Source of the DNA: a virus
Length of the DNA stretch: 35,110 bases
Direction: 5' to 3' (one strand)
IMG/VR virus record: IMGVR_UViG_3300046002_003616
Span: 1 to 35,110 of that record
A program made the translations under genes and the position numbers. Positions 1 through 35,110 of this stretch are shown in pieces. The notes beneath the pieces were generated by a model, which did no database searches, was not told the origin of the DNA, and saw nothing but the letters and a program-made list of their open reading frames with translations. The first letter of the stretch is position 1; every line of letters begins with the position of its first letter.

Positions 1-988
1 CAATAATATAATCCATAGCAGGGTAACTACCCCCACTATTGATGCCCTGAGCAGCAGCCTCTTCATCGTCCCAGAGGCCCCACCAATCCCGCTTGATGAT
101 GCCGCCGCCTCTTGGAGCAGGCGCTTGCATATACTGGCCAGCATAGGCGTATGGGCCCATGACCAGTTTGTCGCGCTCCAAGACCTCACGCGGGAAACGC
201 TGCGGAAATAGAACCTCGCCAGCGAACTCACGAGGATCTTCAAAGCCAATCTCTGTCTCGCACTTGCGGGCGGGGTCAAACTCCGCCGGAAGCATCAAGT
301 GGGTGTATCCCAGGTTCTTATCCAAGATGACGCCAGAAACATCGCCTTCATGGAGGCGCTGCATGATGACGACTATCGAGGACAGTTCCGGGTTATTCAG
401 TCGGGTTGGGACAGCTTCTAGAAACCACTCAATCGTCGACGCTCGCATCTGGTCGGACGCGGCGCTCTCTACGGAGTGGGGATCATCAATAATAACGATA
501 TCACCACGAGAACCGGTAATAGAGCCAGCAGCGACCGCCTCACGGAACCCCAGACGGTCGTTTTCGAACTTCGTCTTGGCATTCTGGTCGCCCGTCAGCT
601 TGACCCTGTCGCCCCACAGTTCCTGATACCATTCCGAGGTAATCAGACGCCGCATCTTGGTGCTGTCTCGGATGGCTAGGTTTTGGCTATGCGAGACGCA
701 CAGAAAGCGCAGGTGAGGCTGGTTTTGCGGGCCCCACAGCCATGCAGGCCAGAGGACGCTCACCAGCAAAGACTTCATATGGCCGGGCGGGATGTTGACC
801 AGCAGACGGGTTATGTCCCCATCCGTTACCGCATTCAGATGCATTGCGATGGCGTCGATATGCCAGCCATGCACATAAGGATTGGATGGTTCGAGGACGG
901 CCCAAGCTTGCTTGATGAACTCGCCAAGATCTTCCTCAGCCCTCCTCTTCTTCTCCCTCTTCCTCAGTTCCAGCTTCGCCGCCGCCAT
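1..988 (-). CDS. terL: Terminase large subunit (partial, C-terminus outside window)
   Basis: ATPase/nuclease motor that packages DNA into the prohead with TerS and the portal. The reading frame is open from the ATG at 988 to the window edge, giving 329 visible residues. Walker A is NIPPGHMKS at about residues 65-73, the variant common in this terminase family. Walker B is DIVIIDD at 163-169, followed by PHS. A motif III-like stretch (VVIMQRLHEGDVSG, about 205) and the start of the C-terminal nuclease half (MGPYAYAGQYMQ, then RGGGIIKRDWW) are also present. The RNase H-like nuclease is only partly visible. The start overlaps the end of terS by 53 bp in another frame, a normal terminase arrangement. 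The family assignment is confident; the exact start is less so, because the overlap hides the upstream context. Confidence 0.93.
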   Translation of the reverse strand, partial: MAAAKLELRKREKKRRAEEDLGEFIKQAWAVLEPSNPYVHGWHIDAIAMHLNAVTDGDITRLLVNIPPGHMKSLLVSVLWPAWLWGPQNQPHLRFLCVSHSQNLAIRDSTKMRRLITSEWYQELWGDRVKLTGDQNAKTKFENDRLGFREAVAAGSITGSRGDIVIIDDPHSVESAASDQMRASTIEWFLEAVPTRLNNPELSSIVVIMQRLHEGDVSGVILDKNLGYTHLMLPAEFDPARKCETEIGFEDPREFAGEVLFPQRFPREVLERDKLVMGPYAYAGQYMQAPAPRGGGIIKRDWWGLWDDEEAAAQGINSGGSYPAMDYII

Positions 989-1397
989 CTGAGCTAAGCT
1001 GATTAGCTGCGGTCTGGATAAACTCTCTAAGTTGATCATCGGCCATCGAACCAAAGTCTCCGGGGCGTCCGGTTTCCTTGCGGTCAATCATTAAGCCATG
1101 CAGCTTCGCCAAGCTGTCCGCAGCGCCTTTGGCCGCGTTATAGTTCCCGGCTTCCCGAGAGGCATGCAGCAAATCAGAGTAAACATTCGTCATGGTGTTT
1201 CTATCCACCACAAGGTCTGTCTCCGACTTACTCAGGAGTTCGTAGATCCTTCCAGCCACTCTCTCATTATTCCTCAGTCTGGTCGGGTTGGCGTGGTGGG
1301 GATTGTATCCCGCTTCCTCATACGCCTTGGTGTTTGGCATGCCTTTGGCCACGTTTCTAGCAAACATCTCATGCCGAGTGTTCGGCAGGGCAGGCAT
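936..1397 (-). CDS. terS: Terminase small subunit
   Basis: DNA-recognition partner of TerL, 153 residues. The N-terminal half (about 1-60) looks like the helix-turn-helix of small terminases: RHEMFARNVAKGMPNTKAY, then an EAGYNP turn and a helix ending in NNERV. The middle is helical and could oligomerise. The C-terminus (about 136-153) is almost pure Gly/Glu, an acidic tail often seen in TerS. Position directly before terL with a 53-bp overlap supports the call. An AGAGGGAAAAGCT stretch precedes the ATG as a ribosome-binding site, and a consensus promoter lies 45-75 bp upstream. Sequence similarity alone would be weak; context decides it. Confidence 0.85.
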   Translation of the reverse strand: MPALPNTRHEMFARNVAKGMPNTKAYEEAGYNPHHANPTRLRNNERVAGRIYELLSKSETDLVVDRNTMTNVYSDLLHASREAGNYNAAKGAADSLAKLHGLMIDRKETGRPGDFGSMADDQLREFIQTAANQLSSDGGGEAGTEEEGEEEEG

Positions 1398-1440
1398 AGC
1401 TTTTCCCTCTTCCGGTTAGGCAAAATCCGAGTTATGAATT

Positions 1441-1469
1441 TTTATAGTTATTTATTGAGGAATAGTCAA
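1441..1469 (-). promoter_or_regulatory. Leftward sigma70-type promoter for terS-terL
   Basis: On the minus strand, TTGACT (1464-1469) and TATAAA (1441-1446) are separated by exactly 17 bp. The transcript would start near 1434, about 37 bp before the terS ATG. The -35 box abuts the GTG start of the rightward gene at 1471, so the two directions may compete. Seen in sequence; activity is inferred. Confidence 0.6.
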
Positions 1470-1470
1470 C

Positions 1471-1926
1471 GTGACGAGTGATGAGGCGTTTCAAAAGGGG
1501 CTGGAGATTATAGCCCGTGTATTGGTGGCTAGTCCGAAAGCTAGGCGAGCTGTTAAGCTTACGCCTGGGGAGGATGCCGACTATCTCCTCGAGGATATGG
1601 TGACTAATCAGCCAATGAGGCTGGTCAATGTCATAGGGTATACTTGGCCATTGTCTCAGACTGATGTGGTCTTTGGGTGGGCGGATAAGATCGACAAGCT
1701 CTCCGAGATGGCTAGGCGGAAAGGGAATATGCCAGCCAGCCTGATTTGCTACTGGGATGACGAACATTGGGGAGTGGTGGAAGTTCCCGGACAGTTCGAA
1801 ATGAAATGGGCGAAAAGGCCGCATAAAGAAACCGGCCGGCCGATTTACGTTATCCCTTTGAAAGACTTCAGTATTCTAATGAAATACGCGGGCAAGTCAA
1901 ACGAAAAGGTCACTGTCGCGCATTAA
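1471..1926 (+). CDS. Hypothetical early protein, 151 aa
   Basis: Not recognised. The start is GTG with a TGAGGA ribosome-binding site 10 bp upstream; the ATG at 1481 is out of frame. The protein is soluble and mixed alpha/beta, with no signal peptide or membrane segment. It is rich in Trp (YTWPLSQTDVVFGWADK, YWDDEHWGVVEV). A basic stretch (KWAKRPHKETGRP) is followed by a strand-helix end (VIPLKDFSILMKYA). It is the first gene of the rightward early block and is followed by a promoter, so it may be transcribed separately from those downstream. The function is unknown; the compact fold and position are all that can be said. Confidence 0.75.
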   Translation: MTSDEAFQKGLEIIARVLVASPKARRAVKLTPGEDADYLLEDMVTNQPMRLVNVIGYTWPLSQTDVVFGWADKIDKLSEMARRKGNMPASLICYWDDEHWGVVEVPGQFEMKWAKRPHKETGRPIYVIPLKDFSILMKYAGKSNEKVTVAH

Positions 1927-1942
1927 TTTCGCCGATTTCGTA

Positions 1943-1970
1943 TTGACAGTTATGATGCGTCGTGCATAAT
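1943..1970 (+). promoter_or_regulatory. Rightward early promoter
   Basis: TTGACA (1943-1948) and CATAAT (1965-1970) are spaced 16 bp apart, 33 bp before the ATG at 2003. The spacer holds ATGATGC and GTG steps that recur in the promoter at 3086, suggesting a shared control element. Activity is inferred. Confidence 0.6.
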
Positions 1971-2002
1971 CCACTGACAATAACAAATCAGTGGAGAGAC
2001 TT

Positions 2003-2209
2003 ATGAAGCCCTCAAAAGTAATAGCCAAGGCCAAGGTCTATAACGGCCACAAAGACGTTCTGTTCATGATGCTGTCGGATGACGATAGGTGGGCAGACGG
2101 CAACTACACCAAAATAGCCGACGGCAAATACTCAAAGGGTCTGTTCACTACAGACACCGGCGAAGTCTATGCCATTTTCTGTGATTGGTCGGCCAAGAAA
2201 ATAAGCTAA
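2003..2209 (+). CDS. Small hypothetical early protein, 68 aa
   Basis: Not recognised. The ATG at 2003 is chosen over the in-frame GTG at 1991 because GGAGAGAC (1993-2000), the ribosome-binding leader used repeatedly in this genome, lies just before it and inside the longer frame. The protein starts with a basic segment (KPSKVIAKAKVYNGHKD) and then appears to be a small beta-rich domain (GNYTKIADGKYSKG, then GEVYAIFCDW). There is no membrane segment. It is first in an operon with 2221-2799 and 2796-3056. Small size and strong translation signals fit an early host-takeover or regulatory role, but that is inference. Confidence 0.75.
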   Translation: MKPSKVIAKAKVYNGHKDVLFMMLSDDDRWADGNYTKIADGKYSKGLFTTDTGEVYAIFCDWSAKKIS

Positions 2210-2220
2210 CGGAGAGACTT

Positions 2221-2799
2221 ATGACCCACCCCGCAAGAGATGCCCTTATAGACTTTAAACAAATGGCAGTGATGACTTCGGCCATGATCGCCATGGACGT
2301 AGCCGAAGCCTATTACTCCCACCTGTCTCAATACAATTGGGACATCAATGCCGCCACACGGGTCATGTATGCCCCTCATGCAAATTTTGCGACGATCTTC
2401 CCCAATGGGATGCCCGTCAGTCGGATGCTTGCCGATAACTTGACTGAGTTTGACGAAAGCAAGCCGATGGATCGTAAGCGGATTGCTTCGGCCAATCCGG
2501 ATCATCGGGTCAGGGATGACATCCGCGAGGCCAAGTTTGTGGCCGAAACTGAGAAATCTGCGGCCGCCAATTATGATCGGTTTCTATCCCGCCTAGAAAA
2601 GAAGTTCCCCGCAGATTGCGCCATCTACATCAGCTCAGAACGCCCATGGGTCAGAGGCGACATGATGGTGGAGTGGGTGGAAGGCGATATACTCAAGACA
2701 AAGCTATACGAAATTTACCGCCATGTTCGGATTTCTGAGTTGGGGAACCTGATTGTCTGTTGGAGAGAAAGAGACATCACACGGGAGAAAAAAAAATGA
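2221..2799 (+). CDS. Hypothetical early protein, 192 aa
   Basis: Not recognised. The ATG at 2221 is preceded by GGAGAGACTT (2211-2220); the in-frame GTG at 2185 lies upstream of that site and is unlikely. The N-terminal third is helical and Met-rich (MAVMTSAMIAMDVAEAYYSH) but not hydrophobic enough to be a clear membrane segment. The middle is charged (DRKRIASANPDHRVRDD). The C-terminal part looks beta-rich (KTKLYEIYRHVRISELG, then LIVCWRERD). The stop codon overlaps the next ATG by 4 bases (ATGA), showing translational coupling to the gene at 2796. Confidence 0.75.
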   Translation: MTHPARDALIDFKQMAVMTSAMIAMDVAEAYYSHLSQYNWDINAATRVMYAPHANFATIFPNGMPVSRMLADNLTEFDESKPMDRKRIASANPDHRVRDDIREAKFVAETEKSAAANYDRFLSRLEKKFPADCAIYISSERPWVRGDMMVEWVEGDILKTKLYEIYRHVRISELGNLIVCWRERDITREKKK

Positions 2800-3056
2800 C
2801 TGATTTTGTCTACATTGTCGATGTGGATTTCGACACACCATTATGGTCCCAAAGATGCCGCATGACTTTTACGGATAGGGATGAGGCGGAGAAATTTAGA
2901 AACGATGGCGAACGGCTGGGCTATAAGGTCATCCATTTGATGGCCTATCAAGTCTACACTGCCGAAAAAGGTTGGCGCCGGATCAAGGAAGAAAAAGAAT
3001 TTCATACCAAAGTAGCGGCGCAACGAATGGATGATGAAATAAAATCAATGATCTAA
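2796..3056 (+). CDS. Small hypothetical early protein, 86 aa
   Basis: Not recognised. The ATG at 2796 overlaps the preceding stop (ATGA) and has GGGAGAAA upstream; longer in-frame starts run back into the previous gene. The protein has two likely beta strands (FVYIVDVDF, CRMTFTDRDEAEKF) and helical segments, giving a small alpha/beta domain. The ending is charged and helical (KEEKEFHTKVAAQRMDDEIK). There is no membrane segment. It is last in the 2003-3056 operon; a new promoter follows at 3086. Confidence 0.72.
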   Translation: MTDFVYIVDVDFDTPLWSQRCRMTFTDRDEAEKFRNDGERLGYKVIHLMAYQVYTAEKGWRRIKEEKEFHTKVAAQRMDDEIKSMI

Positions 3057-3085
3057 AAATAATTCACTTTTTTGCGTCATCTCTA

Positions 3086-3115
3086 TTGACAGAATGATGC
3101 ATTGTGAATTATATT
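3086..3115 (+). promoter_or_regulatory. Rightward early promoter upstream of the ribozyme operon
   Basis: TTGACA (3086-3091) is followed by TATATT (3110-3115, spacing 18), or alternatively AATTAT (3107-3112). It shares TTGACAG plus an ATGATGC...GTG spacer with the promoter at 1943. GCGTCAT (3074-3080) upstream and ATGATGC (3094-3100) form a one-mismatch inverted repeat around the -35 box, a possible operator. Inferred activity. Confidence 0.55.
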
Positions 3116-3148
3116 AGGATCATAAGAAAACACCAACGGAGAGACAAA

Positions 3149-3424
3149 ATGAGCAACAACATCGCTGACCGCTACGCCCAAGTGAAAATGCAGATTGAGG
3201 CGCTGGAGGAGGAACTGAAGGGCATCAAGGCTTTGGCCGATGCCACCGGCCTTGAGGTGATCGACGGAGATACTTTCCGCCTGTCCATCAAGCCTTCCAG
3301 CCGCACCAGCCTAGACAAGGACATCTTGGCGCAGTGGTTGACTGAGGAACAGATGCAGGAGGCGACCAAGACCTCGACTTTCCTGCGCTACACCTACAAA
3401 GCGATTATGAAGAAGGTGGCGTAA
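3149..3424 (+). CDS. Small coiled-coil phage protein, 91 aa
   Basis: Start at ATG 3149, preceded by GGAGAGAC (3138-3145). The N-terminal 30 residues form a helix with heptad character (VKMQIEALEEELKGIKAL). A short GLEVIDGD strand turn follows, then RLSIKPSSRTSLD and a helical end. Small proteins of this layout (coiled coil, then a strand, then a substrate-like S/T-rich strand) are common among phages of alphaproteobacteria, but no function is known to me. A hammerhead-like ribozyme starts directly after its stop codon, so its mRNA 3' end may be made by self-cleavage. Confidence 0.78.
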   Translation: MSNNIADRYAQVKMQIEALEEELKGIKALADATGLEVIDGDTFRLSIKPSSRTSLDKDILAQWLTEEQMQEATKTSTFLRYTYKAIMKKVA

Positions 3425-3478
3425 AGTCGAAACGGGGTTCCGGCCCCGTCTGTCCGTAAGGCGGGCACTGATGAGACT
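3425..3478 (+). ncRNA. Hammerhead ribozyme, type II (open stem II)
   Basis: Every core element of a hammerhead is present in the right order. Stem II 5' strand AGTC (3425-3428). Core GAAA (3429-3432). Stem III CGGGG (3433-3437) pairs with CCCCG (3444-3448) around a TTCCGG loop, and A3432 pairs with T3449. Cleavage triplet GTC (3448-3450), so the predicted cut lies between 3450 and 3451. Stem I TGTCCG (3451-3456) pairs with CGGGCA (3462-3467), one G-U pair, loop TAAGG. Core CTGATGA (3468-3474). Stem II 3' strand GACT (3475-3478) pairs perfectly with AGTC. The element fits exactly between the stop at 3424 and the GGAGAGAC leader at 3481. Cleavage would leave the upstream mRNA ending in hairpin III and free the downstream message with a 5' hydroxyl. 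Activity is inferred from the match to the known motif. Confidence 0.88.
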
Positions 3479-3491
3479 ATGGAGAGACAAA

Positions 3492-3644
3492 ATGGCTACG
3501 AAACGTGGTCGCAAGGGCGTCGAGAAACAGTGGAACTTCTACCTGTCCAACGGCGAATGGTTTGGGATCTATACATACACCAAGCCGGAAATCGTCGAAC
3601 TGTTTCCTACGGCCAAGATTAAGAAAGATAGCGTGTATCTGTGA
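3492..3644 (+). CDS. Small basic hypothetical protein, 50 aa
   Basis: Not recognised. ATG 3492 has GGAGAGAC (3481-3488) upstream. The 50 residues begin with a basic stretch (ATKRGRKGVEKQ) and continue with aromatic strands (WNFYLSNGEWFGIYTYT) and a short end (KIKKDSVYL), giving the look of a small nucleic-acid-binding beta domain. It lies between the hammerhead ribozyme and a strong terminator-like hairpin, so its message would be a small self-contained unit if the ribozyme is active. Coding is supported by the leader and by clean spacing; function is unknown. Confidence 0.7.
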   Translation: MATKRGRKGVEKQWNFYLSNGEWFGIYTYTKPEIVELFPTAKIKKDSVYL

Positions 3645-3649
3645 TCATA

Positions 3650-3680
3650 GGGCGGGGAGAGATCCCTGCCCTTTGCTTTC
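3650..3680 (+). terminator. Terminator-like hairpin after the 50-aa gene
   Basis: GGGCGGGG (3650-3657) pairs with CCCTGCCC (3664-3671) through 8 pairs (one G-U), loop AGAGAT, followed by TTTGCTTTC. This fits an intrinsic terminator or attenuator, with an interrupted T tract. The following gene at 3692 would need read-through or its own signal. Confidence 0.55.
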
Positions 3681-3691
3681 GGGGGGAAGCC

Positions 3692-3958
3692 ATGACCATT
3701 CGGCAAATCAAAAACACTAAACTAGCCACCATACGTTCGGTCCTACACTCCAAAGCCTTCATGATGGGCTTTTCTGATGTTCGGGAAGGGCGCCCGTTCC
3801 GATACGACCATTTTACCAATCAAAACGACCAATGGAATTATGAGCGAGGCAGGATCTACGCCTCAGCCTCTCAGGCGCCCGTAAAGATACAGGGGCGGGT
3901 TCACCCCTTGGCCTGCCAATTGGCTGCCCAGATGATGGCTCAGGGCGTCTTACTTTAA
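3692..3958 (+). CDS. Small hypothetical protein, 88 aa
   Basis: Not recognised. ATG 3692 is preferred over the upstream in-frame GTG at 3641 because GGGGGGAAG precedes it and the longer version would overlap the previous stop and the hairpin. The N-terminus is basic and helical (TIRQIKNTKLATIRSVLHSK), followed by an aromatic and polar middle (FRYDHFTNQNDQWNYERGR) and a helical end (HPLACQLAAQMMAQGVLL). It could bind nucleic acid or a host protein; nothing decides this. It ends the rightward early block and overlaps the convergent nuclease-like gene by 9 bp tail to tail. Confidence 0.65.
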   Translation: MTIRQIKNTKLATIRSVLHSKAFMMGFSDVREGRPFRYDHFTNQNDQWNYERGRIYASASQAPVKIQGRVHPLACQLAAQMMAQGVLL

Positions 3959-4372
3959 AATATCCCGTATTGGGACAAGGACGACGCTGGATTGGCCATC
4001 GTCACCAGCGTTATCCCTAGCTCTTCCTTCCTTGATATATTTTTTGCATAGATCCCGAAGATGCGGGACAGGGATCACAATATAAATCAGCGTGTCATCA
4101 TCACGCTTAAGCTCATGTATCCAGAAATCAGCTTCTGTAGATGCTATGCCGGATAGCTTTCCCCGGTTCCTATATTCTATGCAGAGATTGCCGGTTCTTT
4201 CCCAAAGCCAGCTTTCGGTCTTTTGCTCTATCTTCCAGCATTCGGGGGATAAATCGACGCGCTCAAGCTTTGCGGATGTAAATAAATCGCCAAGCTTACG
4301 CTCTGCTATGAGCGAAGCGCTAAGCTGGATATCGAACTTTTTGTCCGGATTGAATTTGATTTTTTCTTCCAT
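3950..4372 (-). CDS. PD-(D/E)XK-like nuclease, 140 aa
   Basis: Resembles small phage proteins with a restriction endonuclease-like fold. The segment KIEQKTESWLWERTGNLCIEY, followed by SGIASTEADFWIHEL, matches the pattern these proteins show around the catalytic sheet: acidic residues, then TGN-IEY, then SGI-ST-ADFW. The substrate could be branched or foreign DNA; that is inference. The ATG at 4372 is chosen; an in-frame ATG at 4384 would start inside the T tract of a terminator hairpin. It is the last gene of the leftward early block and is separated from the upstream gene by two hairpins, so its expression probably depends on read-through. Confidence 0.6.
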   Translation of the reverse strand: MEEKIKFNPDKKFDIQLSASLIAERKLGDLFTSAKLERVDLSPECWKIEQKTESWLWERTGNLCIEYRNRGKLSGIASTEADFWIHELKRDDDTLIYIVIPVPHLRDLCKKYIKEGRARDNAGDDGQSSVVLVPIRDILK

Positions 4373-4384
4373 GTCTCTTCTCAT

Positions 4385-4421
4385 AAAAAACCCCCTGCAA
4401 GTTACGACGCTGGCAGGGGGT
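4385..4421 (-). terminator. Intrinsic terminator upstream of the nuclease-like gene
   Basis: On the minus strand, ACCCCCTGC and GCAGGGGGT (4413-4421 and 4390-4398) form a perfect 9-bp stem with a 14-nt loop, directly followed by a run of six T (4390-4385). This is a textbook intrinsic terminator for the leftward operon, yet the nuclease-like frame begins right after it. Confidence 0.75.
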
Positions 4422-4441
4422 AAAGTCTATGAAGAGACAAA

Positions 4442-4461
4442 GGCAACGGGAGGATGTTGCC
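4442..4461 (-). terminator. Second hairpin in the same leader
   Basis: GGCAAC (4442-4447) and GTTGCC (4456-4461) pair perfectly around 8 nt, and on the minus strand TTTGTCTC follows. It may be a weaker terminator or part of a two-hairpin attenuator with the element at 4385-4421. Confidence 0.4.
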
Positions 4462-4483
4462 CGTGTCCCTTCTAGGCCATCAG

Positions 4484-5014
4484 TCACTTAACGTCAATTT
4501 TCCAGAATACGGCCAGTTCACCCAAAACCTGTTTGATAACCCGCATGTCCTCATAATTTGGGATATGGCCGTTTCCGACACAGAACTTCTCAAGTTCGCG
4601 CTCTATGATCGGACTATACCCCAACAGCAAAGTCTTAGCTTGGTTGTAGCGTTGGCGTGTTCGGATATGGAAGTCAGCTTCAATCTGGCCAAGTTCGGTG
4701 TCCGGGTCTACGTCGCCTGATATACCGCCACGCTCTCCAGTCGATGTTTTCGGATGCCTGGGGCCTAGAAGGATCTGCGCATAGGCTTCGCATAGGGCGC
4801 CATACTTCTTGGCTGCCTCATACTGGTTCTGATCCAGCATCCCGGACAGAAAATATCGGCCGGCGACAGTTCCCCACTGAGGGTCAGCCATACCAGCCAG
4901 CGAGGCCATGATCAGCCTTTTGGTGGCGCAAGGAGACGGTCCGTCCTCCGGCTTAACTGACCCACTGGGGTATCTATCTGCGTCTATTTTGCGCTTTCTG
5001 CCGGGCCGAGCCAT
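4484..5014 (-). CDS. Conserved phage protein of unknown function, 176 aa
   Basis: The pattern is familiar from phages and prophages of alphaproteobacteria. A basic N-terminus (MARPGRKRKIDADRYPSG) is followed by an ADPQWGT...GRYFLSGMLDQNQYEA segment, a GPRHPKTSTGERGG linker, and a helical C-terminal half ending in a short helix (LGELAVFWKIDVK). The N-terminus recalls DNA-binding tails and the rest is all-helical, so a small-terminase-like or DNA-binding role is possible but unproven. The ATG follows the stop of the methyltransferase gene with no gap (TAA then ATG), so it is coupled to it. Confidence 0.78.
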   Translation of the reverse strand: MARPGRKRKIDADRYPSGSVKPEDGPSPCATKRLIMASLAGMADPQWGTVAGRYFLSGMLDQNQYEAAKKYGALCEAYAQILLGPRHPKTSTGERGGISGDVDPDTELGQIEADFHIRTRQRYNQAKTLLLGYSPIIERELEKFCVGNGHIPNYEDMRVIKQVLGELAVFWKIDVK

Positions 5015-5920
5015 TTACCCCTCCGTTTCCATAAATGCTTTTATCACTTCTGCCGCGAGCGGCGGGACGATGGCGTTACCGTAACCCCGCAGGCGTCCCA
5101 CTCTGTTGGGAACCCCATCAACCAGCAGACGAACTCCGGGTTTAACGCGCCGCGTTTTTCCGTCTGCTCCGAGGAGCCATTCGTGGTCGTCCCAGAAACC
5201 AGTTTCACTACCCCCTGAAGCGATACCGTCATCTTGCTTCCGTCCGGGCGCCTCCCCGTAGGCGAAGCGTTCTCCATACTCTGCCCACCATCCGCGTTGG
5301 CCTTGGTCGGCGTCGGCCATGTCGAATGCGTCACCGCCTGCACATTTAGCGCTTGGCTGTTCCTGGAGAATTGTGATGGGCCGGCTGTATTCTCGCTGTC
5401 CTGCACTGTCGGAGTTGACCACGGCGCACCAGTAGAGACGCTGGCGGATGTGAGGACCGTTGACGGAACAAGCCGGAATATCAACCGCCCGGCTGGCGTA
5501 ACCTTCTCCTTCCAAGTCAGCGAAAACTCCGTCGAACCAGCCATATCCAGCCTTTCCCGCAACCTGTTCGCCCATGACGACAGGCGGTCGGGCTTTTCGG
5601 ATAAGGTCAAAAAAGACTGGCCATAAGTGTCGGTCGTCTTCCTTTCCCTTTCCCTTGCCGGCAACTGAGAAGGGCTGGCATGGGCAGGATCCAGTCCAGA
5701 TAGGTCTATCGTCTGGCCATCCGGCAAGGCGTAGGGCATGCGACCATCCCCCGATGCCAGCGAAGAAATGGCACTGGTTGAAGCCTCTAAGATCTGAAGC
5801 ATCGACATCTGCGATGGATCTGGTGTCGACCTCGCCATCTGGGATCAATCCTTCCTTAATAAGTTCCTTGAGCCATAAGGCAGCGAATGGATCGAACTCG
5901 TTATAATAATTCATCGTCAA
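5015..5920 (-). CDS. DNA cytosine-5 methyltransferase (Dcm-like)
   Basis: Transfers a methyl group from S-adenosylmethionine to C5 of cytosine, most likely to protect phage DNA or alter host methylation. Motif I is HFFAGIGGWS (about 51-60). Motif IV is GSCPCQPFS with catalytic Cys81. The usual ENV motif reads EQV (118-120). Motif VIII is QRLYW. Motif X is GYGNAIVPPLAAEVIKAF near the end. At 301 residues it is close to the small phage members; the region between VIII and X is short and variable. Its ATG overlaps the helicase stop (ATGA). Nearly all of the gene is also open in another frame of the same strand (5044-5838), which encodes a second family-like protein. No cognate restriction enzyme is visible. 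Confidence 0.92.
   Translation of the reverse strand: MTMNYYNEFDPFAALWLKELIKEGLIPDGEVDTRSIADVDASDLRGFNQCHFFAGIGGWSHALRLAGWPDDRPIWTGSCPCQPFSVAGKGKGKEDDRHLWPVFFDLIRKARPPVVMGEQVAGKAGYGWFDGVFADLEGEGYASRAVDIPACSVNGPHIRQRLYWCAVVNSDSAGQREYSRPITILQEQPSAKCAGGDAFDMADADQGQRGWWAEYGERFAYGEAPGRKQDDGIASGGSETGFWDDHEWLLGADGKTRRVKPGVRLLVDGVPNRVGRLRGYGNAIVPPLAAEVIKAFMETEG
5044..5838 (-). CDS. Overprinted ORF: WPTPT-motif phage protein inside the methyltransferase gene
   Basis: A 264-residue frame lies wholly inside the cytosine methyltransferase gene, on the same strand but in a different frame. It reads like a phage protein family often seen next to such methyltransferases: an SGLDPAHASPSQLPARERE start region, RLRERLDMAGSTEFSLTWKE with PAGRLIFRLVPS, repeated TP blocks (WSTPTVQDS, WPTPTKANADGG), and the ending LNPEFVCWLMGFPTEWDACG. 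The C-terminal VTVTPSSRRSRQK is the shifted reading of methyltransferase motif X. An alternating-frame artefact is possible, but the composition and the closing motif look protein-like. Recognition is from memory of the family and could not be tested here. Function unknown. Confidence 0.5.
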   Translation of the reverse strand: MARSTPDPSQMSMLQILEASTSAISSLASGDGRMPYALPDGQTIDLSGLDPAHASPSQLPARERERKTTDTYGQSFLTLSEKPDRLSSWANRLRERLDMAGSTEFSLTWKEKVTPAGRLIFRLVPSTVLTSASVSTGAPWSTPTVQDSENTAGPSQFSRNSQALNVQAVTHSTWPTPTKANADGGQSMENASPTGRRPDGSKMTVSLQGVVKLVSGTTTNGSSEQTEKRGALNPEFVCWLMGFPTEWDACGVTVTPSSRRSRQK

Positions 5921-7407
5921 TATGCCCCGCCTCTGTTTTCCTCTTTAGCTCTAGCTTTTGCAAAGGCGATCTGACGGCTTTTTATGAAGCTGCGCACTTC
6001 CTGAGTAGGAACATCCAGTCTCTTAGACAGATTGTCAGGCCAAGTTCCAAACTTTTGCTTATAATTATAAGCAGCCCAGCCTTCTTTATATCCCCTCTCT
6101 GCGGCTATGTATAAAAGCCCGCTATACCAAACCTGACGCTGATTATAATGCTCTGCAACTCTTTGCTTGTTTCTTTCAAGAACGGCAAGGAAACCTTCCT
6201 TCACCCCAACATCGCTCTGTGCTACCGGAGCAAACCCGCATTCAGGACAGGTGTGAACGCCAACCGGCTTTACGAAACTACATTTCGGGCACTTCTTGGG
6301 TGTCGGCTGTAGCTTTTCCTCCCGCTTAGTTTTCTTTTTGCCAAGCTCAATCTTACCTGATTTTAGCTCGTTGTAATGGATCGTGCAGGGAAGACCAAGC
6401 GACAGGCCAGTGTTGGAATGATCCAGAACAAGGCATTCTTTCTTGTCTGCATGTGTCCGTAGCCCCCGGCCGATGATCTGGAGGAACAGCATCTCCGATT
6501 TGGTGGGCCTAGCCAGAATGATACAGGATACGAACGGCGCGTCTACACCCGTGGTCAAGGTTCCAATATTACAAATAACTTGGAGCCTTCCGACCCTAAG
6601 TTGTTCGATCATTTCCACCCGCTCGTCGGGAGGCGTCAGGGCGTCCACATATCCAGCGGCGATGCCCACCTGCTCAAATTGAACCTGAACCGCTCTGGCA
6701 TGGGCCCGGTCGACGCAAAAGCAAAGGGTCGGGCGCCGCTCTCCCTTATCAACCCAGGTCTTGACTATATCAGCCGTGATTTCGACCTTGTTCATAGCCG
6801 AGGACAGTTGGCCCTCATGATAGTCACCAGCCACGATTTTGACCCCGGACAGGTCAGGCGAGAACGGGGCGTAGTATTTGTAATCGGACAGGAAGCCTTC
6901 TTTGATCAGCTCGCGGGTCGTGGAGACAATGATTAGTCTATCCCACTCCTCAGCCATGCCAGTCGACCAAGGCGTGGCGGATAGCCCGATGAACCTGTAA
7001 TCCGAGCATTCAGCCATCCAGCGCTTATAAAGCTTCGATCTGCGATGAACTTCGTCGAAGATAACCATATCCACTGGGGGAAGCTTCGGGCGCCGGACAA
7101 GGGTATCCGCCGAGCAAATCTGGATCGGCTTGGCGTAATTGCACAGCGGATGGTTAGACTGGACGATGGATATGTCCTCCTCCGGCAGTCCGGCCTTGAC
7201 GAAGGCTTTGAAGGTCTGGTCAATCAAAGACAGGAACGGGACAACGAAAGCCACCCGGCTTCCCTTCTCACGGGCCAAGGCGAAAACCTCAGAGGCTATG
7301 CGGGTCTTACCAGCCCCTGTGGGAGCCGCTAGGACGACCTTGTGCCCTTGGGCTATTTCAGTCCTTAAATCGTCAATGGCCTTCTGCTGGTAGGGCCGAA
7401 GCTGCAT
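5917..7407 (-). CDS. SF2 DEAD/DEAH-type helicase with zinc ribbon, 496 aa
   Basis: ATP-dependent nucleic-acid translocase of the type-III-restriction/UvrB-like SF2 group, probably used in phage replication or repair. The Q-like start RPYQQKAIDDL precedes Walker A APTGAGKT (28-35). DEVH is at 118-121, SATPW at 143-147, and motif VI is QIIGRGLRTH. After the helicase core come a lysine-rich linker and a CPKC...CPEC zinc ribbon (about 372-392). A helical tail of about 100 residues containing GTWPDNL resembles the C-terminal domains of phage helicases. GAGGTGT precedes the ATG. It is followed by the methyltransferase (4-base overlap), and a 465-bp non-coding island lies upstream. Confidence 0.93.
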   Translation of the reverse strand: MQLRPYQQKAIDDLRTEIAQGHKVVLAAPTGAGKTRIASEVFALAREKGSRVAFVVPFLSLIDQTFKAFVKAGLPEEDISIVQSNHPLCNYAKPIQICSADTLVRRPKLPPVDMVIFDEVHRRSKLYKRWMAECSDYRFIGLSATPWSTGMAEEWDRLIIVSTTRELIKEGFLSDYKYYAPFSPDLSGVKIVAGDYHEGQLSSAMNKVEITADIVKTWVDKGERRPTLCFCVDRAHARAVQVQFEQVGIAAGYVDALTPPDERVEMIEQLRVGRLQVICNIGTLTTGVDAPFVSCIILARPTKSEMLFLQIIGRGLRTHADKKECLVLDHSNTGLSLGLPCTIHYNELKSGKIELGKKKTKREEKLQPTPKKCPKCSFVKPVGVHTCPECGFAPVAQSDVGVKEGFLAVLERNKQRVAEHYNQRQVWYSGLLYIAAERGYKEGWAAYNYKQKFGTWPDNLSKRLDVPTQEVRSFIKSRQIAFAKARAKEENRGGAY

Positions 7408-7872
7408 AACACACCTCTAGAAGTCGTTTACATTAACAGGCGTAATTCCCTTTCCCCTATGTCCTCCGGCCTCATAGCCTTGTAGGCTTAGAGTGGTAGC
7501 TAGGCATGGGGCCTGACCTTGGCCTTGACCATAGCTGCCCCGGAATGGGGAGTGACAGTCGCTTCTCGTATCCCTGACCTACCCTGTATCGTGGGTGAAA
7601 CGCTCCGACCGGTTAGACACCTTGTCGGTGTCCACTCCGGAAAACCCCCACTAGAGGCTTGCCGGAATGGACGGGGTCAGTTCTGAATGGTCCTTGCGAC
7701 AGGATACCATTCGGCCCGGAAACCCCTTGTCACTGCCATAAGACAGGTGCAGTCACGCTTTCCAAGGGTAAAGAGGCCCGATTTTATTAGTTCCGTATCC
7801 CTATGATCCTATGCCTCAATCAGCCATGAAGGCCGGGGCTCTCCGCTATTGGCGGGATGGTTAATAGGAGCA
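7408..7872 (-). ncRNA. Candidate structured RNA / hairpin-rich non-coding island
   Basis: This 465-bp stretch has no convincing gene although genes are packed tightly on both sides. It is dense in inverted repeats, and the flanking genes imply minus-strand transcription. Stems seen: GAATGGT/ACCATTC (7685-7691 with 7706-7712), a 9-bp stem 7632-7640 with 7662-7670, GACACC/GGTGTC (7616-7621 with 7627-7632), AGCCT/AGGCT (7476-7480 with 7484-7488), GGGGC/GCCCC (7508-7512 with 7537-7541), and CCGC/GCGG (7843-7846 with 7852-7855). At 7725-7753 two stems interleave in a way that would form a pseudoknot. I cannot match it to a known RNA family. It could be a phage ncRNA, a long 5' leader of the helicase, or an origin. 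Confidence 0.45.
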
Positions 7873-8121
7873 CTATTGGCCAAGGGCGGCCTCGTGGGAT
7901 CCTTTCAGCTTTTTCTGGTTATAAGCGACTGCCCTAGCGTGTTCTAGGAACCGCTCTAGGCAATAGTTGAACCCGCCATCGTCAAAAAGAGAGGCGTGGG
8001 CTTCGGCTAGGCGAGCAAACTCAGCGGCTATCCGGATATTGGTCAGAATGTCGGCCTCGATATAGGCCAACTCTTGATTACGGGGCTTCTTGGGGGTATA
8101 TCTTTTGTCAGCCGAGGGCAT
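7873..8121 (-). CDS. Small hypothetical protein, 82 aa
   Basis: Not recognised. ATG 8121 has an AGGGAAA ribosome-binding site. The start is basic (MPSADKRYTPKKPRNQE), and the rest is predicted to be helical and amphipathic (LTNIRIAAEFARLAEAHASLF, CLERFLEHARAVAY). There is no membrane segment. It lies 67 bp downstream of a consensus promoter overlapped by a perfect 10-bp inverted repeat, so it is probably the first gene of a leftward unit that runs through the structured island to the helicase. Confidence 0.65.
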   Translation of the reverse strand: MPSADKRYTPKKPRNQELAYIEADILTNIRIAAEFARLAEAHASLFDDGGFNYCLERFLEHARAVAYNQKKLKGSHEAALGQ

Positions 8122-8187
8122 GACGTTTTCCCTGTGTTACGTTGTCCAGTGTCTTCGGTTAGGGGCGCCAACCCCGAAACCTTTCCT

Positions 8188-8225
8188 AGATTAGACGGCG
8201 GCTGGCCTAGTGTCAAGCCGCCGTC
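8188..8225 (-). promoter_or_regulatory. Leftward promoter embedded in a perfect inverted repeat (candidate operator)
   Basis: On the minus strand, TTGACA (8211-8216) and TAATCT (8188-8193) are 17 bp apart. The arms GACGGCGGCT (8194-8203) and AGCCGCCGTC (8216-8225) are perfect reverse complements around 12 bp. One arm fills half the spacer next to the -10 box and the other abuts the -35 box. The dyad is therefore centred on the promoter, as expected for a repressor operator. A T tract after the hairpin is lacking, arguing against a terminator. Confidence 0.6.
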
Positions 8226-8245
8226 GTCATTTATAAATCATTACG

Positions 8246-8470
8246 TTATTTTTCTTTGTTTTTTACAGCAGCCGCCGCCCTGCGCTTTTTGCGAGCCGAC
8301 GGGAAAAGCTGGTTCTTTACGCTTGTCGCACCACAATTGTTACCCCTGTGCAAAGCATTAGCCATCGCCAAAGACTGCTGGGCATTAGCTATTGGGGCAG
8401 CAAGGCCAATCCGACTGTGTAGAGCTTTCTGCAATGATTTGTTGTTTACGATAATTAGTTCACCAGACAT
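8246..8470 (-). CDS. Small basic hypothetical protein, 74 aa
   Basis: Not recognised. ATG 8470 follows GGGAGGATAAA, a strong ribosome-binding site. The N-terminal half is helical (SLQKALHSRIGLAAPIANA). The C-terminal third is strongly basic (SARKKRRAAAAVKNKEK), so nucleic-acid binding is plausible. It is last in the leftward group 8246-9840; the promoter/operator at 8188-8225 lies downstream of its stop. Confidence 0.65.
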   Translation of the reverse strand: MSGELIIVNNKSLQKALHSRIGLAAPIANAQQSLAMANALHRGNNCGATSVKNQLFPSARKKRRAAAAVKNKEK

Positions 8471-8482
8471 TTTATCCTCCCA

Positions 8483-8698
8483 TCACGCTTCACCCAAACC
8501 CTTGCGGGCATCCTCGACACCACGATCATAACCAGCCCGATAAGCCGCGTTCATGTCATGGCTACGGTTAAGCCACTTTCGCTGATCTTTGATTAAATCT
8601 ACCGCCTCTCCAGACATATCTTTAGATACAGGATCCTTCGAGTTAAGGTGGATGCCTATCAGCCAACTTAGGATGGCGTCGAATTTATAGGTTCTCAT
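8483..8698 (-). CDS. Small hypothetical protein, 71 aa
   Basis: Not recognised. ATG 8698 has AAAAGGAA just upstream; an in-frame ATG at 8725 lies deeper inside the preceding gene and lacks such a site. The protein starts MRTYKFDAILSWLIGIHL and ends in a helix (MNAAYRAGYDRGVEDARKG). The AYRAGYDRGVEDARK pattern, a helix with regular basic and acidic residues, is common in small phage helper proteins of unknown function. It overlaps the upstream gene by 14 bp. Confidence 0.65.
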   Translation of the reverse strand: MRTYKFDAILSWLIGIHLNSKDPVSKDMSGEAVDLIKDQRKWLNRSHDMNAAYRAGYDRGVEDARKGLGEA

Positions 8699-8969
8699 TT
8701 CCTTTTCCCAGAGCTTTAGTGGCATTTCTAAATTCTCCAGCAGTCAACAAATAGCTATATTCTAATTTTCCGTATTCTGTCATGTCATAATTACCATCAA
8801 CATCAGCGACAACTATGTCATCCTCCAAACCTTTTTCGAGGATACATAATGCAAAAGGTTCCAAAGCGGCTTCAAGTTCCGCGATGCGTTGTTTGTATTG
8901 CTCATTTAAAACAGCCAGATCATGAAGCGCTTGAGTATTGATCTTGGCGTAATGGGTATAATCAGACAT
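8685..8969 (-). CDS. Coiled-coil hypothetical protein, 94 aa (paralogue of 10711-11064)
   Basis: Function unknown. ATG 8969 has GAGGTGA upstream. A coiled-coil segment (NEQYKQRIAELEAALEPFA, about 23-41) is followed by an acidic segment (LEDDIVVADVDGNYD) and a helical end. The RIAELEAAL-PFA block is shared with the protein at 10711-11064, and 20 bp of DNA (GCTTCAAGTTCCGCGATGCG) are identical at both places, so the two genes have a common or exchanged segment. No membrane segment or catalytic motif is visible. Confidence 0.68.
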   Translation of the reverse strand: MSDYTHYAKINTQALHDLAVLNEQYKQRIAELEAALEPFALCILEKGLEDDIVVADVDGNYDMTEYGKLEYSYLLTAGEFRNATKALGKGNENL

Positions 8970-8977
8970 CGCTCACC

Positions 8978-9295
8978 TCACTGCAAAATGATCTTAGATT
9001 GCGGGGCTTTGTCCATGCCCTTATTCACAGCTACGCTCTGAGCCATGTATGAGCCAAACTCTTCCACAATACTCAAAGCCTGACTGGCCTTATCCTTGTC
9101 ATCGAAGTAAGCCAGCCCGGATGATGTGACGGCGAACCCGCATGATTTGACAAGATGGAAACCATAATGAGGAGACAAGCCCTTTTCCTTCATTTCATCC
9201 ATCCTGCTTGAAATGATGTTGAATATCTCCGCTAGGGTATCCATCGTCATTTCATTCGCAATATCTTCGGCTGCTTTGCCAGTTACTTTGGACAT
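8978..9295 (-). CDS. Hypothetical protein, 105 aa
   Basis: Not recognised. ATG 9295 overlaps the end of the gcrA-like gene by 13 bp. The N-terminal 35 residues are helical (EMTMDTLAEIFNIISSRMDEM), a central part has short strands (FHLVKSCGFAVTSSGLAYF), and a helix follows (KASQALSIVEEFGSYMAQ). It is soluble with no signal peptide. Its tight coupling to gcrA suggests co-expression and perhaps a shared regulatory role, but that is only context. Confidence 0.68.
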   Translation of the reverse strand: MSKVTGKAAEDIANEMTMDTLAEIFNIISSRMDEMKEKGLSPHYGFHLVKSCGFAVTSSGLAYFDDKDKASQALSIVEEFGSYMAQSVAVNKGMDKAPQSKIILQ

Positions 9296-9840
9296 TTCAT
9301 CATCCTTTTAGAAGCGGGAGTGTGAGGCGTGTAAACAAGAGGATAGCAGTATTCACAGTATGGCGTCGATCTACCCGGAGCAACATCAGCCCCGCAGAAC
9401 CGAAGCGTATCATTTCTTGTGTCACCGACAGGGTATCGACAATGCTTTGACAAAAGCTCCATGAACCGAAGCGCCCTGGCGTTTGGGTTGAGGAACTTTG
9501 TCTTAGCTTCTTTCCTCTGATTTTCAGTCAATGGTATGATACTGAATGTATCAGGATGCACTAACGATGCGTCCATCTTTGGCTTGATAGCTACCGGCTT
9601 CGCCTGCTCTTTTTGTTTTTTCGTTTTCGGCGTTTTTACAGGCTTCGGCTTTCTTCCTGCCTGTCCGCTGAACGCTATGCCAATCCGACTAGCTCTGCCA
9701 GCGACCGAGTTTCGCGTAGCTATTACGCCAAACTTTTTGCTGATAGCGTCGGCGGTTTCAGTAAACGTCCAATTGTCTTTCGCCGTAAACGCCAGAAACT
9801 CGTCGATTTCTTTTGTCCACTTCATTTTTGCCTTACCCAT
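9283..9840 (-). CDS. gcrA-like: GcrA-like cell-cycle regulator, 185 aa
   Basis: GcrA is an alphaproteobacterial transcription factor that works with sigma70 RNA polymerase and responds to GANTC adenine methylation. The N-terminal domain (about 6-58) has the expected W-x(n)-F-L pattern, a recognition region (TRNSVAGRASRIGIAF) and GRKPKPVK after it. A lysine-rich linker follows. The C-terminal zinc-like module reads CRYPVGDTRNDTLRFCGADV, then TPYCEYCYPLVYTP, matching the conserved C-R-P-G/FCG/YC-C end of GcrA. The length is close to cellular GcrA. AGGGAGG precedes the ATG, which directly follows the VRR-NUC stop. It may redirect host cell-cycle promoters or act on phage genes; that is inference. 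Confidence 0.85.
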   Translation of the reverse strand: MGKAKMKWTKEIDEFLAFTAKDNWTFTETADAISKKFGVIATRNSVAGRASRIGIAFSGQAGRKPKPVKTPKTKKQKEQAKPVAIKPKMDASLVHPDTFSIIPLTENQRKEAKTKFLNPNARALRFMELLSKHCRYPVGDTRNDTLRFCGADVAPGRSTPYCEYCYPLVYTPHTPASKRMMKCPK

Positions 9841-10200
9841 CTATGCCTCCCTGATAGGTATATTCATATGATTGAATGCTAGTCTTACTTCTTCGATCGA
9901 CCTGACTACAGCGCATGTATGACCCAGAATATGAAGTTGTTGATGAAAATCCAATTGCGCCGGGCTGACACGGCCAATGGCGGACTTGACCTCCATCCAC
10001 AAAACTTGACCGCCGGGCATGATCACCACCAGATCCGGGGCTCCGGGCGTAAGTCCCGGAACCGCGTTAGTCGGACGTCCTCCTGTAGTTCGTCGGGAGG
10101 CGTTGGGGATCGCAATGATCTTAACGCTTGGAGCAGCCCACCGGACCCAATCAATGATCTGGCGCTGAATGTCGTTTTCTGATATCTTAACCTTAGCCAT
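9841..10200 (-). CDS. VRR-NUC domain nuclease, 119 aa
   Basis: Stand-alone VRR-NUC domain, a PD-(D/E)XK nuclease type found in phages and in FAN1-like repair enzymes; probably cuts branched DNA during replication or recombination. The motifs are clear: an N-terminal EN-x-I-Q helix (SENDIQRQIIDWVR), GLTPGAPDLVVI with Asp56, LWMEVKSAIGRVSPAQ with Glu70 and Lys72, and a Gln/helix end (DFHQQLHILGHTCAVVRSIEEV). At 119 residues it is the full domain and nothing else. The stop adjoins the gcrA ATG. The opposite-strand lipoprotein gene begins 12 bp from its start, so both may share a divergent control region. Confidence 0.92.
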   Translation of the reverse strand: MAKVKISENDIQRQIIDWVRWAAPSVKIIAIPNASRRTTGGRPTNAVPGLTPGAPDLVVIMPGGQVLWMEVKSAIGRVSPAQLDFHQQLHILGHTCAVVRSIEEVRLAFNHMNIPIREA

Positions 10201-10211
10201 TGGAGGGTCCT

Positions 10212-10325
10212 ATGAAGTATATTCTTGTCGCCATGACGGTAATGCTGTCCGGATGCGGAGCCGCCTACGACTTTGCGAAATACGCCTATCACGAATGCTC
10301 TCAGGACATGTCTCACTGCCGTTGA
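10212..10325 (+). CDS. Mini-lipoprotein, 37 aa, opposite strand
   Basis: A 37-residue frame with a GGAGGG ribosome-binding site (10202-10207) five bases before ATG 10212. MKYILVAMTVMLSGC is a compact lipoprotein signal with lipobox LSGC and Cys15 as the lipidation site. The mature part has only 23 residues and two further cysteines (HECSQDMSHC). It runs against all neighbours, between the divergent VRR-NUC gene and the convergent HTH gene, whose end it overlaps by 13 bp. Small phage lipoproteins can block superinfection or assist lysis; either is inference. A good candidate for a moron gene. Confidence 0.65.
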   Translation: MKYILVAMTVMLSGCGAAYDFAKYAYHECSQDMSHCR

Positions 10326-10711
10326 TCCTTAATAGCGCTTTGAACGTAGATCTTTTTGCGGGCTACTCCGAGAGCCGTCCGGACATGAGTTTCCGACCTG
10401 TGTTTGAATTTCGCTATTTGTTGAGTTGACCATCCGTTTTCTGCCAGCGTCAATAGTTCTCGCTCTCTTTTGGTTAGCGGGATTAGAAGCTCTTTACGGA
10501 CTGGTTTGGAGAAGTCGGAAACGTTTTTTGTGTCTATGCTGCCAATGGTGTCCGCTGGCGTAAAATACTTTTGCGGTTCGCCTGGAAGTGGCGTCTCTAG
10601 GCATTTAACCCGCGGCAAAGATATCGCAGACTTGCGGGCGCCGTCGACGTCTTTCTGGTCGCAGCGGGTTCCCGGCATATTGGTGGCAATATATACGATA
10701 TGCCGTTCCAT
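10313..10711 (-). CDS. LuxR-type helix-turn-helix protein, 132 aa
   Basis: The C-terminal third is a LuxR/GerE-like DNA-binding domain: LTKRERELLTLAENGWSTQQ, then IAKFKHRSETHVRTALGVAR. It keeps the L-T-x-R-E-x-E-L-L start and the S-x-x-H-V recognition helix. The N-terminal 75 residues (RHIVYIATNMPGTRCDQKD) are not a known sensor domain. ATG 10711 is chosen because the longer frame reads through the upstream gene; the ATG overlaps its stop (TAATG). Likely a phage transcription regulator; the target is unknown. Confidence 0.75.
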   Translation of the reverse strand: MERHIVYIATNMPGTRCDQKDVDGARKSAISLPRVKCLETPLPGEPQKYFTPADTIGSIDTKNVSDFSKPVRKELLIPLTKRERELLTLAENGWSTQQIAKFKHRSETHVRTALGVARKKIYVQSAIKDQRQ

Positions 10712-11064
10712 TAGTCTTTCTTCTTCTCCAAAGCGGCGCGGGCGGCGCGGAGGTCGCCAACAACAGGCATAAAGTCCCTGTCCCATAATGGTTGGTCGTC
10801 TACGTCACCGTTATATTTTTCGGCCAAGTCAGCAAACGGACACAGCGCCGCTTCAAGTTCCGCGATGCGGGCGGCGGCGGCTCCCTGCGCCTTTTTCTGA
10901 TGCTCTACGCCTTTCTCAAAGCCGACCATGTAAGCGGTCGTCAATTCGCCTTCCAACTCCGCAATCCGTCGCGCCTGCGCCTTTAATGCGTCGGCGGCTT
11001 CGTAGTGAATGCCTCCGGTTTGTGATAAGCGCAGCCGTGCGATTAGGTCGGTGTAGTCAGTCAC
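10711..11064 (-). CDS. Coiled-coil hypothetical protein, 117 aa
   Basis: Function unknown. GTG start at 11064, overlapping the stop of the 33-aa gene (GTGA). The protein is mostly coiled coil, with two RIAELE blocks (ARRIAELEGELTTAYMVGFEKG and ARIAELEAALCPFADLAE in outline), followed by an acidic turn (NGDVDDQP) and a helical end. It shares the RIAELEAAL-PFA block with the protein at 8685-8969. Such coiled-coil early proteins are frequent in phages with no assigned role. It is coupled to the HTH gene downstream. Confidence 0.68.
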   Translation of the reverse strand: MTDYTDLIARLRLSQTGGIHYEAADALKAQARRIAELEGELTTAYMVGFEKGVEHQKKAQGAAAARIAELEAALCPFADLAEKYNGDVDDQPLWDRDFMPVVGDLRAARAALEKKKD

Positions 11065-11162
11065 TTCGTCCTCCCCTCAATCCACATCACCAATACTGCC
11101 GACGCGGCTCCCAATACATAGAAGCCAAGCCATATGGTGGCATCTTCAATTATCTCTACCAT
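11061..11162 (-). CDS. Single-span membrane mini-protein, 33 aa
   Basis: A 33-codon frame fits exactly between two longer genes. Its ATG (11162-11160) overlaps the stop of the upstream gene by 7 bp, and its TGA (11063-11061) overlaps the GTG of the next gene. The residues after an acidic start (MVEIIEDAT) form one hydrophobic span of about 19 residues (IWLGFYVLGAASAVLVMWI), then EGRTK, giving an N-out or holin-like/inhibitor-like topology. The coupling on both sides is the main evidence for coding. Function unknown. Confidence 0.6.
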   Translation of the reverse strand: MVEIIEDATIWLGFYVLGAASAVLVMWIEGRTK

Positions 11163-11440
11163 CCCCACCCACTCCAGCCGTTCAGCGCCACAAGCCGACC
11201 CGGCTTACGTTTCTTCCAGTCAGGTATATCTGGGCCGCCAGCTTCTTGTTTTGCCTTTATGCGAGCAGCCCTCTTTTGCTCCGCCCTGCGTTTATTGCGC
11301 TCTAATTTCTTGATCTCTTGCTTCATTGCAAAGTCAGGATCAGAGGTGGCCAGTTGCGCTATACGCTCACGGCGCATTTTTTCTCTAAGCCTATTTGCTT
11401 CCCTTTTGCGCTCTAGAGCTTCTGGAGATTTAGCCGGCAT
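11156..11440 (-). CDS. Highly basic helical protein, 94 aa
   Basis: Not recognised. ATG 11440 has CAGGGAA upstream and overlaps the preceding gene by 11 bp. The sequence is dominated by charged helix (ALERKREANRLREKMRRERI; KKLERNKRRAEQKRAAR) with very few hydrophobic residues, then ends in a Gly/Trp tail (ALNGWSGWGW). Nucleic-acid or acidic-protein binding is plausible from charge alone. It sits in a run of tiny overlapping genes transcribed leftward. Confidence 0.65.
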   Translation of the reverse strand: MPAKSPEALERKREANRLREKMRRERIAQLATSDPDFAMKQEIKKLERNKRRAEQKRAARIKAKQEAGGPDIPDWKKRKPGRLVALNGWSGWGW

Positions 11441-11678
11441 TGTTCCCTGTGATCCCTTTGTGGAAATAAGCCAACGCCTCGATTAAAGCCTGTCCGTCAA
11501 TGTCCAAGGCGACCTTATCCGGTATGCCAGCGTCCGCATAAAGCTTAAGGCGGTCTTTCTGGTAGATCGGAAGCTTAGGGTGATCAGTTAAAATCCTGAC
11601 CATCCGCGTTTTCCAATCGCTTTTGCTGCGCGACAAATGGCTGCAATAGTCCTTGGCGGTTTCCTCTAGCTCATCCAT
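11430..11678 (-). CDS. Small hypothetical protein, 82 aa
   Basis: Not recognised. ATG 11678 overlaps the stop of the HTH-like gene by one base. The sequence is helical, with a basic N-terminal part (KDYCSHLSRSKSDWKTRMVR) and a second helical part (GQALIEALAYFHKGI). No motif, signal or membrane segment is seen. Its tight coupling in the 10313-11884 run supports coding. Confidence 0.65.
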   Translation of the reverse strand: MDELEETAKDYCSHLSRSKSDWKTRMVRILTDHPKLPIYQKDRLKLYADAGIPDKVALDIDGQALIEALAYFHKGITGNNAG

Positions 11679-11884
11679 TATTTTTTCCTGCGTTTCTTTG
11701 GAGGGTTCTCAAAATCTTCAAGCTTCAATCGGCCCCTGGAGTTAAGGCAAAGCTTTATACGCCATGCTAACGGAACGCCGCGATGCCGCCAGCCGTTTAC
11801 AGTAATCCAATAGGCCCCAAGGCTAAGAGCAAGCTCTTCCATTTCGGGAGTGGTGTATCGCTTATCTAAAGGTCTTCTAGTCAT
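11678..11884 (-). CDS. Cro-like/YdaS-like HTH protein, 68 aa
   Basis: A small DNA-binding protein. The segment LGAYWITVNGWRHRGVPLAW, followed by RIKLCLNSRGRLK, matches the recognition helix and following turn of Cro/YdaS-type regulators (V-x-x-W-R-x-R-G-V-P-x-x-W-R). The C-terminus is very basic (ENPPKKRRKK). The ATG at 11884 has AGGG 8 bp upstream; an in-frame ATG at 11890 is only 2 bp from AGGG. As first gene of the leftward run, next to the divergent region with the recombination operon, it may be the switch regulator of both. Confidence 0.65.
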   Translation of the reverse strand: MTRRPLDKRYTTPEMEELALSLGAYWITVNGWRHRGVPLAWRIKLCLNSRGRLKLEDFENPPKKRRKK

Positions 11885-11915
11885 AATCATATCCCTTTCA
11901 TATCCTTAATAATTC

Positions 11916-11960
11916 GTCAAGCATCTTTTTATCTTGACAGACTTCTTGAACAGGAATATT
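11916..11960 (+). promoter_or_regulatory. Divergent control region with dyad and rightward promoter
   Basis: GTCAAG (11916-11921) and CTTGAC (11933-11938) are perfect reverse complements 11 bp apart. The right arm overlaps TTGACA (11934-11939), and AATATT (11955-11960) follows at 15 bp as a possible -10 box. A second CTTGA-CAG copy lies 12 bp further on. The dyad is a candidate operator for the neighbouring Cro-like protein. Promoter spacing is not ideal. Confidence 0.45.
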
Positions 11961-11989
11961 CAGACCATCCTCTAGAAGTGGAGAGACAA

Positions 11990-12622
11990 ATGACACAAGA
12001 AAGCCTACAAAGAACGGCTGATTGGTATGCCAAACGCCGAGGAAAAATAACAGCTTCCAAGATAGATGCGGTCGTAGAGAGGCAGAAAAACGGTTCGTTC
12101 TACGCCAAGCGCGAGGACTACAAGAACCAGCTAATCCTAGAAATATTGACAGGCAACGTGGTTTCTGGGTTCACCAGTGTTGCGATGCAGCATGGCATTG
12201 ATACGGAGACAGAGGCGCGGGATGTATATTCAAAGACAATCTGGGATACTGTCACTGAAACAGACTTTGTTGATCATCCTACAATTAGCCGTGCTGGCGC
12301 TTCTCCTGACGGAATTGTGGGATCGGATGGTCTTCTCGAAATTAAATGCCCCAGCAGCGGAACCCATATCCAGACCCTGCGACGCGGAACTTATGACCCG
12401 AAATACTTTCCTCAGATGCAGTGGCAAATGGCCTGCACAGGACGCAAATGGGTAGACTTTGTTAGTTACGATCCCCGCCTTCCCGAAGCCTATCGCTTAT
12501 TTGTAGACCGTGTAGAGCGCGACGAACTGTGGATTTCTCAGGCCAATGAAATGGTTGAGACGTTCCTGAAGGAAATCGACGAAGAGATCGCTAATCTGCA
12601 CAAGAAGTTTGAGGAGGAATAA
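11990..12622 (+). CDS. YqaJ/lambda-exonuclease-type recombinase, 210 aa
   Basis: 5'-3' double-strand exonuclease that resects DNA ends for single-strand annealing. The ATG at 11990 follows GGAGAGAC (11980-11987); the upstream in-frame GTG at 11978 overlaps that leader. The fold markers are all present: W-x-x-x-R-x-G-K-I-T-A-S-K at the start, an early Gln/His region (AMQHGIDTETEARDVY), then AGASPDGIVG with Asp107, and GLLEIKCP with Glu117 and Lys119, the catalytic D-x(n)-E-x-K. YFPQMQWQMACTGRKW matches the rest of the core. It forms the classic pair with the ERF annealing protein two genes on. Confidence 0.93.
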   Translation: MTQESLQRTADWYAKRRGKITASKIDAVVERQKNGSFYAKREDYKNQLILEILTGNVVSGFTSVAMQHGIDTETEARDVYSKTIWDTVTETDFVDHPTISRAGASPDGIVGSDGLLEIKCPSSGTHIQTLRRGTYDPKYFPQMQWQMACTGRKWVDFVSYDPRLPEAYRLFVDRVERDELWISQANEMVETFLKEIDEEIANLHKKFEEE

Positions 12623-12796
12623 ATGGAAAAGATCATCCAGATATTTGCTTCCCCAGAGACACAAACAGATGATGCTTGGCTTTACGTTCTAACCGACAAA
12701 GGTAGGATTTTTGGCAATTGTTTTCCATTCCTCAAGTCTCATGAATGGGAAGAGGTATCATTGCCGTCGCAATTAAATAATGAAGAGGAGGAATAA
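12623..12796 (+). CDS. Small hypothetical protein between exonuclease and ERF, 57 aa
   Basis: Not recognised. ATG 12623 directly follows the exonuclease stop, with GAGGAGGAAT inside the end of that gene as ribosome-binding site; its own stop directly precedes the ERF ATG, again with GAGGAGGAATAA. The 57 residues look beta-rich (MEKIIQIFASPETQTDDAWL, then YVLTDKGRIFGNCFPF) with an acidic end (NNEEEE). The gap-free fit between two conserved recombination genes strongly supports coding. It may assist recombination, but nothing shows this. Confidence 0.7.
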   Translation: MEKIIQIFASPETQTDDAWLYVLTDKGRIFGNCFPFLKSHEWEEVSLPSQLNNEEEE

Positions 12797-13435
12797 ATGA
12801 CGTTATCAATGCCTAAATCGGTAGCGTCTGGCGTCGTGGCTGTGACCCGCGGCGTCAATACACTTTACCGCAGCGAGCGTAACAATTTTGCCGAATATAA
12901 CTATGTGTCGGTCGACAGCTTTTATGAGGCCCTTGGCCCTCTGATGGCCGAAGCTGGGATATTCGACATCATCAATGAGGTTAGGTCGGCTACGGACAAG
13001 GGATTTCTCTATTGCGAATATGAGATTTTCCTAGTCAGCGCAGAGGGGGAAATGTATGGACCTATTCGCACGAATGTCACTGTCAAAGCGCAGGGCCCTC
13101 AAGCTTACGCTTCGGCCAAAAGCTATGCGGAAAAATATTTCCTGCGCCAGATATTCAAGGTCCCCACTGGCGAGAAAGTTGATGCAGACATGCATGACAA
13201 AACTATTCTTCCGGATGTCCAGCCTCAGATCCATAAGATGGCCCCGGAGGCTTCGGCAGCTAAGCGCGATGAACTGATAAATGGCCTTTCCTCCTGTCAG
13301 ACGATTGATGATCTTCGGGCATGGGAGAAGGCAAATAATAATAGCGTAAAGCGTCGTCTATTAGACGAAGATGCTGAGGCTGTTATTGACCAGTATGAAC
13401 TGGTGAAGTCCACTCTAACCAAAAAGGTAGCATAA
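12797..13435 (+). CDS. erf: ERF-family single-strand annealing protein, 212 aa
   Basis: ERF-family ssDNA annealing protein that pairs resected strands in phage recombination. The start of the domain is EYNYVSVDSFYEALGPLMAE with GIFDIINEV. The family signature GPQAYASAKSYAEKYFLRQI is followed by FKVPTGEKVDADMHD, matching the S-A-x-S-Y-A-x-R-Y and tgDxDad pattern. A helical C-terminal tail (LINGLSSCQTIDDLRAWEKAN) is variable in the family. The length is normal. It is expressed with the YqaJ nuclease and the SSB-like protein, a complete lambda Red-like unit. Confidence 0.92.
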   Translation: MTLSMPKSVASGVVAVTRGVNTLYRSERNNFAEYNYVSVDSFYEALGPLMAEAGIFDIINEVRSATDKGFLYCEYEIFLVSAEGEMYGPIRTNVTVKAQGPQAYASAKSYAEKYFLRQIFKVPTGEKVDADMHDKTILPDVQPQIHKMAPEASAAKRDELINGLSSCQTIDDLRAWEKANNNSVKRRLLDEDAEAVIDQYELVKSTLTKKVA

Positions 13436-13436
13436 A

Positions 13437-13688
13437 ATGGCCGGTTATCAGCATAAAGATGGCAAGGGTCGTATCTTCAAGAATACTGACCGAAAGTCAG
13501 AGAAGCATCCACACTTCAGCGGCAGCGCCATGTGGAAGGGAGAGGAGATCTCCATTTCCGGATGGGCTGTGATGGGTGAGGACGGAAAGTTGAAGCAGAT
13601 TGACCTGTCTGTTCAGGAGCCTTGGAACAAGGGTGAAGGTAAGACCCAGACCAAAGGGCCCAGCAAAGACGACGACTGGGGCCTGTAA
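13437..13688 (+). CDS. SSB-like small protein with acidic tip, 83 aa
   Basis: The first part (GYQHKDGKGRIFKNTDRKSE, then KHPHFSGSAMWKGEEISISG) resembles small phage proteins with a K-N-x-x-K...HP-x-x-x-G-x pattern and an OB-like strand set. The last residues (SKDDDWGL) resemble the acidic DDD-x-x-(F/L) tail by which SSB proteins recruit partners. It follows ERF with a 1-bp gap. A single-strand DNA-binding role in the recombination unit is a reasonable inference but not proven; no OB-fold signature is certain. Stop and next ATG overlap (TAATG). Confidence 0.7.
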   Translation: MAGYQHKDGKGRIFKNTDRKSEKHPHFSGSAMWKGEEISISGWAVMGEDGKLKQIDLSVQEPWNKGEGKTQTKGPSKDDDWGL

Positions 13689-13999
13689 TGCGCAATAACC
13701 TCTCAGAACATTTTCGCATCATAGGCGTGGAATGGGTTGAACTTGACCATGCCGCGAGGCTTCTGGAGGCCACCAAGTCCGCTGTCCTTTCACAAAGGAT
13801 GGCGGCTTTGGGGGATATCCCAGTAAGTCGGGCTGAACAGCAGGTTAAGTCGTCACCGTTCTGGATGGATCATGTGACCAAAATCGAGGACGCCAGAACA
13901 GCGGCGAACCTCAAGAAAATTGAAATGGAGACAATCCGGATGCAGTTCTCTGAGCAACAGTCCAGAGAAGCGACGGATAGAGCGGAGAGAAGATTATGA
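13688..13999 (+). CDS. Conserved phage protein, 103 aa
   Basis: Function unknown. The start is aromatic and acidic (EWVELDHAARLLEATKSAVL) and the last 40 residues are a charged helix ending in AANLKKIEMETIRMQFSEQQ and SREATDRAERRL. That ending (R-T-x-A-N-x-x-K-x-E-x-E-x-x-R-M-x-F-x-E-x-Q-S-x-E-A-T-x-R-A-E) is a familiar pattern of small recombination-cluster proteins in alphaproteobacterial prophages. It overlaps both neighbours by 1-4 bases. It may form a helical dimer. Confidence 0.75.
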   Translation: MRNNLSEHFRIIGVEWVELDHAARLLEATKSAVLSQRMAALGDIPVSRAEQQVKSSPFWMDHVTKIEDARTAANLKKIEMETIRMQFSEQQSREATDRAERRL

Positions 14000-14265
14000 T
14001 CAAGAAGCGTGTAGCTAATTCAGTAGCCTTTGGAACCCGTCTGGCTCCCTCAACGGCCAAGCAAGTCCGAGCGTTTTCCAAGAAAAACAAGATGCCAATT
14101 AGCACGATCACCAATTCGGCTTTGCGGTATTTTATGGCTGAGGCCAAGAATATTGCGGATGTGACTGAGGGCAAGTTATTTAACATCCTTCCCTTAACTG
14201 GCGCGGCAGCCAAGAATAAAAAAGAAGTAGACATGCGGGTAAAGACAAGCCGGATATATAAATAA
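13996..14265 (+). CDS. Ribbon-helix-helix-like protein, 89 aa
   Basis: The N-terminal part reads like a ribbon-helix-helix DNA-binding domain: a strand (NSVAFGTRLAP), a helix (STAKQVRAFSKKNKM), a turn (PIS), then a second helix (TITNSALRYFMAEAKNI). RHH proteins act as dimers binding operators in the major groove. The C-terminus is basic (KNKKEVDMRVKTSRIYK). It starts within the preceding stop (ATGA) and its stop overlaps the HNH ATG. A repressor of this operon is one possibility. Confidence 0.65.
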   Translation: MIKKRVANSVAFGTRLAPSTAKQVRAFSKKNKMPISTITNSALRYFMAEAKNIADVTEGKLFNILPLTGAAAKNKKEVDMRVKTSRIYK

Positions 14266-14651
14266 TGGCTCGCAAAGAATTTCCTAAGTCTGTGAAGGTA
14301 GCCGCAATAAAGCGCGCTACTCAAGGCAAGGAAGTGTTTTGTGAGAAGTGTGGGGTCATCACCAAGGGTAAATTTGAGATTGACCACATTAAGGAGGACT
14401 TTTACGGTGGCGAGCCAGTCTTAGAGAACGCCATGATTTTGTGCGTTGCTTGCCATCGTGAAAAAACGTCTGAAACCGCCAAGCCAATGGCCAAAGTTAG
14501 GAGACTGGAGGCCAAGCATGTCGGAGCCCTCAGACCAAAGGGAAAACTCCAAAGTCGTGGGTTTCCCAAAAAAGAAAAAAGAGAACAAATCCCTCTCCCA
14601 ACTCGTAGAGGCATATACACGAGCGAGGAGACAAACGAACAGGAGGATTAG
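14265..14651 (+). CDS. HNH endonuclease, 128 aa
   Basis: Metal-dependent endonuclease of the small phage HNH type. Zinc ligands Cys26 and Cys29 (FCEKCG) pair with Cys60 and Cys63 (CVACH). The HNH core is IDHIKEDFYGG with Asp40-His41, Asn55 and His64. The tail GALRPKGKLQSRGFPKKEK then PLPTRRGIY is the usual basic end in alphaproteobacterial phage HNH proteins, and it confirms that this frame is read to the end. It may help packaging or recombination; it is not beside terminase here. The 3' third is overlapped by another possible frame (14518-14742). Confidence 0.88.
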   Translation: MARKEFPKSVKVAAIKRATQGKEVFCEKCGVITKGKFEIDHIKEDFYGGEPVLENAMILCVACHREKTSETAKPMAKVRRLEAKHVGALRPKGKLQSRGFPKKEKREQIPLPTRRGIYTSEETNEQED

Positions 14652-14742
14652 ATATGTTGAGAATGGCGATAATTTCTTTTGCGTTGCTGGCTACAGTAAC
14701 GTCGTCGCATGGGGGCGAATATCTGGGAAGGATGAGCGGTAA
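14518..14742 (+). CDS. Possible overlapping small gene, 74 aa
   Basis: An ATG at 14518 with GGAGGCCAAGC upstream opens a frame of 74 residues that spans the HNH tail and the signal peptide of the next gene. It is highly basic first (KVVGFPKKKKENKSLSQLVE) and then shows strand-like residues (RRIRYVENGDNFFCVAGYSN, then VVAWG). The pattern is protein-like, and the ribosome-binding site is good, but both overlapping genes are better supported. Treated as a candidate only. Confidence 0.3.
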   Translation: MSEPSDQRENSKVVGFPKKKKENKSLSQLVEAYTRARRQTNRRIRYVENGDNFFCVAGYSNVVAWGRISGKDER

Positions 14743-14914
14743 TCCTTATGTCGGGGATGGATCATCCAATCGCTTTGCCCCTATGAATAACCCGTATTAC
14801 GCCAATTCGTTTAACAATGATTTTGGCCCATATGGAAATCATTTCTCCGGAACAAGCCCGAATAATCCGTTTGCGACTGAGGGTCCGGAGATTTACGGAA
14901 CGGCCGACGAATAA
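14654..14914 (+). CDS. Secreted NPY/NPF-motif small protein, 86 aa
   Basis: ATG 14654 with AGGAGG (14641-14646) upstream. A signal peptide covers MLRMAIISFALLATVTSSHG. The mature part is rich in Asn, Pro, Tyr and Gly with repeated N-P-[YF] steps (SGNPYVGDGSSN; MNNPYYANSFNND; FGPYGNHFSG; NNPFATEGPEIYG). This matches small exported proteins of Rhizobiales-type bacteria that repeat N-P-Y-G-x-Y-G-x-P. The role is unknown; presence in a phage points to horizontal exchange with an alphaproteobacterial host. Confidence 0.72.
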   Translation: MLRMAIISFALLATVTSSHGGEYLGRMSGNPYVGDGSSNRFAPMNNPYYANSFNNDFGPYGNHFSGTSPNNPFATEGPEIYGTADE

Positions 14915-15114
14915 TGCCGTTGGTGCTAGTCGGCATAATCGTAACGGGTCTGTGTATGGCGCTTTACGCTGCCGAAGTGTTTCCTACGCTTCTGAAATGG
15001 TGGAGGCGTGGAAATAAGCCGGTCCCTAGACTGGGGCCAAAAGCAAGAACGATCATAACGATCAATGAGGAGATAGAAAATGGTGAATGTAGATCAATTG
15101 AAACAGATGACTGA
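14914..15114 (+). CDS. Single-span membrane protein, 66 aa
   Basis: Function unknown. ATG 14914 overlaps the preceding stop (TAATG). One N-terminal membrane span (LVLVGIIVTGLCMALYAAEV) precedes a basic, cytoplasmic-type tail (LLKWWRRGNKPVPRLGPKAR) and an acidic end. The positive charges after the span suggest an inside C-terminus. Its stop runs 35 bp into the next gene. With the exported protein before it, this could form an envelope-modifying unit. Confidence 0.65.
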   Translation: MPLVLVGIIVTGLCMALYAAEVFPTLLKWWRRGNKPVPRLGPKARTIITINEEIENGECRSIETDD

Positions 15115-15439
15115 TGGCCCGGCGCCGGTCTATGACATGAACGCCCGGACATATGCTGTAGCGACAAACGCTGCGCAAGAAATCCGCGTGGCGAAGGGTC
15201 GAGGAGCTACGCCGTTCTCAGATAATGATCTTAAGGTCGTTCTGAGCATCAAGGCTATTCTTGATCAGCTTGAAGGTCTTGGCGAAGTGAACCCAGCTAA
15301 TGAGCATTTCCCGCTGGTCAATCAATCTGTCAGCTACAACCCCAGTCTTGACAAAATTCACAACCTGATCGAAAAAGAAGTTCAAGAGGTCGTCGACAAA
15401 CAGACCGACCCGGTGGCCAGAAAGGTCGCCAGCAAATAA
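15080..15439 (+). CDS. Hypothetical protein, 119 aa
   Basis: Not recognised. ATG 15080 has GAGGAGATAG upstream and the frame overlaps the previous gene by 35 bp. The sequence is soluble and helical with charged patches (TNAAQEIRVAKGRG, KVVLSIKAILDQLEGLGEV) and ends in a helix (KIHNLIEKEVQEVVDKQ). No motif or membrane segment is apparent. The next gene starts 12 bp on with GGAGAGAC. Confidence 0.68.
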   Translation: MVNVDQLKQMTDGPAPVYDMNARTYAVATNAAQEIRVAKGRGATPFSDNDLKVVLSIKAILDQLEGLGEVNPANEHFPLVNQSVSYNPSLDKIHNLIEKEVQEVVDKQTDPVARKVASK

Positions 15440-15450
15440 GGAGAGACAAA

Positions 15451-15942
15451 ATGCCGATTACGCTGCCCCCTCCCCCTCCTGCCATTGTCATTCAGAATGA
15501 CGGTGGTGGATTGGTGAATACATACATAAACAAGGTGGAGCTCTATTCGGCTGAGGGCAGGGAGGTTCGGATTATGGGATCCTGCCGCTCTGCCTGTGTT
15601 CTCTACCTTGGGGCGAAAAACGTCTGTGTGGGGCCAAATGCCGTGGTAAAGGCCCATCAGGCTTATGAGCAAGACACCGGGCAGCTTCGCCCGGATGTCA
15701 CCCTGTATATGATGAACCAACTTCCGGTGAGGGTTTCGGCCCGCCTGATGCCTTACATCACCAAACATTATAACCCACAGGCGACCTTGGACGCGGATCA
15801 GCTTGCGTCTCTTGGGGTCAAACGGTGTAGCCCACAGGATACAGTGGCCGCCAAGGATCGTAAGGCCGAGAAGCCGATTGAGATTAGGCCCGGCGATCCG
15901 ATTACCAAAGCGCTATTCTACATTTTTGGAGTGAAGAAATGA
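15451..15942 (+). CDS. ClpP/crotonase-like small protein, 163 aa
   Basis: The N-terminal part resembles ClpP-fold predicted periplasmic proteins: an opening strand set (AIVIQNDGGGLVNTYINKVE), then MGSCRSACVLYLGAKNVCVG and AVVKAHQAYEQ. In that family the Ser of S-A-C (Ser47 here) is the nucleophile and the later His (His69) the base; a third residue is not certain. The domain is short. GGAGAGACAAA precedes the ATG. It is far from structural genes, so a prohead protease is unlikely; it could cut a host or phage early protein. Similarity is motif-level only. Confidence 0.6.
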   Translation: MPITLPPPPPAIVIQNDGGGLVNTYINKVELYSAEGREVRIMGSCRSACVLYLGAKNVCVGPNAVVKAHQAYEQDTGQLRPDVTLYMMNQLPVRVSARLMPYITKHYNPQATLDADQLASLGVKRCSPQDTVAAKDRKAEKPIEIRPGDPITKALFYIFGVKK

Positions 15943-16157
15943 CCGATAAAACACCCCCGATTATTGATATTCAGGGCGTTGTCTTTTGGGATGAGGTTGT
16001 AAACCCACAGACCATGCAGCCGGAACTTCGTCCTGTCAGGACGGAAATCCGCTTTCAGCGGGAGGGGTTTGATGAGTGGGAAATCCTACGTTACCAAAAC
16101 GTAGTCCCAGACCGCCTTCAGAATATCTCTGAGGCTACCGGTAAAAATCCGGAGTAA
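15939..16157 (+). CDS. Small hypothetical protein, 72 aa
   Basis: Not recognised. ATG 15939 overlaps the previous stop (ATGA). It is acidic and likely beta-rich (IIDIQGVVFWDEVVNPQTMQ, VRTEIRFQREGFDEWEILRY). No membrane segment. Last gene of the recombination operon; a terminator follows within 6 bp of its stop. Confidence 0.65.
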   Translation: MTDKTPPIIDIQGVVFWDEVVNPQTMQPELRPVRTEIRFQREGFDEWEILRYQNVVPDRLQNISEATGKNPE

Positions 16158-16162
16158 TAATA

Positions 16163-16198
16163 GGGGGTCCAGTACACTATCTGGGCCCCTTTATTTTT
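16163..16198 (+). terminator. Terminator closing the recombination operon
   Basis: GGGGGTCCAG pairs with CTGGGCCCCT (with two G-U pairs) around TACACTAT, followed by TTATTTTT. It lies between the last rightward gene and the convergent Rz1 gene. It probably stops the rightward operon; the reverse direction lacks a good T tract. Confidence 0.75.
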
Positions 16199-16493
16199 GG
16201 CTAAAATTGTCTCGGACGTCCTGATAAAAAGCTCCGTCATTTTTTAGACGGTTGTTGGCCTCCACCAGCGCGGCGCGGTTCTTCAGGGCGAATGTCCGGA
16301 CGCTTTCCCCAACCTTCACATCCGGCATAGGGACGGGCTTGGCGAACATCGGAGGCGGGACAGGAAGCTCAGGCTTAACGACGGCGGGGACTGACCCGGC
16401 GCACGACGTCAGCAAAGTCACGGTCAATAGTGCAGGGAGAGCATTTGCCCTTCTCAGTCTTAACAACGACCCGCTCCTTCTTGTCAAAATCAT
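16191..16493 (-). CDS. Outer-membrane spanin Rz1-like lipoprotein, 100 aa
   Basis: Outer-membrane partner of the spanin pair that joins the two membranes at lysis. The N-terminus is a lipoprotein signal (LRRANALPALLTVTLLTSC) with lipobox LTSC and Cys31. The mature part is Pro-rich (VKPELPVPPPMFAKPVPMP), as in Rz1, and then extends into a helix (KNRAALVEANNRLKND). The ATG at 16493 is preferred over the upstream TTG. Its first 119 bp overlap the end of the Rz-like gene in another frame, and it extends beyond it, an overlapping rather than fully embedded pair. Confidence 0.82.
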   Translation of the reverse strand: MILTRRSGSLLRLRRANALPALLTVTLLTSCAGSVPAVVKPELPVPPPMFAKPVPMPDVKVGESVRTFALKNRAALVEANNRLKNDGAFYQDVRDNFSQK

Positions 16494-16758
16494 CAATCAG
16501 ATGCTGTAGCTCGTCCATGTCTCTGGCGTCTTGCTCAGCCCGGATAGTCGCATCCTTGGCTATGTTGATCGCCGCCTGACGCTCTCTATCAATCTCAGCT
16601 TTATACATGGCCTGAGCAGCCGAGCGCTCAGAAGCTATCTTAAGCTCCCAAGCATGATTGGTGCTCATCCAGGCATACAAAAACCCAGCGATAAATGACA
16701 GGGCGATCTGGCCTAGTCTGGAAGCCAGAACCTCCATAATCATAGATACGATGGGCAT
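16375..16758 (-). CDS. Inner-membrane spanin Rz-like, 127 aa
   Basis: Inner-membrane spanin. ATG 16758 follows GAGGTAAT; the longer frame from 16809 starts inside the endolysin gene. One N-terminal membrane span (LGQIALSFIAGFLYAWM) is followed by a periplasmic coiled coil (KIASERSAAQAMYKAEIDRE; EQDARDMDELQHLIDDFDKK) and a cysteine pair (GKCSPCTIDRDFADVVRR) near the C-terminus. Topology, length and position after endolysin and over the Rz1 start all fit. Confidence 0.85.
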   Translation of the reverse strand: MPIVSMIMEVLASRLGQIALSFIAGFLYAWMSTNHAWELKIASERSAAQAMYKAEIDRERQAAINIAKDATIRAEQDARDMDELQHLIDDFDKKERVVVKTEKGKCSPCTIDRDFADVVRRVSPRRR

Positions 16759-16759
16759 A

Positions 16760-17782
16760 TTACCTCGATAGATTGGCGCCAGTGCGGGCGTCTTGGACAC
16801 GGGCCTCAATGGCTTTGTTTGCGTTACGCCATGCCAGCCATGCGAAGAAGCCCATAAAAATCAGGGACAGGAAGATAACAATTAACTGCCAATGCTCAGA
16901 AGCGACTGACAGAAGCGTTTTACCCTGCTTTACGCTTTCGGCAATAGACTGAACCTGCGTCACAGTTTCATTAGCCGAAGATATAGCCGAAGATGCGGCA
17001 GTCGCGGCGCCCATAACACCCAGAGCGGCGCCCTTCACATTGTCGGCTGCTACAACGGTTTTTGAATTATTGGCCCGGAGTTTGTCGGCCGTGATCTCAT
17101 CCATCTGCTGATCGGATGAAGGATCCTCAGAATGCTGGCCGATGATCGTCGGAGCGGCATATTGGGCCAACACCCGCATCGCTTTGTTGTAAGCGTTCTG
17201 GCGCTCAGCCAGCCCGTTATAACCGCCATTGAGCCGTTTGGTCTGGCCCCGCATGTCATCCCGGTCTGCGAACGGCCCGATGCCCAGCATGTTGTAGATT
17301 TCGGCAGCACATTCGAGCGCGTGGTGGGGGTCAATCAGCCACTGGGCGCATAACTCAGGAGTTATCCCCAGCCTATTGGCTAGGCGCGTCACATTGTCGC
17401 GGCCCGTAAGCTGCAAAAGGCCCTTACCCCGAAAGTTCCAGCCGTCATCCGTCCCTGGGACATTGCCCATACGGCCGTTGTAAACCTTGTTGGCGAGCTT
17501 TTTTGGGTCGTAGGCATAGGCCGCGGCCATCGTGCTATTCGGAAACCTAGCCGGCCAAACCTGTTCCAGTCGGGGCGCGGAATAATTAAGGTTCTCCTGC
17601 AATTCCCGGAAATAAGCGCTCTCAATGCACATATGTGCAAGGATCGAAGCCTGCCGGCGCATGCTGATGATGCCCTTGTCCCGAAAAACACTGTCGGCGT
17701 GATCGGCAACCATGGCCACGATTTTAGGATCGGCATGCGGAGCCATACGGCCGATAGCGGCCTTCCAAACATTCATGACCAT
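16760..17782 (-). CDS. GH19 chitinase-like endolysin with C-terminal membrane segment, 340 aa
   Basis: Cuts peptidoglycan at lysis. GH19-like features: SILAHMCIESAYFRELQENL with Glu54 as likely catalytic acid, then AAAYAYDPKKLANKVYNGRM, GWNFRGKGLLQLTGRDN, and a substrate-cleft segment with GGYNGLAERQ. The catalytic domain ends near residue 225. The rest is an Asp/Ser-rich linker, an Ala/Ser-rich helix and one strongly hydrophobic span (LIVIFLSLIFMGFFAWLAW, about 300-318) before a charged tail. A C-terminal anchor is unusual for an endolysin. Start: ATG 17782 or 17776; both fit, the latter overlapping the previous stop (ATGA). No separate holin is next to it. Confidence 0.88.
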   Translation of the reverse strand: MVMNVWKAAIGRMAPHADPKIVAMVADHADSVFRDKGIISMRRQASILAHMCIESAYFRELQENLNYSAPRLEQVWPARFPNSTMAAAYAYDPKKLANKVYNGRMGNVPGTDDGWNFRGKGLLQLTGRDNVTRLANRLGITPELCAQWLIDPHHALECAAEIYNMLGIGPFADRDDMRGQTKRLNGGYNGLAERQNAYNKAMRVLAQYAAPTIIGQHSEDPSSDQQMDEITADKLRANNSKTVVAADNVKGAALGVMGAATAASSAISSANETVTQVQSIAESVKQGKTLLSVASEHWQLIVIFLSLIFMGFFAWLAWRNANKAIEARVQDARTGANLSR

Positions 17783-18495
17783 TGGACGTAAACGCTCCCG
17801 TTGCCGCCGCTTTGCCCAGTCGAAGAATAACCAACGATAGTGCAAACGCCGCCCCAAATTTCAGAATTAGGTCCACCTTGGCCACCGGCGCCAGCAGCCC
17901 CGACTGTCACGTTAATAATTGATCCGGGAGCGGGCCCAGAACCTCCGGCCGCCGGGCTAACTAGGATGACAGTGTCATAGCCGCCAGAGCCGCCGGAACC
18001 ACCCCCTCCATAGCCGACGCCACCCGGAGGAACGCCGTCATTTGAAGGATCGCCATTTGCTCCGGGGTTTCCAGCGGATAAGCCGCCTGTGCCGCCGCCG
18101 GCAGCAGCGTAAACACCAAAAGATGAAGATCCGCCATTTGATCCTGGAGCCCCATATGTAGAGCCCTGCGTCTCACCGCAGTTGATTGTGCCCCACGCTC
18201 CGGCAGCTCCACCTCCGCCGCCACGAACGGTAACAACAATCGTCGAATAGACCGCCGGGACCTGAAACGTGCCGCTAGACGTAAAAAGCTGGCTACTAGG
18301 CGTTACCGGATTAGCTGCCCTCTTAGAATAGAAATCGGAAAATGAGATTGGACTAGGGGCCGTCGGAAAAATGCCAGCCTGACCGTCATCATAATACCAG
18401 ACTTTGCCCCGGTAATTAGACATGCTGAAGCCATAGCCAAACTCAGCATTAATCTGAGCCATGTTTAGCGGATTGCCGGGGCCGGGCAGCGTCAT
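17773..18495 (-). CDS. Glycine-rich tail fibre tip protein, 240 aa
   Basis: Likely adhesin on the fibre tip. The first 60 residues follow the usual phage pattern: GPGNPLNMAQINAEFGYGFS, MSNYRGKVWYYDD, then SPISFSDFYSKRA. The rest (about 75-235) consists of Gly-rich blocks separated by short strands (VTVRGGGGGAAGAWG; YAAAGGGTGGLSAGNPGANG; VGYGGGGSGGSGGYDT), as in gp38-type adhesins whose Gly-rich loops bind the host receptor. It follows the S74 fibre gene with a 4-base overlap, the normal position for such a tip or chaperone. Receptor unknown. Confidence 0.75.
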   Translation of the reverse strand: MTLPGPGNPLNMAQINAEFGYGFSMSNYRGKVWYYDDGQAGIFPTAPSPISFSDFYSKRAANPVTPSSQLFTSSGTFQVPAVYSTIVVTVRGGGGGAAGAWGTINCGETQGSTYGAPGSNGGSSSFGVYAAAGGGTGGLSAGNPGANGDPSNDGVPPGGVGYGGGGSGGSGGYDTVILVSPAAGGSGPAPGSIINVTVGAAGAGGQGGPNSEIWGGVCTIVGYSSTGQSGGNGSVYVQWS

Positions 18496-19400
18496 CCGAT
18501 TTTCCTCTCAATAGCGGTCAATCGAGCGTCTAGTTCCTTAATCGCTTCAATGAACAGACCGGCGAAATTGCCATAAGCAACAGTCAATGTCGGATCATTT
18601 TCATCTCCAACAGGCTTGACGACTTCCGGGATGACTTCCGCGACTTCCTGAGCAATGACGCCAATGTTGCGCTCGCCATTATCCAATCGACGATAGCTAA
18701 CTCCGCGGATGCTTGTGACCTTTTTCAAAGCATCCTTGATTGTCGCTATCTCGTCTTTGACCCTGACGTCAGAGTATGCCGTGACATTTCCAGATACTGT
18801 AAAATTACCTGTGGGGACGGCGAACTGCATCGTCCCTTGGGCGCTGTTAATGCCATAGGCAGTAGAGCTTCCGTAAATGTAAGCCCCACTATCTCCGATA
18901 GCCAACTGCATTGTGTTGGAGCCGTTCGCAATTGCGACGTTGCCAGTAATTGTCCCACCAGTAGACTGGAACGCGCCAATAGAATTGGTTGAATGGACGT
19001 TTGTTCCGTCACTGAATATGCTTGCGTGATAGCCTTGCGGGAGAACGACAGTGTCGCCGCCAGAAACAGCCGTCTTGATAGTTACGGAATAGCTTCCGGT
19101 TGTGTTATTCGTAACAACCCAGAAGCCACCGATACCTGCGGGGATAGTGATTGATGCATCTCCAGACAAAGATCCAGTCGCTGTGATGCCAAGGTTCTGA
19201 TATGTATTTACGGCGCTAGGACCATAGCCATTCGGTCCCAGAGTTACGTTGCCGCTTGTAAGCGTAACAGTCGTAAATGCACCTAAAGCCGCATCAATAA
19301 TTGACCAGTTATTATTTACCGGCTGATCCCAAATATTGACGTAGTCGCCGTTTCCGGGCTCTTCCAGGTAAACTTTGTTTGGAGTGTATGACGATGTCAT
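18492..19400 (-). CDS. Tail fibre with S74 peptidase/chaperone domain, 302 aa
   Basis: Fibre protein with a C-terminal intramolecular chaperone (peptidase S74). N-terminal attachment-like part: TPNKVYLEEPGNGDYVNIWD and NNNWSIIDAALGAF. The middle is beta-rich and Thr/Gly-rich. The chaperone starts near residue 208: TAYSDVRVKDEIATIKDAL, with the S-D-x-R-x-K motif whose Ser is the self-cleavage site, then RNIGVIAQEVAEVIPEVV and TVAYGNFAGLFIEAIKEL. After folding the trimer, this domain is cut off. Length and layout are typical. Confidence 0.9.
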   Translation of the reverse strand: MTSSYTPNKVYLEEPGNGDYVNIWDQPVNNNWSIIDAALGAFTTVTLTSGNVTLGPNGYGPSAVNTYQNLGITATGSLSGDASITIPAGIGGFWVVTNNTTGSYSVTIKTAVSGGDTVVLPQGYHASIFSDGTNVHSTNSIGAFQSTGGTITGNVAIANGSNTMQLAIGDSGAYIYGSSTAYGINSAQGTMQFAVPTGNFTVSGNVTAYSDVRVKDEIATIKDALKKVTSIRGVSYRRLDNGERNIGVIAQEVAEVIPEVVKPVGDENDPTLTVAYGNFAGLFIEAIKELDARLTAIERKIG

Positions 19401-19410
19401 TTCTTTATTC

Positions 19411-21432
19411 CTATTTTACCTGATCAAGAGCCTGAACGATATGTTCGTCGGGCACATCCATGAGCGGCTTTGTCTCATGGGCAATTTCATTGAATGCCCG
19501 TCTAGCCGCTCTCTCTAATTTGTTTAGACGCTTGGCCGGGTAATCGCGTTTATCAACACGGCCACCCGACTTGCGTTCTGTTCTTTCTTCGGATTTCTGT
19601 TCTTCGCCTGTCACTTTACCTACCGCGTCAATGTAAGCCTGCGCCGCAGCGCGTATTCTCTGCTCGCCTATTTCAGCCGGGGCCATGCCAACTTTTGCGT
19701 TGTATATGGCTTTCTGGAGATTTGCAGCCGCTCTAGCCGTCAACGGAGAAGACAGCGCTTTGGCCATCATGAAGTTGGCGGGAATAGACGCCGCCGCACC
19801 AGCCGCCGCATGCGGGAAGAACGGAGCGGCAAGTATCGTGGTGAACAACTGGGCCGCCTGTTGGACATTCGCTGTCTTGGAGACGTTTGTATACTGGCCA
19901 AGTTCTTTAAATTTGGACGATACCGTATTGATGTCCTCTAAAGCGTCTCTGACCGCATTGCCTTTTGGGCCAAACATTACGTCTTTGCCCATATCCGACA
20001 TTTTAGCGTAACCGGTAATAAACCGATCCGGGGAGAAATTGCCTTCCGGAGCCCTGCCAAGCGTTTCCACCAACCCAGACGTTACATGCTCCCAATCATG
20101 GGGCGGGATCGTCCTACGAGCTAGGATTAGGGCGTTTATATCACCCTTTGTCCCGGCCTGAGCCATGCGCTGAATGCGACCAAGAACCTGCTCAGGCGCG
20201 ACGTCACCTTCCAAGCCGACGATCTTAGCCAGTTTTTCACGGCGTTCGGCTACGGCTTTGGCCATGCTGTTGGCGCGATTAAATAGCTGTTGGGCGCGAG
20301 GTCCACCTGAAGCCATGACAGACGCCTGCAAATCATTTGTCAGGGCGCCATAGATAGACTTAAGCTCAGCCTTGCTAGTATTGGCCGGAAGCAAACCAGT
20401 GTCCAGCATTTCGCCAATGGTCGTGCGAAGGTTTTTGATGCCTTCATACGTCAAGCCATTCGGATTGGTCGCCGGGCCAATAGCCAGATTAATCGCTTCG
20501 CTTTTCCCCGGATCAAGGTCAGAAGCCAATCGCCTATCGGTGAGTTCCTGAACCGTCTTCGATAGATTTTGGAGAGGCGTTTTAGCCTCCGGATTTACAT
20601 GGCGGCCGACATCATCATAGGCGTCCCGCAGCATTGTTTGGGATTTGCCCTTCATCCAGTCAGTGATGCCGGATTTAGCCGCCGTTCCAGCCGTCGGAGC
20701 CGTTCCGGCGCCAAGGACATTATGGACGTCTTCCATTGCTTGGCCCATTTGGCCAACAGCTTTCTGAGACGCCTCAGTGACTGCCCCACCGCCGATGGGG
20801 ATAGCCTTTGATACCTGCGCCATAGCCTTCGGGACGCCGCTTTCAGAAGCGACGAAGTAGGGAAGGTCAACGCCAATCCGTTTGCCGGCCTCTAGCGTCT
20901 GAGCCATTTTCGGAGCAACAGCCGCCGCAGGAGACGCCATTACAGCGCCGGCAAATCGAGCGTAAGGCTCAGCCGCCGTTCCCTCAGTCATTTGCCCAGC
21001 AGCCTCAGAACCAACCGCAGGCAATACCGTCCGGCTCATAATCTGGGCTGGCGTTTTACCCGCTCCTGGCATAGCGGCAAATTCACCAACCGTTTCGGCA
21101 AACTTGCCCGGAAGCGTCTTACTCTCTTCGGACAAAGCCCGAACCGCCGGCTTGGCCATTTCTGTGGTTTCAGCCGACGTCGGAAACTTTATCAGAGGAT
21201 GTTCCGGCGTCTTGATGCCGATATACGGTTCAACAGCGCGGGCTACCGATTGGATATCACCGATGATGCCAGGAGCCGCAGCAACGCCCTTGGCTAGACC
21301 ACGGCCAAACCCAGCCGCAGCCTCAACATAAGGATCTGGTTCCTCATCCCACTGAATATCGGAAGGAGGAGCCTTGCTTTCCGATTTTGGGGCTTCCTCG
21401 TCCCAAACGACGTCTTTAGGATCAATCGGCAT
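19411..21432 (-). CDS. Internal virion/DNA-ejection protein, 673 aa
   Basis: Not assigned to a named family. The ATG at 21432 overlaps the end of the 1968-aa gene by 11 bp; a longer start at 21474 would run deep into it. The N-terminus carries two WDEE repeats (DVVWDEEAP and DIQWDEEPD), a pattern seen at starts of short-tailed phage ejection proteins. The rest is long, Ala-rich helix with a hydrophobic patch near the end (TTILAAPFFPHAAAGAAASI). It lies between the giant virion protein and fibre genes, as ejection proteins do. It probably travels with DNA and lines the trans-envelope channel; that is inference. Confidence 0.72.
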   Translation of the reverse strand: MPIDPKDVVWDEEAPKSESKAPPSDIQWDEEPDPYVEAAAGFGRGLAKGVAAAPGIIGDIQSVARAVEPYIGIKTPEHPLIKFPTSAETTEMAKPAVRALSEESKTLPGKFAETVGEFAAMPGAGKTPAQIMSRTVLPAVGSEAAGQMTEGTAAEPYARFAGAVMASPAAAVAPKMAQTLEAGKRIGVDLPYFVASESGVPKAMAQVSKAIPIGGGAVTEASQKAVGQMGQAMEDVHNVLGAGTAPTAGTAAKSGITDWMKGKSQTMLRDAYDDVGRHVNPEAKTPLQNLSKTVQELTDRRLASDLDPGKSEAINLAIGPATNPNGLTYEGIKNLRTTIGEMLDTGLLPANTSKAELKSIYGALTNDLQASVMASGGPRAQQLFNRANSMAKAVAERREKLAKIVGLEGDVAPEQVLGRIQRMAQAGTKGDINALILARRTIPPHDWEHVTSGLVETLGRAPEGNFSPDRFITGYAKMSDMGKDVMFGPKGNAVRDALEDINTVSSKFKELGQYTNVSKTANVQQAAQLFTTILAAPFFPHAAAGAAASIPANFMMAKALSSPLTARAAANLQKAIYNAKVGMAPAEIGEQRIRAAAQAYIDAVGKVTGEEQKSEERTERKSGGRVDKRDYPAKRLNKLERAARRAFNEIAHETKPLMDVPDEHIVQALDQVK

Positions 21433-24400
21433 AATCAACAGTCCCATCCGAGTATTCAACGACAGGGCGGCCATTAGACTTGCCGCGCCTTACAATCGTG
21501 CGGTCCTTGGAAACAGTCTTTTCTTCTTTTCCAATTTGGCCAGCCTTATGCTCAGCTTCCTTGCGCATGTAAGACTGGACAGGATGAGCTTGACCCCACT
21601 TGGCCATGTGCGCTTGGAAGTTGGCGTCTAAGCCACCATGCGCGGCGCGATAACGCTCCTGCTCTTCGGCCTGCGCCATGAGCTTTTGCTGTAGAGCTTG
21701 CTGTTTCTGAAGGACGCCCATGTTGTATTCACGGGTCCGGCTGACGTTGAACGTAGTGTCTTTCAGGAAGCTGATATCCGCATTCGAAATGCCGGCGCCG
21801 AGCTTACCGCCAGTGGCCGCAAGGATAAGCTTATTACCCTCCGCCCCAAGCCGTTCCGCCTGACCCAATGCCTCAGTATCAACCTGCGGTAGAATTTTCT
21901 TCAGACCGGGGAAATACTGCTCAGCTTCGGCAGTTCCGCTCTTAATCGCGTTAAGATATGGAGCGGCAATACCAAAGTCGACCTTCGGGTTTTTAATGAT
22001 GCTTTCAATCTCAGTCAGATTTTGCTGCATATCTCCGGCAGCCGCCGCGGATGCTTGGCCCTGATTGTAAAGATCCATCGGAGAACCTTCGCCAACCTTT
22101 TCGGTCAGAGATTTCCGCTTGGCTTCTACAATCTTTTCGCGGCGTTCCATCGCCTTGTCGGCGCGATCTTCAAACTGTTTCGCGTCTTCAGGAATGCCGA
22201 GTTCAGCAGCCTGTTTGGCTTTTTGACGGTTTGCCTGAATTTCCTGCTCTATGCGAGAAATCTCAGTGTCATACTGATCAGCGACAGGCTTAGTGGCCGC
22301 AGTTTTTTCGCCTTCAACCGGGATCGTCGGAGAAACCGCCGTAGGTGCTTCTTCCACAATCTTTGGAGCCTCTGGAGCTGTAGGCATAGCGGCCGTCGGA
22401 GGAGCAGTTTCATCAGCCGCCGCAGGCTTGCCACCCGCAGGGGAGCCACCAAGCAGTTCACGGCGAGCCCTTGCCTTGCGCATAAGCTCTTCAAGCTCAA
22501 AATTGCGCTTCTGCATCTCGCTCATGATGTTGGCGGCCTGAAGCTTCTTCATCTCCTCATTAGCCCGCATGGACTGAGAAGCCTGTAAAGCCTCAATACC
22601 CTGAAGCGAACCTTCGCCAAAAGCTCCAAGCGGGCTACGATTACGCGAAGCCGCCATCCCGGCGCCAGTCGCCATCAGATACATGGCGAGGTCACGGTTC
22701 ATGAGAGGCTTCATGCCGAACAGGCCACCCTGTCCGTCGTTGTCTCCGCCAAGCATTTTGCGCAGACCGCCAAAGCCGTCGGTGTCACCACCTTCGTCGC
22801 CACGATCCGTAGCTACAACGTGATCACCGCCAGCGGATCCTTTGTAATTCCCAAAGGCTCCAAAATCTCCTTTTAAAGCGGCTTCAGTCAACGCCCGGCG
22901 CTTGCCATAACCAAGCATGCCTTCAGGATGACCGGACTTGTAGCCTGCCGGACGCTCATAAGCGCCGTGGGCCTGCATGATGTCCTCAAGTGACGGGTTC
23001 TCGCCCTCAACATAGCGATGTTCAGGACGGCCTCTAAACTCCTTCAGACCAAAACCAAGCTGCTCTTTGAAGTCAGAAGCCTTGTCAGCAAGGGCCTTAC
23101 GAAGGGCGTCAGCCCTCTCTAGACGATGGCCAAACAGGCCGTAACCTGTTCCTTGATCATGAACCGCTGTCGGGTCAAAGGCGCTTTCAGCAGCCGCCGC
23201 AGGAACCAGAACGCTGGCCTCAGCCGGGGTCGCTCCATATTCGCCTGTCAGGATGTCCCAAGCTTCTTTGGCCCGGCCACCGCCTTCATAACCATGACGA
23301 ACCGCGCCGCCATGCGAGAAGCCAAGGAGATCGCCAAGATCACCGATATCCGGTCCTTGGAGATAGCCGGCGTCTTTGCCGCCAAACAGGTCATTTAACA
23401 GACCCTCAAACGGATTATCGCTTTCGCCAGCATCTTTAGCGGCTACACCCTTCACCGGGCCAAAGCCAGCGGATTTTTCCGCAATAACCTTATGACCCGG
23501 AGCCGGCTGGCCAACCGCCGTGGTTTTCACCATCGGGTGGCGCCCATCCTTTATCTCCGTAACCTTGTCCATTTCAGAGGTAGGTTCAGGGATAGACGGA
23601 GGAACATCGCCAAATCCCATCGGCTTGGCATTGCCCATCGGGGTCTGGACGTCGGTTCCAGCAACATTCAGCGGCGGAGACGTCGTTCCCGGAGTTCCTG
23701 GATCAGCCAGCGCCGGAAGCCCAGCGGCCTGACCGATTGTAAGGTCCATATCACCGGGACCGATATTGCGGCCAGCAAGACCTACACCCGGCATCGGCTC
23801 AACCGGATATTGATCTTTCATGTCCTTCATGGCCATCGGGCCACCGGACAGATCAAGCCCCTTACCAAAACTATCCTGAAGCGGGGGAGTTGTGGACGGG
23901 ATTGGTTTGCCAAACTTCCCATAGCCGCCAGCAAGAACAGACGGATCGCCGGGGCCATAAGGCTGGGCCGGTTTCAGATTGGAGAAGTAATCACCCTTCG
24001 GCCGGTCGGAAGCGACAGCCGTGCGAGACGGATTGTAGAAAATCTGCTGGCCAACGCGAACCGACGACGGGTCATTTAGGCCCTGACGCTCCCAAGGCTT
24101 GAAACGACCATGACGGCGCTGGCTAACAATGTCAGGGTTCATGAAGTGAGTGGCGCCGTGGGTCGGATCTTCAACCTCATTGGCTTTAATCTTTGACCAA
24201 TAATCAGCAAGCTCACGAACCTTCGGATCATTCGGGCTCATCGTGCGAGGATCACGCGATGTTCCTCGATTGCTGGGGTTCATCGGCTCATACTGACGAC
24301 GCGCAGCCATAACCTGCGACGGCGTCTCGCCATAGGTTCCGGCTTTCACACGGTTCCAAATGGAATGCAGGACTTCCTGCGGATGCATGACGTCTTCTTT

Positions 24401-27328
24401 GATGGCCAGTGCAGCGGCGCGAGCGCCTTCTTCAGTGTCTTGGAATTTACCCCAAAGACCTTTTCGGCCACCCTGCGCGTATCCATCACGAACCGCGCCG
24501 CCGTCAGCTTTATATTGAGGCTGGCTTTTGGAGAACGGATTGACATAGAATGAGGGCGACGAATAACCAGACACAGGAACCATAAATTTAAGGCCCTGCG
24601 GCGTCAGCATATCCGTCATCTGGTAAATATAATTAGACGGCGTAGCTGTCAGGTTTGGATATTTGTTTTTGAGATTGGCAAGATCAAGTTGGTTCTGAAG
24701 ATTTGCCTTCTCAACTTCATCCGCCGTAGCGTCAATTTGAGCTTGCGTCGGAACCTTTGCCGGTGGCGTTCCTGCGTAATTAGCGGATGCGCTGGCAATT
24801 GACGGCAAACCAAATTCTTGCGGCGTCAACTGACGCGGACCTATGTTTTGAGACGCACGAAGCAGAAGATTGTTATATTCCGGGCTTCCCGTATTTACGG
24901 CCGTCCAAGGCATACGGAAATTAGCAAGTGACTGAGGAATTTGGCGACCAAGACCACCCGGACCAAATGCCTGCTGGACGTTAATGCCAGTGTTGATCGG
25001 CGTATTAAAAGCGCCGACGCCAGCCGGAAGTCCATTGATTTGACCAGTCCCATAAGGATTAGTGATCGGTCCAAGTTGAGATCCAGTGATATTACCAAAA
25101 GCGGCTAACCCGCCACCATCGGCTTTTTCAACACGTCCACCATCGGCAAATAGTCCACCGAACATCTTCCCAATGCCGCCAAGGAAATCACCGTTGCCGG
25201 CATCAACCGGAGCAGCAACTTCCGGAGCAGAAGGCGCAGCCGTGCCACCGGAGAAAATATCGCTTACACCAGAGGTAAGTTTGTCAAAGAAACCCGGTTC
25301 TTTGGTTGCCTCTCCCTTGGCTGTGTCAGATTTGGCTTCACCGCCCCCGATACTGGCCGAAGCTTCAGACTTACCTTTGCCTCCAAGCTTAGGCATGGAT
25401 GGGGCGCCACCGCCTCCGCCACCACCGCCGCCACTAGATCCCTTAGCGGCGCCCGGAAGACCCGGAACATATCCAAGATCAGGCGTCTGAGGCTTATGCG
25501 TCGGAATATCCTGAACCGGAAGAATAGCGGACGCGACTTTTGGATTAGACAGAAGACCATATGGAGGCTTCTTCGACATTTCGAGGAAGTCTGACTGATC
25601 AGGCAGCATACCGCCATCGGCGCGTTCTTCGCGCTTGTGGTGTTTTACTTCAAAAGGCTCAAGCTCTTCTTCCTCAAGCCGAACGCCAGGGGAAACCCAA
25701 CGCTGTCCAATCTTCTGATATTCTTCGTATGGAGTGAATAAATCTCCCAACCCACCAGCCGACGAAGATGATGGAGGCGGGAAATTGGGATTTGTCTGGT
25801 AGGCAACCGATGAAAGATCAGTAATGCCAGTTTCTGGCGCCGCTTCACCTGTGTAGGTGTAAATCGGAACCATTTTCTGCTGGCTTGCGCCACCATCTGC
25901 CCGCTCTTGACGGTCCATTTTAATGCCAAGCAATCCGCCGAGATCAATTGCCTCGTCAGGATTTCTAGCCGCTACGTCCTGAGCCATAGGTCCAAGGCGC
26001 TTCGGAGGCATAGGCTCGCCAGTTTCCTTAGCGCGCTTTACGTCAGACTTATAGTCATACGCATAGATCGGATCGCCAGTTTCGGGATCTTCGCCAACTC
26101 GATCAATATTGGTCTTAGCCCGTTCATCCGAAAATAATCCAAGGCCGCCGATAAGGCTCATAATCGAACCTAGTGACGAACCTATGCTACTTCCGCCACT
26201 TTGCTGCTGATTAGACGAACCATAGCCAAATCCAGACGTATTTGTCGTTCCGCCAAGACCCGGCGCAAGACCACCAAGCCCAGCCATAAATGCGGTCTGC
26301 ATATACGGGTAGGACTGCGCAGCCATCCAGTTGCTGTAGTTCTGATTAAGCTGCTGCTGATCAAGCTGCTGTTGAAGCTGGCCAGTTCCAAGCAATGCCT
26401 GAAGGCCCTGAAGCTTAGCTTGCTGGGCCTGCGTTCCAAGCTGGGCAGTCGAATAAGCAGCCTGTTGGGCAGCCTGAATAGCCTGTTGCTGTTGCTGATT
26501 ATATTGGGCAAGAGCCTGCGCATACTGCTGCTGGCGAGCCTGAAGGCCCTGTCCCTGCTGCTGCTGGAACATAGCATTTGCGCGAGCAGCTTCGGAAGCA
26601 GCAACACCAAGACCCTGCTGCTGCTGTTGCTGAAAAGCCGCAAGAGCGTTTTGATAGCCCTGCTGCCTCAAATTGCCGAGAACTTGGTTCTGCGAAAGGT
26701 TCTGCTGGCCAGCAAGCATAGCGCGGGCCGCGCCGCTTCTATCGCCGCCAAATGCTCCAGAACGGATAGCCTCCGCCTGCTGCTGTTGCATTTGCTGAGC
26801 ATTTTGCTGCTCAATAGCTGCCTGAGTAGCGTTGATAACCTGTTGCTGGTAGGGGTTATAATACTGGTTTACAGCATCGGCGCTGTAAGTAAGCGGAGCA
26901 GTTTCCAGATATTTCTGGAGACGAGGATCATAATACTGGGCGACATTTGCTTGGCTATATGTGACAGGAAGGTTGTTCACCGCTTCCTGCATATACGGGT
27001 TAGCGTATTGCTGAACGGCAGCCTGCGAAAAGTTTGACGGCGACGACAGATTGTATGCTTGGGCGGCTAGATTTGTCGCTTGATCAATGTAGGGCTGGGC
27101 GGCCCCTACAGCTTCACGAGCGCCCTGCATGGCCGCAAGCTGATCCTGCGTAAAACCAGCAAGCGTCTGTCCAGTGTAAGGTTGATATGGAATGGCGCCA
27201 ACATTCGACCCAGCCTGCAAAACAGACATGAGGTAGTTATAGGCCATGGGGTCCGGCGAATACGTCGAAGTCGTATTCTGGAAGCCAAACTGATTGCCGC
27301 TTGAAGATGTTCCGCCACCGCCGCCCAT
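21422..27328 (-). CDS. Giant multi-domain virion protein, 1968 aa, with internal S74-like and lysozyme-like domains
   Basis: AAGGAAT precedes the ATG. Parts in order: a Gln/Ala-rich coiled region (about 100-340), an S74-like chaperone segment (about 396-470; FSDERAKTNIDRVGE, LGPMAQDVAARNPDEA), linkers carrying ADGG-type motifs near 475, 570, 733, 942 and 1340 (such as KADGGAVRDGYAQGG and SHGGAVRHGYEGGGR), a tail-lysozyme-like domain (about 1353-1480; TPAEASVLVPAAAAESAFDP, with a likely catalytic Glu, and GTGYGLFGHRLERA), and a helical C-terminus with ISNADISFLKDTTFNVSRTR. This looks like a fused peptidoglycan-cutting ejection protein. An S74-like unit in mid-protein is unusual. Confidence 0.8.
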   Translation of the reverse strand: MGGGGGTSSSGNQFGFQNTTSTYSPDPMAYNYLMSVLQAGSNVGAIPYQPYTGQTLAGFTQDQLAAMQGAREAVGAAQPYIDQATNLAAQAYNLSSPSNFSQAAVQQYANPYMQEAVNNLPVTYSQANVAQYYDPRLQKYLETAPLTYSADAVNQYYNPYQQQVINATQAAIEQQNAQQMQQQQAEAIRSGAFGGDRSGAARAMLAGQQNLSQNQVLGNLRQQGYQNALAAFQQQQQQGLGVAASEAARANAMFQQQQGQGLQARQQQYAQALAQYNQQQQQAIQAAQQAAYSTAQLGTQAQQAKLQGLQALLGTGQLQQQLDQQQLNQNYSNWMAAQSYPYMQTAFMAGLGGLAPGLGGTTNTSGFGYGSSNQQQSGGSSIGSSLGSIMSLIGGLGLFSDERAKTNIDRVGEDPETGDPIYAYDYKSDVKRAKETGEPMPPKRLGPMAQDVAARNPDEAIDLGGLLGIKMDRQERADGGASQQKMVPIYTYTGEAAPETGITDLSSVAYQTNPNFPPPSSSSAGGLGDLFTPYEEYQKIGQRWVSPGVRLEEEELEPFEVKHHKREERADGGMLPDQSDFLEMSKKPPYGLLSNPKVASAILPVQDIPTHKPQTPDLGYVPGLPGAAKGSSGGGGGGGGGAPSMPKLGGKGKSEASASIGGGEAKSDTAKGEATKEPGFFDKLTSGVSDIFSGGTAAPSAPEVAAPVDAGNGDFLGGIGKMFGGLFADGGRVEKADGGGLAAFGNITGSQLGPITNPYGTGQINGLPAGVGAFNTPINTGINVQQAFGPGGLGRQIPQSLANFRMPWTAVNTGSPEYNNLLLRASQNIGPRQLTPQEFGLPSIASASANYAGTPPAKVPTQAQIDATADEVEKANLQNQLDLANLKNKYPNLTATPSNYIYQMTDMLTPQGLKFMVPVSGYSSPSFYVNPFSKSQPQYKADGGAVRDGYAQGGRKGLWGKFQDTEEGARAAALAIKEDVMHPQEVLHSIWNRVKAGTYGETPSQVMAARRQYEPMNPSNRGTSRDPRTMSPNDPKVRELADYWSKIKANEVEDPTHGATHFMNPDIVSQRRHGRFKPWERQGLNDPSSVRVGQQIFYNPSRTAVASDRPKGDYFSNLKPAQPYGPGDPSVLAGGYGKFGKPIPSTTPPLQDSFGKGLDLSGGPMAMKDMKDQYPVEPMPGVGLAGRNIGPGDMDLTIGQAAGLPALADPGTPGTTSPPLNVAGTDVQTPMGNAKPMGFGDVPPSIPEPTSEMDKVTEIKDGRHPMVKTTAVGQPAPGHKVIAEKSAGFGPVKGVAAKDAGESDNPFEGLLNDLFGGKDAGYLQGPDIGDLGDLLGFSHGGAVRHGYEGGGRAKEAWDILTGEYGATPAEASVLVPAAAAESAFDPTAVHDQGTGYGLFGHRLERADALRKALADKASDFKEQLGFGLKEFRGRPEHRYVEGENPSLEDIMQAHGAYERPAGYKSGHPEGMLGYGKRRALTEAALKGDFGAFGNYKGSAGGDHVVATDRGDEGGDTDGFGGLRKMLGGDNDGQGGLFGMKPLMNRDLAMYLMATGAGMAASRNRSPLGAFGEGSLQGIEALQASQSMRANEEMKKLQAANIMSEMQKRNFELEELMRKARARRELLGGSPAGGKPAAADETAPPTAAMPTAPEAPKIVEEAPTAVSPTIPVEGEKTAATKPVADQYDTEISRIEQEIQANRQKAKQAAELGIPEDAKQFEDRADKAMERREKIVEAKRKSLTEKVGEGSPMDLYNQGQASAAAAGDMQQNLTEIESIIKNPKVDFGIAAPYLNAIKSGTAEAEQYFPGLKKILPQVDTEALGQAERLGAEGNKLILAATGGKLGAGISNADISFLKDTTFNVSRTREYNMGVLQKQQALQQKLMAQAEEQERYRAAHGGLDANFQAHMAKWGQAHPVQSYMRKEAEHKAGQIGKEEKTVSKDRTIVRRGKSNGRPVVEYSDGTVDYAD

Positions 27329-27341
27329 GGTCTATTCCTTA

Positions 27342-27812
27342 CTATATCTTGGCTTTCTCGTTATACGAGAAAAATGCGCCTCTTAGATTAAACTGCCGTT
27401 TATACAGGTTAATCTTGGCTTCCGTTCGTTCGCTGGACCAGACGCCTATTCTAAGCTCTAGATCCAAAACCTTTGCCGCTTTCTTGGCAAAAATCATTAG
27501 CTGCTTTGCTAAATCCGACTTTCTGTTTTCTTTATCGACATACAAAGACAATTCCTGAAGATGATAATCTTCGTTGAACCATCCTTGCTGGACAACCAAA
27601 ACAAGAGCGCCTTTTAGCTTTTCACCTACATCTCCAACGACGCCAATTATGCCGCCATTTTTGTTGTAATGCAGGGCGAGGATAGATAAAATCTTGTCCT
27701 CACTAAATCTTGATACATCGTTTTCTACTAAATACTCACGAAACAAACGCATAATCTCAGGGATATCCTCCGGCTCCGCCAAGCGGACGTCCGGGCATTC
27801 TTTAAACTCCAT
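27342..27812 (-). CDS. GNAT-family acetyltransferase, 156 aa
   Basis: Transfers acetyl from acetyl-CoA to an unknown amine. The N-terminus VRLAEPEDIPEIMRLFREYL is the usual first strand-helix. GGIIGVVGDVG, LQELSLYVDKENRKSDLAK (the strand 4 to helix 3 step, with R/K-x-x-G-x-A-like region degenerate here) and LRIGVWSSERTEAKINLYKR follow. The ending is FNLRGAFFSY. AGGAAAA precedes the ATG, with a perfect inverted repeat upstream. Such enzymes are often found among phage virion genes. Whether it modifies a phage or host protein is unknown. Confidence 0.85.
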   Translation of the reverse strand: MEFKECPDVRLAEPEDIPEIMRLFREYLVENDVSRFSEDKILSILALHYNKNGGIIGVVGDVGEKLKGALVLVVQQGWFNEDYHLQELSLYVDKENRKSDLAKQLMIFAKKAAKVLDLELRIGVWSSERTEAKINLYKRQFNLRGAFFSYNEKAKI

Positions 27813-27823
27813 GATTTTTTCCT

Positions 27824-27840
27824 ATTGACGGCGCGTCAAT
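27824..27840 (-). repeat. Perfect inverted repeat before the GNAT gene
   Basis: ATTGACG and CGTCAAT are exact reverse complements around GCG. It lies between the stop of the 27845-28444 gene and the AGGAAAA ribosome-binding site of the GNAT gene. No T tract follows on either strand, so a terminator is unlikely; translation control or processing is possible. Confidence 0.45.
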
Positions 27841-27844
27841 GCGG

Positions 27845-28444
27845 TTAGTCGCGGGCTGGGCCTGGTAGTTTGGCCAGCTTCTTTCTCAAAGCGCGTCTTT
27901 GAGAAACTACAAAGGCGTCCAGAACGGCATGGCCTTTATCCATGTCGCCTTCGCCAATCTCTGCCACCTGATCGGGATGGATGATATATTCTCCGCCAGC
28001 CACAATGACCGGAACTAAAGCGTCACCCTCATGATAGGGGCCTTTTATTCCGTATTTGTCTTTGAGCTTTTGGGCATGCTGTAATGCCACTGCGGACCCG
28101 CCGGAACTTTTCCCGGAAAGGCTTCCGTCCAGCAGCATCTTTTCGATAACGCGATTTCCCGCAAGCGTATTACCTTCTCCGAGCCCGCTGACGATATCAG
28201 CAGGGAGAACGTAAGCCCCGCTATAAACATGCACAGGCAGACGATCAGTCCTTCCCGGAATAGCGACGTTAATCGGGCCATGATGCACGATCCTTTTCTT
28301 CGCCGCCCTGCCGCCCGCGTCCCGGTATTTTCTAGCCGTATCCAGAGCAGCGGCAACCGCTTGACGCTGTGGGTAGCCAGCATGCTTCATTTCACGGATA
28401 TTCTGAGAAATGACGATATCGCTTTTGCCGGGCTTGAGAGGCAT
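27845..28444 (-). CDS. Conserved phage structural-region protein, 199 aa
   Basis: The start MPLKPGKSDIVISQNIREMK, then HAGYPQRQAVAAAL, is the familiar opening of a phage protein seen next to virion genes; it sets ATG 28444 as start rather than the GTG at 28456, which overlaps the preceding stop (GTGA). The middle holds ARKYRDAGGRAAKKR, a proline/histidine strand (HHGPINVAIPGRTDRLPVHV), and GSGAYVLP-like turns (YSGAYVLPADIVSGLGEGN), as in capsid-associated proteins; the end has VIVAGGEYIIHPDQV. No catalytic motif is clear. The role in the particle is inferred from position. Confidence 0.78.
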   Translation of the reverse strand: MPLKPGKSDIVISQNIREMKHAGYPQRQAVAAALDTARKYRDAGGRAAKKRIVHHGPINVAIPGRTDRLPVHVYSGAYVLPADIVSGLGEGNTLAGNRVIEKMLLDGSLSGKSSGGSAVALQHAQKLKDKYGIKGPYHEGDALVPVIVAGGEYIIHPDQVAEIGEGDMDKGHAVLDAFVVSQRRALRKKLAKLPGPARD

Positions 28445-28452
28445 ATCATTTC

Positions 28453-28686
28453 TCACTGTGCGTAATACGGGACCTTGACGGACGTTCCGTTGGGTAGCGT
28501 GATATTTATAAATCCGACCGGATTAGCCGGAAGCGTAGCGGCCCCTGCCGTGGCGGTCGAAGATGTAGAAACGATATAAGGGAACACTGCCTGCATCGTA
28601 GCATTCAGCGTATTCGCCGTGGTGTTTAGCGTATTGACGGCCACCACGATATTCTGAGTAGCCGTCGTAATTGCGTCGTTAGACAT
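28453..28686 (-). CDS. Small virion-associated protein, 77 aa
   Basis: Function unknown. ATG 28686 follows the tail hub stop by 2 bp. The N-terminal half is a regular helix rich in Thr, Asn and Val (TTATQNIVVAVNTLNTTANT), fitting a trimeric coiled coil. The C-terminal half is beta-like with Pro and Gly (FINITLPNGTSVKVPYYAQ). The stop overlaps the alternative GTG of the next gene. Likely a small component of the tail or a fibre connector. Confidence 0.72.
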   Translation of the reverse strand: MSNDAITTATQNIVVAVNTLNTTANTLNATMQAVFPYIVSTSSTATAGAATLPANPVGFINITLPNGTSVKVPYYAQ

Positions 28687-28688
28687 GC

Positions 28689-31025
28689 TTATCTCCGGCC
28701 AGAAACGGCATAGCGATATCGCATAGAACCTAAACGCCAGAAGCTATTCAGGTCGTTGCTGCTGACGCCGATTTGGACATATCGCCCTCTGAACCTTGGC
28801 TCAATATAGGGCGTGTTCGCCGTGATTGTGTAAGGTCCGTATGTCTTAGGCTGCTCCCCTGGATAGTCCGTCACATAGAACGTCATTTCCAAAGAGGCGT
28901 TGGGGGCCTGAGAATACTCGCCCCACTTCATATCCGGCAGCAGCCAGTCGACAAACACCAAATCATTACCATTGGACAGGGTGAAATAACCCGTCTTGAA
29001 GTATGACGGCATCGGAAGACCGGCCAGATTATAGGACGTCTCATGCTGGTAGACGTTCGCCGTCCATTGGTTCAGTGCGGCTTCGTCATAGTAATTCTGG
29101 GTAGCCAGCGGACCGCCAAGGACGGACTGATCAATCCAAGCGGCTCGATCTAGGTATCCATAATCCCATTCATTATACAGGACATTAAAGCATACATAAG
29201 CATCATTTTCGCCGTTTACGCTGTTCACTGACGGAAAAAACCAGCTAACCTCATTGAACATCGAGTTCGCCGCAGCGCGGATATTGTCGACGTAATTTTG
29301 GTTAAGGTTCTGAAAAACAAAGTCCCATACCGTGCAGGGGATGGTCTGAGCCGCATTCGTTCCGCTAAGAACAAAGAACTGTTTCTGCGACATCCAATAC
29401 ATATTGGAATGAAGCATGCAGACCGCTTTTTGACCAATCAGTCCGCAGCCAGATCCAACCTTGTTAAATCCATAAACATAAGGCGGGCCCGTATACTGGG
29501 AAACATATACGTCAATATCCGTAAACCAATATTGCTGCGTCGGGCCTTGGATGCCTCTGACAATCAGCGACCCAGTGGGAATGGTATATCCACCAGCTTG
29601 GTTTATTACAGTTGTTGTCCAGTCATTGTAGTTATTGACGTCGCACCAACGGATTTGAAGCGGGTTCTGTATGCCGGAATATGTTGAGCCCCAAGCCATG
29701 ATTTGGCGCTGGGGCATGGCCAAGAACATGCCAGAATTGACAATTGGCGCCTGAGATATCATGGACGCATTGCCATAGCCCTGAGATGGAGCCCATGTGA
29801 AAATAGGCCCGTTGCGAGGGCAGGCAAGTAGGATTTCGCCCCAGTTATCCAGCGTCCAATCGGTCGTAGTTATCTGGCTCGCATTCAATCGAGTATTATT
29901 TGTCTGAACGACACCTGTTCCATAACCGCCGCTATTATGCGTCCCGCTGACAGTTCCACCCGCACCAAGCGTAGATGCCGCTCCAAGCTGGAATGTAACG
30001 CTGTTAAAGGTAGCGCTGGTTAGCTTGTGACTTCCGTTATAAGGAGCGCCAACACCAGCAACGGTGATTGTTTCACCTTGTTGGAAATTGCTAGATCCAG
30101 CAAGGGTGAGGGTGGCAAATCCAGCAGCCGAAGAGGCGCCAGTTACGTTTACTGTCTCTGAATAACTTTTATAGAAACCCTTACCATAACCAAGACCAAG
30201 CAACTGCGGGCCAATCGTGGCGTAGTAAGTAAGATTTAACTGGCTATAATTCAGAGACTGAGTGGTTGACTGATTAGCTGAGTTTTGAGCGGTAAACGTA
30301 AAACCAGTGTTATCTGCCTCCCTGACTGTATATTCACCATAGATGATGATGCCGCCAACGTCCGTCGGGACTGTAAAGGCGACAACATCGCCAGGGGCGT
30401 AATAATACGGAATAGGAGCAGTTGATATCAGAGGGTTTATATTGGCGATATCACAACGGACTACTGCGCTGTTATCTGTAACCGTAAAGGTCGGGAATAA
30501 CGTCGTTGTCGTCGTAGATTGGGCTGGGATGCCAGTCTCAATCTCATAATCTCCGCCAGTCACTGATACGATGTCATACGACCCAAACAACAATATGCTG
30601 CCAACTTCTACCTGCGTATTGAAGATCACCGTATCGTATATCGTCACATCCGTCTGAAGCGTGTCTGTGACGGTAACGATTGAGCTTCCATTAGTCGTCG
30701 AAAGCGTAAATTGTGCCGGGGAGTTTGTAAGATTATGATTGATGACTAACGGTGTAATATCAGACGTATTATTGTTCGCCGTGATATATAGACGCTCAGT
30801 CGTTCCTAGCGCATACCGCTTGTCTTGCGTCAGGCCCTGCCAAGCATGCAAGGCGCGGGACTTCCCGATATACGTTGTGTTGACGTATTTCGTATACCCA
30901 CCCCGCTTTTCAGGGATATTGTCGCGCCAGCGGATGAAGTTGCTTTCCGAAATACCAGCAGCATTGTCGGCGCGTGTTTCTTCAATATCGACGCCGGGGA
31001 TGATGCGGAGGCTTTCGAAAGGCAA
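28689..31025 (-). CDS. Tail hub/nozzle protein (gp10- or TtuB-like), 778 aa
   Basis: Forms the distal part of the short tail. The start region MPFESLRIIPGVDIEETRAD, SESNFIRWRDNIPEKRGG matches the first blade of these hubs. Later blocks resemble the same family: LQIRWCDVNNYNDWT, QYWFTDIDVYVSQYTGPP, GSGCGLIGQKAVCM, SMFNEVSWFFPSVNSVNGEN and NVLYNEWDYGYLDR. A central Thr/Ser-rich insertion (about 110-360) is probably a surface domain. The start codon is TTG with GGAG nine bases before it. Expected beta-propeller fold. It follows the adaptor gene by 3 bp. Confidence 0.85.
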   Translation of the reverse strand: MPFESLRIIPGVDIEETRADNAAGISESNFIRWRDNIPEKRGGYTKYVNTTYIGKSRALHAWQGLTQDKRYALGTTERLYITANNNTSDITPLVINHNLTNSPAQFTLSTTNGSSIVTVTDTLQTDVTIYDTVIFNTQVEVGSILLFGSYDIVSVTGGDYEIETGIPAQSTTTTTLFPTFTVTDNSAVVRCDIANINPLISTAPIPYYYAPGDVVAFTVPTDVGGIIIYGEYTVREADNTGFTFTAQNSANQSTTQSLNYSQLNLTYYATIGPQLLGLGYGKGFYKSYSETVNVTGASSAAGFATLTLAGSSNFQQGETITVAGVGAPYNGSHKLTSATFNSVTFQLGAASTLGAGGTVSGTHNSGGYGTGVVQTNNTRLNASQITTTDWTLDNWGEILLACPRNGPIFTWAPSQGYGNASMISQAPIVNSGMFLAMPQRQIMAWGSTYSGIQNPLQIRWCDVNNYNDWTTTVINQAGGYTIPTGSLIVRGIQGPTQQYWFTDIDVYVSQYTGPPYVYGFNKVGSGCGLIGQKAVCMLHSNMYWMSQKQFFVLSGTNAAQTIPCTVWDFVFQNLNQNYVDNIRAAANSMFNEVSWFFPSVNSVNGENDAYVCFNVLYNEWDYGYLDRAAWIDQSVLGGPLATQNYYDEAALNQWTANVYQHETSYNLAGLPMPSYFKTGYFTLSNGNDLVFVDWLLPDMKWGEYSQAPNASLEMTFYVTDYPGEQPKTYGPYTITANTPYIEPRFRGRYVQIGVSSNDLNSFWRLGSMRYRYAVSGRR

Positions 31026-31028
31026 GGC

Positions 31029-31742
31029 TTAGCGCTCCGGAGGATTGGCCACGTTGGAATATGAAGTCCAACCGGGTCCACTGAATTTTTTGCGCATTTC
31101 CTCTCCGTTGGCGGAGGCGAACAGGCGCTCGTATGTGCTTTCCCAAGACTGAGATTGCTGCGGATTATCGGCCTGCGATCCAAAATCTCTCTGATATCCA
31201 GAGGCGAAGATCATGCTGGCGGCGATAAACAAGTCCGGCAGATATTGGGTCAGGAACGTCGTCGGGTTGTTTTCCGTAAGAGGTGACGGGCGGATCGTGC
31301 CCACAACTTCCAAACGGTAAGAACCATTAGGCCACGGGCCAAGGATCACAGTCCATTGGTCAATCATCGCAAAGTAGGAAGGCTGGCCCGCCCCAACATT
31401 TCCGCTACCGTAGGTGGCCTCTAGGAAGTCTCTGGACACTGGCTGAAGAGCAGACCGGCTACCATTGGCCGCCGTTGCGCCAGCCGGGAAAAACAGGTTG
31501 ATGCCTTGGACCGTGACAAACTTGCCTTGAGACGTAATCGGAAGTGTAAACTCCCTAGTCCCCGAAACCGTGCTGCCGTCCGAGTTCCTGACAACCGTAT
31601 TCAAAAGGTCAAGTTCACGGTAAATACGCTGCTCAGCGTAGTCGATCATGCCTGGGAGCATGGTCTGGAACTGAGGCGTGTCCGTCGTCACCGTCATGAT
31701 ATTCGCTATCTGGGCGACGTAGGTGGTATAATTCAAACTCAT
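31029..31742 (-). CDS. Tail tubular/head-tail adaptor protein, 237 aa
   Basis: Adaptor between portal and tail hub, like T7 gp11 or P22 gp4. The helical N-terminus has QTMLPGMIDYAEQRIYRELD, the central strands FTLPITSQGKFVTVQGINLF and VSRDFLEATYGSG, and the end TQYLPDLFIAASMIFASGYQ, RDFGSQADNPQQSQSWESTY. This helix-strand-helix order with L-P-D-x-F-I-A-A-S is typical of the family. ATG 31742 overlaps the upstream gene by 4 bases. Length is normal. Confidence 0.88.
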   Translation of the reverse strand: MSLNYTTYVAQIANIMTVTTDTPQFQTMLPGMIDYAEQRIYRELDLLNTVVRNSDGSTVSGTREFTLPITSQGKFVTVQGINLFFPAGATAANGSRSALQPVSRDFLEATYGSGNVGAGQPSYFAMIDQWTVILGPWPNGSYRLEVVGTIRPSPLTENNPTTFLTQYLPDLFIAASMIFASGYQRDFGSQADNPQQSQSWESTYERLFASANGEEMRKKFSGPGWTSYSNVANPPER

Positions 31743-31975
31743 GGCCGGTCGACCTTCTGATCCAGCTTGTCAAATATTCTGGACAGCATGTCTTTGATTT
31801 CTTTCATGCCTTCCTGAAATTCGTCTTTGCGGATGTAATTGCTAGGCAGGTCGACTTCTATTTGGTGCAATTCTTCCCGAAGCTTCTGAACCGCGTCCCA
31901 CAGGGTTCTAGCCAGCCATCCACCTACGGATAGGGCTATCCCCGCGGCAATGTTGATCATTGTCTGCGTGTCCAT
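31739..31975 (-). CDS. Small TM plus coiled-coil phage protein, 78 aa
   Basis: A familiar small phage protein in late operons: start MDTQTMINIAAGIALSVGGW, one membrane span (about 6-25), LARTLWDAVQKLREELHQIE as coiled coil, VDLPSNYIRKDEFQEGMKEI and DMLSRIFDKLDQK at the end. Sometimes called a holin candidate, but it could be a virion or envelope protein; nothing here decides. ATG 31975 is chosen because relatives begin M-D-x-Q-T; in-frame ATGs also occur at 31987 and 32023. The upstream gap (31976-32057) holds a 7-bp hairpin, GGTCCCG with CGGGGCC. Confidence 0.7.
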   Translation of the reverse strand: MDTQTMINIAAGIALSVGGWLARTLWDAVQKLREELHQIEVDLPSNYIRKDEFQEGMKEIKDMLSRIFDKLDQKVDRP

Positions 31976-32057
31976 AATTCTCGCCATGTTGGGAAATGGC
32001 CCCGGAACGAATTTCGGGACCATGTATTTTTACAGAAAAACCAGCCGTTTGCCAAGC

Positions 32058-33659
32058 CTATGCGGCAACAATTGTAGACGATAGGTCTTTTTCTATCATC
32101 TCAAGATTACCCTTCAGTCTTTCGTCGTTTGGAGACAGGCCGACCGCCCACTTTGCCTGCTCTAAGGCAATCTGTTTAAGGCCCAAATTCCAAGCTGCGA
32201 TGGACGCCAAATCATGCGCCCAGTGCCCCCAAACCGCCGGATCGCATGTATAGACAAGCTCACGGTTGGTGATTTCTAGGGCCTTCATGGAATAGGCGAA
32301 GCATTCAGCCCATCGAGCCTGCCGATACATGAGCATAGCCAGTTCGCACCAAGGCTCCCTAGTATTGGGGGCCTCAGATGCCGCCTTCATGTAGTTCATT
32401 TCAGCATTCTTGTGGTCGAACATTTCGTCGTAGCACTTGCCCATAACCCGATAGGCATAGCAGCGCTCATTCATCCATGTGGCGCCGGGGAGCGCCAGAT
32501 ACCGCTCGCATTCCTTAATTGAGTTTAGCCAGTCCCGATGGAACATAAGTTCACGAGCGTAATAGAACGCATTCCGGGGACAGTGCGGATCTTCGTTGAC
32601 AGAAAGTTTGAGTAGATCCAGATACTGGCCACGGCTTTTTGTGGGGTCCGGGTGATGGGACACCAGAAGCTTGTTTGTATATGCGTAAATCTCATCTGTT
32701 CGGCCATCCGGACGGGGATATTCATGACATGGGTGATGCCAATGATAGCCCTTGCGATGATGGATTTTCTCATACTGGAACTTAATTCCGCAGCCCCAGT
32801 CAAACATATACCGGAGACGGGTCGTTACACCTGGCTCCCATACGCGCTCAATCTCCTCGCGCCATCCCGGCTCCATTACCTCATCAAGATCAAGACTGAT
32901 GCAAATATCAATATCGGCCGGAATGAGGGATAGGGCAGCGTTCCGAGCATGATCAAAACGCCAAGGGTTAATGTATATGCTATGGACTGTCGCACCATGT
33001 ATGCGGGCCTTTTCTGCCGTTCCGTCTGTTGACCCGGTATCCGCAATCATGATGTGATCGGCGCCAATAGCACTTTCCACAAAACGCTGGACAAAGCCTA
33101 CTTCGTTTTTGCTGATTGCGTAGACACAAATTTTAGGCTTGACCGGCTGATCAGACCAAACAAAGACGCCGATTTCTTTGTCCTGCCGCCCAAAATCAGG
33201 CTTGCCAAATACTCTGTGAACATCCTCAACAGACCAGTTGTCTGTGACATGCTTTTCGTAAGGATTGCCCTGAAATTCATCCTGCGGGTAATGTCCTATC
33301 GGGATGCTGACAATGACGGTGTTAGCATATTTGCGAACATTATCGAAAAGGCTCTTTGCCTCTTCTTCCGTCATATGCTCAAGGATATCTCCCAGAATAG
33401 CGATATCAAATTTGCCGTCAGAACCGACAACATCCCATTCAATCGTGCGAGCGTCTTCTAGGTATAGTTCCTTATAGAACCCATTGAGCCCAAACTGTTC
33501 TACATATGGGCCCCAAACCTCAATACCGGTGAAATGCTTATCAAGGAACATTTTAGCGTATGTTCCGCTTCCACATCCCACATCAAGTATTCTGTCGCTT
33601 TTTACCTTGCCGAATATATAGCGGACAAAGCTCTTGCCGCTTTCTGAGCTGTAAGGCAT
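32058..33659 (-). CDS. Methyltransferase-glycosyltransferase-TPR fusion, 533 aa
   Basis: Three parts. N-terminal class I SAM methyltransferase (about 1-172): ILDVGCGSGTYAKMF at 24-38, then GIEVWGPYV and FDIAILGDILEHM, ending in VIVSIPIGHYPQDEF. GT2 glycosyltransferase (about 176-345): ICVYAISKNEVGFVQRFVES, MIADTGSTDGTAEKAR, and the nucleotide-sugar D-x-D site in SLDLDEVM (Asp257, Asp259). C-terminal tetratricopeptide-like helices (about 360-533; NERCYAYRVMGKCYDEMFDH). It lies among virion genes, next to a collagen-like fibre. Its likely role is to add and methylate a sugar on a virion protein or host surface; that is inference. Confidence 0.88.
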   Translation of the reverse strand: MPYSSESGKSFVRYIFGKVKSDRILDVGCGSGTYAKMFLDKHFTGIEVWGPYVEQFGLNGFYKELYLEDARTIEWDVVGSDGKFDIAILGDILEHMTEEEAKSLFDNVRKYANTVIVSIPIGHYPQDEFQGNPYEKHVTDNWSVEDVHRVFGKPDFGRQDKEIGVFVWSDQPVKPKICVYAISKNEVGFVQRFVESAIGADHIMIADTGSTDGTAEKARIHGATVHSIYINPWRFDHARNAALSLIPADIDICISLDLDEVMEPGWREEIERVWEPGVTTRLRYMFDWGCGIKFQYEKIHHRKGYHWHHPCHEYPRPDGRTDEIYAYTNKLLVSHHPDPTKSRGQYLDLLKLSVNEDPHCPRNAFYYARELMFHRDWLNSIKECERYLALPGATWMNERCYAYRVMGKCYDEMFDHKNAEMNYMKAASEAPNTREPWCELAMLMYRQARWAECFAYSMKALEITNRELVYTCDPAVWGHWAHDLASIAAWNLGLKQIALEQAKWAVGLSPNDERLKGNLEMIEKDLSSTIVAA

Positions 33660-33700
33660 TTATAACCCCAAATTGGACGCCCCGGCGCGGGGAGCCTTCA

Positions 33701-35098
33701 TTACTTGGCTTTTAGAGCATCTACCTCAGCCTTAAGTTCCTTTATGGCGTTAATCAGAATGGCGATGATCGGGCTGTAGGCAATGCCCAGTTTGCCATCT
33801 TTCGGACTTTCCGTCACAACTTCCGGTATAACTTTCTGGACGTCCTGAGCAATAAGCCCTATTTGCCGTCCAAGGTCGTTCTCGTAGGTCCAGCTATAAT
33901 ATACGCCCTCAAGCCTCTTGATTATGTCGATGGCGTTGGTGATTGGCGCGACATCTTTCTTCAGTGTTGCGTCTGATACATTGGTATATGGTCCACTGCC
34001 CGTCACCCCAGACCCAGCGGCATACGGGAGAGTAAGATTATTGTTGGGTATGCTTGTAATGGAAAGAAACGACGAGCCGCTACTAAAAATTCCAAATGGA
34101 GCCCCCGTTCCAAATGAAATATTGGCAGTTGATGCATTTAACAGCATTCCACCCGCGGCTGTTATGGTAACTGACTGAGAAAAAGTATTTGTTGCTGTCC
34201 AAGTATTTGTCCCGGATAAAGACGGAACAGAAAAGCTAAGTTTTGTCGCATCAATTGTTGATGTAGCAATGTTAGTTCCTTGGATAACTCCGGCTCCAAT
34301 AAGAGAACTAGAGTTGATAGCTCCGGAAGCTATGTTCGTAGATTGAACGGCGCCAAATCCAATAAGCGTAGAAGTAATCGCCCCGGTAGCTATCTGGCCG
34401 CCGGTAATTGACCCAGCATTGACTGTCCAAACAGTTCCGCCGCCGCTGACCGTAATCTGACCACGCGATCCATCCGCCAATCCGGACGAACCAGTCGGAC
34501 CAGTGGCGCCAGTAGGCCCAGTAGGACCAGAGACAGTCGAAGCCGCTCCGGTGGGGCCAACATTGCCAACCGCCCCAGTCGGACCCGTAGGGCCATTGGG
34601 GCCGGTGGGTCCACTAGCTGGGCCCGTGGGACCTCCCGCTCCAGTTGCGCCGGTAGGACCAGTAACGCCAGTTGGTCCGGTCACGCCTTGGATACCCTGA
34701 GATCCAGTTGGGCCGGTGGGGCCGGTAATACTTGCGCCAGTCGGCCCCGTAGGACCACTCGCCGGGCCTGTGGGTCCCATATCACCCGTAGGGCCAGTTG
34801 GGCCGGTATTGCCAGTATTTCCGGTCAAACCAGTCGGGCCGGTGGGGCCGGTGGAACCAGTCGGACCAAAGCCTGTTGGGCCTGTAGGGCCACTAGCCGG
34901 ACCCGTAGGACCGCCTGCTCCGGTAGCTCCCGTCGGGCCTGTCGGGCCATTGCCTCCGGTTGATCCGGTAGGGCCTGTGGGTCCCACCAAAGCAGGGCCA
35001 GGATAGGCTTGCCAAGCAGTCCCGTTCCATTGCCAAGAACGACCCGCAAATGTGTAAATATCATTGAGGGTCGGATTATATGGAAAGTTAATAGCCAT
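33701..35098 (-). CDS. Collagen-like tail fibre with S74 chaperone domain, 465 aa
   Basis: Receptor-side fibre. N-terminal tail-binding part: [20 protein letters not shown], then [14 protein letters not shown] collagen-like region of about 180 residues follows (about 38-215), built from G-P-T repeats such as [20 protein letters not shown], which occurs twice. A short beta-helical part comes next, then an S74 chaperone near residue 370 onward: [54 protein letters not shown]. The collagen stretch would form a triple helix. AGAGG precedes the ATG. The Thr of G-P-T is a known glycosylation site in bacterial collagen-like proteins, and a glycosyltransferase gene follows. Confidence 0.92.
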
Positions 35099-35110
35099 GG
35101 AAGCCTCTAT

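Follow-up and report, generated by a model that had tools for sequence, protein, structure and literature searches.

The space between two small genes on a phage contig is occupied by a predicted type II hammerhead ribozyme (positions 3425–3478, plus strand) that recurs in other phages together with the gene it precedes. The contig is the IMG/VR virus record IMGVR_UViG_3300046002_003616, and the whole stretch analysed (positions 1 to 35,110) is referred to as the window. Strong support for identifying the element as a complete type II hammerhead comes from an independent covariance model, from compensatory changes in its stems and from a conserved association with the downstream gene. The element is interpreted as a functional ribozyme that marks where the common transcript of two phage genes is to be cut and yields separately stable messages, and a probability of approximately 0.68 is assigned to this interpretation. 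The motif, the compensating changes, the conserved placement and the conserved partner gene are visible in the aligned copies; cleavage, the chemistry of the ends it would leave and its consequences for stability and translation are predicted. The comparative data fit a separation into two mRNAs in which hairpin III would form the upstream 3' end.

Divided into its parts, the element reads AGTC GAA A-CGGGGT-TCCG-GCCCCG-T C / TGTCC-GTAAGGC-GGGCA CTGATGA GACT, where the slash marks the predicted cut. No base of the hammerhead consensus is missing, the order is that of type II (GAAA, H17, CUGAUGA), and the closing loops on stems I and III together with an open stem II are those of a type II element. 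Stem II is formed by its 3' strand AGTC (3425–3428) pairing with its 5' strand GACT (3475–3478). The first core segment is GAAA (G12 A13 A14 A15.1; 3429–3432), and stem III (3432–3449) folds as seven pairs (ACGGGGT/TCCG/GCCCCGT) with a UCCG loop of the UNCG type. Alignment to the hammerhead consensus positions the predicted cleavage site 3' of C17 (C3450), between 3450 and 3451, with the triplet GUC. Stem I follows at 3451–3467 (TGTCC GTAAGGC GGGCA) with a 7-nt terminal loop, GUAAGGC, of the GUNANGC type, and the second core segment, CUGAUGA (C3–A9), lies at 3468–3474; both core segments are invariant in alignment A3. The required C3 U4 G5 A6 N7 G8 A9, G12 A13 A14, A15.1–U16.1 and H17 correspond to CTGATGA 3468–3474, GAA 3429–3431, A3432–T3449 and C3450, and the core-adjacent pairs 10.1–11.1, 1.1–2.1 and 15.1–16.1 are intact (G3475–C3428, T3451–A3467 and A3432–T3449). 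The first-pass annotation had reported all core parts, the cleavage triplet and the three stems in order, and its coordinates and cleavage site proved exact. The minimum-free-energy fold of 3422–3482 is exactly this three-way junction (−22.4 kcal/mol); this energy is ordinary (z −1.44), and energy z-scores, being unimpressive, were set aside as evidence. Longer flanking context can give alternative folds, which counts against the preferred interpretation.

A covariance model (R1) trained on 12 hammerheads from other contigs, with the window left out, matches 3424–3484 at 80.6 bits (E 3.6e-21). The E-values of such models are rough, and the gap between this score and the runner-up anywhere in the 35-kb window (9.5 bits) is solid. 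A structural type II finder, for which the core and all three stems are obligatory, returned 3425–3478 as its sole match; neither this finder nor R1 identified further hammerheads within the window, and looser core patterns elsewhere occurred at chance level. Among 200 Markov-shuffled windows there were five weaker structural matches and none with stems as good. The compensatory changes for which the annotation had suggested looking in relatives are present: in A3, 9 of the 18 pairs change on both sides, including three pairs of stem III, 99.4% of cells are paired, and none of 500 shuffles gave as good a covariation score. Stem II of orthologous copies shows such two-sided changes at two of its four pairs, and the copies tied to the downstream gene carry AGTC/GACT, GGTC/GACC or GATC/GATC. 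In pair-count controls the named structure also did better than its shuffled and slid counterparts.

In the covariance-model search proposed in the annotation, the Rfam model RF02276 (Hammerhead_II) found the element at 32.6 bits (E 3.2e-5 for 211 nt and 0.0053 for the whole window), and this lies below the gathering score of 37 bits, which is a curation threshold and not a defining structural feature. At the default gathering threshold Rfam gives no match to the ribozyme, and the match appears only when the threshold is relaxed. A sequence that merely resembles a hammerhead, by decay or by chance, and is inactive would be consistent with such a score. The score is typical of the subclass, however: when the Rfam type II model was run on ten records, seven had matches, and only one of the 13 listed matches passes the cut-off. 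The R1 E-value, the fully intact core positions and the compensatory changes also argue against an inactive remnant, which is regarded as extremely improbable. The Rfam cut-off thus misses a well-defined subclass that lacks the pseudoknot.

This subclass, termed class A, comprises hammerheads in which stem II has 4 bp and the stem I segment measures 16–19 nt, the window included. A strict core pattern matched at least 120 stretches in IMG/VR, and the structural finder, applied to the matches listed and other loci, yielded about 205 distinct type II hammerheads. A second scan of viral contigs, aimed at the subclass of the window, was complete at 68 stretches; the two scans overlap in part and some surveyed contigs are near copies, so that the figures are not fully independent. 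A loop I–tail pseudoknot of at least four pairs is possible in 2 of 71 class A copies compared with 106 of 139 others among the matches listed. In the window the longest Watson–Crick match between loop I and the tail is 1; the feature is common in the family and not obligatory, and its absence is a point against the preferred interpretation, since it may bear on the cleavage rate at low magnesium. One candidate noticed by eye, pairing of UCCGU with AUGGA, was rejected, as it would require opening stem I. Of the 57 class A copies whose stem I segment is 17 nt long, 38 have the loop GUNANGC (first scan, with loop I unspecified; among the matches listed). An unpaired A directly 5' of stem II, at a base left unspecified in the pattern, is found in 79 of the 80 class A copies of the second scan, and in the window this is A3424, with which the stop codon TAA ends. 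We infer that the unpaired A and loop I form a tertiary contact that replaces the pseudoknot. Many of the hammerheads stand in rows on one contig; in L008, L016, L022 and L033 such rows contain up to about ten, spaced by a few hundred bases and all on one strand, with one behind nearly every small gene.

Upstream of the ribozyme, a gene of the plus strand (3149–3424) with the Shine-Dalgarno sequence GGAG encodes a 91-aa protein to which no function is assigned, and its stop codon TAA (3422–3424) abuts the ribozyme. Relatives of the gene are found in L003–L005, where the proteins are 47–48% identical, and in L142–L171. The protein is predicted to consist of a long helix and a beta element; it weakly resembles the C-terminal part of phage PD-(D/E)XK/RecE-type exonucleases (phrog_434, E 0.028), and Foldseek gives a weak match to a Tsukamurella phage endonuclease (E 0.0075). 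A sigma-70-like promoter (TTGACA-18-TATATT; 3086–3115, plus strand), identified by its match to the consensus only (11 of 12 positions), is predicted to drive the upstream gene, the ribozyme and the downstream gene. The downstream gene, ORF50 (3492–3644, plus strand), encodes a 50-aa protein that likewise has no assigned function; it has homologs behind hammerheads, and comparison with known folds gave no convincing match. Its Shine-Dalgarno-like GGAG lies at 3481–3484 on the plus strand, and other copies follow the same spacing rule. The earlier label of early genes is plausible for the flanking pair, given the sigma-70-like promoter. Sequence and protein searches of named phages and plasmids returned nothing similar. 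An ATG within the core CTGATGA (3471–3473) is in frame with the ATG of ORF50 (3492–3494) and would add seven residues, and the leader of relatives such as L131 carries a further in-frame ATG (ATGGAGATTGATATG).

In the proposed mechanism, RNA polymerase would start near 3086–3115 and read through the 91-aa gene, the ribozyme and ORF50, and the RNA, once folded, would self-cleave at 3450/3451. This would leave an upstream mRNA that extends 26 nt past its stop codon and has the stable hairpin of stem III and a 2',3'-cyclic phosphate at its end, and a downstream mRNA that begins with a 5'-hydroxyl and the stem I hairpin, its Shine-Dalgarno site freed from the ribozyme fold. Each predicted cut half folds with its own end hairpin. 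From the general features of bacterial mRNA decay, both new ends would be expected to slow exonucleases and 5'-end-dependent decay. The outcome would be two separately stable messages from transcription that is not stopped. A scan detected no terminator-like site at 3425–3478, where stem III is followed by CUGUCCG and not by a U-run. Self-cleavage has been shown for comparable clusters of phage hammerheads, both in vitro and in E. coli (PMC3088659), which counts in favour of cleavage between the two genes.

The annotation had noted that the ribozyme fills the space from the stop codon to the next leader, and this placement turned out to be general for phage type II hammerheads. Among the matches listed, the stop codon of an open frame lies within 6 nt of G12 in 72% of cases compared with 7.5% of random positions at the same loci, and in the second scan the same placement was seen in 59 of 77 cases against 8.9% of random positions and 20% on the opposite strand. 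This placement also suggests that the ribozyme may mainly switch on the downstream gene, with translation of the upstream gene timing both the cut and the translation of ORF50. The uncut fold would block the ribosome site 3' of stem II, and a ribosome terminating on the upstream gene would cover stem II and GAAA. Such a switch is consistent with a stop codon that abuts the ribozyme in the window and in most copies, with a conserved unpaired A that is the last base of that codon, and with a Shine-Dalgarno site that begins 3 nt after stem II and is unpaired in the predicted fold of the cut downstream half. The close packing may reflect compaction only, though, and the start codon lies farther away in many copies (up to about 60 nt), so that a role mainly as a switch is considered rather unlikely. 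Ribosome coupling at the abutting stop codon is reasonable either as a rival to cleavage into two stable messages or as an addition to it, and genome compaction could account in part for the tight packing at stop codons.

Relatives of ORF50 were collected from IMG/VR contigs by protein alignment alone, without use of the hammerhead in the search. One contig, L002/L127, is nearly identical to the window (99.9% over 6.3 kb) and was counted apart. Ten other contigs encode relatives, and a type II hammerhead stands directly upstream in nine of them; in the exception, L135, the preceding stop codon runs straight into the leader. The window protein is 35–39% identical to homologs behind hammerheads (L128–L132, and L133–L137, which are nearly identical to one of these), and since six of the contigs (L132–L137) are near copies the ten represent about five lineages. 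The upstream gene, the hammerhead and ORF50 are kept together in L128, L130 and L131, whose upstream proteins exhibit 23–29% identity to the 91-aa protein in alignments and 32% locally (E 7e-5 for L128). A search of bacterial genomes found no relative of ORF50.

All ten relatives also carry a second hammerhead at the ORF50 stop codon, and the paired hammerheads lie about 217–220 nt apart. With nine contigs carrying a hammerhead at both ends of the gene, it is conceivable that a short RNA is released and that a host RNA ligase closes it end to end, giving a circular mRNA. The ends produced by hammerhead cleavage are those used by RtcB-type ligases, which counts for such a product. The window has the 5' hammerhead only: at the ORF50 stop the place of the second is taken by a 10-bp hairpin followed by TTTGCTTTC (3649–3672, plus strand), which a scan reports as terminator-like. 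A 2011 study that sought spliced or circular products detected none (PMC3088659), and circularization is judged highly unlikely here.

The neighbours of the ORF50 cassettes differ between phages on both sides, and the presence of the ribozyme is patchy. This pattern would also be expected if the element were mainly a gene-border sequence shared for swaps of small genes by homologous recombination, with RNA cleavage secondary. The window phage encodes an exonuclease and an Erf-like single-strand annealing protein (11978–13435, plus strand), two phage recombination proteins that together could promote the swapping of genes. The compensating stem changes preserve RNA pairing and not DNA identity, and a pure DNA homology signal would need none of them, which leaves recombination as the main role very improbable. 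Division of a common transcript into two stable messages remains the preferred interpretation.

The family of the upstream gene offers a further comparison. In L003–L005 the gene order of the window is preserved without the ribozyme and ORF50, and the two flanking genes share the overlap TAATG. When the upstream gene was searched for more widely, 30 loci (L142–L171) were obtained, and five of them have a hammerhead. On a tree of 25 distinct upstream proteins, six with the ribozyme including the window, five changes are needed, and at least four gains or losses are forced by well-supported branches; presence is not clustered on the tree (206 of 500 shuffles were as low). These repeated changes and the absence from the syntenic L003–L005 indicate that the ribozyme is dispensable on an evolutionary scale, which counts against the preferred interpretation. 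Among the 19 distinct proteins without a ribozyme, 15 have a GC-rich hairpin within 1–8 nt of the stop codon, 13 with a UNCG loop. These hairpins often read GGGGC-UNCG-GCCCC, and stem III has the same body in four of the six copies of the hammerhead, with one U–G pair in the window. One such pair is L142 and L143, with upstream proteins 97% identical, where the hairpin AAAGGGGCUACGGCCCCUUUCUUUU of L143 stands in the place of the L142 hammerhead. In L143 a TTGACG-18-TATAAA sequence was seen by eye after the hairpin; a promoter and terminator scan of this locus flagged neither.

A hairpin in the place of the ribozyme fits a role of the ribozyme in making a hairpin 3' end, and convergence is possible because such hairpins are common behind phage genes. 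Hammerhead and plain hairpin may be interchangeable 3'-end devices, with the ribozyme repeatedly built around the one stem-loop that follows the stop codon, or decaying to it, and self-cleavage replacing termination where the next gene stays co-transcribed; this is advanced tentatively, at somewhat less than even odds. Among other upstream genes, mixed families with and without a hammerhead number 32 of 205 at the loci at hand, where sampling is thin. The natural alleles with a plain hairpin allow a direct comparison of ribozyme and hairpin behind the same gene.

Elements of this kind have been known in phages since 2011, when Perreault et al. described natural type II hammerheads clustered around single genes in prophages and proposed, as is done here, that long phage transcripts are divided by them into mRNAs of gene length (PMC3088659). 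The element in the window resembles these hammerheads (RF02276) in its open stem II and its core; they are often clustered and flank single small phage genes. What sets it apart is its subclass, in which stem II has 4 bp, loop I is GUNANGC and the 4-bp loop I–tail pseudoknot is absent; most members fall under the Rfam cut-off. Of the 18 consensus hammerheads assayed in 2011, four were inactive (PMC3088659), which counts against the preferred interpretation. In haloviruses HF1 and HF2 a hammerhead lies 13 nt upstream of the start codon of a helicase gene, and a transcript 5' end was mapped near the cleavage site (PMC3088659). The window shares with these the short distance to a start codon; the HF1/HF2 element has a variant core for which an adaptation to high salt has been proposed, whereas that of the window has the standard core and lies between two genes. 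A further comparison is with an intrinsic terminator or a 3'-protective hairpin that follows a stop codon. Stem III matches, in position and form, the hairpin found after this gene in relatives, but no U-run comes after it, and the 3' end would arise by predicted self-cleavage while transcription would continue.

The role of bacterial and phage hammerheads has been described as open, with flanked genes that are small and not conserved (PMC6155905), and the reason for their gene associations as unknown (PMC10085705). Here a short ribozyme goes with a small gene that is conserved. The conserved hammerhead–gene–hammerhead cassette and the alternation of hairpin and ribozyme appear to be new; neither was found in the literature searched, outside which most subscription journals lie, and priority is not certain.

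Two other features of the window were recorded. On the minus strand, a 1968-aa ORF (21422–27328) has an N-terminal part that matches the DNA ejection protein family phrog_4287 and a remainder without a match. At 4383–4466, also on the minus strand, an anti-hemB match (26.4 bits, below the cut-off of 49.5) has a strong hairpin and a T-run at its end and is probably a terminator only.
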